A stretch of 64,000 nucleotides of DNA from Arcobacter sp. LA11. GTDB lineage: Bacteria; Campylobacterota; Campylobacteria; Campylobacterales; Arcobacteraceae. Each line of letters opens with the position of its first letter. Position 1 is the first letter of the stretch. Shown in pieces: positions 1 through 64,000 of the stretch. Below the pieces are notes generated by a model. It did not search any database, was not told the origin of the DNA, and saw nothing but the letters and a program-made list of their open reading frames with translations. A program made the position numbers and the translations under genes. Where the stretch lies: the NCBI RefSeq assembly GCF_001895145.1, contig NZ_BDIR01000002.1:124001-188000 (forward strand), given 5' to 3'.

Positions 1-567
1 GCAGGAATTAAAGAACTTGATAAATCAAAAAAAGCTATTAAAATAAAAAAAGAAGTTGAGATTACAACTGAAGATGGGAAAAGGGTAGCCCTTAAACCCT
101 CAAACCATATTATCTATGATTTTTCAATTGATTTTGAACATCCAGTTATTGGAGAGCAAGATTTTCATTTTGATTATTCAATTGCTGAATATAAAGAAAA
201 TATAAGTAGGGCTAGAACTTTTGGGTTCTTACATGAGGTCCAATATTTACGAAGTATTGGTTTAGCACAAGGTGGTAGTATGGAAAATGCTATTGTTCTT
301 GACCAGTCAAAAGTTTTAAATCCTGAAGGCTTAAGATACGATAATGAATTTGTAAGACATAAAATTTTAGATGCAATTGGAGATATGGCTCTTCTTGGAT
401 ATACAATTGTAGGTGAATATGGTGCACATGCAGGGAGTCATCATTTAAATCATCTTCTTACAAAAAAAGTATATGAAGATGAAGCAAATTATGAGATTAT
501 TGATTTAGAAGAAGCAGATGAAGAAGCACAAGTATTTGAATTAGCATATTCAAAAGTTGAAGTATAA
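1..567 (+). CDS. lpxC: UDP-3-O-acyl-N-acetylglucosamine deacetylase LpxC (3' part, cut by window edge)
   Basis: LpxC is the zinc-dependent deacetylase that commits UDP-3-O-acyl-GlcNAc to lipid A synthesis in the cytoplasm. The reading frame is open from base 1, so about the first 110 residues of a roughly 300-residue family are missing. Visible are the FEHPVIGEQ segment, ARTFGFLHEV followed by GLAQGGSMENAIV, the zinc-binding HKILDAIGD (His and Asp ligands), and the C-terminal HAGSHHLNHLL stretch with the catalytic-region His. An internal ATG at 280 lies inside this conserved region and is not a start. The next gene follows after 9 bases, so it is probably co-transcribed. Identification is firm. 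Confidence 0.96.
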   Translation, partial: AGIKELDKSKKAIKIKKEVEITTEDGKRVALKPSNHIIYDFSIDFEHPVIGEQDFHFDYSIAEYKENISRARTFGFLHEVQYLRSIGLAQGGSMENAIVLDQSKVLNPEGLRYDNEFVRHKILDAIGDMALLGYTIVGEYGAHAGSHHLNHLLTKKVYEDEANYEIIDLEEADEEAQVFELAYSKVEV

Positions 568-576
568 AAGGTAAAA

Positions 577-1041
577 ATGATAGAAGTTTTAGTTATAAGT
601 ATTTCAAAACCTCTTTTAATTGGAATATATGAAAATAAAAAACTGATAAAAACATATAAAGATGATGGTAAAACATCTGATGTTTTACCTATTGTTTTTG
701 AAAAAATATTAAAAGAATTTAATATTAAAAGAATTTCTTATGTAAATACACCTGGTTCATATATGGCTATTAAAGTAGCTTATGTTTTTTTAAAAACAAT
801 TAGTATTACAAAAAATATAGAATTAAAAGCTTGTAGTGGATTTGAATTTAATCAAAATTCTCCAATAAAGGCCTTAGGGAAAAAATACTTTATAAATGAC
901 TCAAATGAAAAAGAAGATAACGTTAAAGTAGACTTTTTAGATAATAATACTAAAATACACGACTTTGAATTACCAAATGTTCTAGAAAATATAAATTTTT
1001 CTTCTGAAACATTACCAATATATAATTTACCTGCAGTTTAA
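577..1041 (+). CDS. TsaB-like protein (tRNA threonylcarbamoyladenosine synthesis), divergent
   Basis: A 154-residue protein with a clear Shine-Dalgarno (AAAGG) before ATG 577. The N-terminus reads like the first ASKHA strand-turn ([19 protein letters not shown]), and [19 protein letters not shown] matches the G-S-x-x-G-x-R-x-G-x-x-x-A-K-x-x pattern of TsaB/YeaZ. TsaB normally partners TsaD and TsaE in making t6A37 on tRNA. The protein is much shorter than E. coli TsaB (about 230 residues) and its second half is not recognisable, so it resembles the reduced TsaB-type protein found between lpxC and thrB in Campylobacter. Function is inferred from one motif plus position. It sits 9 bases after lpxC and 11 before thrB. 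Confidence 0.65.
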
Positions 1042-1052
1042 AAGGAAAAAAG

Positions 1053-1934
1053 TTGAAAATAAGCGTTCCCGCTACTAGTGCGAATTTAGGTCCTGGATTT
1101 GATACATTAGGATTAGCTATATCATTACATAATCAAGTTATTATTAAACCATCAAAATTTCATAGTGTATCATTACGAGGTGAGGGTTCAAATAACCCAG
1201 TATTAAAAGACAATAATATGTTTATTGCAATATTTAACGATTTTTATCATAATTTATCACATAAAAAAAGACATTTTAGATTTGAATTTAGTAATGAAAT
1301 TCCTCTTTCACGTGGACTTGGAAGTTCTTCTGCTGTAATTGTTTCAGCAATTGCTAGTGCTTATGCAATTGAAGGAATAAAATTAGAAAAAGAAAAGTTA
1401 TTAAATTTAGCACTTGCATATGAGAATCATCCAGATAATATTACGCCTGCTGTTATGGGTGGATTTAATGTTGCAACAGTACAAGATAATGAAGTGAAAT
1501 ATATAAAAAAGAATATGCCAAATAACTTAAAATCAATTGTAGTTATTCCTAATAGACCTATGTCTACGCAATTATCGCGAAAATCACTTCCTTATAAATA
1601 TTCAAAAGAAGATACAATATTTAATATTTCTCATTCTTCTTTACTTACAGCAGCATTTATTAGTCAAGATTGGGAGATGCTAAGAACTGCATCTTTGGAT
1701 AAAATCCATCAAAAATATAGAATGAAACAGATGCCAGAATTATTTGATGTTCAAAAAACATCTCTTAAAAATGGTTCTTTAATGAGTACATTATCTGGTT
1801 CAGGTTCAACACTATTCTCATTATGTTATAAAGAAGACGCACAAAGATTAGAACGTGAGTTAAAGAAAAAGTTTCCTCATTTTAAAGTTCTATCATGTAA
1901 CTTTGACAATGATGGCGTAAGAGTAGAAGATTAA
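1053..1934 (+). CDS. thrB: Homoserine kinase ThrB
   Basis: A GHMP-family kinase that phosphorylates L-homoserine to O-phosphohomoserine, the substrate of threonine synthase (thrC, at 28522-30000). It starts at TTG 1053 with AAAGGAAAAAAG in front. The N-terminal [18 protein letters not shown] is the family signature, and the ATP-binding loop [12 protein letters not shown] lies at about residues 85-98. A C-terminal [11 protein letters not shown] matches GHMP motif 3. Length 293 is normal. It lies between a TsaB-like gene and ylxR, the Campylobacter arrangement. Confidence 0.95.
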
Positions 1935-1968
1935 AAACTATACAATTAAGTAAAAATTAGGTATAATA

Positions 1969-2247
1969 TTGGCTATTTTGAAAAAACCTATTCGAACATG
2001 TATCATTTGTAGGAATAAATTTCATCAAAATGATATGCTTCGTTTGAAGTGTGAAGATAAAAAACTTGTACCATTTGATAGTAATGGCAGAAGTTTTTAT
2101 ATCTGTAATGATTGTGTTTCAATACTAGAACATTCGCAAAACAATCAAAAAGAATACAAAAAACTAGAAAAAGCACTTTTTAGAGAGTGTAGAAATAAAG
2201 ACGACTATATAGGACAACTTAAGGAGATATTAACGCATGTCAGATAA
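1969..2247 (+). CDS. ylxR: YlxR family RNA-binding protein (DUF448)
   Basis: A 92-residue basic protein with the YlxR signature: RTCIICRNKF near the N-terminus and GRSFYICNDC at about residues 43-52, giving two Cys pairs. YlxR proteins are small nucleoid/RNA-associated proteins encoded next to nusA/infB; the B. subtilis member has been linked to RNase P. Its TTG start at 1969 has AGG about 7 bases upstream; a second in-frame TTG at 1978 is the alternative. The 3' end overlaps infB by 11 bases, implying translational coupling. The role here is inferred from family and position. Confidence 0.85.
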   Translation: MAILKKPIRTCIICRNKFHQNDMLRLKCEDKKLVPFDSNGRSFYICNDCVSILEHSQNNQKEYKKLEKALFRECRNKDDYIGQLKEILTHVR

Positions 2248-4924
2248 CGTAAGAGTATATGAAATTGCTGAAGAGGCAGGGGCTAGTAGTAATGAAGTAA
2301 TTACTAAAGCTAAAGATTTAGGGATTGAGCTTAAATCACCTCAAAGTGCAGTTTCATTTGAAGATGCAGAAGAAATTGCTAATTATATAATGACTGGTAA
2401 AAGTAAAAAACTTCCATCTAAACCAGTACCAAAAATAAAAAAAGCAACACCAAAAAAAGTAGAAGAAAAAACTGCACCTAAAGAAGAAATAAAAGAAGAA
2501 GTTAAACCTGTTCAAAAAGAAGAGGTAAAACCTGTTCAAGAAGTAAAAAAAGTAGAAGAACCTAAAGCTGAAGAGAAACCTGCAGTAAAAGAAGAACCTA
2601 AAGCTGAAGAAAAAAGCGTTAAGAGTATAACTCCTACTAAGATTATTCCTAAAAGAAGAGGTCTTAAAATTATTAAGAAGAAGAAACCAAAAGAGGTTCC
2701 TACTCCTGTGTCAAATGACACATCAATTGATACACAGCCTAAAAAAGCAATGAAATCATTGAGTGAGATTTTAGGTGGAAATGATTTATCTGATACTGCT
2801 AAAAAAGCAAATAAAGAAAATGCTCCTACTAGTAAAAAGAAAGACAAGAAAAAGAGTGTTGCAAAATCACATGATCATGGAAAAGTAATAGAACTAGATA
2901 GAGGAAGAAATGATTTCTCAAATACAAAAGTAATCAAAAATGATGATTCAAATGAGTCTTTATTAGGTGAAGAAGTATTTTTATTAGATATGGATATTAC
3001 TGATAAATCAAAATTATTAGATGAACCAAAACCTCAAAATAATGATAAAAAACAATCAAGAAGTTCTAGACCTGCTGCCTTTGGAAATAGACCACAAGGT
3101 TTAAAAAGAGGTAAAAGAAAGAAAAGAGTTAAAAGAATTGAAGAAACTGTAGAAATTACAGAAGTAACAATTCCTGAAGACGTAAGAGTATATGAATTTG
3201 CAGAGGCTTGTGGAAAATCAGCTTCTGAAGTAATCACTGTACTATTTGGTCTTGGTATGATGGTAACTAAAAATGATTTCCTTAAACAAGATGAATTAGA
3301 AATTCTTGGTGAAGAATTTGAAATTGAAGTTACAGTAAAAGATGCTTTAGAAGAAGTTAATTATGTAGAAGAATACCAAGATGAAGAAATTGACGATTCT
3401 AATTTTGTAACAAGACCTCCTGTTGTTACAATTATGGGACATGTTGATCATGGTAAAACTTCATTATTAGATAAAATCAGATCTTCTAAAATTGCATCTG
3501 GTGAAGCTGGTGGAATTACTCAACATATTTCATCTTATACAATTACAAAAAATGGTGAAAAAATTACATTTGTAGATACTCCTGGACATGCTGCCTTCTC
3601 TGCTATGAGATCAAGAGGTGCTAGTGTAACTGATGTTATTATTATAGTTGTTGCTGCTGATGATGGTGTTAAGCCTCAAACAGAAGAAGTAATTTCTCAT
3701 GCGAAAGCATCTGGTTGTCCAATTATTGTTGCTGTTAACAAAATAGATAAAGAGACTGCAAACATGGATATGGTTAAGGCTCAAATGGCTGAGAGAGAAA
3801 TGACTCCAGTTGATTGGGGTGGAGATATTGAGTTTATTGGTGTTTCTGCATTAACAGGTGAAGGTATTGATGATTTATTAGAAAATATTTTACTTCAATC
3901 TGAAATTTTAGAGCTTCAAGCAGATCCTACTGCAAAGGCAAAAGCGACTGTTGTTGAGTCTTCTTTAGAAAAAGGAAGAGGACCAGTTGCAACTGTTATT
4001 GTTCAAAATGGTACTTTAAAAGTTGGTGATAATATTGTATGTGATACTACGTATGGTAGAGTAAAAGCAATTACAAATGATATGGGTAAACCAATCAAAG
4101 AATTAGGACTTTCTGAAACTGGTAATGTTTTAGGTTTAAATGAAGTTCCTACTTCAGGTTCGTTCTTAGTTGCACAAGATTCTGATAAAGAAGCTAGAGA
4201 AATTGCAAATACAAGAGCAGAACATGCAAGAGCTAAAGAGCTTTCTAAATCTACTAAAGTTTCTCTTGAAGAGATGAGTGGATTAATTGCAGAAGGTAAA
4301 ATCAAAGCACTTCCAGTAATTATTAAAACTGATGTAGGTGGTTCTTTAGAAGCTATTAAAGGTTCATTAGAAAAAATCCAAAATGAAGAAGTAAAAGTAA
4401 AAGTAATTCACGCTGGTGTTGGTGGAATTACTGAATCTGATTTAGTTCTTGCTGGTGCATCTGAGGGATGTATTATCTTAGGATTTAATGTAAGACCTAC
4501 TGGTTCTGTTAAACAAAAAGCAAAAGCTGATGGAATAGCTATTAATACATATACAATTATTTATGATTTAATTGATGATGTTAAAGATGCTCTTTCTGGT
4601 ATGATGAGTGCAGTTATTAGAGAAGAGAATACTGGACAAGCTGAAGTTAGAGATACATTCGTTGTACCAAAAATTGGTACAGTTGCAGGTTGTTTAGTAA
4701 CTGATGGAAAAGTAATCAGAGGTGGACATGCAAGAATCATTAGAGAAGGTATCGTAACTTATACTGGTAAGATTTCAAGTCTTAAGAGATTTAAAGATGA
4801 TGTTAAAGAAGTTGCAAACGGTTATGAATGTGGTATTATGTTTGATAAATTTAATGATATTAAAGTTGGTGATTTCATTGAAACATTTATTCAGATTGAA
4901 GAAAAAGTTCATATCGACGATTAA
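2237..4924 (+). CDS. infB: Translation initiation factor IF-2
   Basis: IF-2 is the GTPase that delivers fMet-tRNA to the 30S subunit and drives 50S joining. An IF2_N domain lies at about residues 1-55, followed by a long Lys/Glu/Pro-rich linker (about 57-300) with EEVKPVQ and EEPKAEEK repeats. A second IF2_N-like domain lies at about 310-360, then the GTPase: GHVDHGKT at 401-408, DTPGH from 447, NKID at 501-504. C-terminal beta-barrel and fMet-binding domains follow. Length 895 is typical. AAGGAG lies 12 bases before ATG 2237, a slightly long spacing, and ylxR ends inside its start. Confidence 0.98.
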   Translation: MSDNVRVYEIAEEAGASSNEVITKAKDLGIELKSPQSAVSFEDAEEIANYIMTGKSKKLPSKPVPKIKKATPKKVEEKTAPKEEIKEEVKPVQKEEVKPVQEVKKVEEPKAEEKPAVKEEPKAEEKSVKSITPTKIIPKRRGLKIIKKKKPKEVPTPVSNDTSIDTQPKKAMKSLSEILGGNDLSDTAKKANKENAPTSKKKDKKKSVAKSHDHGKVIELDRGRNDFSNTKVIKNDDSNESLLGEEVFLLDMDITDKSKLLDEPKPQNNDKKQSRSSRPAAFGNRPQGLKRGKRKKRVKRIEETVEITEVTIPEDVRVYEFAEACGKSASEVITVLFGLGMMVTKNDFLKQDELEILGEEFEIEVTVKDALEEVNYVEEYQDEEIDDSNFVTRPPVVTIMGHVDHGKTSLLDKIRSSKIASGEAGGITQHISSYTITKNGEKITFVDTPGHAAFSAMRSRGASVTDVIIIVVAADDGVKPQTEEVISHAKASGCPIIVAVNKIDKETANMDMVKAQMAEREMTPVDWGGDIEFIGVSALTGEGIDDLLENILLQSEILELQADPTAKAKATVVESSLEKGRGPVATVIVQNGTLKVGDNIVCDTTYGRVKAITNDMGKPIKELGLSETGNVLGLNEVPTSGSFLVAQDSDKEAREIANTRAEHARAKELSKSTKVSLEEMSGLIAEGKIKALPVIIKTDVGGSLEAIKGSLEKIQNEEVKVKVIHAGVGGITESDLVLAGASEGCIILGFNVRPTGSVKQKAKADGIAINTYTIIYDLIDDVKDALSGMMSAVIREENTGQAEVRDTFVVPKIGTVAGCLVTDGKVIRGGHARIIREGIVTYTGKISSLKRFKDDVKEVANGYECGIMFDKFNDIKVGDFIETFIQIEEKVHIDD

Positions 4925-4939
4925 TATAAAGATAAGATA

Positions 4940-5299
4940 TTGAAAAGTATAAATATACAAAGAACAGAGTCTTTATTAATGGAGTTAGTTCCTGAAGCCT
5001 TATCAACTCTTAGTGATAGTAGAATTAACTCTTTACCAATTACAGGTGTAAACTGTAAAAATGGTAAATATGATGCAACAGTATACTTTGATGGAAGTGA
5101 TTTTGAACAAAAAGAAATACCTGGAGTTATATCTGCTTTAACAAAAGCAAATGGTAGAATAAAATCATATGTTTTAAGTAGTACAGGTTGGTATAAGTGT
5201 CCTACATTTAAATTTGTTAATGACACTTCATTAGAATCTTCAAAAAATATTGAAGATTTGTTTAGACAAATTGAAAAAGATAAAAAGAGTGAATCATGA
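4940..5299 (+). CDS. rbfA: Ribosome-binding factor A
   Basis: A small KH-type 30S maturation factor of 119 residues that binds near helix 1 of 16S rRNA. The N-terminal IQRTESLLMELVPEALSTLSD and the centre DATVYFDGSDFEQKEI fit the family. It starts at TTG 4940, 15 bases after infB, and its last 4 bases overlap the rimP ATG (ATGA), so the two are translationally coupled. The order infB-rbfA-rimP is conserved in Campylobacterota, which supports the call more than sequence similarity alone. Confidence 0.88.
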   Translation: MKSINIQRTESLLMELVPEALSTLSDSRINSLPITGVNCKNGKYDATVYFDGSDFEQKEIPGVISALTKANGRIKSYVLSSTGWYKCPTFKFVNDTSLESSKNIEDLFRQIEKDKKSES

Positions 5300-5724
5300 A
5301 TTTAGAAGAATCAATTGAAATAGCAGTTCAAGGTTGTGATGCTGAGCTTTATGATATTGTTACAACAAAAGAACATGATAGAAATATTTTTAGAATTTAT
5401 GTAACAGCTCCAGATGGAATTTCACTAGATAAATGTGCAGAAATTTCTAGAATGATTTCTCCAATTTTAGATATTGAAGAACCAATGCATGGAAATTATA
5501 ATTTAGAAGTAAGTTCTCCTGGTATTGAAAGAAAATTAAAGAAACCGCAGCATTATAAAGCCTCTGTTGGTGAAAATGTTAGAGTAAAAGATTTTAATAA
5601 AGATATTGTAAAAGGAAAATTAACTTTTGCAGATGAAAATGAAATAAAAGTATCTACAGACCATGGTGAAGAAATAATAAGCTATGATGAAATATCAGCA
5701 GCTTCTACTTACTATGAGTGGTAA
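5296..5724 (+). CDS. rimP: Ribosome maturation factor RimP
   Basis: A 142-residue 30S assembly factor. The N-terminal domain carries the family motifs CAEISRMISPILD and the signature NYNLEVSSPGIERKLKKPQHY at about residues 66-86; the C-terminal Sm-like domain covers VKGKLTFADENEIKVSTDHG. It overlaps rbfA by 4 bases and is the last gene of the lpxC-to-rimP run: a strong hairpin terminator follows 20 bases after the stop. Confidence 0.94.
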   Translation: MNLEESIEIAVQGCDAELYDIVTTKEHDRNIFRIYVTAPDGISLDKCAEISRMISPILDIEEPMHGNYNLEVSSPGIERKLKKPQHYKASVGENVRVKDFNKDIVKGKLTFADENEIKVSTDHGEEIISYDEISAASTYYEW

Positions 5725-5744
5725 AATATAAAAGAATTTTAAAT

Positions 5745-5777
5745 AAAAAGGAAGTTGATTTTCAACTTCCTTTTTTT
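5745..5777 (+). terminator. Intrinsic terminator after rimP
   Basis: A perfect 9-bp stem GGAAGTTGA / TCAACTTCC (5750-5758 and 5762-5770) with loop TTT, extended by A5 on the left and T7 on the right. It closes the infB operon and separates it from ribD. Confidence 0.9.
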
Positions 5778-5809
5778 ATATCTAAAAATAAGTAAAAAAG
5801 AGAGAATAC

Positions 5810-6817
5810 GTGAAAATAGATGATAATTTTTATATGAAACTTGCTATTGATGAAGCATGGAAATATCAGTTTCTAACCTATCCTAATCCTGCTGTTGGTT
5901 GTGTAGTAGTTAAAAATGGAGAAATATTATCTATTGAAGCACATAAAGAGGCTGGTCTAGCTCATGCTGAAGTAAATGCATTAAAAGCTGCATATTTAAA
6001 AAAACATCCAAATGATGTACTTAAAACAAAAAATAATGCTTTCGATATACATGAATATCTAATAAAAAAACATAAGGGATTTTTTGAAGATTGTGAAGTA
6101 TATGTGACCTTAGAACCATGTAATCATGTAGGAAAAACCCCCTCTTGTGCAAACCTCCTAAAAGAGTTAAAACCCAAAAGAGTAATTCTAGGACATGAGG
6201 ACATAAATAAAGAAGCCTCGGGAGGCTGTGAAACACTTAAAAATGTAAATATAGAGGTTAGTACTAATTGTATGAAAAAAGAAGCCTATGACCTTTTATA
6301 TCCATTTATAAAGTGGACAAGTGGAACATTTATATTTTATAAAATGGCACAAACACTAAATGGTTCTATAGATGGACAAATATCAGGAAATCAAGCTAAA
6401 GCATATGTACATAGCCTACGAGATAAAATTGATTTGATGATTATAGGTGGAAATACAGTTAGAACTGATAAACCAACTTTAGATGCAAGATATATTGCAG
6501 GGCGGGCTCCAAATATAATGATATATTCAAAAAACAAAGTTTTTGATAATAATATACCACTATTTAAAATACCGAATAGAGAAGTGATTATAAGTGATGA
6601 CTTATTTAAACTTTTGGATTACAAGTTTGTGATGGTAGAAGGTGTTTATAATTTAATGGAAGTTTTAAAAGAGAGATTAGATTTAATTGTGTTAGTTGTG
6701 AGTCCTAAGATTAGAAAAGGGATTAATGCTTTATCTGAGATTGATATTGATTTTGAGATTGTTCATGAGAATTATATTGGGGATGAGAAGATTATTTATC
6801 TTAGACGAATAAACTAA
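5810..6817 (+). CDS. ribD: Bifunctional riboflavin biosynthesis deaminase/reductase RibD
   Basis: RibD deaminates 2,5-diamino-6-ribosylamino-pyrimidinone phosphate and then reduces the ribose side chain, two steps of riboflavin synthesis. The N-terminal cytidine-deaminase-like domain has the zinc site HAEVNAL (about residue 50) and VTLEPCNHVGKTPSC (about 100-114). The C-terminal reductase domain starts near residue 180 (MAQTLNGSIDG, IGGNTVRTDKPTL). Length 335 is normal for a complete two-domain enzyme. The start is GTG 5810 with a purine-rich AAGAGAGAA in front; an ATG at 5834 would cut into the first helix. Confidence 0.95.
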   Translation: MKIDDNFYMKLAIDEAWKYQFLTYPNPAVGCVVVKNGEILSIEAHKEAGLAHAEVNALKAAYLKKHPNDVLKTKNNAFDIHEYLIKKHKGFFEDCEVYVTLEPCNHVGKTPSCANLLKELKPKRVILGHEDINKEASGGCETLKNVNIEVSTNCMKKEAYDLLYPFIKWTSGTFIFYKMAQTLNGSIDGQISGNQAKAYVHSLRDKIDLMIIGGNTVRTDKPTLDARYIAGRAPNIMIYSKNKVFDNNIPLFKIPNREVIISDDLFKLLDYKFVMVEGVYNLMEVLKERLDLIVLVVSPKIRKGINALSEIDIDFEIVHENYIGDEKIIYLRRIN

Positions 6818-6834
6818 ATTTTATAGGAATTGAA

Positions 6835-7245
6835 ATGAGAATATTTTTTTTATTTATTGGAATAAGTTTTATTGCAATAGTATTTTTTAATGATAATATT
6901 AATAGTAGCAATCCATATGATATTAAAATAAATGATGATTATGTAAAAAAAGAACTAATCTCAAAAGATGGCAAAGTAAAAATAGTTTTAACAATAGAAG
7001 AGTATGGAGGAGCAACAGGTTCATTTAGAAATAAGCTTTATATTGCAAATATTAAAAATGATAAATTGGAGAATATAAAATTGATACTTGAAGCTGATAG
7101 TATAGTTATTAAATCTATTGAATGGACAAGTTTAAACACAGTAAATATAGAAAGTTCTGTAGGTAAAGTTTTCCATTTTTCAAATTATTGGTGGAATAAA
7201 AAGAATAAATTAACTTATTATATGAATCTATCAACAAAAAATTAA
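6835..7245 (+). CDS. Small exported or membrane-anchored protein, unknown function
   Basis: A 136-residue protein whose first 18 residues (MRIFFLFIGISFIAIVFF) form one hydrophobic segment, either an uncleaved anchor or a signal peptide. The rest is beta-rich and polar, with a DGKVKIVLTIEEYGGATGSF stretch resembling small secreted proteins with an SPDGKY-type strand, then a Trp-rich FSNYWWNKKNKL near the end. I do not recognise the family. AGGAATTGAA before ATG 6835 is a good ribosome site. It lies 17 bases after ribD and could be its last operon partner. Confidence 0.7.
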   Translation: MRIFFLFIGISFIAIVFFNDNINSSNPYDIKINDDYVKKELISKDGKVKIVLTIEEYGGATGSFRNKLYIANIKNDKLENIKLILEADSIVIKSIEWTSLNTVNIESSVGKVFHFSNYWWNKKNKLTYYMNLSTKN

Positions 7246-7501
7246 AATAATATAGCTTTGGTCAAGGTACAATTTGATTTTTTGTTTCGTTTTTTAAAAA
7301 ATGAAAGGAAAAGATTCTAAAAGTTTGTTTTTATATATAAATTTATAAAGATTAAATTTCTAAAAAAGAAGCTTTAAGATAGTTCTTTTCTCACAATGCC
7401 TTGCTTCGTTTTACTCAGCTTCGACAATACTCTCTATCGAGCAAGTTCACATCGGCTTCGTATGTTTTTTCTTAAAAAACAAATACTCCGCTTAAATAGC
7501 T
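7246..7501. other. Non-coding intergenic stretch with a compositionally odd block (about 7370-7500)
   Basis: No convincing gene lies here. The first 120 bases are ordinary AT-rich spacer. From about 7370 the sequence becomes visibly richer in G and C than its surroundings, with three copies of GCTTCG (7403-7408, 7418-7423, 7455-7460) and a perfect hairpin GTTTTTT-CTT-AAAAAAC at 7464-7480. It may be a dispersed intergenic repeat or the remnant of a lost gene; neither can be decided from one copy. Confidence 0.5.
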
Positions 7502-7528
7502 AAAAGAGTGAAACTCTTCACTCTTTTT
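7502..7528. terminator. Bidirectional terminator between the ribD-side genes and efp
   Basis: A perfect 11-bp stem AAAAGAGTGAA / TTCACTCTTTT (7502-7512 and 7517-7527) with a 4-base loop. The A-run on one side and T-run on the other let it act on both strands. It lies 6 bases beyond the efp stop. Confidence 0.85.
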
Positions 7529-7533
7529 TAATG

Positions 7534-8094
7534 CTATTTAACTTTTTCTAGATACTCACCAGTTCTCGTGTCACATTTAATAATATCACCTTCGATTAAG
7601 TGAAATGGTATTTGAACTACAGCACCACATTCAAGAGTTGCTGGTTTTTTACCACCTTGTGAATCACCTTTGAAGTTAGGTGGAGTTTCTACAATTTTCA
7701 TTTCAACAGTCATTGGTGGTTCAACAGTAATTGCTTCACCTTTAAAGAACATCATTTCAACATTCATTCCATCGATAATCCATTTTTCAGTATCACCAAC
7801 TTGATCATATGTTAAACCTATTTGATCATAAGTATCTGTATCCATAAATTGTAACATTTCACCATCGTCATATAAAAACTGCATAGTTTTTTGTTGTAAA
7901 TCTGGAATTCCAAATTTATCACCTGCGTGAAATGTTTTTTCAATAGTTTTTGCATTTAGGTAGTTTTTGATTTTACATCTTACAAATGCAGCACCTTTAC
8001 CAGGTTTAACATGTGCATAGTCTGTAATTTTATATGGAATACCATCCACTTCAATTTTCATACCTTTTTTTAAGTCACTCATTCCTAAAGCCAT
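7534..8094 (-). CDS. efp: Translation elongation factor P
   Basis: EF-P relieves ribosome stalling at polyproline. All 186 residues are present: the N-terminal KOW-like domain with [16 protein letters not shown] (the modifiable Lys lies in PGKG at about residue 34), then two OB domains ending in [17 protein letters not shown]. Lys at the tip suggests the EpmAB-type lysylation state or none; no modification gene is in the window. AAGGAG precedes ATG 8094, which lies 9 bases after serA, so both are probably one transcript. Confidence 0.97.
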
Positions 8095-8103
8095 AGGTTC
8101 TCC

Positions 8104-9687
8104 TTAAATTTCTGCGTAAGCTACAGAAATAGCAGCTTCAAGAGTTTTGATTTGTTCTAAAATATCACTTTTGATAGATTCATCAACTAAAATTACAGCT
8201 AATGCAGAATCTTTTCCACGTGCAAGTCTAAAGTCCGAGATATTAATATTATTATCTCCTAGAATTTGACCTACATGTCCAATAAAACCAGGGATATCTG
8301 AGTTTCTTAATAAAATCATTTTCCCTTTAGGTTCAACATCAAAATCGAAACCATTTAATTCTACAATTCTTTGTACATCTTCATCAAACACAGTACCAGA
8401 AATAGTATTTACACCTTTTTCTGTTGTTATTTTTACAGTAACTTTATTACTGTATCCACTACAATGGTTGATTTCACAAGAATCAAATTTAATACCTTTT
8501 TCTTCTGCTAAGAATTTTGCATTTACGTAGTTTACTTCATCTCCTGCTGAAACACTTAATGCTCCAACAGTAGCAAATGTACATAAAGATTCTAAATATT
8601 CTTTAATTTCACCATGTGCACAAACTGAAATAGATCTAATTGCAGATTTATCTGATTGCGCAGAAAGAAATGCCATCTTTTGAGTTAATTCAATATATGG
8701 CTTAACAAATGATGGGATTTTACTCTCATCAATTGGTAAGTTAAGAGCATTTGGATATGCAATACCTCTTGCAGATTCAATAGCATTTTCAGCTGCTTGA
8801 GTTGCAATTTTTCTTTGAGATTCTCTTGTATTTGCACCTAAGTGAGCAGTTACAGTAATATTTGGTAAATCTAAAAGTTTATTGTCAGTTGCAGGTTCTT
8901 TGATAAATACATCAATTCCTGCCATTGCAATTTTCCCAGATTTAAGGTTATTATATAATGCATCTTCATTATATAATCCACCTCTTGCACAGTTGATTAG
9001 GATAACTCCATCTTTCATCTTTGCAATTTCTTCTTCACCAATCATATTGATTGTTTCTGGATTTTTTGGAGTATGTATTGTAATAATATCACAGTCTAAA
9101 ATATCATTAAAATCTGTTGTATATCCAATACCTAAATCAGTTGCTTTTGTTGAAGGAATATATGGGTCGTAAGTTATTACGTCCATTTCAAATGATTTAG
9201 CTCTTAATGCAACTCTATGCCCAATGTTACCAAAACCGATAACACCAAGTTTTTTACCATAAAGTTCATTTCCATACCAATCTTCTCTTTTCCATACTCG
9301 GTCTTGTTTCAATTGGTTATGTGCATAAGGAAATTTTCTCATACAAGATAGCATGTGCGCCATAGTTAATTCAACAGCAGCAATCGTGTTTGCTGTTGGA
9401 ACGTTCATAGCAATGATTCCTCTTTTGCTACAACCTTCCATATCAACGTTATCATAACCTACACCTGCTCTAATAATAGCTTTTAGGTTAACTGCCGCAC
9501 TTAAAAATTTCTCATCAACATCAGTTGAACTTCTAGTAATTGCTACGTCTGCATCTTTAACTACATCTAAAAGTGCAGTTTTATCAATATCAGCAGCATA
9601 TACATAGTTGATATCTTCTGTATTTTGTAAGATATTTAAACCATCTTCATGAATATGATCGCAAACTACGATTGTATGTTTACTCAT
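8104..9687 (-). CDS. serA: D-3-phosphoglycerate dehydrogenase
   Basis: It catalyses the first step of serine synthesis, NAD-dependent oxidation of 3-phosphoglycerate. At 527 residues it is the long form: catalytic/NAD domain with GFGNIGHRVALRAKSF near residue 150, INCARGGLYNEDAL (catalytic Arg), IDVFIKEPA (Glu) and TVTAHLGANTRE (His), then the intervening ASB domain. A C-terminal ACT domain at about 455-527 (LLRNSDIPGFIGHVG) probably gives serine feedback control. It has an AAGGA site and lies 17 bases after rpsA, as in Campylobacter. Confidence 0.97.
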   Translation of the reverse strand: MSKHTIVVCDHIHEDGLNILQNTEDINYVYAADIDKTALLDVVKDADVAITRSSTDVDEKFLSAAVNLKAIIRAGVGYDNVDMEGCSKRGIIAMNVPTANTIAAVELTMAHMLSCMRKFPYAHNQLKQDRVWKREDWYGNELYGKKLGVIGFGNIGHRVALRAKSFEMDVITYDPYIPSTKATDLGIGYTTDFNDILDCDIITIHTPKNPETINMIGEEEIAKMKDGVILINCARGGLYNEDALYNNLKSGKIAMAGIDVFIKEPATDNKLLDLPNITVTAHLGANTRESQRKIATQAAENAIESARGIAYPNALNLPIDESKIPSFVKPYIELTQKMAFLSAQSDKSAIRSISVCAHGEIKEYLESLCTFATVGALSVSAGDEVNYVNAKFLAEEKGIKFDSCEINHCSGYSNKVTVKITTEKGVNTISGTVFDEDVQRIVELNGFDFDVEPKGKMILLRNSDIPGFIGHVGQILGDNNINISDFRLARGKDSALAVILVDESIKSDILEQIKTLEAAISVAYAEI

Positions 9688-9704
9688 TTTATAAAAATCC
9701 TTAA

Positions 9705-11357
9705 TTATTTAATTTGATCTTTTAATAAATCACCTAAAGTCATTGATGAATCATCATTAACAGCTTTTAGTACTTCTCTTTCTTGTTGTTGCTCTAATCT
9801 TTTTACAGATAATCTAACTCTATTTTTTCTAGTATCAATATTTACAACAACAGCTTCCAGCTCATCACCTGCATTAACTTCTTCATTTTCTAGTGGTCCA
9901 AAGTCTTCGTTTCTAATAAGTCCGTCTAAGTTATCTTCTAATTTAATGAAAATACCAAAGTCTTTTTTATCTTTAACAGCACCTTTTACAATATCACCAA
10001 TTTTATGAGTATTTTGGAAGTTTTTAGCTGGAGAGTCAGCAATTTCTTTAACTGATAATGAGATATTTTCTTTTTCTCTATCAATTTTGATAATCTTAAC
10101 TTCTACTTCGTCACCTTTTTTGTAAAGTGATTTACATTTAGCATTTGATTCCCAAGATGCTTCTTCGTTATGTAATAATCCATCAACTTCACCAATAGTA
10201 ACAAATGCACCAAAGTCAGTTAAAGTAGCAATTTTACCATTTACAACATCACCAACTTTAAATTCTTTAGTGAATTTAGCGAATGGTTTTTCTTGTAAGT
10301 TTTTTAAAGATACTCTTAATCTTTTTTGCTCAACATTTAATTCAATAACTTCAACATTAACTTCTTCACCTAATGTTAATAAATCTTTTGGATTTTTAAG
10401 GTTTTTATTCCATGAAATTTCAGAAATATGTAATAAACCTTCGATGTCATTCCCTAAGTCAACAAATGCACCATATGATTCAAAGTTAGAAACAGTAACA
10501 GTAATTGTATCACCAACTTCTAATTCGTCTTTGATTTCTTCCCAAGGGTTTGCAAGTGCAGCTTTGATTGATAATGATAAGTGTTGTTTTGCTTTATCGT
10601 AAGATAATACAACAACAGAAACTTCATCACCTTCATCATAGTAATTAGCTGGGTTAACTGGACCTTTGTAAGAGATTTCATTGTAGTTAACTAAACCATC
10701 AATTCCACCTAAATCAATAAACATACCATAAGAAGTAATTTTCTTAACAATTCCGTTTACTGGCTCATTTTTCTCTAAGATTTCATTTACTTTTGCATCT
10801 TTTTGTAATTTTGATTCTTCAATTAATTTTTTTCTAGATACAATAATTGAGTTTTGTGCAGCATTTACTTTTAAAACTTTTGCTTTAACTTTTTTCCCAA
10901 CTGCACCATGAGTTTTTAAGTAAGATTGAGCCATAGGCATGAAGTATTCTAACCCAGTTTCATCTTCAATAATAAATCCACCTCTGTTTTTAACAGAAAT
11001 GATTTTACCTTCGATTGTAACTTCTTCTACATCTTCACCGTGTTCTTTTACAAACGTGTCAAATTTCTCTTTTTGAAGAACTTTTTTATAAGAAATAGAT
11101 GGTCTTTCACCTTTATTTCCCATTAACATTACAGGGATTGTATCCCCATCTTTGAATTGTACTTCACCATTAATTGTAATTTCAGAAAGGTATAACTTTC
11201 CTTCAATTTTTTGACCAACGTCAACAAGTACACTATCACCAGTAATTTCTACAATTACACCATCAACTACAGAGTTGTTTTCAGCATTCTCAAAAGACTC
11301 ATTAAGCATTTGCTCAAAGTCAAAGTCTTCACCAATTTCAATATCTTCGATACCCAT
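9705..11357 (-). CDS. rpsA: 30S ribosomal protein S1
   Basis: S1 binds mRNA on the small subunit. The 550-residue protein is built of about six tandem S1/OB repeats, recognisable by repeated GxV-x(5)-GxFVxL-x-G-x-xGL segments such as VKKITSYGMFIDLGGIDGL, VSNFESYGAFVDLGNDIEGL and IATLTDFGAFVTIGEVDGL. The first two repeats are the more divergent ribosome-binding ones. AAGGAATAAA precedes ATG 11357 and a promoter of its own lies at about 11400, fitting its high expression within the longer pheS-serA run. Confidence 0.97.
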   Translation of the reverse strand: MGIEDIEIGEDFDFEQMLNESFENAENNSVVDGVIVEITGDSVLVDVGQKIEGKLYLSEITINGEVQFKDGDTIPVMLMGNKGERPSISYKKVLQKEKFDTFVKEHGEDVEEVTIEGKIISVKNRGGFIIEDETGLEYFMPMAQSYLKTHGAVGKKVKAKVLKVNAAQNSIIVSRKKLIEESKLQKDAKVNEILEKNEPVNGIVKKITSYGMFIDLGGIDGLVNYNEISYKGPVNPANYYDEGDEVSVVVLSYDKAKQHLSLSIKAALANPWEEIKDELEVGDTITVTVSNFESYGAFVDLGNDIEGLLHISEISWNKNLKNPKDLLTLGEEVNVEVIELNVEQKRLRVSLKNLQEKPFAKFTKEFKVGDVVNGKIATLTDFGAFVTIGEVDGLLHNEEASWESNAKCKSLYKKGDEVEVKIIKIDREKENISLSVKEIADSPAKNFQNTHKIGDIVKGAVKDKKDFGIFIKLEDNLDGLIRNEDFGPLENEEVNAGDELEAVVVNIDTRKNRVRLSVKRLEQQQEREVLKAVNDDSSMTLGDLLKDQIK

Positions 11358-11398
11358 TTTATTCCTTCGTATTAACCGTTTTTTATTAAATGGTGATG

Positions 11399-11404
11399 AT
11401 TATA
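11399..11404 (-). promoter_or_regulatory. -10 box of the rpsA promoter
   Basis: On the minus strand CGATATAATC contains a perfect TATAAT, about 42 bases before the rpsA ATG, in the 73-base gap after ispH. No clear -35 is visible, as usual in Campylobacterota. Confidence 0.65.
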
Positions 11405-11430
11405 TCGAAATTTTACTTAAATGTAATTTT

Positions 11431-12264
11431 TTAGTATTTTTCTATTTCATTTACTACTTGTTGAATTATCCAGTCAGGGGTCGAAGCTCCAGCAGTTATA
11501 CCACATAAAGTTTTGTTTTTGAACCATGAAGAATCAAGTTCAGAAGAGTTTTCAATTAAATAAGAATTTTTACAACTTTCTAAACAAATTGAATGAAGTT
11601 GTTTTGTATTTGAAGAGTTTTTACCTCCAATTACAACCATGATATCTACCTCTTTTGATAGTTCACGTGCTGCATCTTGATTTTCAAATGTTGCATCACA
11701 AATTGTATTAAATACTCTAACTTCTTTATTTTTTAGAATAAGATTATTTACTATTTCTAAGTAGACTTCTTTTTTCTTAGTTGTTTGTGCAATAGTAGCC
11801 ACTTTATCGTATTTAAAAGAGACTTTATCTAAATCTTTAGGTGTTAATACTACATGGACATCATCTTGGTTTTTACCATAAGATTTAACCCCTTTAACTT
11901 CAGGATGTTCTTCGTCACCAAAAATTACAATAGAGTAATCTTTTTCTGACATTTTTTTTACAATTTGTTGTGGTGTTGTTACAAATGGACAAGTAGCATT
12001 TATTACTTTTGCGTCTTTTTGTCTTAAGTTTTTTAAATCATCTTTAGGAATACCATGTGTTCTTATAATTACTGTATCATCAGGTTTTACGTCAGTTAAA
12101 TTATTATAGAGTCCAACATTATAATCATTTTTTAATCTATCAATTTCATTTTGGTTATGAATTAGAGGTCCCATTGTAGCAGAGTCTTGATATCCTTCTG
12201 CAATTTTAATTGCTCTTTTTACACCAAAACAAAAACCATAACTTGATGCTAATCTAACTTTCAT
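11431..12264 (-). CDS. ispH: 4-hydroxy-3-methylbut-2-enyl diphosphate reductase IspH
   Basis: The last MEP-pathway enzyme, an iron-sulfur protein making IPP and DMAPP. All three cluster cysteines are seen: SSYGFCFGVKRA (Cys12), NATCPFVTTPQQI, and FNTICDATFENQDA; the substrate His motifs are in IRTHGIPK and GDEEHPEV, and SSNTKQLHSI is the diphosphate-binding Ser/Asn loop. Length 277 matches the Campylobacter form. Its start is preceded by a 31-base hairpin-forming element that contains the Shine-Dalgarno and is shared with thrC. Confidence 0.97.
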   Translation of the reverse strand: MKVRLASSYGFCFGVKRAIKIAEGYQDSATMGPLIHNQNEIDRLKNDYNVGLYNNLTDVKPDDTVIIRTHGIPKDDLKNLRQKDAKVINATCPFVTTPQQIVKKMSEKDYSIVIFGDEEHPEVKGVKSYGKNQDDVHVVLTPKDLDKVSFKYDKVATIAQTTKKKEVYLEIVNNLILKNKEVRVFNTICDATFENQDAARELSKEVDIMVVIGGKNSSNTKQLHSICLESCKNSYLIENSSELDSSWFKNKTLCGITAGASTPDWIIQQVVNEIEKY

Positions 12265-12270
12265 ATATAA

Positions 12271-12301
12271 TCCTTAAAAATTGTCCCAATTTTTAAGGGA
12301 C
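12271..12301 (-). repeat. 31-bp leader element, copy 1 (before ispH)
   Basis: Read on the minus strand, a perfect 12-bp inverted repeat CCTTAAAAATTG / CAATTTTTAAGG with loop GGA (arms 12298-12287 and 12283-12272) places the Shine-Dalgarno AAGGA in the 3' arm, 6 bases before the ispH ATG. An alternative stem GTCCC / GGGAC (12301-12297 and 12287-12283) is followed by AATTTTT and would free the Shine-Dalgarno. The two folds exclude each other. A 30/31 identical copy stands before thrC at 30007-30037. Confidence 0.8.
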
Positions 12302-12327
12302 CTTTATTCTATACTTTCTTTAAAGAG

Positions 12328-12344
12328 AAGAACGAGTTGTTCTT
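12328..12344 (-). terminator. Weak hairpin at the aroA stop
   Basis: A 6-bp stem AAGAAC / GTTCTT with a 5-base loop begins at the aroA stop codon. It lacks a long T-run, so it is at best a partial terminator or an mRNA-end stabiliser between aroA and ispH. Confidence 0.35.
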
Positions 12345-13623
12345 AGTTTCTTAGCGAGTCTAATATTTCTTTAAAGTTTGGAAATGAAGTTAAAATACAA
12401 TCTACATCTTCTACTTCCATATCACAATTAAGACCAGCAACTGCAAAACTCATTGCAATTCTATGATCACCATGTGAGTTTATAATAGCTTTATTTAGTG
12501 TTCCACCTGTTATTTCATATCCATCTTTATATTCACTGTATGTAACACCACATTTTTTTAGGTTTGAAACTACAGCTTCAATTCTATCTGATTCTTTAAC
12601 TCTTAGTTCTTCAGCATTTTTTACAAGTGATTTACCATTTGCTAAAGACATTGCAATAGAAAGTGCTGGAAGTTCATCAATAAGCCAAGAGATATTATCT
12701 TCAACAGTTACACCATTTAATTCTTGGTGCTTTATTTCAATATCACCAATTGGTTCATATACATTTTCTTTTTCAATAAAATTAACTTCTGCACCCATTT
12801 TCTTTAAAACTTGATAAGCTTCAATTCTTGTTGGGTTTAAAGTAACATTTTTGATTACTACTCTTGAGTTAGGAGTGATTGCTGCTGCTACTGCAAAAAA
12901 GAATCCAGAGCTAGGATCAGTTGGAACTGTAATATTAAGTGGTTTAAGTGGTCCTGCTAAAGGGTGAATATTAATAAATCCATCTTTATCATTTTCTAGC
13001 TTTGCACCCATACCTTTTAACATTCTTTCAGTGTGGTCACGTGTAAGTTCATTTTCTTTATATTTTGAAACTCCATTAGCTCTAAGTGCAGCAAGTATCA
13101 TTGCTGATTTTACTTGTGCAGAATCTACAGGTGAGTGATAAGTAAATGGTTTTAACTCTTTAACTCCTCTGATAAATAAAGGAGCTTTATTACCATCTTC
13201 TCTTCCATCAATATTTGCACCAATACTTCTTAATGGATTAGCAACTCTTTTCATTGGTCGCTCTCTAAGATACTTATCACCAGTTACAGTAAAAGCACCA
13301 TCTACAGAAGCTAAAAGACCACAAAATAGTCTCATTCCTGTTCCTGAGTTACCACAATCTAAAATATCACTAGGTTCTGTTAATTTATTAGTTGGTGTAA
13401 TTGTTACAGATGAACCTTCTCTTTTAACTTTTGCACCAAGTTGTTCTACTATATTCAAAGAGTTTATAGTATCTTCTGCTGTTAGAAAGTTTTTTATATA
13501 TGAAGTTTCATTAGAAAAAAGTGAAAACATTGCACATCTATGAGATATTGATTTATCACTTGCAATTGAATTTATTTCAATATTAAACGCTTTATCTAGT
13601 CTTTTTATGTTAAAGTTGTCCAC
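12343..13623 (-). CDS. aroA: 3-phosphoshikimate 1-carboxyvinyltransferase (EPSP synthase)
   Basis: It joins shikimate-3-phosphate to PEP in the shikimate pathway. Conserved blocks are [15 protein letters not shown] near residue 22, [12 protein letters not shown] (about 91), [26 protein letters not shown], the loop [11 protein letters not shown], and [15 protein letters not shown] near the C-terminus. Length 426 is complete. It starts at GTG 13623 with AAAGGAAAAAA in front, 17 bases after pheT, and continues the pheS-pheT-aroA-ispH-rpsA order of Campylobacter. Confidence 0.97.
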
Positions 13624-13640
13624 TTTTTTCCTTTTAAGTT

Positions 13641-15965
13641 TTAGTCTCTAAGTCCAATACTTAGTTTATTATTTAAATTTTCTAGAATTTTATTCATAGT
13701 TGATGTAATATCTTCTTCTTCTAAAGTTTTAGTATCATTTTGTAAGACAAATCTAATAGTTAAACTTTCGTTTTCACCTAATTTTTCATCAGAGTAGATA
13801 TCAATTAAGTTAAATTGCTTAATATTCTCATCTTTTATAGAGTTAATTACATTTTTGATTTCTCTATATTCCATAGTTTTTGGAGTGATAATACTTAAGT
13901 CTTTTTTTGAAGCTTGAAATTTAGAATAAGATTCTGTTTTGATTAAATCATTTTTGATTTTATCAAAATCAATTTCAGCTATAAATGTATCACTTAAATT
14001 ATAATCATCTGCAACACTTGGATGAAGTTTAGAAATAAATCCAATTTCTTCATTATCAACAAGTATAGTTGCATTTTGATATGGATGTGCTAAATCATTT
14101 GGTACTTTTTTCATAGGTTCTAAATCAAATTTTCCAACTGTATTTAATACTTTTGTAGCAAATTCAAAAAAGTCAATATTTTCTGGTTTTCCAGAGTTTG
14201 AAATAGACTCAATTTCTTTCGCTCCACTAAAAACAAATGAAATTTTTGTACTTTCATTTCTATTTATATCAAATATTTTTCCTATTTCAAAAAATGAAGC
14301 AGATTTGAATCCTAATTTAGAATTATTTGAACATGCTTCTATTAAATTTACTAAGATTGTAGTTCTAAATGTATCAAGTTCTTTAACAATTGGATTTAAA
14401 ATATCTAAGTTATCTTGAACTACAGGAAGAGAGTATTTTTTTAATATATCTCTATTTGCGAATACATAAGTTAACGTTTCGTAAAAACCATTTTCTATTG
14501 CTTTTGCTCTTAATTTGTTTTTCTTTACTAAGTTATGAGAAGTTTGATTGATTCTATTTACTTCATCAATTGCAAGTGGTTTAGCTTGAATATTATCAAT
14601 TCCTACTATTCTTACAACCTCTTCAGTGACATCTGCAATATTTTTTATATCATGTCTAAATAGTGGAATTTGAATAGATAAAACACCATTTGCTCCATCT
14701 TTAACTTCAAATCCAAGAGAACTTAAAATTTTTTCTATTGTAATTTTTTCAATTTCTTGTCCGATAATAGAGTTGATTTTATTTACACTTACGTCTAATG
14801 TAAGTTTTTCATTAAAATCAGTATAAGACTCTTTTCCATTAAATACTTTTGCTCCAAAAGTAGAAATTAAAGAACAAAAAGAATCAATTCCTTTTTCAAT
14901 ATATGGCTCACTACCTCTTGAACTTTTGTAATATACATCTCCAGTTTTTCTTTTTGTTTCAAAAACTTTCTTAGAAATAGTTTCTGGATTGATATATGAA
15001 GCTTCGATTATGTATTCATTATTTTCATCTAAACTTATGTCTGTATGTTCAATACAGACTGTACTTAAATTCTCTTTTCCAATTACTACATCAAAACCTT
15101 GTACATCTTTTTTAATATCAATAGTTGCAATACCTTTTATAACTTTTGCATCTTTTTTTGCATAGGCATTTAATATAACACCAGTTGAGTGAGTTATATA
15201 AGTAATTGCGTCATTTAAGTCATTTTCTTTGAATTTATCAATAACTCCTACTCTTAATTTATAAACTAATGGAAGTTTAAAATCAGAAGTATTTACTACA
15301 GTATAAATATATTTACTATCAATGTCATTTGAACTTTCAACTTCTAAAACTTGACCAATTCCTAAATCGTTATAAGTAATTGTAAAATCTTGTTCTTTTA
15401 AAGGAATAGTATAAAATGCTGATAGTTCTCTTGCAACACCATTTATACTTAAACAGTCACCTCTATTTGCAGTAAGTTCGATTTCAATTACATCATCGTT
15501 AAATAATGGATATTCAGATAATTCTTTACCAATAACTAAGTCACCAATAGATTCATCAAGTTCTAATATTCCATCGTTTAATTTAGCAAGTCCTATTTCA
15601 GTTGATGAACAAATCATTCCATTTGATTCAACACCTCTTAGTTTTGCTGCTTTGATCTTAAAGTCTGCACTTAATTTGCAACCAACAGTTGCAACAGGTA
15701 CATATTGTCCTGCATCTACATTTTTTGCACCACAAACTATTTGAACAGTTTCTGAACCTATATCAACTTGACAAATATTTAATTTATCTGCATCAGGATG
15801 TTTCTCTTTTTCTAAAACTTTTCCAACTACAACACCTGGAACAATTCTTTGTTCTTCTAAACTATCAACTTCTAAACCAATAGAGTTTAAAGTCTTACAG
15901 ATACTATCTGTAGATATATTTGAAATATCTATATATTCTTGTAACCACGATCTTGTAACTATCAT
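13641..15965 (-). CDS. pheT: Phenylalanyl-tRNA synthetase beta chain
   Basis: The editing and tRNA-binding subunit of the alpha2-beta2 enzyme. Domains in order: an OB-type tRNA-binding domain with [20 protein letters not shown] and QIVCGAKNV (residues about 43-85), the B3/B4 editing region, B5 (about 400-480), a catalytic-like core, and a C-terminal anticodon-binding FDX-ACB fold ([12 protein letters not shown]). Length 774 is usual. Its ATG overlaps the pheS stop by 4 bases, which fits stoichiometric synthesis. Confidence 0.97.
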
Positions 15966-16960
15966 CTAAACTGTCCTAATAATCTTAAATCACTTTCAAA
16001 TAGAGATCTTAAATCTCCAATGTTATGTATTAACATTGCAAATCTTTCTACACCTAAACCAAAGGCATAACCAGATTTATTTTCATATCCTACTGCTTTA
16101 AATACATTTTCATCAACAACACCACACCCAAGAACTTCTAACCATCCTGTATGGGAACAAACTCTACATCCATCGCCTTTACAGAATACACATGAAATAT
16201 CAACTTCTGCTGATGGTTCAGTAAATGGGAAAAATGAAGGTCTAAATCTAACATCAACATCTCCAAACATATGATGTAAAAACTCTACTAATACATGTTT
16301 TAAGTTTGCAAATGAAATTTTGTCAGCTTCATCAACCACCAATGCTTCTATTTGGTGGAACATTGGAGTATGAGTTAAATCAAAATCTCTTCTAAATACT
16401 GTACCTGGTGCAATCATTCTGATTGGGGTATCTTTATCTTGACCTAACATTGTTCTTATTTGAACTGGTGAAGTATGAGTTCTTAAAAGAGTATAATCTT
16501 TGTTATAAAAAGTATCTTGCATATCTCGTGCTGGATGATATTTTGGAAGGTTTAATGCTTCAAAATTATGAAAATCATCTTCTACTAATGGACCTTCTTC
16601 AACTGCAAAATTAAGATTTTGGAAATACTCAATGATTCTATCCATTGTTAATGTTACTGGGTGAACAGCACCACAAGTAAGTTCATTATTGAATTTTGTA
16701 ACATCAATTTTTTCTTCTTTTAATTTTTTTTCTAAAGCTTCTTTTTCTAAAATTACTTTTTTAGTCTCTAAAGCTTCTGTTATTTCTGATTTTTGTTTAT
16801 TTAAATTTGCTGCAAATTCTTTTTTTTCTGGACCTGGTATATCCTTCATTTTTGCAAATTGTGCAGTAATAATACCTTTTTTACCTAAAGTTTCAATTCT
16901 TAGATTTTCTAAAACTTCAAGTGAATTAGCATCGTTAATTTTGTCAAGCCATTCTTTCAC
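15962..16960 (-). CDS. pheS: Phenylalanyl-tRNA synthetase alpha chain
   Basis: The catalytic subunit, a class II synthetase. Motif 2 is at [14 protein letters not shown] and motif 3 at [15 protein letters not shown] near the C-terminus; the N-terminal coiled coil is the Lys/Glu-rich stretch up to about residue 85. A Cys-rich loop [17 protein letters not shown] is typical of bacterial PheS. It starts at GTG 16960 with GGAG upstream. Length 332 matches the family. It is the first gene of the operon running down to efp, with a TATAAT about 45 bases upstream. Confidence 0.97.
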
Positions 16961-17003
16961 TTTTTGTTTCTCCTGATGTGGGTTGTTTTCTATATTGTTC
17001 GGG

Positions 17004-17009
17004 ATTATA
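17004..17009 (-). promoter_or_regulatory. -10 box of the pheS operon
   Basis: GTATAATCCC on the minus strand contains a perfect TATAAT, about 45 bases before the pheS GTG, in the divergent spacer with the HIT gene. Confidence 0.65.
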
Positions 17010-17033
17010 CTTAAAATTTTATTAGAGTTTGGT

Positions 17034-17039
17034 TATAAT
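17034..17039 (+). promoter_or_regulatory. -10 box of the HIT-family gene
   Basis: GGTTATAATAATT has a perfect TATAAT 28 bases before ATG 17068. It lies only 25 bases from the opposite pheS -10, so the two promoters are back to back. Confidence 0.65.
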
Positions 17040-17067
17040 AATTTTCAAACTAAATAAAGGTGTTTAC

Positions 17068-17397
17068 ATGTGTATATTTTGTAAAATTGTTAATGGAGAA
17101 ATACCTAATCAAACTGTTTTAGAAGATGAGAATTTTTTAGCGTTTAATGATATAAATCCTGCTAGAAAAGTTCATGTATTAATAATTCCAAAGGAGCATT
17201 ATGACTCTTTTGATGTTATGCCTCCAAAAGTAATGGCAGGAATGACTGAATTTATTCAAAAAGTTGCATCAAAATTAGATGTAAAAAATAGTGGTTATAG
17301 ATTAATTACAAATATTGGAGATGATGGGGGACAAGAAGTTCATCATTTACATTTTCATTTAATAGGTGGAGAGCCAGTAGGGCGTCTTGTTAGATAA
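17068..17397 (+). CDS. HIT-family nucleotide hydrolase (HINT type)
   Basis: A 109-residue HINT-like purine nucleoside phosphoramidase. The start MCIFCKIVNGEIP carries the paired Cys of the family, and the histidine triad HHLHFHLIGG lies near the C-terminus (about 98-101). ATG 17068 has AAAGG 7 bases upstream; the open frame extends 39 bases further up to ATG 17029 but would run through the -10 box, so the shorter start is chosen. Single-gene unit, convergent with accA, with the shared hairpin just at the stop. Confidence 0.92.
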   Translation: MCIFCKIVNGEIPNQTVLEDENFLAFNDINPARKVHVLIIPKEHYDSFDVMPPKVMAGMTEFIQKVASKLDVKNSGYRLITNIGDDGGQEVHHLHFHLIGGEPVGRLVR

Positions 17398-17418
17398 GTT
17401 GTAGTTTAACTACAACTT
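17396..17418. terminator. Bidirectional hairpin between HIT gene and accA
   Basis: A perfect 9-bp stem AAGTTGTAG / CTACAACTT with loop TTTAA overlaps the HIT stop and abuts the accA stop. T-runs are short on both sides, so termination strength is uncertain. Confidence 0.5.
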
Positions 17419-17419
17419 A

Positions 17420-18364
17420 CTATTTTGAATCTTCTTGAAACTTTCCTAAGTTCATTAGTTTTTCATATTTCATTTGATATCTTTGTGCTGGCGTTAATTG
17501 TTTTAACTCTTCTATAGAAGTTAAAAAATAGTCACCTAAAGCTTTTATGGCTTCATCTTTTTTTCTATGTGCACCAATTAATGGTTCATTAATTACATCG
17601 TCAACTAATTCTAAATCTTTTAAAGCTTCAGCAGTAATTTTCAATGCATTTGCAGCAGTTTCAACTTTTGCAGGGTCATTCCATAAAATTGCAGAACATC
17701 CTTCTGGAGAAATAACTGCGTAAACAGAATATCTCATCATTGCTAATTTATCAGCAACTGAAATTGCTAAAGCACCACCAGAACCACCTTCTCCAATTAC
17801 TACAGATACTGTAGGAGTAGTAAGGTCTGAAAATTCATATAAATTTTTTGCAATTGCTTCTGATTGATTTCTTTCTTCTGCACCAAGTCCTGGATATGCA
17901 CCTGGAGTGTCCACAAGCATTAAGATTGGAATATTAAACTTTTCAGCCATTCTTGCTGCTCTTAAAGCTTTTCTATATCCTTCAGGACTAGGCATACCAA
18001 AGTTTCTCATTAGCTTATTTTTAGTACCACGGCCTTTTTGTTCACCAATAACCATAACTTTTTGTTCACCAATATATCCAAGGAAACAAACAATAGCATT
18101 ATCATCATCAAAATGTCTATCACCATGAATTTCATAAGCATCAGTCATTAGTCCTCTAATATAATCCATTGCATAAGGACGATCTGGGTGACGTGCTAGT
18201 TGAAGTTTTTGATAGTCGCTTAAATTTTTAAATGTTTTTTCAACTTCTTTTTCTAGCTTTTTCTCTAATATTTCTACAGCGTGTTCATCCGATTTTGTTT
18301 TTGCAATTGTAATATCTTCTTCTAATTTTTTTATCTTGTCTTCAAAATCTAAATAAGTTGCCAA
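17420..18364 (-). CDS. accA: Acetyl-CoA carboxylase carboxyltransferase subunit alpha
   Basis: It transfers the carboxyl group from biotin to acetyl-CoA to make malonyl-CoA, with AccD (not in the window). The 314-residue protein carries the crotonase-like core: [20 protein letters not shown] (about 108-127), [34 protein letters not shown] (oxyanion region). An N-terminal coiled coil covers about the first 55 residues. Start TTG 18364 has AAGGAATAAT in front. It follows fabF by 26 bases and completes a fatty-acid gene run. Confidence 0.96.
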
Positions 18365-18390
18365 ATTATTCCTTTATTAAATAAATATTA

Positions 18391-19650
18391 TTAGTCTTTA
18401 AATTTTCTAAAAATAATAGAACCGTTAGTTCCACCAAAACCAAAATTATTACTCATAACTGTTTCTAATTCAACTTCTCTAGCCGTATTAGGAACATAGT
18501 CTAATTGACAGTTTTCATCTTGATTTTCAATATTAATTGTTGGAGGAATTATTCCTTCATTTAGTGACTTAATAGCAAAAATTGCTTCAATCGCACCAGC
18601 AGCACCTAAACAATGACCAATTTGACCCTTTGTAGATGTAACAGGAGGACAATTTTCAACACCATTAAATAATTCAGTAATAGCTTTTGATTCATTAACA
18701 TCACCAACTGGAGTAGAAGTTCCATGAGTATTAATATAATCAATTTTTGGTAATTCCCCAGTGATATTTTTTGCCATATCAAATGCTGCTTTCATTGCTC
18801 TTAATGGACCATCCATAACAGGAGCAGTAATATGATTAGCATCACCAGATTCACCAAATCCAATAATTTCACAATAAATTTTAGCACCTCTTGCACGTGC
18901 TGATTCTAACTCTTCAACAACTAATGCTCCTGAACCTTCACCCATAACAAATCCATCTCTATTTGTATCAAATGGTCTTGAAGCTTTTTTAGGTTCATCA
19001 TTTCTTGTAGATAATGCTTTCATAGCAGCAAATCCACCAACACCAGCACCACAAACAGCACTTTCCGCACCTACAACTAGTATTCTATCTGCACCATTTA
19101 ACATAATTGTTTTAGCTGCATCTGCAAGTGCATGAGTTGATGCGGCACATGCTGTAACGTGAGATAAACTTGGACCTTTTAATCCATGTTCAATTGAAAT
19201 AAAACCACCAAGCATATTAACTAGTGATGAAGGGATAAAGAATGGTGAAATTCTTTTTGGGCCTCTATTTTCACATACAACAGAATTTTTTTCAATTGTT
19301 GATAATCCACCAATACCTGATGCAGAAATTACACCAAATCTTTCAGCAACATTATCATCTACTTTTTTATTTTCAGCATTTACAAAACCAGAGTCAATCA
19401 TAGCTTCCTGTGCAGCTTTTATACCTAATTGAATAAATCTATCTGCTTTTTTTACTTCTTTTTTATCCATTACTGTTGTAGGGTCAAAATCTTTAACTTC
19501 TCCTGCTATTCTTACAGGGTATTCACTTGCGTCAAATAAAGTAATTGTATCAATTCCACATTCTCCAGCAACTACGGCTTTAAATGAATCTTCAACACTA
19601 TTTCCTACAGAATTAATTGTTCCTAGACCAGTTATTACAACTCTTCTCAT
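18391..19650 (-). CDS. fabF: Beta-ketoacyl-ACP synthase II
   Basis: An elongating condensing enzyme of type II fatty acid synthesis. The thiolase-fold active site is complete: Cys in HVTACAASTHA (about residue 166), His in YINTHGTSTPVGD, and His in GQIGHCLGAAGAIEA. The C-terminal NNFGFGGTNGS is also conserved. I take ATG 19650 (MRRVVITGLG) with GGAG 9 bases upstream; a TTG directly before it could add one residue. An intrinsic terminator separates it from acpP, so its transcription is probably partly uncoupled from the carrier protein. Confidence 0.96.
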   Translation of the reverse strand: MRRVVITGLGTINSVGNSVEDSFKAVVAGECGIDTITLFDASEYPVRIAGEVKDFDPTTVMDKKEVKKADRFIQLGIKAAQEAMIDSGFVNAENKKVDDNVAERFGVISASGIGGLSTIEKNSVVCENRGPKRISPFFIPSSLVNMLGGFISIEHGLKGPSLSHVTACAASTHALADAAKTIMLNGADRILVVGAESAVCGAGVGGFAAMKALSTRNDEPKKASRPFDTNRDGFVMGEGSGALVVEELESARARGAKIYCEIIGFGESGDANHITAPVMDGPLRAMKAAFDMAKNITGELPKIDYINTHGTSTPVGDVNESKAITELFNGVENCPPVTSTKGQIGHCLGAAGAIEAIFAIKSLNEGIIPPTINIENQDENCQLDYVPNTAREVELETVMSNNFGFGGTNGSIIFRKFKD

Positions 19651-19721
19651 CAAAAATGCTCCAAATATATATTTAAATAATTCAATTTTTTATAAAATAA
19701 AAAAACTCAATAATTTAAAGA

Positions 19722-19750
19722 ATAAAAAAGCCAGTATAAAATACTGGCTT
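19722..19750 (-). terminator. Terminator/attenuator between acpP and fabF
   Basis: Minus strand: a perfect 10-bp stem AAGCCAGTAT / ATACTGGCTT (19750-19741 and 19737-19728) with loop TTT, followed by a T-run. It sits 22 bases after the acpP stop and would leave acpP more abundant than fabF-accA. Confidence 0.88.
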
Positions 19751-19771
19751 CAGATTATAAAGCGTATAAAA

Positions 19772-20002
19772 TTACGCGTTATCTTCGATGTATTTCATAG
19801 CATCAGCTACAGTTAAAATACCTTCAGCATCTTCGTCTGGAATTTCGATATCAAATTTTTCTTCTAACGCCATAACTAACTCAACAACGTCTAAAGAATC
19901 TGCACCTAAATCCTCAATAAACTTAGACTCTTCTTTAACTTCAGCTGCATCACAATCTAATTGCTCTACTACTACTTCTTTTACATCATCTAATAATGCC
20001 AT
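19772..20002 (-). CDS. acpP: Acyl carrier protein
   Basis: The 76-residue acidic helical carrier of fatty acid intermediates. The phosphopantetheine Ser is in [16 protein letters not shown] (about residue 36), and the rest ([19 protein letters not shown]) is typical. I chose ATG 20002 ([10 protein letters not shown]) because GGA lies 8 bases upstream; the in-frame ATG at 20008 sits directly on the Shine-Dalgarno. It is between fabG and fabF, the usual order, with its own -10 upstream and a terminator downstream. Confidence 0.96.
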
Positions 20003-20032
20003 ATTCATTTCCTTTTATAAAATTATCGTCAA

Positions 20033-20038
20033 ATTATA
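20033..20038 (-). promoter_or_regulatory. -10 box of acpP
   Basis: GTGTTATAATTTG on the minus strand gives TATAAT about 31 bases before ATG 20002, in the 55-base gap after fabG. Together with the downstream terminator it makes acpP a self-contained unit. Confidence 0.65.
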
Positions 20039-20063
20039 ACACAAAAAGATTTAATTAATCTTT

Positions 20064-20807
20064 TTAAACGTATAAACCACCATTTACTTTTAAAATTTCA
20101 CCTGTTATATATGAAGAGTGATTACTTAATAAAAATGCCACTGCATCGGCAATCTCTTTAGGTTGACCAAATCTTGATAAAGGGATATTTTTCTCATATT
20201 CTGCTTTAACATCATCTTTTAATTCGTCAGTCATATCTGTTTGAATAAATCCAGGTGTAACTGCGTTATATCTAATACCTCTTGCGGCTGCTTCTTTTGC
20301 AAATGATTTAGTCATAGCATTTAATCCACCTTTTGAAGCAGAATAATTTGTTTGACCAGGATTTCCCATTTCTCCAACAATTGAAGAGATATTTACAATA
20401 GAACCAAATCTTTTTTTACCCATAGCTTTTAAAGATGCTTTACATCCAATAAATGCAGATGTTAAGTTTGCAGCAATAACATCGTTAAAATCTTCTACAG
20501 ACATTCTTAGAGCTAATTTATCTCTTGTAATACCAGCATTATTTACTAAGTAAGAAATCTCACCATCAGCATCAACGATTGTTTTAATTGCTGCTGTAAA
20601 TTCATCTTCTTTAGTTACATCAGCTTTAACAATTGCAGCTTTACCACCAGCAGCTTCAATCTCTTCTTTGATTTTTTCTGCAGCTTCTGCTCCACTTCTA
20701 TAGTTTATCCATACTTTTAAACCAAAACCTGCTAAAGTTTTAGCTATTTCCGCCCCAATTCCTCTACTTGCACCAGTAACTAGTACATTTGAACCAGTAA
20801 ATTCCAT
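20064..20807 (-). CDS. fabG: 3-oxoacyl-ACP reductase FabG
   Basis: An NADPH-dependent short-chain reductase of fatty acid elongation. Cofactor loop TGASRGIGAEIA (about residues 11-22), NNAGITRD, catalytic Ser in VNISSIVGEMG and YSASKGGLNAMTKS (Tyr-x3-Lys), and C-terminal YITGEILKVNGGLYV. Length 247 is standard. AAAGGATTTAT precedes ATG 20807. It is first in the fabG-acpP-fabF-accA group. Confidence 0.97.
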   Translation of the reverse strand: MEFTGSNVLVTGASRGIGAEIAKTLAGFGLKVWINYRSGAEAAEKIKEEIEAAGGKAAIVKADVTKEDEFTAAIKTIVDADGEISYLVNNAGITRDKLALRMSVEDFNDVIAANLTSAFIGCKASLKAMGKKRFGSIVNISSIVGEMGNPGQTNYSASKGGLNAMTKSFAKEAAARGIRYNAVTPGFIQTDMTDELKDDVKAEYEKNIPLSRFGQPKEIADAVAFLLSNHSSYITGEILKVNGGLYV

Positions 20808-20850
20808 ATAAATCCTTTTGTAAATTTTTATAATTCTAATTTTGACGCAT

Positions 20851-20856
20851 ATTATA
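20851..20856 (-). promoter_or_regulatory. -10 box of fabG
   Basis: TTGATATAATATG on the minus strand contains TATAAT, about 44 bases before the fabG ATG and just beyond the queE stop, so the fatty-acid genes can start independently of the queuosine genes. Confidence 0.6.
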
Positions 20857-20879
20857 TCAATTGTTGATATTTTTTTATA

Positions 20880-21629
20880 TTAAACGCCTCTTTTATTATC
20901 CCAAACTCTAATATGAAGTCTATCACAATATTTAAAGCCATTTTCTATTGCCATATCAATAACAGTTTCGCTGTTTTGATTTATCTCTTTAGCTGTATCG
21001 CCCATTGGCATTAAGTATACTTCTGCTTTAGGAATTTGTTTTAGTATTGAGTTTATCTCTTCATTTGCTTTTATTTTAAATTTTTTATCAATTACAAATT
21101 TTAGATAAGAGTCTTTTGTATTATTTAAAATTTGAGTTAGCGTATCTATATTAACTCTTTTTTTTAGAGGCTCCAAAGAGTTTGAAAGTTTTACACTCAT
21201 AGAAAATAATATCTTTTTTTGGTACTCTTTATTTAAGTTAATATTTAAAGAAGCATTTGTCTCTATTGTAATTTTATAGCCATTTTTTATATAATATTCT
21301 AATAAAGATTGGAACTCTTCATTTTGCCAATATAAAAGTGGTTCTCCACCAGTAATTACAATATCAACATTGTAATTTGGTTTTAATTCTTTTACTTTAT
21401 TTATAATATCATCACATGACATTCTATGCCATTGCTCTTTAAATGCTGGGTCAACTGCATAGTAAGAATCACATGAACATTTTTTTATACCACTAGGAGT
21501 TTCATATTCTACATTAAACCCTTCGCATTTCATATTGCATTTTCCAACTCTAATAAAGATAGAAGGAGTACCTATTAGTTTCCCCTCTCCTTGTATTGTT
21601 GGACCGAAAATTTCATTTATTTCAAGCAT
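20880..21629 (-). CDS. queE: 7-carboxy-7-deazaguanine synthase QueE (radical SAM), atypical cluster motif
   Basis: It converts 6-carboxytetrahydropterin to 7-carboxy-7-deazaguanine in queuosine synthesis. The N-terminus EIFGPTIQGEGKLIGTPSIF is the family signature, with VITGGEPLLYWQ and ITIETNAS further on. The cluster loop is unusual: after VGKCNMKC there is no third Cys at the normal CX3CX2C place (it is Phe); a 15-residue insertion follows and then CSCDS. I use ATG 21629, which overlaps the end of queD by 8 bases, giving 249 residues; the frame is open 33 bases further upstream but that part is not conserved. Function is supported by queD and queC directly upstream. Confidence 0.9.
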   Translation of the reverse strand: MLEINEIFGPTIQGEGKLIGTPSIFIRVGKCNMKCEGFNVEYETPSGIKKCSCDSYYAVDPAFKEQWHRMSCDDIINKVKELKPNYNVDIVITGGEPLLYWQNEEFQSLLEYYIKNGYKITIETNASLNINLNKEYQKKILFSMSVKLSNSLEPLKKRVNIDTLTQILNNTKDSYLKFVIDKKFKIKANEEINSILKQIPKAEVYLMPMGDTAKEINQNSETVIDMAIENGFKYCDRLHIRVWDNKRGV

Positions 21630-22155
21630 ATACGTGGCTTTTACTTTTTGGAGTTTCCGCAAACTCTACACTAGCAACTTTTATATTTAATTTATTCATC
21701 TTTTCTTGGGCAATTTCTAAAAACCATGCAGAAAGATTTTCACTTGTAGGCACAAAGTCTACTAGTACATATCCTTCATACATTTCTCTTATATGATTTG
21801 GTTCATCTTTTATTTTTGTTAAATCAACCATTTTATAACCTTGCTCAAACTCTATTAATTCAGTTTTATTATAATGAGGTAAAAGAGTTTCAAAAAGTGG
21901 GTCGTTTATATCTATAATAAACTTATGGTCTAACACATCATCTAAAAATGCTTTGAACCAGTTAAGATGTTTAAAATCTGTTACCATGCCATTTTCTAAT
22001 TTTGATGATTCTAGGTATATTATTACTTGACCTTGATGTCCGTGTAGATGTCTACATTTTAAGCATGAATCAAGTGAAAAATCTGGATTTAATTCCTGAG
22101 ACCAAACTCTATGACCATAACAAAAATCAAATGATTTAGATATTTTCCAAGTCAT
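21622..22155 (-). CDS. queD: 6-carboxy-5,6,7,8-tetrahydropterin synthase QueD
   Basis: It makes 6-carboxytetrahydropterin from dihydroneopterin triphosphate. The zinc and catalytic residues of the PTPS fold are visible: DFCYGHRVW (catalytic Cys and first His) and CRHLHGHQGQV (the His pair). An insertion with two further Cys (SLDSCLKC) precedes the His motif. The C-terminal SVEFAETPKSKSHVYA gives the Glu of the active site. Length 177 is longer than the E. coli enzyme (about 120) but within the epsilon form. It lies 3 bases after queC and overlaps queE. Confidence 0.94.
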   Translation of the reverse strand: MTWKISKSFDFCYGHRVWSQELNPDFSLDSCLKCRHLHGHQGQVIIYLESSKLENGMVTDFKHLNWFKAFLDDVLDHKFIIDINDPLFETLLPHYNKTELIEFEQGYKMVDLTKIKDEPNHIREMYEGYVLVDFVPTSENLSAWFLEIAQEKMNKLNIKVASVEFAETPKSKSHVYA

Positions 22156-22158
22156 AAT

Positions 22159-22839
22159 TTATCCTTTATAAGGAATTGGATCAGTTGAATTTGCTTCTTT
22201 AAAACCATTTAACCTTAATCTACAAGAATCACAAACACCACAGGCTTCCTCTTCTTCTTTATAACAAGACCAAGTATGTTCTAATGGAACATTTAATTCT
22301 ATAGATTTCTCTACAATTTGGTTTTTCATAAGGTGAACAAGAGGAGTTTTTATTTCAAGTTTAGTACTCTTTTTTGTTCCTTCATTAATTGCTGTAGTCA
22401 TATTATTTATAAATGTATCTGTACAATCAGGATATCCTGAACTGTCTTCTTCTACTACACCAATATATAAAGCTTGAGCTTCTTCTTTTTCTGCAATAGC
22501 AGTAGCAATTGAAAGAAAAATACCATTTCTAAAAGGTACATAAGTTATAGGTACGCCAGCTTCAATACCATTTGTTGGTATATCAATAGTTTTATCAGTT
22601 AATGCACTTGCACCAATTTGTGTGAAAAATGGAATATCAATTTCATACTTTTCTTTTATTTGTAAATCATTACAAATATCTCTAAATGCCTTTAACTCTC
22701 TATTTTCAGTTCTTTGTCCATAATTAAAATGAACAGCTATAATTTCATAACCTTCATTTTTTGCAATATATGAAGCTAAAGTAGAATCCATACCTCCACT
22801 TAAAATACATACTGCTTTTTTTGTCACGTTGTTATTCAT
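22159..22839 (-). CDS. queC: 7-cyano-7-deazaguanine synthase QueC
   Basis: An ATP-dependent enzyme that turns 7-carboxy-7-deazaguanine into preQ0. P-loop [13 protein letters not shown] at about residues 14-26, adenine-binding region [14 protein letters not shown], and a four-Cys zinc site at the C-terminus within [19 protein letters not shown]. Length 226 is standard. Its start overlaps the moeA end by 8 bases, and queD follows after 3, so moeA-queC-queD-queE form one operon. Confidence 0.96.
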
Positions 22840-24055
22840 TCGTTAAAAATTCCTTTTGATTTTTCGTAAAAAATTTCCAATTTATTGGTAGTACTTTAAC
22901 AAAAGACTCTTTTTTGATATTTGAAACATTTTCATCAAGTATAATCATAGAGTTACAATTACTAAGAGTTGAAACCATACCAGGGCTTCTTTTTTGAGCA
23001 CTTATAAAATACTCACCATCAAAATTACCAGGGATTACTGTTATTCTCCCTTTTTTATTTTTTAGGTCTTCACCCATTTTTGCAGATATAAAATTATGAT
23101 AAGTTTCATTTGAACCTATTAATTTTTGTATTATTAACTTTCCAAAAACTTCAAATATAAGTGCTGAAGCTAAAGGGTTTCCTGGAAGATTTAATATATG
23201 TGTTTTGTCAATTTTTCCTAGTACAGTAGGTTTCCCTGGTTTAATTATAATTCCATCAAAAAGAGTTTCAAAATCTAATTCGTTAAAAGCATCTTTTGTA
23301 AAATCTGCATCTCCAACTGAAACTCCTCCCGAAGTTATAATTAAATCTGCATCTAAAGAGTTTTCTATTAATTCTTTAATTGATTCAATTGAATCATGAG
23401 CTTGACCAATAAAATCTATTTGTGCTCCAAGTTCTTTACATCTACTCATAAATGTTGGAGTATTTGAATTATATATTTGATAGTTTTCTGCTTTTTCATA
23501 ATGTAATTTTAGTTCTTCACCACTTGCAAATACTACTACTTTAGGTTTTTTAAAAACTTTAATATGTGATATACCTTGAGAACTTAAAAGAGTAACTTTT
23601 GCAAAGTTAATAGTCTCTCCTATTTTGATTAAAGTATCGCCTTTATTTATATCTTCACCAATAAATCTAATATGTTGAAATTTTTTTATATCATTTGGTA
23701 TAGTAATAAAATCATCTTCTAAATATTGACAATCTTCTTTTGGAATTATAGCTGTACAGTTATCTGGTACTTTTGCACCAGTCATTATTTTTACGCATTG
23801 GTTTTTTTCTAATAATCTATTGTTATTATCACCTGCAAAAATTGTATCTACTATTTTTAATTTTTCATTTTTATCTTCATATAAAATTCCAAAACCATCC
23901 ATCGCAGAATTGTTAAACCTAGGTAAACAAATTGTAGCAACAACGTCTTGCGCACAAATTCTATCTTCTGAACTTTCAATTGGAATGATTTCATAGTTTA
24001 AATTAACATCAATATTTGAGATTGTTTTAATAGCTTCATTAACAGAAATAGCCAT
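22832..24055 (-). CDS. moeA: Molybdopterin molybdenumtransferase MoeA
   Basis: It inserts molybdate into adenylated molybdopterin to finish the molybdenum cofactor. Conserved points: [10 protein letters not shown] (about residue 48), [16 protein letters not shown], the MoCF domain with [18 protein letters not shown] (about 237-254) and [25 protein letters not shown]. Length 407 is complete. It heads an operon with the queuosine genes; AAAGGAAAAAT precedes its start. Confidence 0.95.
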
Positions 24056-24091
24056 ATTTTTCCTTTTACTAATACCTTATGACAAGTTAGA

Positions 24092-24097
24092 TATAAT
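24092..24097 (+). promoter_or_regulatory. -10 box of the membrane protein-rsmE unit
   Basis: AGATATAATACC contains a perfect TATAAT 29 bases before ATG 24126, in the spacer divergent from moeA. Confidence 0.6.
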
Positions 24098-24125
24098 ACC
24101 AAAATTTTTTAAAAGTGAGTTTAAC

Positions 24126-24530
24126 ATGGAACTAATGAGTGATGCAATTATCACGCACGTATATACAATTTATTTATTTTTAGCAATTATGATTTTTAAT
24201 TTTTATTCTGTTGTTACAGTAGATAATTTTATTAAATTAGCGAAGAGATTAAAGTTTATGACACCTATTTATCATTTGACAAATGCAATTGTTATATATA
24301 CTGGAGCAATAGTTGCTGCATATGCACAAGTTTTTTCTTTTACTATAGGACTTATGATTCCTGCATCAATATTTTTATTGGTAATAGAGATAAAGAGATA
24401 TAAAAAAATGAGAGTTATTAAAAGTACAGATATACAACTTCAAGAAGAGTTTATGGTTTATGCTAAAAAAATTTATACAATTGAAATTATGGTTTTAGTT
24501 TCAGTTTATATCATATCAAAAGTTTTTTAA
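24126..24530 (+). CDS. Four-helix integral membrane protein, unknown function
   Basis: A 134-residue protein with about four hydrophobic spans (roughly residues 10-32, 47-70, 73-95, 112-132), separated by short basic loops (KLAKRLKF, EIKRYKKMRVIK), which places the loops on the cytoplasmic side. I do not recognise a functional motif. The stop overlaps the rsmE start by one base (TAATG), so both are translated together. GTGAG precedes the ATG. Confidence 0.75.
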   Translation: MELMSDAIITHVYTIYLFLAIMIFNFYSVVTVDNFIKLAKRLKFMTPIYHLTNAIVIYTGAIVAAYAQVFSFTIGLMIPASIFLLVIEIKRYKKMRVIKSTDIQLQEEFMVYAKKIYTIEIMVLVSVYIISKVF

Positions 24531-25201
24531 TGCAATTTACTTATCATCCTCAATCATCAGTAGACTTTTTAGAAATTCAAGAAGATACATATAAGTATCT
24601 TTTTAAAGCAAGACGTCAAAAAATATCAGATGAAATATATTTTAGAAATTTGGATGATAAGTATATTTATTTATATAAAGTAATTGATATAGATAAGAAA
24701 AAAGCTATATGTAAACTTATTTCAAAAGAAGAAAAGATAATTGAAAATTCAAAAAAATTACATCTTATCTGGTGTATTATTGATCCCAAAACTATTGAAA
24801 AGAGTTTAGCTTCATTGAATGAATTAGGTGTCTATAAAATTACATTTTTATACTGTGATTATTCTCAAAAGAATTTTAAAATAAATTTTGATAAATTAGA
24901 AAAAATATTAATAAATTCTTCTTCTCAATGTGGTAGAAGTTCTATAATCAAACTTGATGCATCTAGTAGTCTTGATGAATTCCTTCAAAACAATAATGAT
25001 GTTTATGCATTAAATTTTTCTTCACAATTAATTGATGAAAAGAAAGAGTCTATTACTAAATTAATTATAGGTTGTGAAGGTGGATTTTCTAAAGATGAAG
25101 AAAATAAATTTGATAAAGAAAAAATTGTAGGATTTAAATCTAATTTAATTTTGAAAAGTGAAACTGCAATTATCTCAGCAGCATCAAAAATATTGATTTA
25201 A
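24530..25201 (+). CDS. rsmE: 16S rRNA (uracil-1498-N3)-methyltransferase RsmE
   Basis: A SPOUT-class methyltransferase of 223 residues. The N-terminal PUA-like part has FKARRQKISDEIYFRNLD; the knot carries QCGRSSIIKL, IIGCEGGFSKDEENKF and the final LKSETAIISAASKIL, all family marks. Starts at ATG 24530 overlapping the upstream membrane protein by one base. A hairpin follows directly after its stop. Confidence 0.92.
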   Translation: MQFTYHPQSSVDFLEIQEDTYKYLFKARRQKISDEIYFRNLDDKYIYLYKVIDIDKKKAICKLISKEEKIIENSKKLHLIWCIIDPKTIEKSLASLNELGVYKITFLYCDYSQKNFKINFDKLEKILINSSSQCGRSSIIKLDASSSLDEFLQNNNDVYALNFSSQLIDEKKESITKLIIGCEGGFSKDEENKFDKEKIVGFKSNLILKSETAIISAASKILI

Positions 25202-25228
25202 AAGATAGACAAAAAAGTCTATCTTTTA
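25200..25228. terminator. Bidirectional hairpin between rsmE and the cytochrome gene
   Basis: A perfect 10-bp stem AAAGATAGAC / GTCTATCTTT (25201-25210 and 25217-25226) with loop A6, flanked by TA-rich ends, between two convergent genes. Confidence 0.75.
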
Positions 25229-25238
25229 ATATAGAAAC

Positions 25239-25634
25239 TCACCAGCTTCTAACAATTGAGTGACATCTTGCACAGGCATTTAACATATCAGAATATGCAT
25301 TTGCTGCGTTAATATAAGCTTTGCTATCTAAGTTTAATTCTAAAACATTTACATCTAAATCTATTCTTTTTGCTGCATTTTCAGCAACATTAACCATATG
25401 TTTTTTATTTTTTGGTAGATATTGAACAATTACTTCTTTTTCAGAAAATAAAGCATTTCCTTCTTTTACTAACTTTGAACCACTCTTGATCAATTCAAGA
25501 TTGTTATTTAAAAAACCTTGTTGAATTTGAGTCATCCCATTTTCCATAATTGACATTGACTTTTTCATAATGTCTTCTGCCGATGCCATTGAAATAGTTA
25601 GCATAGTAGCTGCTAAAATATTGATTACTTTCAT
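25239..25634 (-). CDS. Periplasmic c-type cytochrome with C-terminal heme motif (cytochrome c'-like)
   Basis: A 131-residue protein with a signal peptide (hydrophobic ILAATMLTISMASA, likely cleavage after about residue 19) and a single heme site CARCH at residues 121-125, very near the C-terminus. The rest is predicted helical. A C-terminal CXXCH on a helical protein is the layout of class II cytochromes c' and related four-helix cytochromes; no named family is claimed. GAGGAG precedes ATG 25634. It lies just downstream of petC on the same strand but behind a terminator, so it is probably an independent unit in an electron-transport neighbourhood. Confidence 0.8.
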   Translation of the reverse strand: MKVINILAATMLTISMASAEDIMKKSMSIMENGMTQIQQGFLNNNLELIKSGSKLVKEGNALFSEKEVIVQYLPKNKKHMVNVAENAAKRIDLDVNVLELNLDSKAYINAANAYSDMLNACARCHSIVRSW

Positions 25635-25663
25635 TTTTCTTCTCCTCTAAAGTTATTATATTT

Positions 25664-25669
25664 ATTATA
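25664..25669 (-). promoter_or_regulatory. -10 box of the small cytochrome gene
   Basis: The minus strand between 25685 and 25655 holds several overlapping TATAAT matches; the one at 25669-25664 gives a leader of about 22 bases to ATG 25634. Which is used cannot be told. Confidence 0.45.
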
Positions 25670-25691
25670 TTATAAATAATATTAAAATAAT

Positions 25692-25724
25692 AAAAAAAAA
25701 GGGATGGAAAAAATCCATCCCTTT
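25692..25724 (-). terminator. Terminator after petABC
   Basis: Minus strand: an 11-bp stem AAAGGGATGGA / TCCATCCCTTT (25724-25714 and 25708-25698) with a T-run of about 9. It closes the bc1 operon 20 bases after the petC stop. Confidence 0.9.
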
Positions 25725-25743
25725 GTAGTTATATGATTAGTTC

Positions 25744-26616
25744 TTAGTGAACATCTCTCCATTTACTAGCTTTCCATAACCATGCAAAGATAGCAAAAAT
25801 AACTAAATAAATTAAGAATTTAGGACCTAAAGCTTCTCTATCAGCTTTACTAGAATCACCAACTTCTTGCATATAAGTAATTACTTGTTGTTCTGCATCA
25901 GCCGTTAAACCAACTCTAGGCATTGCAGTACCCTCTAAGTGTTTTTGAGGATCATTAATAAATGTATGTAAGTAAGACTCACCTCTTGATCTAATGTATT
26001 GTGATAAATCTGGAGGTAATTTACCCATATATGCTTTGATATTTTCATCAGGAGTAAATGCAGCCATTGTACCTTTTTGCATATCACCATATTTAATAGC
26101 GTGACATCTTTGACAAGCGTCAGCAAATACTTCTTTATTTGTCATTTCTTTTGGAGCAATAGATTGCAAGTATGCTACCATATCTGCAATCTCTTGTGGT
26201 TGCATCCAATCGTAATTAGGCATTGGATGAGTTGCACCATCTTGGAACTTATGTTCAGTTTTTGCAGCTTTTGCAGGATTTTTAATAAATGCTGCTAAAT
26301 AATCAGCATTATAAATTTTACCAGCAGAAGATAAATCTGGTGGAACAACACCATAAGATGCAGCAGAAGTTTTATCATCCATTAATGGAGGAAAACTTTG
26401 TGATGTGATTGAGTGACAAGCAATACAGTTCGCTTGAACTAAAGCAGCACCTGCTTCAGCATTTCCTTTCATCCCTTTAAGTCCATCAGCATCTTTAAAT
26501 TGATAATCAGCAGCATCTACGTGAGGATGCATTTGAGAGTGAGCGAATGGTTCAACTCCCCAGTATGTAATTAGTGTTAAAGCAACTACTACTGCTAAAA
26601 TTTTTAATTCTCTCAT
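25744..26616 (-). CDS. petC: Cytochrome bc1 complex, diheme cytochrome c1 subunit
   Basis: The electron-accepting subunit of ubiquinol-cytochrome c reductase, facing the periplasm. Two heme sites: NCIACHS at about residues 69-73 and CQRCHA at about 168-172, so it is the two-heme c4-like form known from Campylobacterota rather than the classical monoheme c1. A hydrophobic N-terminal segment (LAVVVALTLITYW) and a C-terminal anchor (FLIYLVIFAIFAWLW) flank the two domains. Its start overlaps the petB stop by one base; it is the last gene of the operon. Confidence 0.94.
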   Translation of the reverse strand: MRELKILAVVVALTLITYWGVEPFAHSQMHPHVDAADYQFKDADGLKGMKGNAEAGAALVQANCIACHSITSQSFPPLMDDKTSAASYGVVPPDLSSAGKIYNADYLAAFIKNPAKAAKTEHKFQDGATHPMPNYDWMQPQEIADMVAYLQSIAPKEMTNKEVFADACQRCHAIKYGDMQKGTMAAFTPDENIKAYMGKLPPDLSQYIRSRGESYLHTFINDPQKHLEGTAMPRVGLTADAEQQVITYMQEVGDSSKADREALGPKFLIYLVIFAIFAWLWKASKWRDVH

Positions 26617-27863
26617 TATGCACCTCTCTTTTTAGCATCAATTTTTGTAAGTATTGGTAATGCTACGAATAGTAAAATAAATACTACTGCCGCAAAGAAT
26701 CCAACCCAAGCATTTGCCCCTGTTGGAGGTAATTTACCATATACAGTTAATACTATTAAGTCAACCATTAATACCCAGAACCATGCGAAGAACATAGGTC
26801 TTTTATGTGCAGGTAAAATATCTGGATCTCTATCTAAGAATGGTAATAATAAGAATGCAACGTTTGCGAAACCGAATGCAGCTAAACCAATATCAAATGC
26901 TTTAAATCCAGCAATATCAAAGAAGAAACCTCTTAATACTTCATACGACCATAAGAAATACCACTCAGGATAAATATGTGCAGGAGTAACCATGTTATCA
27001 GCAGGATCGAAGTTAACTGGGTCCATTGCAAAATTATAATGGAAGAATACTAAGTAGAAGTAGAAAATTAAGAAAATACCAAGTACAGCAAAATCTTTAG
27101 AGATAAATACTGGCCAGAAAGGAATAACTTTAGATTCTTTTTTATTCCCTGCTAAATATTTTTCAGCTTCAGCATCATAATCAATATCTTCAGAAGTTTG
27201 GTTATTAACATGAGGAATTCTTAATGTATAAAAGTGTAATCCAATTATTGCCATAATAGAAATAGGTAATAAGAATACGTGTAACATAAAGAATCTAGTT
27301 AATGTAGCATCAGCAACGTTAAAGTCACCTCTAATCCATACAACTAATGCATCACCAATTAATGGAATACCACCAAAAAGGTTTGTAATAACCATTGCAG
27401 CCCAGTAAGACATTTGTCCCCATGGTAACATATATCCAGAGAATCCAGCAGCTGAGAATGTCATGAATAATAACATACCAGAAATCCAGATCATCTCTCT
27501 ACCTTTCTTATAAGAACCGTAGTAGATACCTGTAAGCATGTGAATATAAATAATTAAGAAGATAACAGATGCAGCAACACCATGCATGTGTCTAAATAGC
27601 CATCCGTATGCAACTTCTTGCATAATTGTATAGTTAACTGAGTCAAATGCTAAATTAACATCTGGTTTGTAGTACATCATTAAGAAAATTCCAGTAATAA
27701 CTAGAATTTTAAATGTTACTGCAAGTAATACTCCCATAGCCCATAAAAAGTTAATATCTTTTGGAATCCAATATTCCGTCATCATAACTTTTGTAAAAGT
27801 AGTTGTGTTTAACCTTTGGTCAAACCATTCACCAAGTGAATTTGCTTTTTCAATTTTTGCCAT
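26616..27863 (-). CDS. petB: Cytochrome bc1 complex, cytochrome b subunit
   Basis: The quinol-oxidising membrane subunit. It is a fused cytochrome b of 415 residues with about eight spans. Heme-ligand histidines lie in WLFRHMHGVAASVIFLIIYIH and in FFMLHVFLLPISIMAIIGLH; the Qo-site motif PEWYFLWSYEVLRG is present at about residue 295. The order petA-petB-petC on the minus strand has spacings of 10 bases and a 1-base overlap. Confidence 0.97.
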   Translation of the reverse strand: MAKIEKANSLGEWFDQRLNTTTFTKVMMTEYWIPKDINFLWAMGVLLAVTFKILVITGIFLMMYYKPDVNLAFDSVNYTIMQEVAYGWLFRHMHGVAASVIFLIIYIHMLTGIYYGSYKKGREMIWISGMLLFMTFSAAGFSGYMLPWGQMSYWAAMVITNLFGGIPLIGDALVVWIRGDFNVADATLTRFFMLHVFLLPISIMAIIGLHFYTLRIPHVNNQTSEDIDYDAEAEKYLAGNKKESKVIPFWPVFISKDFAVLGIFLIFYFYLVFFHYNFAMDPVNFDPADNMVTPAHIYPEWYFLWSYEVLRGFFFDIAGFKAFDIGLAAFGFANVAFLLLPFLDRDPDILPAHKRPMFFAWFWVLMVDLIVLTVYGKLPPTGANAWVGFFAAVVFILLFVALPILTKIDAKKRGA

Positions 27864-27873
27864 TTACTACTCC

Positions 27874-28374
27874 TTACGCCATCATCGCAGCTGCGATTTT
27901 TTTGTATTCAGGACCTTCTTCACCAAGAACAATTTGAGTTCCTTTTACACTAAATGGAGGTAGATCTAGAGGTCTAGGAGGAGGACCAAATGTTTGCTTA
28001 CCACTTGAATCAAATTCCCCACCGTGACATGCACATTTCCAAGTACTTTTTTTCCATGCTGGAATACATCCTAAGTGAGTACATAATCCAATAGCAACGA
28101 TAAATCTATCGTTTCCAATAATTAAATCTCTTTCAGATTTTTCCATTTCTGCTGATTTCTTAAGAACAAAAATTGGTTTACCTCTCCACATAACTGTAGT
28201 TGGTTCACCAGCTTTTAGCCCACTAAGTTCAACATTAGTAAATCCTCCAGCTAATACACTTGGTAATGGATCCCACGCTTGTTTCATACCAACAAGAGAG
28301 GCAGCTCCACCTACTGCAGCAACTGCAGCAAATGTAAAACCTAGAAAATCTCGTCTATTTGTGTTGTTAGACAT
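27874..28374 (-). CDS. petA: Cytochrome bc1 complex, Rieske iron-sulfur subunit
   Basis: Carries the 2Fe-2S cluster that takes the first electron from quinol. The N-terminus NRRDFLGFTFAAVAAVGG is a twin-arginine type signal/anchor, consistent with export of the folded protein. The cluster boxes CTHLGCIPAW and CACHGGEFDSSG give two Cys and two His ligands; GPPPRPLDLPPF is the proline loop. Length 166 is normal. It heads the operon with a -10 box and a CRP/FNR-like palindrome upstream. Confidence 0.96.
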   Translation of the reverse strand: MSNNTNRRDFLGFTFAAVAAVGGAASLVGMKQAWDPLPSVLAGGFTNVELSGLKAGEPTTVMWRGKPIFVLKKSAEMEKSERDLIIGNDRFIVAIGLCTHLGCIPAWKKSTWKCACHGGEFDSSGKQTFGPPPRPLDLPPFSVKGTQIVLGEEGPEYKKIAAAMMA

Positions 28375-28406
28375 TTAGCTTCCTTATTTTAAAATTAAAT
28401 CTAGAT

Positions 28407-28412
28407 ATTATA
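28407..28412 (-). promoter_or_regulatory. -10 box of petABC
   Basis: CAATATAATATC on the minus strand contains TATAAT; the expected transcript start near 28400 leaves a 26-base leader with AAGGAAG before the petA ATG. Confidence 0.65.
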
Positions 28413-28435
28413 TTGAGAATTTACTTAAAGAGATA

Positions 28436-28447
28436 TGACCTATGTCA
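28436..28447 (-). promoter_or_regulatory. CRP/FNR-type inverted repeat upstream of petABC
   Basis: TGAC-N4-GTCA (minus strand reading TTGACATAGGTCAT). Its centre is about 41.5 bases from the predicted start near 28400, the classical class II activator position, and there is no -35 element at the right distance from the -10. The half-sites resemble FNR-family boxes. Which regulator binds is unknown. Confidence 0.5.
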
Positions 28448-28521
28448 ATAATGGTCTTTTTTTGGGAGAGGTGTGCTTAATTTACACACTGTAATTATAA
28501 GCTAAACTTATTAAAGAGTTT

Positions 28522-30000
28522 CTACCCTTTAATAAATTTAACGATTTCTTCTTCAATATTTTCTTTATTTATTACTGAATCATGATTGATTTTTGCAGAA
28601 AATAATTCTTTTATACTTGAAGGTAATGTAGCATTATATTCTTTAGAAATTATTTCTAAAGCCTCTTTATCTACGTAAGAAGTGCTATTTTCATGTAATG
28701 CATTTAATACAGTTGGTGAAAATTTTGTCCACTCTGCAGTTGAATAAATAACTGTTTTTAAATCTTTTTCTTTTAATTCTTCATAAGCTTTTAAACAAGT
28801 AGCTGTATGTGGATCCATTAAATATCCATCATCTAAAAAGTTTTTTATAACTTTTGCTCCATATGCATCATCTGAATTAATTGCACTAAAATATTTTTTT
28901 AATTCTTCAGTCTCTTTTTGAGTCATTGTAAAAATTTTCTTTTCATTTAAATCATCAAAAAATTCTTTTGTTCTTTTAGGTCCATATAAAGAATAAATAA
29001 CTCTTTCAATATTTGAAGATTTTAAAATATCCATTGCTGGTGATTTTGTAAGTTTTAATTCTTTATCTCTAATATCATAAACACCAGTATTAATCCATTG
29101 TGTTAAAATATCATTTTCATTAGAAGCTACTAAAAGTTTTTCAATTGGTAATCCCATTTCTTGTGCATAAAAACCTCCAAGAACATTTCCAAAGTTTCCA
29201 CTTGGAACTACTAAATAAATCTTTTCACCAAATGTAATTTCTTCTTGTTTATGTAGTTGGATATATGACCAGAAGTGATAAATGATTTGAAATATGATTC
29301 TTCCAAAGTTAACAGAGTTTGCAGCAGATAATTTAATTCCATCTCTTTCTAATTCATCTTTAAAAGATTGAGATGCTAAAAGATTTTTAAGTGCAGATTG
29401 TGCATCATCAAAGTTTCCATGAATACCTAATACTTTTAAGTTATCTCCGTCTTCACAAACCATTTGAAGTCTTTGAACATCAGAAGTTCCACCATCTGGA
29501 TATAGACAAGCCACTTGGATATTTTCTTTATTTTTAAAAGTATTTAATGCAGCTGGTCCAGTATCTCCTGAAGTTGCAGCAAGTATTAAATAGTGCTCAT
29601 CTCTTTTTTTTGCAATTGAAGAAAGAATAGAACCAAATGGCTGTAAAGCCATATCTTTGAAAGCTCTTGTTGGTCCGTGATATTGCTCATGTACAAATAA
29701 GTCATCTTTTACACGTACTACTGGACATGGATTAGAAGCATCATCAAAATTATCATAAAGAGCTAATGCTTTGTTAATTTCATCATCATCGATATCGATT
29801 TCAAAAGCTTTTAAAATATCAAATGCAAGTTCTTTATAGCTTTTATCTACATGATTTTGAATAAAATTCTCTTCAAGTTTTGGTAACTCTTTTGGTACAT
29901 ATAGTCCACCAAAAGATGCACTTGGATTTAAAATAGCATGTGAAAATGTTGCCTCAACTGGCTTAATTCCATCATTTCCTCTAGTTTCAACAAAATTCAT
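28522..30000 (-). CDS. thrC: Threonine synthase
   Basis: A PLP enzyme converting O-phosphohomoserine (from ThrB) to threonine. At 492 residues it is the long ThrC type. The PLP lysine is in HGPTRAFKDMALQPFG (about residue 117), the phosphate-binding loop is ATSGDTGPAALN, and LYPDGGTSDVQRLQM is conserved. Its leader holds the same 31-base hairpin element as ispH, at the same distance from ATG 30000, with the Shine-Dalgarno inside the hairpin. Confidence 0.96.
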   Translation of the reverse strand: MNFVETRGNDGIKPVEATFSHAILNPSASFGGLYVPKELPKLEENFIQNHVDKSYKELAFDILKAFEIDIDDDEINKALALYDNFDDASNPCPVVRVKDDLFVHEQYHGPTRAFKDMALQPFGSILSSIAKKRDEHYLILAATSGDTGPAALNTFKNKENIQVACLYPDGGTSDVQRLQMVCEDGDNLKVLGIHGNFDDAQSALKNLLASQSFKDELERDGIKLSAANSVNFGRIIFQIIYHFWSYIQLHKQEEITFGEKIYLVVPSGNFGNVLGGFYAQEMGLPIEKLLVASNENDILTQWINTGVYDIRDKELKLTKSPAMDILKSSNIERVIYSLYGPKRTKEFFDDLNEKKIFTMTQKETEELKKYFSAINSDDAYGAKVIKNFLDDGYLMDPHTATCLKAYEELKEKDLKTVIYSTAEWTKFSPTVLNALHENSTSYVDKEALEIISKEYNATLPSSIKELFSAKINHDSVINKENIEEEIVKFIKG

Positions 30001-30006
30001 TATATA

Positions 30007-30037
30007 TCCTTAAAAATTGTCCCAATTTTGAAGGGAC
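30007..30037 (-). repeat. 31-bp leader element, copy 2 (before thrC)
   Basis: Differs from the ispH copy (12271-12301) at one base (30030). On the minus strand CCTTCAAAATTG and CAATTTTTAAGG pair with one mismatch around loop GGA, hiding AAGGA; the alternative GTCCC / GGGAC stem is intact. The gap from the element to the ATG is 6 bases in both copies. Confidence 0.8.
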
Positions 30038-30062
30038 TTATCATTTTCTAATTTCTTTTAAC

Positions 30063-30080
30063 ACAATTTGTAAAAATTGT
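30063..30080 (-). other. Small hairpin in the argB side of the thrC upstream region
   Basis: ACAATTT-GTAA-AAATTGT, a 7-bp AT-rich stem. No T-run follows. It may be part of the thrC leader or simply spacer. Confidence 0.3.
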
Positions 30081-30101
30081 TAAAGAAACAAATCCTAAAG
30101 A

Positions 30102-30117
30102 GAGTAATTAATTACTC
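30102..30117 (-). terminator. Palindromic hairpin after argB
   Basis: GAGTAATTAATTACTC is a perfect 16-base palindrome touching the argB stop and followed on the minus strand by TCTTT. A likely mRNA end, though weak as an intrinsic terminator. Confidence 0.4.
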
Positions 30118-31023
30118 TTAAGCTTCATCGTTTAATAATTTTTCCATATCAATCCCATTGTTAGGATTGTCTCTTCTTAAAAATTGAGTTCCAATACCAT
30201 CACTAGTAAATAACTCTAATAAGATAGAGTGTTCTACTCTTCCATCAATAATATGTGCTTTATTAACTCCATTATGAATAGCTTCAATACATGAATCAAC
30301 TTTAGGAATCATTCCTCCTGCAATTGTTTCATCTTTTTTATATGCTTCAACTTCATCTTTATCTAATGAAGTTAGAAGTGTTCCTTCTTTATTCAATACA
30401 CCAACTGTATCTGTTAGGAAAAGTACTTTTTGAGCATTTAATGCACTCGCAACTTTTGATGCTGCTACATCTGCATTGATATTAAATCCTGGGTGATTAG
30501 GTTCCGCACTATCTGCAATTGGAGCAATTACAGGGATAAATCCTTGCTCTAATAGATTATTTATCATTTCAGCATTAATCTCAGTTACAACACCTGTATA
30601 TCCAAATTTTCCATCTTCTTTTGGAACAGCTTTTATAATTGAAGAATCTTTTCCTGAGATACCAATTGCTTTTGCTCCATGGTGATTTAACAGTGAAGTG
30701 ATATTTTTATTTATCTCTCCACTTAATACCATTTCTACAACTCTCATAGTATCCTTTGATGTTACTCTATGACCATTTATAAATTCAGATTTTATTTCTA
30801 GCTTTTCTAGAAGCTCAGAAATTCTAGCTCCTCCACCATGAACAATAACTGGTTTAATTCCAACTAGTGAAAGTAAAACTATGTCTTCTGCAAATTTTTC
30901 TTGCAGTTGAGGACTTGTTTGTGCTGAACCACCATATTTAATAACTATGGTTTTACTACTAAACTTTTTTATATATGGAATTGCGTCAAGTAGGGTTTGT
31001 ACTTTATGTTGTTTTTTTTGCAT
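30118..31023 (-). CDS. argB: Acetylglutamate kinase
   Basis: Phosphorylates N-acetylglutamate, the second step of arginine synthesis. IVIKYGGSAQTS at about residue 26 and PVIVHGGGARISELL at about 58 are the nucleotide and substrate loops of the amino-acid kinase fold; FNINADVAASKVASALNA and AGGMIPKVDSC near the C-terminus are also conserved. Length 301. A -10 box lies 46 bases upstream of the start. Confidence 0.96.
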   Translation of the reverse strand: MQKKQHKVQTLLDAIPYIKKFSSKTIVIKYGGSAQTSPQLQEKFAEDIVLLSLVGIKPVIVHGGGARISELLEKLEIKSEFINGHRVTSKDTMRVVEMVLSGEINKNITSLLNHHGAKAIGISGKDSSIIKAVPKEDGKFGYTGVVTEINAEMINNLLEQGFIPVIAPIADSAEPNHPGFNINADVAASKVASALNAQKVLFLTDTVGVLNKEGTLLTSLDKDEVEAYKKDETIAGGMIPKVDSCIEAIHNGVNKAHIIDGRVEHSILLELFTSDGIGTQFLRRDNPNNGIDMEKLLNDEA

Positions 31024-31068
31024 AGGTTTTTGACCTTTTTTTAGTATCCATTTTTCTATAAGTTCGGC

Positions 31069-31074
31069 ATTATA
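31069..31074 (-). promoter_or_regulatory. -10 box of argB
   Basis: CAGTATAATGCC on the minus strand gives TATAAT with a leader of about 38 bases to ATG 31023. The leader ends AAAGGTCAAAAACCT, where AGGT and ACCT could pair around the ribosome site. Confidence 0.6.
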
Positions 31075-31146
31075 CTGGAAATTAACTTATTTATTAAATA
31101 ACTGTTTATAAAGGGATAATTAAGTAGGAAGTTTTTAATGATGGGT

Positions 31147-31169
31147 GAAGTTAACTATATATTAACTTC
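31147..31169 (-). terminator. Hairpin after the heme-motif diguanylate cyclase
   Basis: Stem GAAGTTAA / TTAACTTC (31147-31154 and 31162-31169) with a 7-base AT loop, abutting the stop codon. There is no T-run, so it is a weak call. Confidence 0.35.
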
Positions 31170-33007
31170 TAATACTCTTCTTTGAGTTCCCCATCTTTTA
31201 AAAGATCTTTTGAAAATACAACACTTTTATTTCTACCTGTATCTTTAGCTTCATATAAGGCCATATCAGCATATTTTAGACATTGCCAGAAATTATCCGT
31301 ATGTGTAGGAAAAATTGAAGCTCCTATACTAATTGTCTTAGTAAAAGATGTTGATCCCACTGGAATTTCTTTCTTAGAAAAAGCAATTCTAATTTTTTCG
31401 GCAATCTCAAATATATAGTTTTCATCACAATTGTAAAGTAAAACAATAAATTCTTCGCCACCAAATCTTACAACAACGTCAGACTCTCGCGAGTTTTCAA
31501 CTAAAGTTTGTGCAATAATTTTAATCGCTTCATCACCTACATCATGACCATAAGTATCGTTAATCATTTTAAAGAAATCAATATCAGCCATTAGAATACC
31601 ATAAGGTATCTCTGTACGTTTAACTTGTGAAATAATTGTTTTAACAGATTCTTCTAAGTATTTTCTATTAAATAATCCTGTCAAAGGATCAGTTCTAGCT
31701 GTACGCTCAAGAATATACATAAGTTTTTTGCTAACGATTTCTGGTTTGGCAGTATCAATATAATCTTGGATTGATGGCAAGATATTACGTATTCTATTGT
31801 GCTCTTCTTCAGAATCTGAGATTATTGATACAATAAAATCTAAATCATTTGAAATAGAATATGGAATACAAATATAAAAATTCTTTACGTCATCATTAAA
31901 TTTGTTACACATATTTTTAAATTGGCAAGAATCAACGATAGTATTTGTTCTATCTGCTCTACATCCTTCTTGTGCTTGACAATGGATTTCTTTTTCCATA
32001 TAAACTACATTTACATCTTTATGAGTTGTATCTGCTTCGATAAAATTAAAGTCAGAAAGCCCAAATTTTTCTCGAAAGACAGATGCTAGTCTATTATAAA
32101 CCTCTTTTATATCTTCATCATGTTCAATAGTTTTTCTAAATCTATATATATCTGCAAGACGATTAACCGTGCTTTTTACATCTATAAGAGGATCCATTTT
32201 TTTTCTTTTTTGATGAACTAAAAAGACATTTATTTTTTGCTCGATATCATCTAAAGTAGTTTGTAATTTTTCTAATAATCCATCGATCCAACTTGCAACT
32301 TTATCACTCTCTTTACCTTTTGTTAGACCAATTCTATCCGAGTAGTCTCCACTTTGTGCTTTTTTCATTACACGATTAATTGATTCAAAAAGAGTCAAGA
32401 ATGGAGAAATAAGTTTATTTACAAAAATAAGAATAAAAATAATTAAAACCAATGCAATAACAATAGTATTAAATACAGTTTTCATACCTGCTTCTTTGAT
32501 ATCATCAATAGACATAGTAATTGTAATTGCTCCTAAGGTATCACCTTGTTTTGCAGTGTGACATGAAAGACAATCAATTGTTCCATCAGCAGTACCTATA
32601 TATGGAATAGTGATTCTATAAGAACTTTTTCCAAAAATCCTTTCTTCAACTACAGTTTTTTCAATTCCTTCTTGTAAAACATCTTCATCAATTTTGTCTC
32701 TAGCAACTTCATTGTTATTACCTTCTCCAAATTGCTCAATAACAGCAGGTGCACGTGAAAGCCAGATTTCATCTACGTTTTCAAGTTTCGCAATTTGATC
32801 TAGAAATAATTCACGATTATCTATAACACCATTTACCATATGTGATGTTAGACTGTGTTTAACGGTTTGTGCAATAGCTTTAGCTTTATGCTCAACACTA
32901 TTTAAACCATAGTCTCTAAAGTTCATAATAATATTTACAATTAAAATAATAAATATAATCGACATTACAAAAAAAAGTGAAAGTGAAATTTTACGTTTAG
33001 AATCCAT
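31169..33007 (-). CDS. Membrane diguanylate cyclase with periplasmic CXXCH motif
   Basis: A predicted c-di-GMP synthase of 612 residues. An N-terminal span (LFFVMSIIFIILIVNIIMNF) is followed by a periplasmic sensor of about 150 residues containing CLSCH at about 145-149, a c-type heme attachment motif. A second span (IVIALVLIIFILIFV) leads to a HAMP-like region. A cytoplasmic segment has four Cys (HCQAQEGC...DSCQFKNMC, about 342-366). Then GGDEF: DIDFFKMINDTYGHDVGD, RESD inhibitory site five residues before GGEEF (about 517). I take ATG 33007 because AAGG lies 7 bases ahead of it; ATG 33013 is 6 bases further upstream. Heme binding and enzyme activity are inferred. Confidence 0.88.
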   Translation of the reverse strand: MDSKRKISLSLFFVMSIIFIILIVNIIMNFRDYGLNSVEHKAKAIAQTVKHSLTSHMVNGVIDNRELFLDQIAKLENVDEIWLSRAPAVIEQFGEGNNNEVARDKIDEDVLQEGIEKTVVEERIFGKSSYRITIPYIGTADGTIDCLSCHTAKQGDTLGAITITMSIDDIKEAGMKTVFNTIVIALVLIIFILIFVNKLISPFLTLFESINRVMKKAQSGDYSDRIGLTKGKESDKVASWIDGLLEKLQTTLDDIEQKINVFLVHQKRKKMDPLIDVKSTVNRLADIYRFRKTIEHDEDIKEVYNRLASVFREKFGLSDFNFIEADTTHKDVNVVYMEKEIHCQAQEGCRADRTNTIVDSCQFKNMCNKFNDDVKNFYICIPYSISNDLDFIVSIISDSEEEHNRIRNILPSIQDYIDTAKPEIVSKKLMYILERTARTDPLTGLFNRKYLEESVKTIISQVKRTEIPYGILMADIDFFKMINDTYGHDVGDEAIKIIAQTLVENSRESDVVVRFGGEEFIVLLYNCDENYIFEIAEKIRIAFSKKEIPVGSTSFTKTISIGASIFPTHTDNFWQCLKYADMALYEAKDTGRNKSVVFSKDLLKDGELKEEY

Positions 33008-33062
33008 GAGCATACCTTGAGAAAAGATAAAAGAAAAATTTTATCATTAACTAACTTAAATA

Positions 33063-33068
33063 ATTATA
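33063..33068 (-). promoter_or_regulatory. -10 box of the heme-motif diguanylate cyclase
   Basis: AATATAATTATT on the minus strand gives TATAAT, about 55 bases before ATG 33007, in the divergent spacer with addA. Confidence 0.5.
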
Positions 33069-33139
33069 TTAATTTAATTAATAATCTAAATATAAGAAAA
33101 ATAGTAATTTTTTCTTAAAAGTACTTAATCCTATTTATT

Positions 33140-33145
33140 GTACAA
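33140..33145 (+). promoter_or_regulatory. -10 box of addA
   Basis: ATTGTACAATCC: TACAAT only 8 bases before ATG 33154. If used, the transcript would be nearly leaderless; no Shine-Dalgarno is visible before the ATG, which agrees with that. Confidence 0.45.
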
Positions 33146-33153
33146 TCCAATTT

Positions 33154-35892
33154 ATGAAACATTATTTAGCTTATAAAGCAAGTGCCGGAAGTGGGAAAAC
33201 TTTTGCATTAACTGTACGATATATCACGCTATTACTATTAGGTGCAAAGGTAAAAGAGATATTAACTTTAACCTTTACAAATAAAGCTGCAAATGAAATG
33301 AGTGAAAGAATTTATCATACGCTATTAAATCTAGGGAATGATGAAGCCTATTTAAATGCAATAATTGAACAATCAAATTTAACAAAAGAGCAAATCTTAT
33401 CGAAAAAAGAATTTTTAGTTGAAGAATTCACAAATTCAGCTTTATCAATTTTTACAATAGATAAATTTATAAATAAAATTCTAAGAGAATTTTGTGGATA
33501 TATTGGAATAAGTGATGATTTTGAAATAAAAGAAGATGATGTAGAAGTATTAAGTAATAAGTTTCTTCAATCTTTAGATTTAAAAAGTTTTGATAAATTG
33601 ATTGATTTTTCACTATTTGAGAAGAAAAAATATTCATCACTTTTTGATATATTTAAAAATCTACTTGAAAAGAATGAAGAAGTAAAGATTTTAGATATTG
33701 ATGCAAGTTTAATAAACTTACAAAAACAAGAAGCATTGAAAGAAGCTTATAAAATAAAAGAGTTTATTTTGAACTCTCCTGTTTCTTCAGATGCAGCAAA
33801 AAAAGCTGTAGATTTTGATTCTTTCGATACTTTATTAGAAAAAGGTAAAACTTGGTTAACAAAGGATTGTGCAGCTGATTTTAGAACTTTTAAAAAATGT
33901 TCTAACGACTTACTTGAAAGCTATTTTTCTAAGTTAAAAGATGAAGTAGGGATATATTACAAAATTAGGTCTGGTTTTAGTTTAAGTAGATTATTTGAAC
34001 TATATAAACTCTTTAAAGATTATAAAATAAAATATAATAAATCAAAAAATAGTCTTCATTTTGATGATATCTCAAATCTTACTTATGAACTTTTATCTTC
34101 AAAAATTGATAAAGATTTTTTATATTTTAGATTAGATTCAAAATTTTCTCATATTTTAATTGATGAGTTTCAAGATACTTCTTTACTTCAATATAAGATT
34201 TTACAACCTTTAATTGAGGAGATTCTTTCAGGACAAAAAGAAAATTTTAAAACTTTTTTCTATGTAGGAGATACAAAACAATCAATCTATAGATTTAGAG
34301 GTGGGAAAAGAGAACTTTTTGATTATGTTTTAAAAACAAATTCAAATGTAGAAGTAGAAATTTTAAATACAAATTATAGATCATGTGAAGCTATTGTAAA
34401 TTTTGTAAATGAGTCTTTTAACAACTTACCTACATATGAATATCATGATCAGTTTGCAATTCATAAAAATGGATTTGTAGAAGTTTATGAAGATGAAGTA
34501 TTGCTTGAAGATGAAAAATTTAAAAATATTGCAAAAAAAATATCAACACTTATGCAAAATGGTGTAAATAGTAATGATATTGCAATTTTAACTTATACAA
34601 ATAACGATGTATTAAATTTATACTCTTATTTAAAGAAAATGTTTCCAAGTTTAAAAATCACTACAGAAATGACATCTAAGCTTATAAATCAAGAAAATGT
34701 AAAAGCTGTAATAAATGCAATAAAATTTTTATACTTTGAAGAGAGTATATATAAAGAGAATGTAAATGCAATTATTGGAAAGGCTCCTTCAAGTGATTTG
34801 TTTTTAGATGTTGATATTAAGAAATTAAGTATTCAAGATGTGATTTATAAAATAGCAATGGATTTGGATATTATTGATGATAATGTGGTTAAGTTAATTG
34901 AACTTTGTTCTTCTTATAAAAATATTGTTGAGTTTGTATATGAAATAGATAAGCTAGATGCTTCAATGCAAAATTCAGAACAAGTGGGATTGCAAATATT
35001 AACAATTTTTAAATCAAAAGGTTTAGAATTTCATACTGTGTTATTACTTGATAGAATAAAACAAAAAAATTCTGATAGAAGTTCTTTGCTTTTTGAATAT
35101 GATGATGTTCATTTAAAAAATATTTATTATAAAATTTCAAATTTAGAAAACTATAATGAAGATTATAAAAATGCTTTACAAAAAGAAAAGAGCTTAGCTT
35201 TAGAAGATGAATTAAATATTTTATATGTTGCTATGACAAGAGCTAGAAACAACATGATTATTTTCAAGAAGGAAAAAAAATCAGTTTTTGATTTATTAAA
35301 TTTAAAAAGTCAAACTATTGGTGATATAGTTATTAGTGAAAATAAGAGTAAAAACTATGAAAAGATTGAAAAAGTTACCTATACTCCTTTATTTTTAGGA
35401 GTACAAGAAAAACCAATTTCAAAAGCGAATGATGAAAAAGATTACACTTTACATGCAAAGTATTTTGGTATAGCCACACACTATAGTTTGGAGATGATGA
35501 ATACTTTTGATAAAGAGTCTTTGTCTACTTCTGTTAATTTAGCAAGAAATAGATATTCTAGTTATTTAAGTAGTGATGATTTTATTAAAATTGAGAATAG
35601 GATATTAAAATTAATAAATGATACTGAATTTAAATCTTTAACAAATGATTGTGAAATTTCAAAAGAGCAAGCTCTAATTTATAGAAATGAATTAAAAATT
35701 ATTGATTTATTAGTTAAAAAAGATGAAAAACTTTATATCTTTGATTATAAAACAACTAAGGATGAATTAGAAGAGCATATATTTCAAGTAAGTCATTATA
35801 AAAAAGCTATTAAAGAGATATTTGATACTAATGAAGTTTATTCATATATAATCTATTTAAAAGAAGATGAGGTTAAGTTAAAAGCTGTCTAA
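33154..35892 (+). CDS. addA: RecB-like helicase/nuclease, AddA type
   Basis: A UvrD/RecB-family helicase fused to a nuclease, acting in double-strand break repair with AddB. Walker A ASAGSGKT is at residues 9-16, TLTFTNKAANEMSER motif Ia at about 45-59, Walker B IDEFQDTS at about 336, GDTKQSIYRFRGG motif III, LNTNYRS motif IV, FKSKGLEF motif V and LYVAMTRARN motif VI. The C-terminal PD-(D/E)XK nuclease shows HYSLEMM, ELKIIDLLVKK and IFDYKTT (about 863). Length 912 matches the Campylobacter form. AddB is not beside it. The 3' end overlaps the convergent ThiE-like gene by 4 bases. Confidence 0.92.
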   Translation: MKHYLAYKASAGSGKTFALTVRYITLLLLGAKVKEILTLTFTNKAANEMSERIYHTLLNLGNDEAYLNAIIEQSNLTKEQILSKKEFLVEEFTNSALSIFTIDKFINKILREFCGYIGISDDFEIKEDDVEVLSNKFLQSLDLKSFDKLIDFSLFEKKKYSSLFDIFKNLLEKNEEVKILDIDASLINLQKQEALKEAYKIKEFILNSPVSSDAAKKAVDFDSFDTLLEKGKTWLTKDCAADFRTFKKCSNDLLESYFSKLKDEVGIYYKIRSGFSLSRLFELYKLFKDYKIKYNKSKNSLHFDDISNLTYELLSSKIDKDFLYFRLDSKFSHILIDEFQDTSLLQYKILQPLIEEILSGQKENFKTFFYVGDTKQSIYRFRGGKRELFDYVLKTNSNVEVEILNTNYRSCEAIVNFVNESFNNLPTYEYHDQFAIHKNGFVEVYEDEVLLEDEKFKNIAKKISTLMQNGVNSNDIAILTYTNNDVLNLYSYLKKMFPSLKITTEMTSKLINQENVKAVINAIKFLYFEESIYKENVNAIIGKAPSSDLFLDVDIKKLSIQDVIYKIAMDLDIIDDNVVKLIELCSSYKNIVEFVYEIDKLDASMQNSEQVGLQILTIFKSKGLEFHTVLLLDRIKQKNSDRSSLLFEYDDVHLKNIYYKISNLENYNEDYKNALQKEKSLALEDELNILYVAMTRARNNMIIFKKEKKSVFDLLNLKSQTIGDIVISENKSKNYEKIEKVTYTPLFLGVQEKPISKANDEKDYTLHAKYFGIATHYSLEMMNTFDKESLSTSVNLARNRYSSYLSSDDFIKIENRILKLINDTEFKSLTNDCEISKEQALIYRNELKIIDLLVKKDEKLYIFDYKTTKDELEEHIFQVSHYKKAIKEIFDTNEVYSYIIYLKEDEVKLKAV

Positions 35893-36443
35893 ACAAAGTA
35901 TCTTATTGATGCAAATCCGTAGGCTCTTGTTTTTGAAATTTGACTTATATGTTCTTCATCTATAATTCCACCAAGAGCAATAATATCTAGGTCTTCATAG
36001 ACTCGAATAGTCTCTCTTAGTTTTGCCATACCTTTTGCTTCTGGTTTATTTGGAGAGAAAAAAATTGGAGAGTAGGTAATCGCATTTACATGTTGTTTTT
36101 GTGCATTTTCTATATCTTTATAATTATGGCAAGAAATTACTGTGTAGAGGTCTAAATCTTTAGCTTTTTGTATTTTATTAAATTGTTCAGATGTAAGATG
36201 AACTCCTGTTGCTTTTAGTTTCTTTGCAAGCTTGTAGTTTCCATTGATTAATATTTTTTCAATATTAAACTCTTTACATATCTTTACAAAAACTTTTGCA
36301 AGTTCTTTAAAATTTTCAGAGCTTTTATCTCTAAAGCAAGCCATATCAACTTTTTTTAGAGTTAATGCTTTTTTTAAATTTTCTTCAAATATTTTTACAT
36401 CATTTGAATAATATAGAGGATCAGTTATAAGATAACTAATCAA
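35889..36443 (-). CDS. Thiamine phosphate synthase-like protein (ThiE/TenI fold)
   Basis: A 184-residue TIM barrel. ThiE-type features: YLITDP at the start, ACFRDKSSENF (like QxRxK), KATGVHLTSEQ (GVHL loop), SCHNYKDIENAQ, ITYSPIFFSPNKPEAKG (like GPIFPTxTK) and IALGGI phosphate-binding end. Typical ThiE binds HMP-pyrophosphate and thiazole phosphate; TenI relatives are aminotautomerases. The GPIF motif is YSPIF here and no thi genes are adjacent, so either role is possible. Start is TTG 36443 with GGGA 5 bases before. Confidence 0.75.
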   Translation of the reverse strand: MISYLITDPLYYSNDVKIFEENLKKALTLKKVDMACFRDKSSENFKELAKVFVKICKEFNIEKILINGNYKLAKKLKATGVHLTSEQFNKIQKAKDLDLYTVISCHNYKDIENAQKQHVNAITYSPIFFSPNKPEAKGMAKLRETIRVYEDLDIIALGGIIDEEHISQISKTRAYGFASIRYFV

Positions 36444-36493
36444 ATTTTCCCGTATTATTTTTAATCCTTTACATTCTCTTTATATAAGAATTC

Positions 36494-36499
36494 TATAAT
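36494..36499 (+). promoter_or_regulatory. -10 box of the DUF3179 gene
   Basis: TTCTATAATAG contains TATAAT 27 bases before ATG 36527; AAAGGG lies before the start. Confidence 0.6.
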
Positions 36500-36526
36500 A
36501 GTTTATATTAAAATAAAGGGTATGTT

Positions 36527-37636
36527 ATGAGACTAGTTTTTATAATTTTGATATCTTTATCTTTAGCATTTTCTTATGATACTACTGATAATAGAAGTTT
36601 AGACTTAAAATTTAAAACTTTAGGTTGGAATACTAATTGGAAAAAACATGTGATTTCTTATGATGAATTATTAAGTGGTGGTCCCTCTCGTGATGGTATT
36701 CCTCCAATTGATAATCCAAAATTTATATCGGTTGAAAAAGCAAAAAGTTGGATTGGAGATAAAGAACCTGTAATTTTTTTAGAGATAGATAAAAAAGTAA
36801 AAGCTTATCCTATTTCTATATTGATGTGGCATGAAATTGTAAATGATACTTTAGCTGATAAAAAAATATCAGTAACTTTTTGTCCCTTATGTAATTCTGC
36901 AATTGTGTTTGATAGAGTTTTAGATGGTGTTGAATATGACTTTGGAACATCAGGACTTCTAAGAAATTCTGATTTAGTAATGTATGATAGACAAACAGAA
37001 TCTCTATGGCAACAGTTTACAGGAGAAGGAATTGTAGGTGAAATGGTTGAAAAACAATTGAAATTTGTAGCTTCTTCCTTGGTTAGTTTTAAAGATGTAT
37101 ATACAAATTTCCCAAATGCACAAATCCTTTCAAAAAATACTGGTTTTAATAGAGATTATGGAAGAAACCCATATTCTGGATATGATGATATAAATCAAAC
37201 GCCGTTTCTTTTTGATAAGAAGTCTGATAGTAGATTAAGACCTATGCAAAAAGTTTTAACATTATCTTTGAATGATGTTGATAAAGCATATACTTATGAT
37301 GCATTAAAAAAAGATATTGTTTACAATGATAAAGATTTAGACTTAGTATTATTTTATAAAAAAGGAACGAATGCAGCTTTAGATAGAAGTTTAATAAGAG
37401 ACTCTAAAGATGATGGTTCGTATACAGTGTACAGTAATTTCTTAGATGATAAAAAATTAGATTTTTTTCATAAAAATGGAAAATTTATGGATAGAAATAC
37501 AAAATCCACTTGGAATATTTTTGGCCTTGCTATTGATGGAAAGCTAAAAGGTAAACAATTAAAACCTATAGTTCATGCGGATCATTTTTGGTTTTCTTGG
37601 GCAGTTTTTAAACCAAAAACTTTAATTTATAAATAG
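36527..37636 (+). CDS. DUF3179 domain-containing exported protein
   Basis: A 369-residue protein with a signal peptide (LVFIILISLSLAFS, cleavage near residue 16). The core is DUF3179: SGGPSRDGIPPIDNPKF, YPISILMWHEIVND, VTFCPLCNSAIVFDR (CPLC motif at about 121-124), FGTSGLLRNSDLVMYDRQT, SLWQQFTGEGIVGE and later LYDDKDLD-like segments. The family has no established reaction; the CXXC in a reducing-sensitive loop and the periplasmic location hint at a redox or metal role. It is a single-gene unit. Confidence 0.88.
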   Translation: MRLVFIILISLSLAFSYDTTDNRSLDLKFKTLGWNTNWKKHVISYDELLSGGPSRDGIPPIDNPKFISVEKAKSWIGDKEPVIFLEIDKKVKAYPISILMWHEIVNDTLADKKISVTFCPLCNSAIVFDRVLDGVEYDFGTSGLLRNSDLVMYDRQTESLWQQFTGEGIVGEMVEKQLKFVASSLVSFKDVYTNFPNAQILSKNTGFNRDYGRNPYSGYDDINQTPFLFDKKSDSRLRPMQKVLTLSLNDVDKAYTYDALKKDIVYNDKDLDLVLFYKKGTNAALDRSLIRDSKDDGSYTVYSNFLDDKKLDFFHKNGKFMDRNTKSTWNIFGLAIDGKLKGKQLKPIVHADHFWFSWAVFKPKTLIYK

Positions 37637-37654
37637 TAGTAAAAAATTTAGACA

Positions 37655-37684
37655 TAAAAAAAGGAAGAAACGAAAGCTCCTTCC
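37655..37684 (-). terminator. Terminator after atpB
   Basis: Minus strand: 9-bp stem GGAAGGAGC / GTTTCTTCC (37684-37676 and 37671-37663, with two G-T pairs) and a T7 run. It lies 28 bases after the atpB stop. Confidence 0.8.
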
Positions 37685-37711
37685 TCTTGTGTGTATTAAG
37701 TTTTTTATTTC

Positions 37712-38398
37712 TTAATGGTCTTCTTCTGCCATCATAACAGATCCAGCAATATAAACATAAGTTAATATACTGAAGATAAACGCTTGAAGAACACCAAACG
37801 CTGTTAATAAAAAGAAACCAGGAAGTGGTAGTAACCAAGGTACTAACATTAGAAGTACCATAAGGAACATATCATCTCCTCTAATTGAACCAAAAAGTCT
37901 AAATGATAATGAAATAATTCTTGAAATATGAGAAATGATTTCAATAGGAAACATTAAAGGAGCTAAAATAGGCATAGGTCCCATAAAGTGTTTAAAATAG
38001 TTGTAGAAACCATTTATTTTAATACCAACATAGTTATAGTAAACAAAAACAATAAGTGCTAAACTTAAAGTAAAGTTGATATTACTTGTAGGTGATTCAA
38101 AACCTGGAATAATACCAATCATATTTGCACCAAAAATAACTAAAGCTAAAGAACCAATTAATGGTAAATATCTTCTAGCATTTGTCTCTCCCATTGTATC
38201 CGCACCCATTGCTACTATTCCCCCAATGAATGTTTCTAAAACATTTTGTGCTCCAGTTGGAACTAATTGCATTTTTTTTGTTGCAGAGTTAACTACTAAT
38301 AGTAAAATTCCTATCACTAAAACATAGTGTGATAAGATAATCCATTCTTGCCCGTGTCCACCGATGGCACCTAAGAATGTAAACAGTCTTCCTTCCAT
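37712..38398 (-). CDS. atpB: ATP synthase F0 subunit a
   Basis: The membrane subunit that forms the proton half-channels next to the c-ring. The essential Arg is in ISLSFRLFGSIRGDD (about residue 160), followed by the long hydrophobic PWLLPLPGFFLLTAFGVLQAF with the conserved Gln/Glu-region. Length 228 is usual. It stands apart from the other ATP synthase genes, as in Campylobacter, and has its own promoter and terminator. Confidence 0.96.
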   Translation of the reverse strand: MEGRLFTFLGAIGGHGQEWIILSHYVLVIGILLLVVNSATKKMQLVPTGAQNVLETFIGGIVAMGADTMGETNARRYLPLIGSLALVIFGANMIGIIPGFESPTSNINFTLSLALIVFVYYNYVGIKINGFYNYFKHFMGPMPILAPLMFPIEIISHISRIISLSFRLFGSIRGDDMFLMVLLMLVPWLLPLPGFFLLTAFGVLQAFIFSILTYVYIAGSVMMAEEDH

Positions 38399-38441
38399 TT
38401 TCTTCCTTTTATGTTCTTTCTTTGACTAAAATATACTGAAC

Positions 38442-38447
38442 ATTATA
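38442..38447 (-). promoter_or_regulatory. -10 box of atpB
   Basis: ATATATAATGTTC on the minus strand holds TATAAT about 44 bases before ATG 38398; AAAGGAAGAAA is the ribosome site. Confidence 0.6.
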
Positions 38448-38489
38448 TATTTTGTTTACTAAATTTTTTATAAATGCACAAAATGAAAA

Positions 38490-39710
38490 CTAGATTTGCT
38501 TAAATCTGTAACCATTTTGTTTCAATTTTTCCCTTATTAGTTTTTGATGTTCTTCACCTTTTGTTTCTAAGGCAATTGTTATGTGGGCTTCCCCAAATTC
38601 TAACTTAATAGAATTTCTATCATAATCAATTTGAACTATATTTGCAGAACATAATTTAAAAATTTCAGTTAAATGTGTAAGAGAACCTGGTTTGTCCATT
38701 AGAGTTATTACAAGATTCATTTTTCTATTTGATTTAACTAAACCTTTTTCAATAATTTGAGAAAGCATAGTTACATCAATATTTCCTCCACTAATAACTG
38801 CACAAACTTTAGAATCTTCAATTTCTACTTTTTCATGCATAATTGCAGCTGTTGCAACTGCTCCTGCACCTTCAACAACTAGTTTATGTTTTTCTAATAA
38901 AAATAGAATTGCATTTGCAATTTCATTGTCATTTACTTCAACTATGTCATCTACATAATCAATAATAATATCTAAAAGCTTTGGTGTTACATCTCTTACA
39001 GCTATACCATCTGCAATAGTTCTAACTGCAACAGAATCAATTGGTATTTGTGATCTATATGATTCTTTCATAGCTTTTGCACCGCTTGCTACAACACCAA
39101 CGATTTTGATATCTGGATTTATACTTTTTGCTGCAATTGCAATTCCTGCAATTAATCCACCTCCACCAATTGGTACAATTAATTGTTTTAAATCTGGTAC
39201 TTTTTCAAGTATCTCAATTGCAATTGTTCCTTGTCCTGCAATTACATCATCATCTGCAAAAGGATGGATAAACTCTTTATTTTTTTCTTCAGAGAATTTC
39301 ATTGCAGCTTCATATGCTTCATCAAAGTTTTCACCATGAAGTATTACATTTGCTCCGTAAGATTTCACTCCCGAAACTTTTGTTAATGGAGTTGCTTCTG
39401 GCATAAAAATTGTTGCTTCACATCCAAAGTGTTGTGCTGAATATGCTAAACCTTGTGCATGATTTCCTGCACTTGCTGCTACTACACCTCTATCTTTTTT
39501 ATCTTGAGATAAGTTTGCAACTCTATTAAAGGCACCTCTTAATTTGAAACTTCCTGTTAGTTGTAAATTTTCTTTTTTAAAGTATATTTCACTATTGAAT
39601 GTTTCACTTAAAATAGGAGCTTTTGAAAAAGGAGTATTTAGTGCCACACCATCTAAGTTTTTTTCTGCTTCTTTTATATTGCTTATAGTTATCATTTTTT
39701 TGCTTTTCAT
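38490..39710 (-). CDS. ilvA: Threonine ammonia-lyase (threonine dehydratase) with ACT domain
   Basis: A PLP enzyme making 2-oxobutanoate from threonine, the entry to isoleucine. PLP Lys in NLQLTGSFKLRGAFN (about residue 58), GGGGLIAGIAIAAK phosphate loop at about 183-196, and a single C-terminal ACT domain from about 330 (NLVITLMDKPGSLTHLTE), so regulation by amino acids is likely. Two starts are possible: ATG 39710 and ATG 39695 (MITISNIK). A TATTAT near 39725 would put the transcript start only about 5 bases before the first, which favours the second. Neither has a good Shine-Dalgarno. Confidence 0.93.
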   Translation of the reverse strand: MKSKKMITISNIKEAEKNLDGVALNTPFSKAPILSETFNSEIYFKKENLQLTGSFKLRGAFNRVANLSQDKKDRGVVAASAGNHAQGLAYSAQHFGCEATIFMPEATPLTKVSGVKSYGANVILHGENFDEAYEAAMKFSEEKNKEFIHPFADDDVIAGQGTIAIEILEKVPDLKQLIVPIGGGGLIAGIAIAAKSINPDIKIVGVVASGAKAMKESYRSQIPIDSVAVRTIADGIAVRDVTPKLLDIIIDYVDDIVEVNDNEIANAILFLLEKHKLVVEGAGAVATAAIMHEKVEIEDSKVCAVISGGNIDVTMLSQIIEKGLVKSNRKMNLVITLMDKPGSLTHLTEIFKLCSANIVQIDYDRNSIKLEFGEAHITIALETKGEEHQKLIREKLKQNGYRFKQI

Positions 39711-39730
39711 TTTAATTGTCTATAATAGTA

Positions 39731-39795
39731 TCTAAAAACAGTTTTTATTTCTTTAAATAAAAACTATTTTTAGATAGAGCTAGAAGCTCTATCTA
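39731..39795 (-). terminator. Tandem hairpins between metE and ilvA
   Basis: Two perfect 11-bp stems on the minus strand: TAGATAGAGCT / AGCTCTATCTA with loop TCT (39795-39771), starting at the metE stop, then AGTTTTTATTT / AAATAAAAACT with loop AAAG (39765-39740) followed by GTTTTTAG. Together they should stop or process the metE transcript before ilvA. Confidence 0.8.
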
Positions 39796-42065
39796 TTTTC
39801 CTTTCTTATATAATTTACTGCTTCAACCATATTTTGAAGACTTTGTTTTGTTTCTTCCCATTTTCTAGTTTTTAACCCACAATCAGGATTTATCCATAAT
39901 TGTTTTTTAGGAAGTACCTCAAGTAAAAGCTTGATTTGTTTAACCATTTCTTCTACGCTGGGAACTCTTGGACTATGAATATCATAAACTCCAGGACCTA
40001 CTTCTTGTTTATATCCTACTTCTTTAAATATTTTTAGAAGTTCATTCCCACTTCTTGCTGTTTCTATTGATATTACATCTGCATCCATTGCTTCAATTGT
40101 TTTAATAATGTCATTGAATTCACTGTAACACATATGAGTATGGATTTGAGTCTCTTCTTTTGCGGAGCTTACTGCAATTTTAAAATCTCTAACAGCCCAA
40201 TCTTCATAAGTTTTTATTTTTTCTTTTCTTAAAGGGTAACCTTCTTTAAATGCTGCTTCATCAACTTGTATGATTTTAATTCCGGCATTTTGTAAATCAT
40301 CAATCTCATCACTTAGAGCAATTGCAATTTGCTTTGAAACTTCATCTTTTTGTTTATCATCTCTTACAAATGACCAATTTAAAATAGTAACAGGACCTGT
40401 TAACATACCTTTCATAATCTTTTTAGTTTTACTTTGTGCATAAGTTATCCAATCAACTGTCATAGCTTTTGGTCTACTAATATCACCATAAATAAATGGA
40501 GGTTTTACACATCTACTTCCATAAGATTGAACCCAACCATTTTGGCTAAATCCATAACCTTTTAGTTGTTCTCCAAAGTATTCAACCATATCATTTCTTT
40601 CAGGTTCTCCATGAACTAGAACTTCTATACCGCACTCTTCTTGAAATGAAATACAATCATTTATATAGTTTTTCATTTGTGTCTCATATTCATCTTTTGA
40701 GATAGTGTTTTTTTTATAGTCTCTTCTTGCTGTTCTTACTTCAGGAGTTTGAGGGAAAGAACCAATTGTAGTAATTGCTAAGTCTTTATAATTTAAAAGT
40801 TCTTTTTGAACTTTAATTCTATCTTCATATTTTCCATTTCTTTGAAGTTTTGAAAAGTTTGATACTCGTTTTTGTACCTTTTCATCATGAATGATTTTAG
40901 ATGTTTTTCTATCATGGTTAGCATGAATATTTCCTTCAAAAACTTTTGTTTCTTTATCGTCTAATGAATTAACACCATTATAAAAGATTTTAGAAATAAG
41001 TTTAATTTCTTCTAACTTTTCAACTGAATAACTTAACCAATTTTTAATATTCTCATCCATTTTATCTTCATATTTTAATGAAAATGGAGTATGAAGAAGA
41101 GAACAAGATGATGAAATAATCAAATTATTTTTATCAATAACTTTTGAAATCTCTCCTAATATTGACAGACTATTTTGAATATCATTTTTCCAAATATTTC
41201 TTCCATCTACAACTCCTGCAATTAATTTCTTTTTATTTCTTGCAATAGTTGCTAAAGATTCAAAATTTTCTTCTCCATATAAGAAGTCAAGACCAATTCC
41301 CCAAATAGGAGTTGTAACTAAAATTTTAGTTGCCTCATTTGAGTGCTCAAAATATGTTGTAACAATAATTTTTAAATTGTTAGTAACAATTGATAATCTA
41401 TCATATACTGGTTTTATAAGACTTAATACTTTTACTTCATTGTCTTTAGCAAATATAGGTTCATCAATTTGTATTGTTACAACTTCATCAAGTTTTGCAA
41501 TCTCTTTTAAAAGTTCTTCATAAACTGGAAGAATTTTTCCAAGTAATTCATAGGGGTCTTTTCTATCAACTCTTTTTGAAAGTCCCAGAAATGTTATAGG
41601 ACCTATTAAATTGATTTTTGTTTTTATCCCAAGTGTTTTTGCTTCTTTATATTCATTAATGATTTTTGAAGCATTTAATTTATATTCATCTTCTAAACTT
41701 AATTCTGGAACAATATAATGATAGTTTGTATTAAACCATTTTGTCATTTCCATAGCAACGGTAGTGTCATTTCCTCTGGCCATAGAAAAATATAATTCTT
41801 CACCTCTTAAGTTTTTAAATCTATTTGGAATAGCATTTAACATGATAGAGGTGTCTAAAATATTATCATAAAGTGAAAAGTCATTTGAACTTATATATTC
41901 AATACCTGCATCTTTTTGATATTCCCAATGACGTGCTTTTAATTTACTTGCTACTTCTTGTACTTCATTAAATGAACAATTATTTGCCCAAAAACTCTCT
42001 AATACTTTTTTTAGTTCTCTTTGTTCTCCAATTCTTGGAAAACCTATTACATATGATTTTGACAT
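39789..42065 (-). CDS. metE: Cobalamin-independent methionine synthase
   Basis: Transfers methyl from methyltetrahydrofolate polyglutamate to homocysteine. Of 758 residues, the N-terminal barrel begins VIGFPRIGEQRELKKVLE and the catalytic C-terminal barrel carries the zinc ligands IHTHMCYSEF (His, Cys), a Glu further on in SIETARS, and NPDCGLKTRKW (Cys). SFPQTPEVR at about 430 starts the second barrel. AAGGAAATATAGTA precedes the ATG. A Cys-rich small ORF lies 34 bases upstream on the same strand. Confidence 0.97.
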   Translation of the reverse strand: MSKSYVIGFPRIGEQRELKKVLESFWANNCSFNEVQEVASKLKARHWEYQKDAGIEYISSNDFSLYDNILDTSIMLNAIPNRFKNLRGEELYFSMARGNDTTVAMEMTKWFNTNYHYIVPELSLEDEYKLNASKIINEYKEAKTLGIKTKINLIGPITFLGLSKRVDRKDPYELLGKILPVYEELLKEIAKLDEVVTIQIDEPIFAKDNEVKVLSLIKPVYDRLSIVTNNLKIIVTTYFEHSNEATKILVTTPIWGIGLDFLYGEENFESLATIARNKKKLIAGVVDGRNIWKNDIQNSLSILGEISKVIDKNNLIISSSCSLLHTPFSLKYEDKMDENIKNWLSYSVEKLEEIKLISKIFYNGVNSLDDKETKVFEGNIHANHDRKTSKIIHDEKVQKRVSNFSKLQRNGKYEDRIKVQKELLNYKDLAITTIGSFPQTPEVRTARRDYKKNTISKDEYETQMKNYINDCISFQEECGIEVLVHGEPERNDMVEYFGEQLKGYGFSQNGWVQSYGSRCVKPPFIYGDISRPKAMTVDWITYAQSKTKKIMKGMLTGPVTILNWSFVRDDKQKDEVSKQIAIALSDEIDDLQNAGIKIIQVDEAAFKEGYPLRKEKIKTYEDWAVRDFKIAVSSAKEETQIHTHMCYSEFNDIIKTIEAMDADVISIETARSGNELLKIFKEVGYKQEVGPGVYDIHSPRVPSVEEMVKQIKLLLEVLPKKQLWINPDCGLKTRKWEETKQSLQNMVEAVNYIRKENR

Positions 42066-42099
42066 TACTATATTTCCTTAATATTTAATATTTTTTGTT

Positions 42100-42459
42100 T
42101 TATTTTAAAATTGATATTAAAGTTAGTAATGGTGGGTGTACTCCTGTGCGTCTAAATGCAAAAAATTTACAATAATAAAGGCATCGGGGAATAAATTTAA
42201 AAAGTGTTACTGTAAGTTGTGTTTTTATTTTAAAAAAGCAATCACAGTGACATGGTTTACTAAAATTTTGTTGTAAACATAATGTTAGTTCTTCAAGTGG
42301 AGGGTCACTTTCATCATATTCAGCACATTCTCTAGAGTTGTTGTTACATAGAGTATGTTCAGCCTTTATTATTAGGTTTTGCATTTTACTTTGAACAGCG
42401 TGTGCTTGTATACTAGCAAATGTAAAATAGTTTTTTCCAAAACCTTTAGGCGATTTCAT
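42100..42459 (-). CDS. Cys-rich 119-residue protein upstream of metE, unknown
   Basis: An open frame with an excellent ribosome site (AAAGGAAAACA before ATG 42459). It has eight Cys (residues 38, 45, 61, 70, 72, 74, 93, 97), including CHCDC at 70-74, and an acidic stretch ECAEYDESDPPLEE. No signal peptide and no family that I recognise. The C-terminal third is more basic and could be less constrained. Codirectional with metE and only 34 bases from it, so it is likely in the same transcript. The Cys arrangement suggests metal binding (inference); MetE itself is a zinc enzyme. That it is a gene is probable, not certain. Confidence 0.55.
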   Translation of the reverse strand: MKSPKGFGKNYFTFASIQAHAVQSKMQNLIIKAEHTLCNNNSRECAEYDESDPPLEELTLCLQQNFSKPCHCDCFFKIKTQLTVTLFKFIPRCLYYCKFFAFRRTGVHPPLLTLISILK

Positions 42460-42581
42460 TGTTTTCCTTTCATAAGATATATTTTGTGTAATTTATCGAA
42501 AAAGAGCTTAATAATATACGGAGGTCTTTTTTTTTAATAAAAATAGGCTAATATTGCAACAAAAATAAAATAAGGTCAAGT

Positions 42582-43259
42582 TTGAAATTTACGTTTGTAA
42601 CACTTTTCCCTAATCTTATCGAGCCATATTTTTATGATTCAATTTTAAAAAGAGCAGTAGACGCAGAGTTTATAAGTTATGAGTTTTATAATCCAAGAGA
42701 TTATACTACTAATAAACATTTAAAAGTTGATTCTCAAATGGTTGGTGGTGGAGCAGGGATGCTTATGACATGTCAACCTCTTTTTGATTGTTTAGATAAA
42801 ATAAAAGAAGAAAATGAAGATGCCTATATTATCTTTCCTCTTGCTGCTGCAAAACCATTTAAACAAAATGATGCAAAAAGACTAGCAAAAAAGAAAAATA
42901 TAGTTTTTGTAAGTGGTAGATATGAAGGAATTGACGAAAGAGTTATAGAAAAGTACGCAAATGAAGTATTTTCTATTGGAGAATTCATATTAACAGGTGG
43001 AGAATTACCATCTTTAACCATGGCTGATGCAATTTCTAGAAATGTAGATGGAGTTTTAGGAAATGCCGATTCTTTGGTAATGGAAAGCTATGAAAATAAT
43101 CTTCTAGAAGCTCCATCTTTTACAAAACCTGAAAATTTCCAAAATTTAAGTGTGGTTAAAGAATTCTTAAAGGGAAATCATAGTAAAATTTCCGACTTAA
43201 AATTCCAGATGTCAATTTGTAAAACAAAATATTATAGACCTAATAAGGAAACGAAATGA
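42582..43259 (+). CDS. trmD: tRNA (guanine-37-N1)-methyltransferase TrmD
   Basis: Makes m1G37 to prevent frameshifting. A trefoil-knot SPOUT enzyme: [16 protein letters not shown] at the start, [14 protein letters not shown], the knot [15 protein letters not shown] at about 107-121 and [20 protein letters not shown], where the SAM loop and the catalytic Asp region lie. 225 residues. Starts at TTG 42582 with AAGG in front. It is coupled to rplS by a 4-base overlap, but rpsP and rimM, its usual neighbours, are absent here. Confidence 0.96.
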
Positions 43260-43612
43260 AGAATAGATATATTGCAAGCTTTGAAGCGGCGCAAATGGAG
43301 TCTAAAGAGATCCCTCAATTTAGAGCAGGTGATACAGTAAGACTTGGTGTAGAAATTAAAGAAGGTGAGAAAAAAAGAGTTCAAACTTTCGAAGGTATAG
43401 TTATTGCTAGAAGTGGTGAAGGTACATCAGCTACTTTTACAGTAAGAAAAATTGGAGCAAATTCTGTTGGTGTAGAAAGAATTTTCCCATTATACTCTGA
43501 CTCATTAAAATCTTTTGATGTAGTTAGAAGAGGTAAAGTAAGAAGAGCTAAGCTTCATTACCTAAGAGGTCTTACTGGTAAAGCTGCTAGAATTAAAGAA
43601 CTTAAAAAGTAA
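43256..43612 (+). CDS. rplS: 50S ribosomal protein L19
   Basis: A 118-residue basic protein at the 30S-50S interface. [22 protein letters not shown] and [21 protein letters not shown], then [20 protein letters not shown] and the end [18 protein letters not shown], are all family blocks. The start overlaps trmD by 4 bases (ATGA). A terminator follows immediately. Confidence 0.97.
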
Positions 43613-43614
43613 TC

Positions 43615-43640
43615 AAACTAAGGCAAAAGCCTTAGTTTTA
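43615..43640 (+). terminator. Terminator after rplS
   Basis: 10-bp stem AAACTAAGGC / GCCTTAGTTT (43615-43624 and 43629-43638) with loop AAAA and short T-run. It ends 6 bases before the next start codon, which therefore has no Shine-Dalgarno. Confidence 0.75.
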
Positions 43641-43645
43641 CTTAG

Positions 43646-44182
43646 ATGTCTAAAACTTTAATTTATACTGCATTACTCCCCGAAGCCCAACCATTAATTA
43701 ACTTTTTAAAACTTAAACAAGATCAGTCTGTCCAAAATTTACCTAAGGGTAATAAATTATATAAAGATGAAAATGATAAATATTTATTAATAGTATCTGG
43801 TATTGGTAAAGATAATTGTAAAAAATCTTTAGAATTTATTTATGAAAATTTTGAAATAGAAAAAGCAATCAATATAGGAATTGCTGGATGTTCTGATGGT
43901 TCTGTAAAAATAGGAACATTTTTTTGTACAAATAGGTTACTATTTGGCATAAACTTTGCTTCTTTAACTACTGTTGATGCTCCTTTAGAAACTGATGAAA
44001 ATTTAGAAACACTTTTAGTTGATATGGAAGCAAAATATTTTGAAGAAATTTCAAAAAAATATTGTAATAATATTTATACGTTTAAAGTTGTATCTGATTA
44101 TTTAGAAGCAAAAATTCCAGAAAAGTCTTTTGTTATTGATTTAATTCATAGTTCATTAGATACGTGGAAAAAGTATCTATGA
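43646..44182 (+). CDS. Nucleosidase/phosphorylase-superfamily protein, short
   Basis: A 178-residue member of the MTA/SAH nucleosidase - purine nucleoside phosphorylase superfamily. It shows LLVSGIGKDNCKKSLEFIYENF-like central strand (LIVSGIGKDN), INIGIAGCSDGSVKIGTFF (the GIAG substrate loop) and, near the end, FKVVSDYLEAK, the place of the catalytic Asp. It is shorter than MTAN (about 230) and its substrate is unknown. No ribosome site is visible because the rplS terminator directly precedes it. Its stop overlaps the next gene's ATG (ATGA), which links it functionally to a radical SAM lyase-like protein. Confidence 0.75.
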   Translation: MSKTLIYTALLPEAQPLINFLKLKQDQSVQNLPKGNKLYKDENDKYLLIVSGIGKDNCKKSLEFIYENFEIEKAINIGIAGCSDGSVKIGTFFCTNRLLFGINFASLTTVDAPLETDENLETLLVDMEAKYFEEISKKYCNNIYTFKVVSDYLEAKIPEKSFVIDLIHSSLDTWKKYL

Positions 44183-45426
44183 GTTATAAAGAAAAATTTG
44201 AATCATTAATAGAAAAAACTAATTTAAATAATCTTCCTCTTTCTTCTCAAAACTTTATAAAAGAAAAAGCATTTGAGTACGAATTTTCTTATCAAGAGTT
44301 AAAACAAATTATTGATTTTGCAATTGATTTTAAAATGTGGCATGAAGATGATATTTCTGAAATATTTAAAGAGAAATATTCAAATAGAAAAAATGCATTT
44401 AATGATATAAGAAAGAAATGGCAAGCTTTAAAAGATTCCCCAAATTCATATTCAAAGTTTGATAAAGAACTTTATAAAGATGATGTAAGAAAGTTTTCTT
44501 TTACTAAATTTGAAGGAGAAAAGGCTGCTTTAGGTTCTTGTCCTGTTGCTAGCCCTAATACTAGATGTTGTAATCTTCTAACTTTAGATGCTGTTCAATC
44601 TTGTGGTTTTGATTGTTCTTATTGTTCTATTCAATCTTTTTACAATCAAGATAAGATAGGTTTTGATGTAAACTTTAAAGAAAATCTAAAAACTCTTCAA
44701 CTTGATCCTAATGAAACATATCATATTGGAACAGGACAAAGTTCTGATTCTCTTATGTGGGGGAATAAAGAGGGGATTTTAGATGCTCTTTTTGAATTTG
44801 CACGAAAATGGCCAAATGTAATACTTGAGTTTAAAACTAAATCAAATAATATAAAATACTTTTTAGAAAATGATGTTCCTAAAAATATTATTTGTACTTG
44901 GTCTTTAAATACTCCTACAATAATTGAAAATGAGGAACATTTAGCAGCTTCTTTAAATGAGCGAATAGAAGCTGCTAGAGAGATTAGTGATAAAGGTGTT
45001 CTTGTTGGTTTTCATTTTCATCCAATAGTTCAATATGAAAACTATTTAGAAGAGTATGCTGTGGTTTATAAGACCTTAATAGATAGTTTTAATCCAAAAA
45101 AAGTAGCTCTTGTATCTTTAGGAACACTTACTTTTATAAAGCCAGTTATAAATAAAATAAGAAGTAGAAATTTTAAATCAAAGATTTTACAAATGCCTTT
45201 TGAAGATGCAAATGGAAAACAATCTTATTCTTTAGATATAAAAAGAGAGATGTTTAAACATGCTTATAATACTTTTAAACCATGGCATAAAGATGTTTAT
45301 TTTTATTTGTGTATGGAAAATGAGTCTTTATGGAAAGATGTCTTTGGGTATGAATATATCTCTAATAATCAAATGGAAGATATGATGAAAATGTCATATC
45401 TCAATAAAATCAATAATTTACTGTAA
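44179..45426 (+). CDS. Spore photoproduct lyase-like radical SAM protein
   Basis: A 415-residue radical SAM protein. The cluster motif CGFDCSYCSIQSFY is at about residues 143-156 (CX3CX2C), preceded by CPVASPNTRCCNLLTLDAVQ, and the rest (ETYHIGTGQSSDSLMWG, LEFKTKSNN, TWSLNTP, VGFHFHPIVQYENYLEEY) follows the SplB family, which repairs thymine spore photoproduct in Bacillus. Campylobacterota do not form spores, so the substrate must be something else or a non-spore lesion. ATG 44179 overlaps the nucleosidase-like gene; an in-frame GTG at 44164 is less likely. Confidence 0.85.
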   Translation: MSYKEKFESLIEKTNLNNLPLSSQNFIKEKAFEYEFSYQELKQIIDFAIDFKMWHEDDISEIFKEKYSNRKNAFNDIRKKWQALKDSPNSYSKFDKELYKDDVRKFSFTKFEGEKAALGSCPVASPNTRCCNLLTLDAVQSCGFDCSYCSIQSFYNQDKIGFDVNFKENLKTLQLDPNETYHIGTGQSSDSLMWGNKEGILDALFEFARKWPNVILEFKTKSNNIKYFLENDVPKNIICTWSLNTPTIIENEEHLAASLNERIEAAREISDKGVLVGFHFHPIVQYENYLEEYAVVYKTLIDSFNPKKVALVSLGTLTFIKPVINKIRSRNFKSKILQMPFEDANGKQSYSLDIKREMFKHAYNTFKPWHKDVYFYLCMENESLWKDVFGYEYISNNQMEDMMKMSYLNKINNLL

Positions 45427-45554
45427 GGGCTATAACAAAAGTATATAAGTTATATGCACTGTATAAAAACTAACCAAATTTTTTTTTTTAATTAAGGAAG
45501 ATAAAAATAAATTAAGGATAGGATGATTTCAAAAATTTAAGGCTTTTAAAGCAA
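45427..45554 (+). other. Spacer upstream of the PAS histidine kinase
   Basis: 128 bases of AT-rich spacer. TGTATAAAAAC near 45459 is a possible -10, and a T12 run at about 45480-45491 is notable. AAGGC lies 11 bases before ATG 45555. No hairpin terminator for the upstream lyase-like gene is visible. Confidence 0.35.
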
Positions 45555-46805
45555 ATGGATCAAGAATTAATAAATAATATAAAAGCTAGATTAGATAAAA
45601 AAAACAGTGTTTTAGAAATTAAAGATATCCAAACTATAACACAAGAACTTGATATTTATCATACTGAACTTATAACCCAAAATGAAGAACTATATTCAAC
45701 AAATCAAGAACTAAGTAAATTAAAAGAAGAGCTAAGAAGTATTTTTAACTATTCTCCTATCTGTTACTTTACTATTGATAAAGATTTTAAAATTATTGAC
45801 TCAAATTTATTAGCAAAAGAATATTTTGATATAAATAAGAGAATAAAAACTTTTTTTCATCTTGTTGAAAATTCAAGTAAAACTAATTTTTTAGATTGGA
45901 TAAATTTAAAAGAATTTTTAAAAAAAGATTTGGAAGTATTTTTAAAATGCGTAGATTCTGAATCAAAGAGATTTAGGTTAAAAGCAATTCCTTATCCAAG
46001 TAAGGGTGAAATATATTTCTTATCTATAATAGATATAGATGAAGAGTATAAATTTAAAGAAAATTTGAAACAAAAAGTAGAAGAAGAGGTTGCAAAAAAT
46101 ATTTTTAATCAAAAGATTCTTCAAGAGAAATCAAAACTTGCATCTATGGGAGAATTAATTGATATTATAGCCCATCAATGGGCATCTCCTTTAACAAATA
46201 TAAGAGTTCAAGCAGATTTATTAAAAAGAGATTATAAAAAAAACAGAGTTAATGGAGAGTATGTAGAAGATTACTCAGGGAAAATCAAAAATAATATTGA
46301 TCATTTAATTAGTACATTAAGAGAATTCAGAAACTTTTTAAGACCAAATGAAAATTTAGAAAGAGTGAATCTAATCAAGCTTGTTAGTAGTGTTAAAATT
46401 CTTTTAAAAGATACTTTAATTGCTAAAAGGGTTAGATTAAGTATGGATGTTGATGAATCAATTCATATTAATGTTTATATAAATGAACTAATAAACGTTT
46501 TTGTAAATCTTATTACAAATGCAATTGAAGCTCACCAAGAAAATCATACTAGAAATAGATATGTTAATATTTCTGCAACAGAAGAAAATAATTCTGTAAA
46601 AATTCATGTTAAAGATAATGCTGGTGGTATTTCTAAGCGAACTCTTAAAAAGATTTTTGAGAAGGAATTTACAACAAAAGAAGAAGGAACAGGAATAGGG
46701 CTTTATTTAGTTAAAGCAATTTTAGAAAAAATCAACTCTTCTATTGAAGCTAGAAGTAAAGAAAATGAAACAGAGTTTTTAATAACTATTAACACTGTTC
46801 AATAA
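45555..46805 (+). CDS. Soluble PAS-domain sensor histidine kinase
   Basis: A 416-residue kinase without membrane spans or signal peptide. N-terminal coiled coil (ITQNEELYSTNQELSKLKEEL, 40-60), one PAS domain (FNYSPICYFTIDKDFKIIDSN, about 65-170), a helical linker, and an HisKA H-box MGELIDIIAHQWASPLTNI with the phospho-His at about residue 207. ATPase boxes: N (LITNAIEAH), G1 (DNAGGIS) and G2 (GTGIGLYLVKAIL). The NEELYSTNQEL coil resembles the one in the CheB-CheR protein nearby. No response regulator is adjacent. It ends 2 bases from the convergent GGDEF-EAL gene; a part in the light module is possible but unproven. Confidence 0.9.
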   Translation: MDQELINNIKARLDKKNSVLEIKDIQTITQELDIYHTELITQNEELYSTNQELSKLKEELRSIFNYSPICYFTIDKDFKIIDSNLLAKEYFDINKRIKTFFHLVENSSKTNFLDWINLKEFLKKDLEVFLKCVDSESKRFRLKAIPYPSKGEIYFLSIIDIDEEYKFKENLKQKVEEEVAKNIFNQKILQEKSKLASMGELIDIIAHQWASPLTNIRVQADLLKRDYKKNRVNGEYVEDYSGKIKNNIDHLISTLREFRNFLRPNENLERVNLIKLVSSVKILLKDTLIAKRVRLSMDVDESIHINVYINELINVFVNLITNAIEAHQENHTRNRYVNISATEENNSVKIHVKDNAGGISKRTLKKIFEKEFTTKEEGTGIGLYLVKAILEKINSSIEARSKENETEFLITINTVQ

Positions 46806-46806
46806 G

Positions 46807-48981
46807 TTATTTTAGAAGAAATTTTTCTCTGATTTCTTCTACTTTTAAAGGTTTAGAAAAATAATACCCTTGAACATAGTCAGCCTCTATACTTTTTAAC
46901 CATTCAAAGCTTTTTTTAGTTTCAACACCTTCTATAACAACTTTACAGTTAATACCATGTGCCATATAAATCATAGACTTTACCATATTTCTTGCTTGTT
47001 GATCTTCATCTATTCTAAAGGTAAAAGATTTATCAATCTTAACTACATTTACTGGAAGATTGTGTAGTTGTGATAAAGAAGCATAGCCTGTACCAAAATC
47101 ATCTAGATATATTTTTGAACCAAGGTTACAAAGGTTATTGATTGTTGATTGAAGATTTTCAAGGTTTTCCATAGCACTTGTTTCTGTAATTTCAAAGTTA
47201 AAATTATTGATATCTAAATCATATTTTAGAGCAATATCATTGTATGATTCTATAAAAGTCTCTTTTATAAGTTGTAAAATTGATATATTTATAGCTATAG
47301 GAACTATTTTATAATTGTTTTTTATATTTTGACTATAAAACTTACAGATTTCTTCAAATATAATTTCTCCAAGTTCAGTTATTAAGCCTTCTGATTCTGC
47401 TATTGATATAATTTCTTCAGGATTGACAAAATTACCATTTTCATCTTCAATTCTTAATAGTGCTTCTAAAGAGTATAATGAGCTATCTTCAATATTTATA
47501 ATAGGTTGATAATATACTTCTAGTTTCCTTTTTAACGGGTTATTAATCGTTTTTAAAAGAATATTTTTGAAAGTGTCTTTTTCTTTTATGAATTTTTCAT
47601 CTTCTGGTCTAAATACAGATACTTGATTTCTTCCACTTTTCTTTGCTCTATACATAGCTGAATCTGCTCTACTCATTAATTCACCAATTTGTGTACCATG
47701 TAAAGGAGAAATAGCTATTCCAATAGATGCCCCAATTATATGTTCATTGTTATTAATAAAAAATGGTTTTCTAAGTTCCTTAACTAAAGAGTTTCCTATT
47801 TTAGATACAAATTCTTCACTTTGGATTCTTGAAAGTACAATAATAAATTCATCTCCTCCAACTCTTGCAACAATATCATTTGTTCTTACTGTTGCTAAGA
47901 TTCTTTGTGCAGCTTCTTGTAATAATAAGTCTCCTTCATGATGTCCATAAATATCGTTGATTTGTTTAAAATGGTCTAGATCTAGAAAAAGAATACCATT
48001 TTTACTATTTTTTTTCTCAGATTTTTCAAGTAAATTTGAAAGAGAAATTTGTAAAAAGTGTCTATTTACAAGACCTGTTAACGTATCATAATGAGCTAAT
48101 CTATCTAATTCTAATTGATGTTTTTTTCTTTCACTAATATCTGAAAAAATTGATGTGAAAAAAATTCTTTTTGTAACGGGTTCGATTACTCTATTTACTT
48201 GTAGCCATTCTGGAAAAACTTCGCCATTTTTTCTTTTATTCCATATCTCTCCTGACCACCATCCATGATGTTCAATGTCATACCAAATTTTTTTATAAAA
48301 ATCCATAGAGTGTCTACCTGATTTTAATAACCTTGGTGTTTGTCCTAAAGCTTCTGATGTTGAATATCCTGTTATTTCTGTAAAGGCATTATTTACTTTT
48401 AGAATCTCTGCTTTCTCATTTGTGATGATAACTCCATCTTTAAGTTGATCAATTACGATATGAGATAGATAGTTTGAATTTTGTGAATCACTTTCATCGT
48501 AAGGATGTATCACCCCAATAATAAGTCTACTTTGGTCTGTTTTTTTATCATGAAGTTTTTTTAGAGTTAAAGTAAATGAAGTTTTATTCTTCAATTGTAA
48601 AAAATAGAACATAATAGACTGTCGTTTTTCATCTTTTATAAAGTTCCTAAATTGTGTTGTATATTCACTAAATACAATTTGATCTAAAAAACTTCTAAAA
48701 GAACTTTCAAGGATTATATATTTTTTTTTAGATAAAAAGCTAAGTGCAGATTCATTTAGATTTTTTATTTTTCCAAATTGGTCTAATATAATTAAGATAT
48801 TTGGAGATTGTTCAAAAAAGAATCTATAATCTTTATACATTTGATTATCTAAATCAATAATATCATTTTCAAGAATTTCAATATTTTGTTTTTGATTATA
48901 AAGATCTCTTTGTAATTCAACTACAAGACGATTGAGATTAGATATTTGTTCTTGATAAGCTTTAATCTCAATATCATCCAT
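46807..48981 (-). CDS. PAS-PAS-GGDEF-EAL c-di-GMP protein (last gene of phytochrome operon)
   Basis: 724 residues, soluble. Coiled coil about 1-50, PAS 1 about 55-150 (FFEQSPNILIILDQFGKI), PAS 2 about 175-290 (LKDGVIITNEKAEILKVNNAF, SGEIWNKRKNGEVFPEW), GGDEF about 295-460 with GGDEF at about 373 and the RTND inhibitory site five residues before it, and EAL about 480-720 with EALLR at about 505 and DDFGTGYASLSQL. Both catalytic motifs look intact, so it may make and break c-di-GMP. It lies 14 bases after the CheB-CheR gene with AAAGGG before ATG 48981. The PAS domains may receive the signal from the upstream proteins. Confidence 0.93.
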   Translation of the reverse strand: MDDIEIKAYQEQISNLNRLVVELQRDLYNQKQNIEILENDIIDLDNQMYKDYRFFFEQSPNILIILDQFGKIKNLNESALSFLSKKKYIILESSFRSFLDQIVFSEYTTQFRNFIKDEKRQSIMFYFLQLKNKTSFTLTLKKLHDKKTDQSRLIIGVIHPYDESDSQNSNYLSHIVIDQLKDGVIITNEKAEILKVNNAFTEITGYSTSEALGQTPRLLKSGRHSMDFYKKIWYDIEHHGWWSGEIWNKRKNGEVFPEWLQVNRVIEPVTKRIFFTSIFSDISERKKHQLELDRLAHYDTLTGLVNRHFLQISLSNLLEKSEKKNSKNGILFLDLDHFKQINDIYGHHEGDLLLQEAAQRILATVRTNDIVARVGGDEFIIVLSRIQSEEFVSKIGNSLVKELRKPFFINNNEHIIGASIGIAISPLHGTQIGELMSRADSAMYRAKKSGRNQVSVFRPEDEKFIKEKDTFKNILLKTINNPLKRKLEVYYQPIINIEDSSLYSLEALLRIEDENGNFVNPEEIISIAESEGLITELGEIIFEEICKFYSQNIKNNYKIVPIAINISILQLIKETFIESYNDIALKYDLDINNFNFEITETSAMENLENLQSTINNLCNLGSKIYLDDFGTGYASLSQLHNLPVNVVKIDKSFTFRIDEDQQARNMVKSMIYMAHGINCKVVIEGVETKKSFEWLKSIEADYVQGYYFSKPLKVEEIREKFLLK

Positions 48982-48995
48982 GTGAGCCCTTTCTT

Positions 48996-51827
48996 TTAAG
49001 CAAATTTAAAAAATATAACTCTATCTGTATAGAGTTGGTCTGGACAATTCTCATATTTGAATCTTACAACTTTTTTCTCTTTTTCTTTAGTTACTATAGT
49101 AATACTACTCCAACCGTCACTATCAATTATATCATTTTTAAAAATAGTATTTTCTATTTGGTTATGAGTCATATTTAAAAAAAGTTCTTCGAAACTCATA
49201 TGCGTAAATTCTTCATTAGAATAACCAAAAAGTTCTTCTGCTAAAAAGTTTACATGAACAAATTCCATTGCTATATTAACACAAACCATAGGGTATTTTG
49301 TATACTTTCCAAGTACGTTCATAAAGTTTTCGTGTTGTTTATTAGATATTTCAGTTTTATTTTTTATTTTTTCAAAAAATAGAATAGCTCCAACAACTTC
49401 TCTATTATCAAATTTATAAGGAACAATTCTTAAATCGTGTTGCAAACTTTTGTTTCTTAAATTTATTATGCATTCTCTTTCCATTTCAATTACATTTATC
49501 AGTTCTGCTCTTAAATTTGGAATATCCATACTAAAGCTAAAAGATGTAATTACTTGTCCTATATCATCATGTAATAGTTCAAAAAGTTTACCTGCTTTAT
49601 TTGTATACCTTTGAAGTCTTAGGCGATTATCTACAAAAAGTATATTGTCATCTATTGAACTTAACATAGCTGTAAGATCGTTATTTACTTTTCCTAATTC
49701 AAATGATTTTACCTCTAACTCTTCATTTACTGTTGAAAGCTCTTCATTTGTAGATTGAAGTTCTTCATTTGCAGTTTGTAATTCTTCATTTGCAGATTGC
49801 ATCTCTTCATTCGCAGATTGCAATTCTTCATTTGTAGATTGTAATTCTTCGTTGCTTGTTTCTAAATCTTGAATAGAACTTTGTAGTCTTTCTCTAAAAA
49901 TCTCAATTTCTTGTTTTAATTTATCTTTACTTAAATCATCAATAGATTGATAATTAACAGGAAGAGAACTTTCATAAGATAATTGCAATTCAAAAAATGC
50001 AAGAACAAATAGCTCATCATTTATATCTGGATGGATTTTTTCTATAGCTATATAAAGCATTGTATTTTTATTTTTTGTTTCATGAAATAGAGCTTGTGAA
50101 CTTGCTCTTCCATCTCTTTTTGCCTGTTGTAAAAGGGATCTTATATCTATTTTTAAATCACCTTTTGCCATATTTAATATATTTAATTCTAATCTTCCTT
50201 CTGGAAATGTTAAATATGGATTTAAATTTCCATTTATATGAAGCATCTCTCCCATTGAATTTATAACAATTGAAGCTGGCATAAGTTTTTCGTTTATAAC
50301 TTGATTCATTTTATCTTTTAAAGATATGTCTTCATTTATTTTTACTTTGGATTGTAAACTTGAGATTTTTTGATTATGCACTAATTTTTTAGCACCTTTT
50401 GTATATTCTAAATTAAATGATAATTCGGTTTTTCTTCTTTTAAATAGTTGTGATTTTTTTGTTGAAACTTCAAAAAGTTCAGGTGAAGTATTTGAAGCTG
50501 ATTCTGATTTTCCTAAAAAAAGGAAACAATCTGGTTTTAGTGAATAATGAAATGTTTGAAATATCTTTTTTTGTGTTTCATTATTAAAATAGATTAAAAC
50601 ATTTCTACAACTAACTAAGTCAATATGTGAAAAAGGAGGATCAGTAATCATATTTTGTTTTGCAAATACAACATGATCTCGTAATGTTTTATTTATCATA
50701 TATGAACTTGCATCATTTTCTTGAAAATAGCGCTTTAATATATTTGGTTTAATCTCTTTTGTTTGAGAACTAGAATAAACAGCTTTTCTTCCTAAATTTA
50801 AAGCATAATCGTCAATATCTGTTGCAAAAATTTGAAAAGGAATTTGTTTATTTAATTTTCTATTTGCTTCTTCAAAAAGTATTGCCATAGAGTATGCTTC
50901 TGCTCCATTTGCACAACCTGCAACCCAAACTCTAATAGGTTCAGTATGGTCTCTTTTATCAATCATATTATCAACAATAACTTTTAAATCATCAAAAGCT
51001 TCTTTATCTCTAAAAAAGTCAGTTACTGAAATAAGAAGGTCTTTAAAAAGTGCTTCTACTTCATTTGAAGAGTTTGATAAGAGTTCAACATAGTCATCCA
51101 AGGTAACAAACTTATTTACAACCATTCTTCTTTGTATTCTTCTTTGTATAGTTTTTAGTTTGTAACCACTAAAGTCATATGAAGTTTGATCAAAAATTGC
51201 TTGAAAGATTTTTTCCAAATTTGTTCTAACTTTTGGTTCTGTAACTCTTTTAATATTCTCTTTACTTGAATATATAAGTTTAGGTAATTCGCTAGCTATT
51301 TCTTTTGGTGATAGTACTAAATCTACAAACCCAGTATCCATTGCAGACCTTGGCATACCAGAATACTTTGCACTTTGATTATCTTGTGCTATTGTTATTC
51401 CTCCTGCAGCTTTTATTGCACTTATTCCAACTGCACCATCACTACCTGTTCCTGATAAGATAATACCAATACAGAACTCTTTTATTTCATCTGCCATAGA
51501 ACAAAAAAGGTCATTTACCGATGGTTTAGGTCCAATTATTGCTGCTGGAGATAAAATAATATGTTCTTTCTCAATTGTTGCATTATGCCCTGGAGCTATA
51601 ATATATATTGAACCTTTTTCAGGTTTTATATCTTCTTCAACCATATATATTGGGAAAGATGTAACTTTTTCTAATAGTTCTTTTAGAATTGTAGGATGTG
51701 AAGGGTCAAGATGTTGAGCTATTATATAAATACTATCTTCAAACTCTAAGTGTTTTAAAAAATCTTTTATTGCATCAAGTCCACCTGCAGAAGCACCAAT
51801 ACCGATCCAAAACTTATTCTTCCCCAT
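48996..51827 (-). CDS. CheB-CheR fusion with coiled coil and two PAS domains
   Basis: 943 residues, soluble. CheB methylesterase about 1-190 with the whole catalytic triad: Ser13 (GASAGG), His39 (IAQHLDPSH), Asp130 (SGTGSDGA). CheR about 215-480: TIQRRIQRRM, TDFFRDKEAF, SCRNVLIYF are conserved, but the SAM loop reads GCANGAEAYS instead of the usual GC[AS]TGEEAYS. Then a heptad coiled coil at about 640-715 made of NEELQST-type repeats, a PAS (about 720-820) and a second PAS (about 840-943). Unlike many CheBR hybrids it has no kinase domain. The ATG overlaps the phytochrome stop by one base (TAATG), AAGGAAAAATA before it. Confidence 0.93.
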   Translation of the reverse strand: MGKNKFWIGIGASAGGLDAIKDFLKHLEFEDSIYIIAQHLDPSHPTILKELLEKVTSFPIYMVEEDIKPEKGSIYIIAPGHNATIEKEHIILSPAAIIGPKPSVNDLFCSMADEIKEFCIGIILSGTGSDGAVGISAIKAAGGITIAQDNQSAKYSGMPRSAMDTGFVDLVLSPKEIASELPKLIYSSKENIKRVTEPKVRTNLEKIFQAIFDQTSYDFSGYKLKTIQRRIQRRMVVNKFVTLDDYVELLSNSSNEVEALFKDLLISVTDFFRDKEAFDDLKVIVDNMIDKRDHTEPIRVWVAGCANGAEAYSMAILFEEANRKLNKQIPFQIFATDIDDYALNLGRKAVYSSSQTKEIKPNILKRYFQENDASSYMINKTLRDHVVFAKQNMITDPPFSHIDLVSCRNVLIYFNNETQKKIFQTFHYSLKPDCFLFLGKSESASNTSPELFEVSTKKSQLFKRRKTELSFNLEYTKGAKKLVHNQKISSLQSKVKINEDISLKDKMNQVINEKLMPASIVINSMGEMLHINGNLNPYLTFPEGRLELNILNMAKGDLKIDIRSLLQQAKRDGRASSQALFHETKNKNTMLYIAIEKIHPDINDELFVLAFFELQLSYESSLPVNYQSIDDLSKDKLKQEIEIFRERLQSSIQDLETSNEELQSTNEELQSANEEMQSANEELQTANEELQSTNEELSTVNEELEVKSFELGKVNNDLTAMLSSIDDNILFVDNRLRLQRYTNKAGKLFELLHDDIGQVITSFSFSMDIPNLRAELINVIEMERECIINLRNKSLQHDLRIVPYKFDNREVVGAILFFEKIKNKTEISNKQHENFMNVLGKYTKYPMVCVNIAMEFVHVNFLAEELFGYSNEEFTHMSFEELFLNMTHNQIENTIFKNDIIDSDGWSSITIVTKEKEKKVVRFKYENCPDQLYTDRVIFFKFA
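49711..49855 (-). repeat. Seven 21-bp coding repeats (NEELQ heptads)
   Basis: Within the CheB-CheR gene, the 21-base unit encoding NEELQSx recurs in register about seven times (variants NEEMQ, NEELS, NEELE). It encodes a continuous coiled coil. Imperfect codon identity between copies argues for an old repeat, though length change by slippage remains possible. Confidence 0.85.
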
Positions 51828-53311
51828 TATTTTTCCTTAACTAAATATCTAAAAAAAGTATTAGCAAATTTTAAACCTGCCGAAATTTCTAATGTAGTAA
51901 ATTTTTTACTAAACCCTCTTTTTATCTCAATAAATTCTTCAAAAGATCTTCTAGGTGAAAGTTGTAATGCTCCAGCATTTTCAATTACAGGTTTATTTGG
52001 ATTCCCCGCCCAGTGTAATTCTTCGATAAATTCATTTCTAAACCAATAAGATCTAACATCATGGTTATTAATTCTTAGTTTTATTCCTAATACTCCTGCT
52101 GGACCTAAATAATGATTATCTTCAAACAATTCATTTGAAATAGAATTACTAACTAAACTTATTTCAGTATTACTCATAAAAGTATTGTCTAGATATATAA
52201 ATGAATTATTATCAGGTAAGTTTCCAAAACTTGTTATATGGTTATCTATAACTAGAATGAAACCATCACTTGAAATTAAATTTAAAAATCTATTTTGATT
52301 TTTCATTATTTCATCTTCTATTAAACCTTTGTTGATAATTAAATCTGCAATATCATTTACTTTATGTTCAATTAAATCAATATAGTTTAGTTTCTCTTTT
52401 GCTAAATAGTTTTGAATACCTAAAGAAAAAAGCTTTGTTTCTTCAATAGCTGCATTTTTAGTAATAGGATCAAGAAGTTTCTTTTTAAAATTGTGACATG
52501 CTAAAAGTCCCCAAAGTTTATTAGAAATTATTATAGGTATTGAAAATGAAGATTCAACTCCCATATTTTTCAAATATTCTATATGGACAGGTGAAACACT
52601 TCTTGTATCAGAATATGTAAGATCTGGAATATTTTTTGGTAGAGCAATAATATCTACATTTTTTGCTTTTGTATCTGCTATTATTCTAGAGGGATTTAGT
52701 ACATATAACTCCCTTGCAATTTTTGGTATATCTGAAGCTGGAAATCTAAGATCTAAATAACTTCCATATGAGTTTGACAAAATTTTTTCTGCAACAACTT
52801 TTCCACTCCAATCATCTTGAAATTGGTATAGCATGATTCTATCAAAATTAATTGTTTCTGAAACCATTTGCATATATGTTTGCAAATAGTCTTTATAACT
52901 TTCTTCTGAATCTGGGGTAATATAAAGTTCATTCATATCTCTATTTAAAACTTTTTCTTTTGCTTTTTGTGAAATTTTTTGGATATCTACTATAAAGTTG
53001 TCATCTGTTTTTGAAATTTTAAGATATATATTTTCATCTTTGATTTTTTGATAAACATATGGATGGTCTAATTTTTCATCTAAAAGTTTAAAATAGTTCA
53101 TCCAGTTAGGTAGTAAAGTTTCAATTCTTTTACCTAAAAGTTCATCAACACTAAAGTTTATAAATTCATTAATATTTTCTGCTACATGGGTGATTATAAG
53201 ATTGTTTTCGTTTATAACAATAATAGAACCAAAAGGTTGAATCATTCCTGAAAGATGTAATTGTTCTTGTTCGCAGGTTTGTAATAGTTTATCAAGTTCT
53301 TTATTGTTCAT
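51827..53311 (-). CDS. bphP: Bacteriophytochrome photosensory core without output domain (PAS-GAF-PHY)
   Basis: 494 residues: PAS about 15-125, GAF about 140-320, PHY about 330-494. Biliverdin-type features: Cys13 in QTCEQEQLHLSGMIQPFG (bilin-linking Cys of bacteriophytochromes), DRIMLYQFQDDWSGKVVAE, PASDIP with its Asp at about 194, SVSPVHIEYLKNMGV (His about 243), GLLACHNF (His about 273), PHY tongue HWAGNPNKP and SPRRSFEEF (about 453). The protein stops a few turns into the signalling helix, so no kinase or cyclase is attached. A heme oxygenase lies 9 bases upstream and a CheB-CheR protein starts on its stop codon. AGGATATAAAA precedes the ATG. Confidence 0.95.
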   Translation of the reverse strand: MNNKELDKLLQTCEQEQLHLSGMIQPFGSIIVINENNLIITHVAENINEFINFSVDELLGKRIETLLPNWMNYFKLLDEKLDHPYVYQKIKDENIYLKISKTDDNFIVDIQKISQKAKEKVLNRDMNELYITPDSEESYKDYLQTYMQMVSETINFDRIMLYQFQDDWSGKVVAEKILSNSYGSYLDLRFPASDIPKIARELYVLNPSRIIADTKAKNVDIIALPKNIPDLTYSDTRSVSPVHIEYLKNMGVESSFSIPIIISNKLWGLLACHNFKKKLLDPITKNAAIEETKLFSLGIQNYLAKEKLNYIDLIEHKVNDIADLIINKGLIEDEIMKNQNRFLNLISSDGFILVIDNHITSFGNLPDNNSFIYLDNTFMSNTEISLVSNSISNELFEDNHYLGPAGVLGIKLRINNHDVRSYWFRNEFIEELHWAGNPNKPVIENAGALQLSPRRSFEEFIEIKRGFSKKFTTLEISAGLKFANTFFRYLVKEK

Positions 53312-53320
53312 TTTTATATC

Positions 53321-53893
53321 CTATGAGTCTATATGTTTTTTTAAAGCAATGAAAACTTCACTTGCTCCTAATGTCGCCTCATATTCATTTATATTTGTAT
53401 TATCAAGCCAATTTGAATAACTCATCCACATAGGCATGGTATTTTCATTGTAACTTTTATAATATCTTAAAGGAATATCTTTATCAAAATTTGTAGTCAT
53501 GATTTTTACTATTTGTAATCCACCCATAGTAGAACCCTCAAGTACATATAGTGCCCCTGCTATTGAATCAAGATTGTTAAGTGTATTAAATTCTAATTTT
53601 TCATTATTTGTATCTAATGAAATATCGAAAGATTTTAAATCTTCTTCAAGCCATAATTGTTTCTCTAGTCGCTCTTTTATATCTAATAAACCATTTTCTT
53701 GAAATTGTTTTTCAAAAGATTTTATTTTTGGTTCAAGTATTTTTATAAATTGATATAATTTTATTAATAAAAAAATATATCGTTCTTTAGTTAAATTATT
53801 ATCTTTAATTTCATTAAAAATTGTTGAAAACTCAAGCCAGTCATGTAGAGGCTTAGTAGTATTTTTTAAATGACTTTTTAATCCTATTTTCAT
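53321..53893 (-). CDS. bphO: Heme oxygenase (BphO-like), biliverdin supplier
   Basis: A 190-residue heme oxygenase that opens heme to biliverdin, CO and iron. Proximal His17 in TKPLHDWLEFS and the distal helix YVLEGSTMGGLQIVKIM (about 117-133) with its Gly pair are clear. These are the marks of phytochrome-associated BphO enzymes. It is the first gene of the operon, 9 bases before the phytochrome, which makes biliverdin supply its likely job; iron recovery from heme is the alternative. Only a weak Shine-Dalgarno (AAGAG) precedes the ATG. Confidence 0.94.
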   Translation of the reverse strand: MKIGLKSHLKNTTKPLHDWLEFSTIFNEIKDNNLTKERYIFLLIKLYQFIKILEPKIKSFEKQFQENGLLDIKERLEKQLWLEEDLKSFDISLDTNNEKLEFNTLNNLDSIAGALYVLEGSTMGGLQIVKIMTTNFDKDIPLRYYKSYNENTMPMWMSYSNWLDNTNINEYEATLGASEVFIALKKHIDS

Positions 53894-53923
53894 ATATTAC
53901 TCTTATTATTTAAATTTTATTTT

Positions 53924-53949
53924 TGTATCAAGATTGTATCAAGATTATA
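53924..53949 (-). promoter_or_regulatory. Promoter region of the phytochrome operon with 11-bp tandem repeat
   Basis: On the plus strand TGTATCAAGAT occurs twice in perfect tandem (53924-53934 and 53935-53945). On the minus strand this gives three -10-like hexamers at 11-bp steps: TATAAT (53949-53944), TACAAT (53938-53933) and TACAAA. The leader to the bphO ATG would be about 33-44 bases. One-turn spacing is what a regulator binding in tandem or alternative start points would need. Confidence 0.6.
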
Positions 53950-54033
53950 ACCTAATGTATATTAATAATAAAAAAAAACTAATTTATTATTATTTTTTTT
54001 ATGCTGATTAAAAGAATTTTATTTTTAATTAGT
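53950..54033. other. AT-rich divergent spacer between bphO and dedA
   Basis: Long A and T runs (A9 at about 53971, T8 near 53993) without a gene. It separates two divergent promoters. No operator palindrome is obvious. Confidence 0.3.
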
Positions 54034-54039
54034 TACAAT
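54034..54039 (+). promoter_or_regulatory. -10 box of dedA
   Basis: AGTTACAATCG contains TACAAT with about 31 bases to ATG 54071; AAGGATAG is the ribosome site. Confidence 0.5.
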
Positions 54040-54070
54040 CGCATTATTAAAAAGTTAAGGATAGTATTAA

Positions 54071-54709
54071 ATGCTTCATGAAATAGTAGATTTTGTTGTA
54101 AAAATTGTTGGTGATTTAGGCTATATTGGAATTTTTGTGATGATGTTTTTAGAAAGTTCATTTTTTCCATTTCCTTCTGAAGTAGTTATGATTCCAGCTG
54201 GATATTTAGCTTACAAAGGTGAAATGAATTTGGCAATTGCGATTTTTGCAGGAATTGCAGGAAGCTTGGCTGGTGCAGTATTTAATTATTATTTAGCAAT
54301 GAAGTTTGGAAGACAGTTTTTAAGTAAATATGGGAAATATGTATTAGTAAAAGAAGAGACTTTAGAAAAAATGGAAAACTTCTTTGCTAAACATGGACAT
54401 ATATCTACTTTCTCAGGAAGGCTTATCCCTGCTGTTAGACAATATATATCACTTCCTGCTGGTTTAGCTAAAATGAATCTTTGGAAATTTTCTTTGTATA
54501 CTAGTTTAGGGGCTGGAATTTGGGTTTTAATTTTAGCACTTCTTGGATATTTTATAGGTTCAAATCAGGACTTAATTGATGAGTATTTAAAAACTATAAT
54601 TATCTCAATATTAGTTGCCCTTGCTGTTTTTATTTTATTTTATATTAGAATTAAAATGAAAAAAGGTGTTATTAAAAAATGGAGAAGAGAGTGGAAACAA
54701 AAGCAATAG
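54071..54709 (+). CDS. DedA family membrane protein
   Basis: 212 residues, about five spans. The family signature is present: [20 protein letters not shown] at about 29-48 and [18 protein letters not shown] at about 118-135 (the R-x3-R-x3-P type motif). DedA proteins are now viewed as lipid translocases (undecaprenyl phosphate or phospholipids); the substrate here is unknown. The C-terminus is strongly basic. It overlaps the following reductase gene by 19 bases. Confidence 0.92.
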
Positions 54710-55329
54710 TTACAGGCTATTCTTCAGGAATTGGTAAAGCAATTTGTGAAACCTTAGAGACTAATGGATATAAAGTTTTTAAATTAGAATCAAGACTTGA
54801 AGATAGTGTTCACTTAGAATTAGAAGTTAAGACTTTATTAAAGACTCATGATATAGATTTACTTGTAAATTGTGCAGGAGTAGGGGTTTTTAAGCCCCAT
54901 GAAGAAATATCAATTCATAAAATAAAAGAGTTAATAGATGTTAATTTAACTGCACCTATACTTCTTGCGAATCTTTGTCTTAGAAGTCTTAAAAAAACAA
55001 AAGGTCATATTATAAATATAGCTTCAGTTGAAGCAACAAGACACTCAAAGTTTTCAGCACTTTATACAGCTACAAAGTCAGGTTTAAGAGATTTTGGTTT
55101 AGCTTTATTTGAAGAGTTGCGAAAAGCTGATGTAAAAGTTACCACAATAAATCCAGATCTTACAAAAACAAATTTTTTTGATGAGTTTAATTTTGAACCA
55201 AGTGAAAATAAAGAAGCACATCTCTTAGCAGAAGATATTGCTAAATCAGTATTAAAAATTATAGAGTTTGATGGTGTGGTTACTGATATTACTATTAGAC
55301 CACAACGTTTAGAGATAAAGAAGAAGTAA
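54691..55329 (+). CDS. Short-chain dehydrogenase/reductase
   Basis: A 212-residue SDR. Cofactor loop [12 protein letters not shown] at the N-terminus, NCAG (for NNAG), INIASVEA with the catalytic Ser, [11 protein letters not shown] (Tyr-x3-Lys). The absence of a long C-terminal loop leaves the substrate open. I take GTG 54691 because GGAG lies 6 bases before it; the ATG at 54679 is in frame but lacks a site. Overlaps dedA by 19 bases and is followed after 6 bases by a membrane protein, so the three are one operon. Confidence 0.87.
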
Positions 55330-55335
55330 TATAAC

Positions 55336-56157
55336 ATGGAGTTTGTAAAACAAAATTGGAATAAGTTTTTAATCTTTTTTATATCATTAATTGTTCTTAT
55401 TGTGATTTTTACTTTTGCAATTGATATAAAATCAAAAGCTTTAATTGATGATGCTTTTACTCAAGCAGTAGTTGTTTTTGGAAGTGCAAAAGCTTTAAAT
55501 GCAGTTATTTCTTTAGCTCAAGGTACAGAAATAGATTTACCCTTTTTAACTATTGCAGTTGGAGAAATATTAGATCCTATAAATGATTTAGTAGAACAAT
55601 TTGCTTTTGTAATGCTTGCTAGTTTAACTTCCCTTGGTATTCAAAAAATACTGATGAATTTTGTAACAGCTGATTTATATAATATTACTTTAGCTAGTTG
55701 CTTAATTGTTCTAAATATTTGGTTATATTTACGTTTTAGAAAAGATGATAAGATACGAATACTTTTTTTTAAAATCACAATAATTTTATTGTTTTTACGT
55801 TTTGCTGTTCCTTGTATTAGCTTGGTTAATGATTTATCATATGAGTACTTTGTCAAGCCACATTATAATATTGAACAACTTAATGAAAATATTATCAAAG
55901 TCAAAGAAGATATTAGTAAAGTTACAAATGAAACTATACAAAAAAAAGATAATTCATTTCTTGATAAGATGATAGAGAAGTTTGATTCTAAATATTATCT
56001 AGAGAAAGTAAATCAGTATCAAAAAGCTGTTGATAACTCAAGTGAATATATAGTCTCTTTAATTATCGCTTTTATTTTTCAAACCATATTTTTACCAATA
56101 GTTTTCCTTTTTAGCCTCTATTATTTAATCAGAGGCTTATTTTCTATTGGTAAATAA
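55336..56157 (+). CDS. Multi-span membrane protein, unknown
   Basis: 273 residues. Hydrophobic spans at about 11-31, 88-108, 118-135, 143-165 and 238-262; between the last two lies a 65-residue soluble helical segment rich in Lys/Glu/Asn (IEQLNENIIKVKEDISKVTN), probably a periplasmic coiled coil. No family recognised with confidence. Follows the SDR gene by 6 bases and is convergent with the exporter genes. Confidence 0.7.
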   Translation: MEFVKQNWNKFLIFFISLIVLIVIFTFAIDIKSKALIDDAFTQAVVVFGSAKALNAVISLAQGTEIDLPFLTIAVGEILDPINDLVEQFAFVMLASLTSLGIQKILMNFVTADLYNITLASCLIVLNIWLYLRFRKDDKIRILFFKITIILLFLRFAVPCISLVNDLSYEYFVKPHYNIEQLNENIIKVKEDISKVTNETIQKKDNSFLDKMIEKFDSKYYLEKVNQYQKAVDNSSEYIVSLIIAFIFQTIFLPIVFLFSLYYLIRGLFSIGK

Positions 56158-56159
56158 AT

Positions 56160-56630
56160 TTATATAATAGGTCTATTATATCTTATGTAATAAAGTGATG
56201 GCAATGCTAATCCAAATCCAATTCCACCAAGAATTGTAATTGTTTTTAAAGAGTTTTCAATAAACATTGAAATAAGTTCTGGTGTTACTCCATGAGCATT
56301 CATATCTATTAAGTTTATCATTGCTGTAAATGCATATGTTCCAGGAAGTAGTGGAATAATTGAAGCAATAGTATAAACAGGTCTTGGAATTATATATTTT
56401 CTTGACCAATAAAGTGCAACTATTCCAATGACTGTTGAAGCTAAAAAAGTAGCAAGTTCAATTGATACATCAAAATCTAATAAAATAAATCTCGTTGTAT
56501 AAGTTATAGCTCCTCCAATACCACAATAAACTAAAGTGTGTTTTGGTACATTAAAAACCATACCAAATCCTATTGCAGGAATTGCTGCAAAGATGGCATT
56601 TATAAGGTATTGTAAAATTAATTCATTCAT
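56160..56630 (-). CDS. YjjB-type small subunit of a split ThrE-family exporter
   Basis: 156 residues with about five spans (AIPAIGFGMVFNVP, IGGAITYTTRFILL, FLASTVIGIVALYWSRK, IIPLLPGTYAFTAMINL, TILGGIGFGLALPSLYYIR). The LLPGTYAF segment is typical of the ThrE_2 (DUF3815) domain. In E. coli the pair YjjP-YjjB exports succinate; fused relatives export threonine and serine. It directly follows the YjjP-type gene, so the two form one transporter. Substrate not determinable. Confidence 0.85.
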   Translation of the reverse strand: MNELILQYLINAIFAAIPAIGFGMVFNVPKHTLVYCGIGGAITYTTRFILLDFDVSIELATFLASTVIGIVALYWSRKYIIPRPVYTIASIIPLLPGTYAFTAMINLIDMNAHGVTPELISMFIENSLKTITILGGIGFGLALPSLYYIRYNRPII

Positions 56631-57425
56631 TTACCATCCTTCTAGATTTAATAATGCAAAAGCCAAAATAATACCAATACTTGTAGCAATTGTAAGTAAT
56701 ACAGCTTGCATCCAACGACCCCAACCCATTGCTAAATAACCTTTTACTGCATCTAAAACAGAATTTACAAAAGGGAAACCAGGTGCAAGTAAAATTACAC
56801 TTGAAGATAGGGCAATATTTGGTGTGGAACTAAAATGATAAATTTGTGATAGTCCTGCTATTACTGTTGCAACAAAAGCTGTTACCCCAAAGGTTATAAT
56901 CATAACAAACTTTTTTCTTGCAAGTTCTTGTCTTGTAAACATTGCTACTGATGAAGCTACAAAAGTAGTTAAAAAAGCTTGCCAATCTGCTCCATAAAGA
57001 TATGCAAAAGAAGCACAAGAAAGCCCTACCATGATTACTACTAACCATCTGTTATAGTAATTTGGTTGAATCTCTTTTATTGTTTTAAATACAAAATCTA
57101 CATTGTATTTCAATTTTTCAACATCATGACACATTTTTTGAACATCACAAACAATAGACATATTGATTGGTTTGTGGTGTGCTCTTCTTGTAGTTGTTAC
57201 TGATTGAGTTTGATTTTTACTTAGCGTACTTAATACAATGGCTGATGGAATTAAAGATACTTCAACTGAATCCACACCTAAAGCTTTTCCAAGCCTTTGT
57301 GCAGTTGTTTCTATAAGTGTACTTTCTGCTCCAAATTCTAACATTAAAACAGCTGCTTTGATTATTGCTCTTGTAATTTTAGTTTGTTCTTCGTAAGTTA
57401 ATTTTATTTCTTGTTGTTCGTCCAT
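56631..57425 (-). CDS. YjjP-type large subunit of a split ThrE-family exporter
   Basis: 264 residues. A soluble N-terminal ThrE_1 (DUF1212) domain of about 125 residues (ALMLEFGAEST-like LMLEFGAESTLIETTAQRLGKALG, IPSAIVLSTLSKNQ, TTTRRAHHKPINM) precedes about five spans, with the PGFPFVNSVLDAVKGYLAMGWGR loop as in the family. Stop and start are directly adjacent to its neighbours on both sides (0 bases), so it is in an operon with the YjjB-type subunit and the SdiA-regulated-type protein. Confidence 0.88.
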   Translation of the reverse strand: MDEQQEIKLTYEEQTKITRAIIKAAVLMLEFGAESTLIETTAQRLGKALGVDSVEVSLIPSAIVLSTLSKNQTQSVTTTRRAHHKPINMSIVCDVQKMCHDVEKLKYNVDFVFKTIKEIQPNYYNRWLVVIMVGLSCASFAYLYGADWQAFLTTFVASSVAMFTRQELARKKFVMIITFGVTAFVATVIAGLSQIYHFSSTPNIALSSSVILLAPGFPFVNSVLDAVKGYLAMGWGRWMQAVLLTIATSIGIILAFALLNLEGW

Positions 57426-58250
57426 TTATTCTTCTAAATATTTTTTAATTTTAAGTATCTGTCCCTTATCATCAGCGATATAAAGATTACCTTTTTTATC
57501 AAAAGCAATTCCTTCTTGAGCAAATTTTTTAGGAAGTTTATCTTTTTTTAGTATTTTCTTTTTATTGATATCATAGCTAACTATGAAGTTGTTATTATCG
57601 CTTATCATGTATAATATATCACCAATAAAAGTAAGTCCTGAGATATCTGTAAGTCCATGATTTATTATATTTTCTATTTTTTGTTTTTTCTTCTTTAAAT
57701 CATAATTTATTATTACAATAACAGAAGAATCATTTTTAGGATAAAGCTTATTTGATTGATTAGAAAGATAAATTTTATTATTTTTTAATGCAATTCCTTC
57801 AATTCCATCAGAACCCTTTTTTAATACTTTAACACCTTCATAGGTTCTTTTTACTGATATTTCATTTATTTTTTTAAAATCATCTTTTGAGAGAATTAAA
57901 ATATTTTCTTTTCCTTCAATTGCTAATAAAAGAACATTATTTTTATCATCAACTACTATTCCTTCAAAATCATATTTTCCTATTTTCTTTTCTCTTAAAA
58001 TTTTACCTTTTTTAGATAATTCATATAAGGAACCTTCGTCATTAACTACAAAAAGTGAGTTTGATTTTGTTGAATAACTTATTCCAGAGGCTTCAGGTAT
58101 TTTTGCTATGACTTTTTCTTTTGCAAATAGATTTTGTACTGACATTATAATTAATATTCCTAATAAAATTTTTTTACTTGAAAGTAGGACTCTACTTTGT
58201 TCTATCATATTTTTTCTTTCATTTTTTTGTAATTTTACTGAAATATTCAT
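57426..58250 (-). CDS. SdiA-regulated (YjiK-like) exported beta-propeller protein
   Basis: 274 residues. After an unusual basic N-terminus comes a hydrophobic segment (ILLGILIIMSVQNLFA) of signal-peptide type, then repeated blades with ASGISYSTKSNSLFVVNDEG, FEGIVVDDKNNVLLLAIEG, GIEGIALKNNKIYLSNQ, DISGLTFIGDILYMISDNN and QEGIAFDKKGNLYIADD. This EGI-x-hydrophobic-D pattern is the SdiA-regulated/YjiK domain; no biochemical role is established. Two starts are possible: ATG 58250 (no Shine-Dalgarno) and ATG 58208 (MIEQSRV). A paralogue lies at 61569-62450. Confidence 0.85.
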   Translation of the reverse strand: MNISVKLQKNERKNMIEQSRVLLSSKKILLGILIIMSVQNLFAKEKVIAKIPEASGISYSTKSNSLFVVNDEGSLYELSKKGKILREKKIGKYDFEGIVVDDKNNVLLLAIEGKENILILSKDDFKKINEISVKRTYEGVKVLKKGSDGIEGIALKNNKIYLSNQSNKLYPKNDSSVIVIINYDLKKKKQKIENIINHGLTDISGLTFIGDILYMISDNNNFIVSYDINKKKILKKDKLPKKFAQEGIAFDKKGNLYIADDKGQILKIKKYLEE

Positions 58251-58269
58251 AACTTATAAATTAGTTTCC

Positions 58270-58277
58270 ATTATAAT
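58270..58277. promoter_or_regulatory. Shared palindromic -10 element (ATTATAAT) of two divergent genes
   Basis: ATTATAAT reads TATAAT on both strands. It lies 19 bases from the minus-strand ATG 58250 and 32 bases before the plus-strand TTG 58310, so the two directions would use overlapping -10 boxes and compete. Confidence 0.5.
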
Positions 58278-58309
58278 ACAATACTTAAATGACAAAAGGA
58301 TGACAATAG

Positions 58310-58639
58310 TTGAAGGATTTAACAAAATACTTTTTAGATAAAGAAGTTTTATTCAAAGAGATAAAAGAGATATCACCAAAAGAGTTAGGTAGTAGAAAAA
58401 AAATAGAAATATATATTGCAACTTCTGTAAAAAAAGAGTTCTACGCAATATTTATAATTGATGCAAAGAGTAGATTTATAAGAAAAAATGCAAATGATTT
58501 ATTAGAGTTGTATTCTAAATTAGTAGATTTCCAAGAACATAATTTTAAGAAAAAAGAGTTACTTATTTCTTCTGCTTTATGCTCTAAAGCAAAGAAGTTT
58601 TTAGAAGAAAACAAATGGAGTGTAAGAATAGATTACTAA
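58310..58639 (+). CDS. Conserved small soluble protein, unknown
   Basis: 109 residues, charged, without signal peptide: KKIEIYIATSVKKEFYAIFIIDAKSRFIRKNANDL, then a C-terminal SALCSKAKKFLEENKWSVRI. The predicted alpha/beta composition and the absence of Cys pairs or known motifs prevent a call. Starts at TTG 58310; AAAAGG lies 11 bases upstream. It lies 9 bases before the TraB/GumN-type gene and is likely co-transcribed with it. Confidence 0.7.
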   Translation: MKDLTKYFLDKEVLFKEIKEISPKELGSRKKIEIYIATSVKKEFYAIFIIDAKSRFIRKNANDLLELYSKLVDFQEHNFKKKELLISSALCSKAKKFLEENKWSVRIDY

Positions 58640-58648
58640 AGGAAAAAA

Positions 58649-59509
58649 ATGTTTTATTTCTCTAAGTTAATAATATTTATTTTATTGTTAGTTATTAGTC
58701 TACAAGGAAATTCTTCTGTTTGGAAGGTTACAAAGAAAGATGGTAATTTTATTTATATTGGAGGGACAATACATCTCTTGTCAAAAGAAGATTACCCTCT
58801 AAAGAGGCAATTTGAGGATGCTTTTCATAATTCAGATGATATAGTATTTGAAGCTGATATATCAAAGTTCCAAACCCAAGAGTTTATAGAATTTGTGCAA
58901 GAAAAAAGTTTATACAAAAATGGTCAAACTATAAAAGATTTTTTGAGCATAGAGACTTATGAATCTTTAGAATCATATTTGAATTCAAAAAGATTACCAT
59001 TGCATATATTAAAAATGAAACCAGGTTTTCTCATTAGTTATCTTGCAGTGGTTGTTTATGCAGAAGAAGGAATGAGTCTTCCTGGTGTTGATAACTATTT
59101 TGAGCAAAAAGCAAAAAAGCAAAATAAAGAAATTTTCTATTTGGAAGAGGGGAAAGAACAAATAGAATATATTTCAAATATGGGTATTGGCAATGAAGAA
59201 AATTTTATAAAATATAATTTAGCTGAGATGGAAAATGCATCAAAGCAAATTGCTATGATTAGAAAATCATGGAAAAATGGTGATCTAGAGTTAATCAAAA
59301 AAGAAATGTTACATGATTTTAAAATAAAATTCCCAAAAACATATGAAGAACTTCTAGTAAGAAGAAATAATAACTGGATGCCAAAAATAGAAAAAATGTT
59401 TATATCAAAAGATATTGAATATGTACTTGTTGGTTTTTTACATCTTGTTGGAGAAGATAGTATTTTATATAAACTTCAAAAGTTAGGATATAAAATAGAA
59501 AAAATCTAA
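58649..59509 (+). CDS. TraB/GumN family exported protein
   Basis: 286 residues with a signal peptide (LIIFILLLVISLQG). The family marks are IYIGGTIHLLSKEDYPL near residue 35 (GT-x-H), EADISKF, LKPGFLI-like KMKPGFLISYLAVVVY, LPGVDNYFEQKA, the RNNNWMPKIEKM repeat and VLVGFLHLVGEDSI at about 264-277 (G-x-x-H-L-x-G). These belong to the TIKI/TraB hydrolase-like fold, so a metallopeptidase role is possible but unproven. AAAGGAAAAA precedes ATG 58649. Confidence 0.88.
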   Translation: MFYFSKLIIFILLLVISLQGNSSVWKVTKKDGNFIYIGGTIHLLSKEDYPLKRQFEDAFHNSDDIVFEADISKFQTQEFIEFVQEKSLYKNGQTIKDFLSIETYESLESYLNSKRLPLHILKMKPGFLISYLAVVVYAEEGMSLPGVDNYFEQKAKKQNKEIFYLEEGKEQIEYISNMGIGNEENFIKYNLAEMENASKQIAMIRKSWKNGDLELIKKEMLHDFKIKFPKTYEELLVRRNNNWMPKIEKMFISKDIEYVLVGFLHLVGEDSILYKLQKLGYKIEKI

Positions 59510-59536
59510 AACGGATTTATTAAAGAGTTAATTAGT

Positions 59537-59542
59537 TATAAT
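59537..59542 (+). promoter_or_regulatory. -10 box of coaX-hisG operon
   Basis: TAGTTATAATCC contains TATAAT 26 bases before TTG 59568, with AGGA as ribosome site 8 bases before the start. Confidence 0.6.
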
Positions 59543-59567
59543 CCTAAAAAACTTTAGGATTTACTAA

Positions 59568-60194
59568 TTGATTTTATGTGATATTGGAAATACTACTTTT
59601 CATTTTTTAATTGATGGGAAACATCAAAAATATTCTTTAAATGAAGAACTTCCAAGTTCTGATGAAATAATATATTTTATTTCTGTAAATGAAGAAGCAT
59701 CTTTAAAACTGATAAAAACTTATACAAAATGTATAGACTTAGAAAAATATTTAGATTTTAAAACTACTTATATTGGTATGGGATTAGATAGAAAAATTGC
59801 ATGTGTTGGTTACTCTGATGCAATTATTGTTGATGCAGGTAGTGCCGTTACTGTTGATATTATGAAAAATGGTATTCATGATGGAGGAATAATTCTTCCT
59901 GGATTAATGAACTTAAAAAATTTGTATAAGCAGATTTCACCAAAACTTGACTATGAAATAAATACAAAGGTAAATTTAGATAAAATCCCACTTTGTACAC
60001 AAGATGCGATATCTTATTCTATTTTAAAATCTATCATATTACCAATAAAAGAGTTAGCTTTAAAACAGCAGATTATATTTACTGGTGGAGATGGTGAATT
60101 TTTAAGTAGATATTTTGACAATTGTATTTATAAAAAAGATTTGATATTTGAAAACATGAAAGGGATTATTAATGCTAACAATTGCATTGCCTAA
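59568..60194 (+). CDS. coaX: Type III pantothenate kinase
   Basis: Phosphorylates pantothenate as the first step of CoA synthesis in bacteria lacking type I kinase. ASKHA fold of 208 residues: CDIGNTTFHF (phosphate 1 loop), YIGMGLDRKIACVGY (GxDR), VDAGSAVTVDIM (phosphate 2), GGIILPGLMNL, and FTGGDGEFLSRYF at the end. Start is TTG 59568. The last 23 bases overlap the hisG start, so these are translationally linked. Confidence 0.93.
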   Translation: MILCDIGNTTFHFLIDGKHQKYSLNEELPSSDEIIYFISVNEEASLKLIKTYTKCIDLEKYLDFKTTYIGMGLDRKIACVGYSDAIIVDAGSAVTVDIMKNGIHDGGIILPGLMNLKNLYKQISPKLDYEINTKVNLDKIPLCTQDAISYSILKSIILPIKELALKQQIIFTGGDGEFLSRYFDNCIYKKDLIFENMKGIINANNCIA

Positions 60195-60780
60195 AGGAAG
60201 AATTGCAAAGGAAACTTTAGAAAAGTTTGAAAAAGCTTTTGATGAAAAGTTTGTTTTTGAAGATAGAAAGTTAATACTTGAAAAAGCAGGATTTAGATTT
60301 TTAAATGTAAGAAATCAAGATGTACCAACTTATGTAATGCACGGGGCAGCAGATCTTGGAGTTGTGGGACTTGATGTATTAGAAGAGAAAGAATATGACT
60401 TAATCAAGCTTCTTGATTTACAACTTGGACGTTGTAAGGTTGCTTTTGGACTAGTACGTGGAGAAGAATTAGATTTTTCAAAAAGTCAAATCACAGTTGC
60501 TACAAAACATGAAAAAATTGCAAAAAGATATTTTGAAGAAAAAGCAATGGCAGTTGAGATTATCAAATTATATGGTTCAATTGAACTTGCACCTTTAGTT
60601 AATTTAGCTGATTGTATTGTTGATATTGTTGAAACTGGTGCAACAATGAAACAAAATGGACTTGAAGTTGGTCCTACTATTATGGAGAGTTCAGCACATT
60701 TAATAGCGAATAAAAACTCATATTATGCAAAAAAAGATTTAATCTTTAACTTAAAAGAGAAGATAGAAGCTGTACTTTAA
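60172..60780 (+). CDS. hisG: ATP phosphoribosyltransferase, short form
   Basis: First step of histidine synthesis. 202 residues: the short HisG that needs HisZ as regulatory partner. LTIALPKGRIAKETLE at the start, MHGAADLGVVGLDVLEE (about 57-73), and PRPP-binding ADCIVDIVETGATMKQNGLE at about 145-164. No C-terminal regulatory domain. It overlaps coaX by 23 bases and the following methyltransferase by one base (TAATG). Confidence 0.96.
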   Translation: MLTIALPKGRIAKETLEKFEKAFDEKFVFEDRKLILEKAGFRFLNVRNQDVPTYVMHGAADLGVVGLDVLEEKEYDLIKLLDLQLGRCKVAFGLVRGEELDFSKSQITVATKHEKIAKRYFEEKAMAVEIIKLYGSIELAPLVNLADCIVDIVETGATMKQNGLEVGPTIMESSAHLIANKNSYYAKKDLIFNLKEKIEAVL

Positions 60781-61472
60781 TGGGTTTAGAATTATATGCA
60801 AGAGTAGAGGAGTATTTAAACTTCCAAGATGAAGTAAAAGAATTACACTCTACTTTTTTAGGTCTTATTTTTGAAAAAGGCTTAGATGATATTATTGATA
60901 TTGGTTGTGGTCAAGGTACTTTTATGATGCATCTTTTAGCCAATGGAGTAAATGCTTATGGAATTGATTTAAGTGTTGAACAAATCAAAGTATGTCAAGC
61001 ATATAATTTAAACGCAGATGCAATATCTTTAGATAAAGTAAATGAAAAATTTAATTGTGCAACTGCGATTTTTGATGTGATAAACTATATTCCAAAAAAT
61101 GAATTAAAACAATTTTTTAAAGATGCTTCAAGTGTTTTAAATGACAATGGATATTTTATTTTTGATATAAACTCTTTATTTGGTTTCGAAGAAGTAGCTC
61201 AAGGAAGTTTAAATATAAAAGATGAAGATAGGTTTATTGCAATTGATGCTATTTTTGAAAATGAAGAGTTAAAAACTGATATTACACTCTTTTCTAAAAC
61301 TAAGAATAATCTATATGAAAAAGAAGCAGATACTATTACTCAATACTATCATGATATACAATTTCTAAAAAATATAATTATTGATTCTGGATTTAAACTT
61401 GAAGAAATCATAAACTTTAATTTACATACAGATGAAGAGGCTGATAAACTTATATTTATATGTAAAAAATAA
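60780..61472 (+). CDS. Class I SAM-dependent methyltransferase
   Basis: 230 residues. SAM motif I DIIDIGCGQGTFMMHLL at about residues 38-54, YGIDLSVEQI post-I, IFDVINYIP motif II region and FIFDINSL after it. C-terminal part has no clear substrate domain. Such methyltransferases after hisG are common in this group, but the target is unknown. It overlaps hisG by one base. Confidence 0.85.
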   Translation: MGLELYARVEEYLNFQDEVKELHSTFLGLIFEKGLDDIIDIGCGQGTFMMHLLANGVNAYGIDLSVEQIKVCQAYNLNADAISLDKVNEKFNCATAIFDVINYIPKNELKQFFKDASSVLNDNGYFIFDINSLFGFEEVAQGSLNIKDEDRFIAIDAIFENEELKTDITLFSKTKNNLYEKEADTITQYYHDIQFLKNIIIDSGFKLEEIINFNLHTDEEADKLIFICKK

Positions 61473-61568
61473 TAGTAAATAGTTATACTGTTAACTTTGT
61501 ATTTAACTTCTTGTAACCAAATATACACCTTTTTTTTGTAATCTTTTATTTAGATAAAAGGTTAAAAT

Positions 61569-62450
61569 ATGAAAATTAAAAAAATAGTGCTTATGATATT
61601 AGGTTTATATATCTTTTTAGCAATAACAGATTTAAATGATATTCTTTATGCAAAAGTAAATAGTATTAAAAATGATTTCAAAGGTATTCAAACTAGACTT
61701 AACTTAGATAAATATGAAGTTGATATTGAAGCTAAAAAAATAAAAAGTATAGAAGATAATCTTTCTGGCATTACGTACAATAAAAATACAAAAACGCTTT
61801 TTGCAATTACTAATAGTCCAAGAAAAATATTTGAATTAACAAAAAATGGTGAACTTTTAAGAACAATAAATTTAAAAGGTTTCCGTGATACAGAAGGAAT
61901 AACTTATTTATATGATAATACATATGCAATTGTGGATGAGAGAAAAGGAGAGGTTTTTCTTTTAAGTATTGATAAAAAAACAAAAGAAATAGATAAAAAA
62001 GAGACTCAAAATATACTCACTCTAAAAATTAATTCATATAAAAATTTTGGATATGAAGGAATTGCTTTTGATAAAGCTGAAAATACATTTTTTATAGTAA
62101 ATGAAAAGTTTCCAGTGGAGCTTATAAAAATATCGAATCTATTGAAAAAAGAGGAAATAAATATATCTTTAGATAATGGACTTACAACTCTAAATCATTT
62201 TATGAGTGATTTTTCTGGTTTACATTTTGATAATAATTCAAGACATTTACTATTTTTAAGTGATGAGTCAAGTAGTATAGCAGAGGTTTCACTAGATGGT
62301 GTTCAAGTAAGTTTTGCAGATTTAGAAAAAGGTTTCTTAGGTTTAAAGAAAGATGTTCCACAAGCAGAAGGAATTACAATGGATGAAGAGGGAACTTTGT
62401 TTATTGTAAGTGAACCTAATCTTTTTTATAGATTTAATAAAGCATTATAA
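61569..62450 (+). CDS. SdiA-regulated (YjiK-like) beta-propeller protein, second copy
   Basis: 293 residues: N-terminal hydrophobic segment (KIVLMILGLYIFLAI) as signal or anchor, then blades DNLSGITYNKNTKTLFAIT, DTEGITYLYDNTYAIVDER, GYEGIAFDKAENTFFIVNE, SDFSGLHFDNNSRHLLFLSDE and AEGITMDEEGTLFIVSEP. It is the paralogue of the protein at 57426-58250 but not nearly identical. AAAAGG precedes ATG 61569. Single-gene unit, no function known. Confidence 0.85.
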   Translation: MKIKKIVLMILGLYIFLAITDLNDILYAKVNSIKNDFKGIQTRLNLDKYEVDIEAKKIKSIEDNLSGITYNKNTKTLFAITNSPRKIFELTKNGELLRTINLKGFRDTEGITYLYDNTYAIVDERKGEVFLLSIDKKTKEIDKKETQNILTLKINSYKNFGYEGIAFDKAENTFFIVNEKFPVELIKISNLLKKEEINISLDNGLTTLNHFMSDFSGLHFDNNSRHLLFLSDESSSIAEVSLDGVQVSFADLEKGFLGLKKDVPQAEGITMDEEGTLFIVSEPNLFYRFNKAL

Positions 62451-62527
62451 AATAAAATTTATTTCTTGTTTCGTATCAATGCGTATAAATTAAATTTTGT
62501 GTATTATTTATCAAAAAAGAGATACTT

Positions 62528-63121
62528 ATGAATTACCCAGATTTTTTTAATACAATAGAGAAAATAAAATTAAAAGATGACCTATCTAACTTTTTAGGTG
62601 CAACGGAAGATGGAATTATAGAATTTTCATACATTGATGTTGTAAAAACTGCAGGACATTCATGTCCTACTGTTCTAGGTGCATATCTTATGACACTTGA
62701 AGGATTAAAAGCTTTATATAAAGATGAACTTCCTAAACGTGGAGAAATTAAAATAGAGTATTCTGAAAAAATTGAAGATGGTGTTGCTGGTGTTATTGCT
62801 AATGTTATGACAAATATAACAGGGGCAACAGTAAACACAGGATTTAAAGGAATCATGGGATTATTTTCACGAAATAGTCTAATGGCTTTTGAATCTGATA
62901 TAAATTCTAGTGTTAGATTTACACGAAGAGATACAAATGAAAGTGTTGATGTAATTTATGACCCAAGTTCTATTGGCGCTAGTCCTATGATGAGAGAATT
63001 AATGCAAAAATCAATTTCAAGAACTGCAACAGCAGAAGAAGAAAAAGAGTTTGGAAAATTATGGCAACAAAGAGTTGAAGCTATTTCTCAAAATATTCAA
63101 GAAGTTATTAAAATAGTTTAA
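62528..63121 (+). CDS. FmdE-domain-like protein
   Basis: 197 residues. The motif TAGHSCPTVLGAYLMTLEGL near residue 43 matches the GHxCPG-type metal-binding site of FmdE (formylmethanofuran dehydrogenase operon) proteins, with Cys and His as likely ligands. The rest (IEYSEKIEDGVAGVIANVM, TGFKGIMGLFSR) is not otherwise recognised. Archaeal FmdE is of uncertain function and there is no methanofuran pathway here, so the role is open. It ends 2 bases before the convergent CBS-GGDEF gene. Confidence 0.7.
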   Translation: MNYPDFFNTIEKIKLKDDLSNFLGATEDGIIEFSYIDVVKTAGHSCPTVLGAYLMTLEGLKALYKDELPKRGEIKIEYSEKIEDGVAGVIANVMTNITGATVNTGFKGIMGLFSRNSLMAFESDINSSVRFTRRDTNESVDVIYDPSSIGASPMMRELMQKSISRTATAEEEKEFGKLWQQRVEAISQNIQEVIKIV

Positions 63122-63123
63122 TC

Positions 63124-64000
63124 TTATAGATGTTCTAATTCTACTCTATTTTTTCCAAGAGCCTTAGCTCGATAAAGAGCTTCATCAGCTCTTTTGAAAA
63201 AATCTATTTTTGAATCAGAGTTATGAAAATGTGCAACACCAAATGAACAAGTAAGATTATTTATTTTTTCAAAATGTTGATTTAAAATAGAAATTCTTAT
63301 TTTTTCAGCCGTGATTGCTGCTTTCTCTAGATTAGTATTAGGAAGAATCACAACAAATTCTTCTCCTCCCCATCTTGCAACAATATCTGTTTCTCTTGAA
63401 GATAAAGTTAGTGTTCTTGCTACTTCTTGTAAAATATGATCTCCAAAAAGATGCCCAAATGAATCATTTATTGATTTAAAGTTATCAATATCAATTATAA
63501 GTATTGAAAAAAGATAATGGTTATCTATTTTAAATCTTTCTATTTCTTTGTCTAATAGTTCTTCAAATTTATTTCTATTAATTAATTTTGTTAAATAATC
63601 TAATGATATTTTTTGTTTAAGCTCTGTTGTTGTTTGAATAAGCTTCTCATTTGTCTTTGACATTTTAGAACCTTCTTCTTTAATAAGCTCAATCCACTTG
63701 TTATATACTATTCTTAATAGTTCTTTTTGAGTAATTATTCCTGAAACTCTTTTTTCTTCATCAACTACAACTATTCTTTTATAATGTTTTTCTTTGATAA
63801 AGTCTAAAGCTTTTGATATGGTAGTGTCATCTGGTAAGGTGTCTACAGGAGAAGTCATATATTTTTTTATAGGTTTTGATAAATCTTTATCAAGATGAAT
63901 AATATCTATAAAATCTTTTGTAGTAAAAATTCCTATTGGATGGCGTTTTTTATTTGTAATAATAATCGCATCACAGCTATTTTGTCTCATGATTTCAATT
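63124..64000 (-). CDS. CBS-pair diguanylate cyclase (5' end cut by window edge)
   Basis: The frame stays open to the window edge (coding IEI before the first visible Met), so the N-terminus is missing. Visible: the end of CBS 1 (CDAIIITNKKRHPIGIFTTKDF), CBS 2 (MTSPVDTLPDDTTISKALDF ... RIVVVDEEKRVSGIITQKEL), a short linker, then GGDEF with DIDNFKSINDSFGHLFGDH, RETD inhibitory site and GGEEF. The adenylate-type ligand of CBS domains would regulate c-di-GMP synthesis (inference). No output or membrane segment follows. Confidence 0.9.
   Translation of the reverse strand, partial: IEIMRQNSCDAIIITNKKRHPIGIFTTKDFIDIIHLDKDLSKPIKKYMTSPVDTLPDDTTISKALDFIKEKHYKRIVVVDEEKRVSGIITQKELLRIVYNKWIELIKEEGSKMSKTNEKLIQTTTELKQKISLDYLTKLINRNKFEELLDKEIERFKIDNHYLFSILIIDIDNFKSINDSFGHLFGDHILQEVARTLTLSSRETDIVARWGGEEFVVILPNTNLEKAAITAEKIRISILNQHFEKINNLTCSFGVAHFHNSDSKIDFFKRADEALYRAKALGKNRVELEHL

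Follow-up and report, generated by a model that had tools for sequence, protein, structure and literature searches.

The phytochrome operon of Arcobacter sp. LA11 consists of four tandem genes, all on the minus strand, with a gap of 9 nt, a 1-nt overlap (TAATG) and a gap of 14 nt between them. This close packing, described in the original prediction, was confirmed. The stop codons of the GGDEF-EAL gene and of a neighboring plus-strand PAS histidine kinase gene lie 1 nt apart. The features found in the window, the whole 64,000-nucleotide stretch that was analyzed, are these:

53914..53942, minus strand: candidate operon promoter, TTGATA-17-TAAAAT; matches of this kind are overall not above chance
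53321..53893, minus strand: heme oxygenase (BphO type), 190 aa; PF01126 at 4e-10, above the cut-off
51827..53311, minus strand: output-less phytochrome, 494 aa, PAS-GAF-PHY and a single C-terminal helix; from Pfam, PDB relatives, the model and its fold match, and the output-less clade
48996..51827, minus strand: CheB-CheR-coiled coil-PAS-PAS protein, 943 aa; from Pfam, motifs and model
49656..49925, minus strand: long helical segment encoded by CheB-CheR codons 635-724, holding five EExx[AST][AST] repeats; from the model and a shuffle count
46807..48981, minus strand: coil-PAS-PAS-GGDEF-EAL protein, 724 aa; from Pfam and motifs
45555..46805, plus strand: PAS histidine kinase, 416 aa, adjacent, convergent and not assigned to the module; from the open reading frame and Pfam

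Promoter and terminator scans of the operon gave no signal above chance. The GC content of the operon genes is 25-28%, that of the window 28%, and base composition shows no sign of a recent transfer of the operon. The heme oxygenase has the expected proximal-His pattern, TTKPLHDWLE.

Pfam assigns PAS_2-GAF-PHY to the 494-aa phytochrome and nothing further, the PHY domain ending at residue 489. Alignment with other phytochromes showed Cys13, PASDIP (191-196), His243, His273, WAGNP and PRRSF (453-457). The N-terminal bilin Cys, the PASDIP motif, the two GAF His and the PRxSF tongue are those of a bacteriophytochrome. The AlphaFold model (mean pLDDT 82) has a PAS-GAF-PHY fold that terminates in one helix, residues 473-493. 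It matches DrBphP with TM scores of 0.84-0.85 (0.85 for crystal structure 4q0j) and also the photosensory modules of Agp1 and PadC, the latter being the top structural match. By Pfam, neither a GGDEF or GGDEF-EAL on the chain nor a PAS9 domain 3' of PHY is present. Alignment, Pfam and model thus bear out the earlier description of a phytochrome with the bilin Cys, PASDIP, GAF His pair and PRxSF tongue and with no kinase or cyclase. With biliverdin supplied by the heme oxygenase, the protein would be expected to bind bilin and to photoconvert.

A frameshift that had cut off an attached output, the outcome that the original prediction had set against itself, was looked for downstream of the phytochrome stop. 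No coding remnant of a decayed output was found there; the other frames are stop-rich except for the CheB frame itself, and the relatives in the phytochrome's clade end at nearly the same position. Loss of the output by frameshift was therefore rejected.

The 943-aa protein is CheB-CheR_N-CheR-PAS_10 by Pfam. Sequence gives weak evidence of a second C-terminal PAS, which the model shows at low confidence. The active-site motifs of both enzymes, CheB and CheR, are intact (GASAGG, QHL, GTGSDG, GCANGAEAYS and SCRN) and are followed by a coil and PAS, the composition of a CheB-CheR-PAS hybrid. The coil, between CheR and PAS, was modeled as a single 90-residue helix (635-724). EExx[AST][AST] heptads occur in it five times, where shuffling its residues gave 0.5 on average, a comparison that ignores heptad periodicity. 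These repeats resemble the methylation sites of chemoreceptors and are a family-wide feature, present in the window and in most relatives checked. Because the shuffle ignores periodicity and the motif is family-wide, self-methylation of the coil is put forward only as a hypothesis. The 724-aa protein is PAS-GGDEF-EAL by Pfam, with RVGGDEF, the RxxD I-site, EALLR, DDFGTG and EGVE intact. Judged from these residues both its GGDEF and EAL motifs look active, so that the c-di-GMP response could go in either direction.

Phytochromes are rare around LA11. They were found in just 5 of the 104 Arcobacteraceae genomes searched and in 0 of 15 relatives of the same genus, and a phylum-wide draw of 397 Campylobacterota genomes added one. 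The other Campylobacterota phytochromes found have their output fused, as HD-GYP plus a degenerate GGDEF, as PAS-GGDEF or as PAS-kinase-receivers. Those of the HD-GYP-degenerate GGDEF type form a clade of their own (L011:8835-11375, L012:8419-10965, L014:3601-6120 and L016:8119-10728), with a heme oxygenase beside three of the four and a small histidine kinase beside three of the four. A genome of another genus of the family (G071, L028:1-3286) has a phytochrome truncated by the contig end to its N-terminus, with a CheB-CheR hybrid gene oriented divergently from it. The family has many CheB-CheR-PAS genes. Phytochrome-free pairs of CheB-CheR-PAS and PAS-GGDEF-EAL genes also occur in Arcobacteraceae (L152:5595-11165, L153, L177 and L178), and the proteins of those pairs therefore have other inputs. 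The LA11 layout itself was seen in none of the other genomes among about 500 Campylobacterota searched.

Relatives of the operon were found in the Pseudomonadota. The single phytochrome sequence gave no matches to genome contigs and an alignment was needed as the query. With it, the closest GTDB phytochromes, at best 37% identical, proved to be likewise output-less, and many adjoin a CheB-CheR protein. A profile made from close relatives was run on draws of 369 Gammaproteobacteria and 349 genomes of one betaproteobacterial order, and on further draws of 289 Alphaproteobacteria and 245 genomes of one gammaproteobacterial order. The matches fall into two groups, one with scores above 500 bits and open reading frames 493-581 aa long, the other mostly below 390 bits with frames above 640 aa; low-scoring matches below 640 aa include fragments and G1695 (315 bits), an output-less but divergent member. 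The output-less clade has the signatures EQLHLSG, FPASDIPxIAR and PDLTxSDLR, the last of which deviates in LA11.

A CheB-CheR and GGDEF-EAL neighbor is present in 21 of the 29 clade members with visible flanks, a count from which relatedness by descent is not removed. Of 56 output-bearing phytochromes from the same collection search, two have a CheB-CheR neighbor (Fisher p 2e-11, with members that are phylogenetically non-independent). The partner also adjoins the phytochrome in 9 of 10 newly drawn, non-centre genomes. In most relatives CheB-CheR-PAS-PAS-PAS-GGDEF-EAL is a single protein of 1,330-1,530 aa, and some have split genes. The phytochrome stands on either side of the fused gene and a heme oxygenase usually adjoins, so that in most relatives these three genes make up the entire operon. 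The LA11 operon has the same composition: CheB-CheR-PAS and PAS-GGDEF-EAL, which may be fused or split, and a heme oxygenase, next to a phytochrome of the output-less clade. Contig ends truncate the neighborhoods of five more clade members; in two of these the end of a GGDEF-EAL gene stands directly at the break, and in one further genome a fused CheB-CheR/GGDEF-EAL gene runs into the contig end. The expectation that the synteny would be found beyond LA11 thus failed within the Campylobacterota, where it is unique among the genomes searched, and held in alpha-, beta- and gammaproteobacteria. The original framing as a Campylobacterota light pathway gives way to a widespread pseudomonadotal module of which LA11 is the only campylobacterotal example found.

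Variants of the module were also seen. A chemoreceptor gene lies near the module of other relatives; in two gammaproteobacteria such genes are in the module cluster (L179:4571-7965; L180:2596-4341 and 11036-12661; 4HB-HAMP-MCP and PAS3-MCP). A Dechloromonas MAG (L076:3626-13978) has a phytochrome fused to PAS-GGDEF-EAL together with a CheB-CheR hybrid, a heme oxygenase and a further signaling-type protein. Both variants, the one with chemoreceptors in the cluster and the one with the fusion, speak for the proposed module. Eight clade members with visible flanks are without the partner: six Chromatiaceae, Magnetospirillum molischianum and one gammaproteobacterial MAG, which has a split CheB-CheR/GGDEF-EAL pair elsewhere in its genome. 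At the Chromatiaceae and M. molischianum loci (L057, L065, L066, L070, L074, L080 and L098) the phytochrome has neither a CheB-CheR nor a heme oxygenase neighbor. The phytochrome can therefore function or persist without the neighbor.

In a 56-row phytochrome tree the output-less members form one side of a branch with 100/100 support, and all 31 sampled members of that side, from alpha-, beta- and gammaproteobacteria, are output-less. The LA11 phytochrome lies inside a 22-row set with support 98/97. The HD-GYP phytochromes of Campylobacterota fall on the opposite side of the 100/100 branch; inheritance from other Campylobacterota phytochromes was rejected, theirs being a separate clade. Because the LA11 protein is nested in the output-less clade and the HD-GYP types are on the other side, a transfer from Pseudomonadota probably brought it in, and its composition has since come to match the host's.

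The partners have a more complex history. The CheB-CheR parts of the fused proteins form one clade that branches largely like the phytochromes, and their GGDEF-EAL parts likewise form one clade. The Rhodoferax CheB-CheR is clearly foreign to this clade (AU p 1e-112), and that of G1695 groups with Rhodoferax. G623 retains the CheB-CheR of the clade and has a separate, PAS-rich GGDEF-EAL gene. With more rows the LA11 CheB-CheR joins the Arcobacteraceae hybrids (96/91); with fewer rows the AU test did not reject the alternative placement (p 0.18). The LA11 GGDEF-EAL is placed, on a long branch, outside the fused-protein clade (AU p 0.024), and its best same-family matches include proteins of G062 and G063 encoded directly 3' of CheB-CheR hybrids in phytochrome-free operons. 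These placements disfavor the view that the LA11 partners arose simply by splitting of the fused protein. Since the partners in Rhodoferax, G1695, G623 and, probably, LA11 are split or foreign and yet the set is kept, the trees suggest that the set was put together anew from parts of different origin, with gene order shuffled, in at least two lineages and probably three or four. Such reassembly, with the set retained, argues more strongly for a functional partnership than would a conserved block by itself. The idea that output was moved to separate proteins, with light presumably passed by contact to the CheB-CheR or the GGDEF-EAL protein, is supported by the neighborhood conserved across phyla, by this exchange of partners with the set kept, and by the fusion of the partner genes.

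The LA11 operon is thus likely to be one version of a conserved two-part light-signaling module with a contact-driven CheB-CheR/PAS/GGDEF-EAL output. In the proposed mechanism the heme oxygenase makes biliverdin, which a dimer of the stand-alone phytochrome would bind at Cys13, allowing it to interconvert its red and far-red forms. The phytochrome would act in trans through the PHY tongue or the C-terminal helix, either of which might touch the coil/PAS region of the partner. The receiver would be one protein in most relatives and two proteins in LA11; the fused protein is the likeliest receiver because it is the only other signaling protein in most relatives' operons. Contact would alter c-di-GMP turnover in one direction or the other, and the CheB and CheR domains may adjust methyl-glutamates of chemoreceptors or of the coil in the partner itself. 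More tentatively, the system might be a self-adapting light-to-c-di-GMP switch, the stand-alone phytochrome driving a partner whose MCP-like coil is methylated and demethylated by the partner itself, an array-free memory and gain control; or the partner might directly edit co-encoded chemoreceptors, a link from light to taxis.

The occurrence of the enzyme pair without phytochrome in Arcobacteraceae, and of the phytochrome without the enzyme pair in Chromatiaceae, would fit a different arrangement. Here CheB-CheR-PAS/GGDEF-EAL would regulate c-di-GMP adaptively and on its own, the phytochrome would only tune its expression or store or sink bilin, and the two would share light regulation without contact. 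This is unlikely, as without a direct partner it is difficult to account for the repeated recruitment of unrelated partners beside one phytochrome clade and for the clade-wide, coupled loss of the fused output. It is also improbable that the phytochrome signals through the PAS histidine kinase, or another kinase in trans, with the partners merely co-transcribed. The end of that kinase gene does abut the operon's last stop, and in some other Campylobacterota small kinases lie upstream of bphO-bphP; the LA11 kinase gene is however convergent, hence not co-transcribed, and the clade relatives retain CheB-CheR/GGDEF-EAL, and no kinase, beside the phytochrome. A chance or recent rearrangement that left an orphan phytochrome beside unrelated signaling genes would suit a layout confined to LA11 among the Campylobacterota searched and a family where CheB-CheR-PAS genes are frequent, but it is scarcely credible given the tight packing with a 1-nt overlap and the association shared by three proteobacterial classes (21/29 against 2/56), a survey that already contradicts chance.

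Contact-driven output in two parts would depart from the normal view of bacterial phytochromes as one-chain sensor-effector switches. BphG and PadC, like LA11, combine a phytochrome input with c-di-GMP enzymes, the presumed output in LA11; theirs is covalently fused and has no CheB-CheR, whereas that of LA11 is separate. XccBphP reportedly has a non-enzymatic PAS9 end and acts by protein contact. RpBphP1 acts by protein contact on a separate partner, the repressor PpsR2 (PMC6899989). As proposed for LA11, both hand the light signal to a separate partner, but both retain an output domain, a non-enzymatic PAS9 (or PAS-HOS), whereas nothing follows PHY in LA11 and the partner is enzymatic. Ppr of Rhodocista (Rhodospirillum) centenum, a PYP-phytochrome-kinase that binds CheW (PMC2993699), likewise ties a phytochrome-type receptor to chemotaxis proteins. 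Unlike the contact proposed for LA11, its contact is made through the kinase domain and with CheW rather than CheB-CheR, and it has no c-di-GMP partner. R. centenum also has a CheBR hybrid, RC1_3878, noted without a function (PMC2890560). Such CheB-CheR-coil-PAS hybrids have CheB and CheR on one chain like the 943-aa protein; the RC1_3878 report describes the hybrid only, with no light input or c-di-GMP partner. Other Campylobacterota phytochromes (BphO and PAS-GAF-PHY-HD-GYP-degenerate GGDEF) resemble LA11 in having a heme oxygenase and a red-light input apparently aimed at c-di-GMP, and differ in their fused output and distant phytochrome clade.

A literature search found no described Campylobacterota light pathway of this layout, as had been supposed. 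Nor did the literature searched, mostly outside the subscription journals, yield a description of an output-less phytochrome joined to CheB-CheR and GGDEF-EAL. The parts are familiar; the conserved two-part system appears to be undescribed. If the proposed module is real, an effector-less phytochrome clade would show photosensor signaling across a protein interface, receptor methylation and c-di-GMP would be joined under one input, and a natural two-part red-light optogenetic tool would be at hand. It would also give the abundant and functionally obscure CheB-CheR-PAS hybrids their first testable input.
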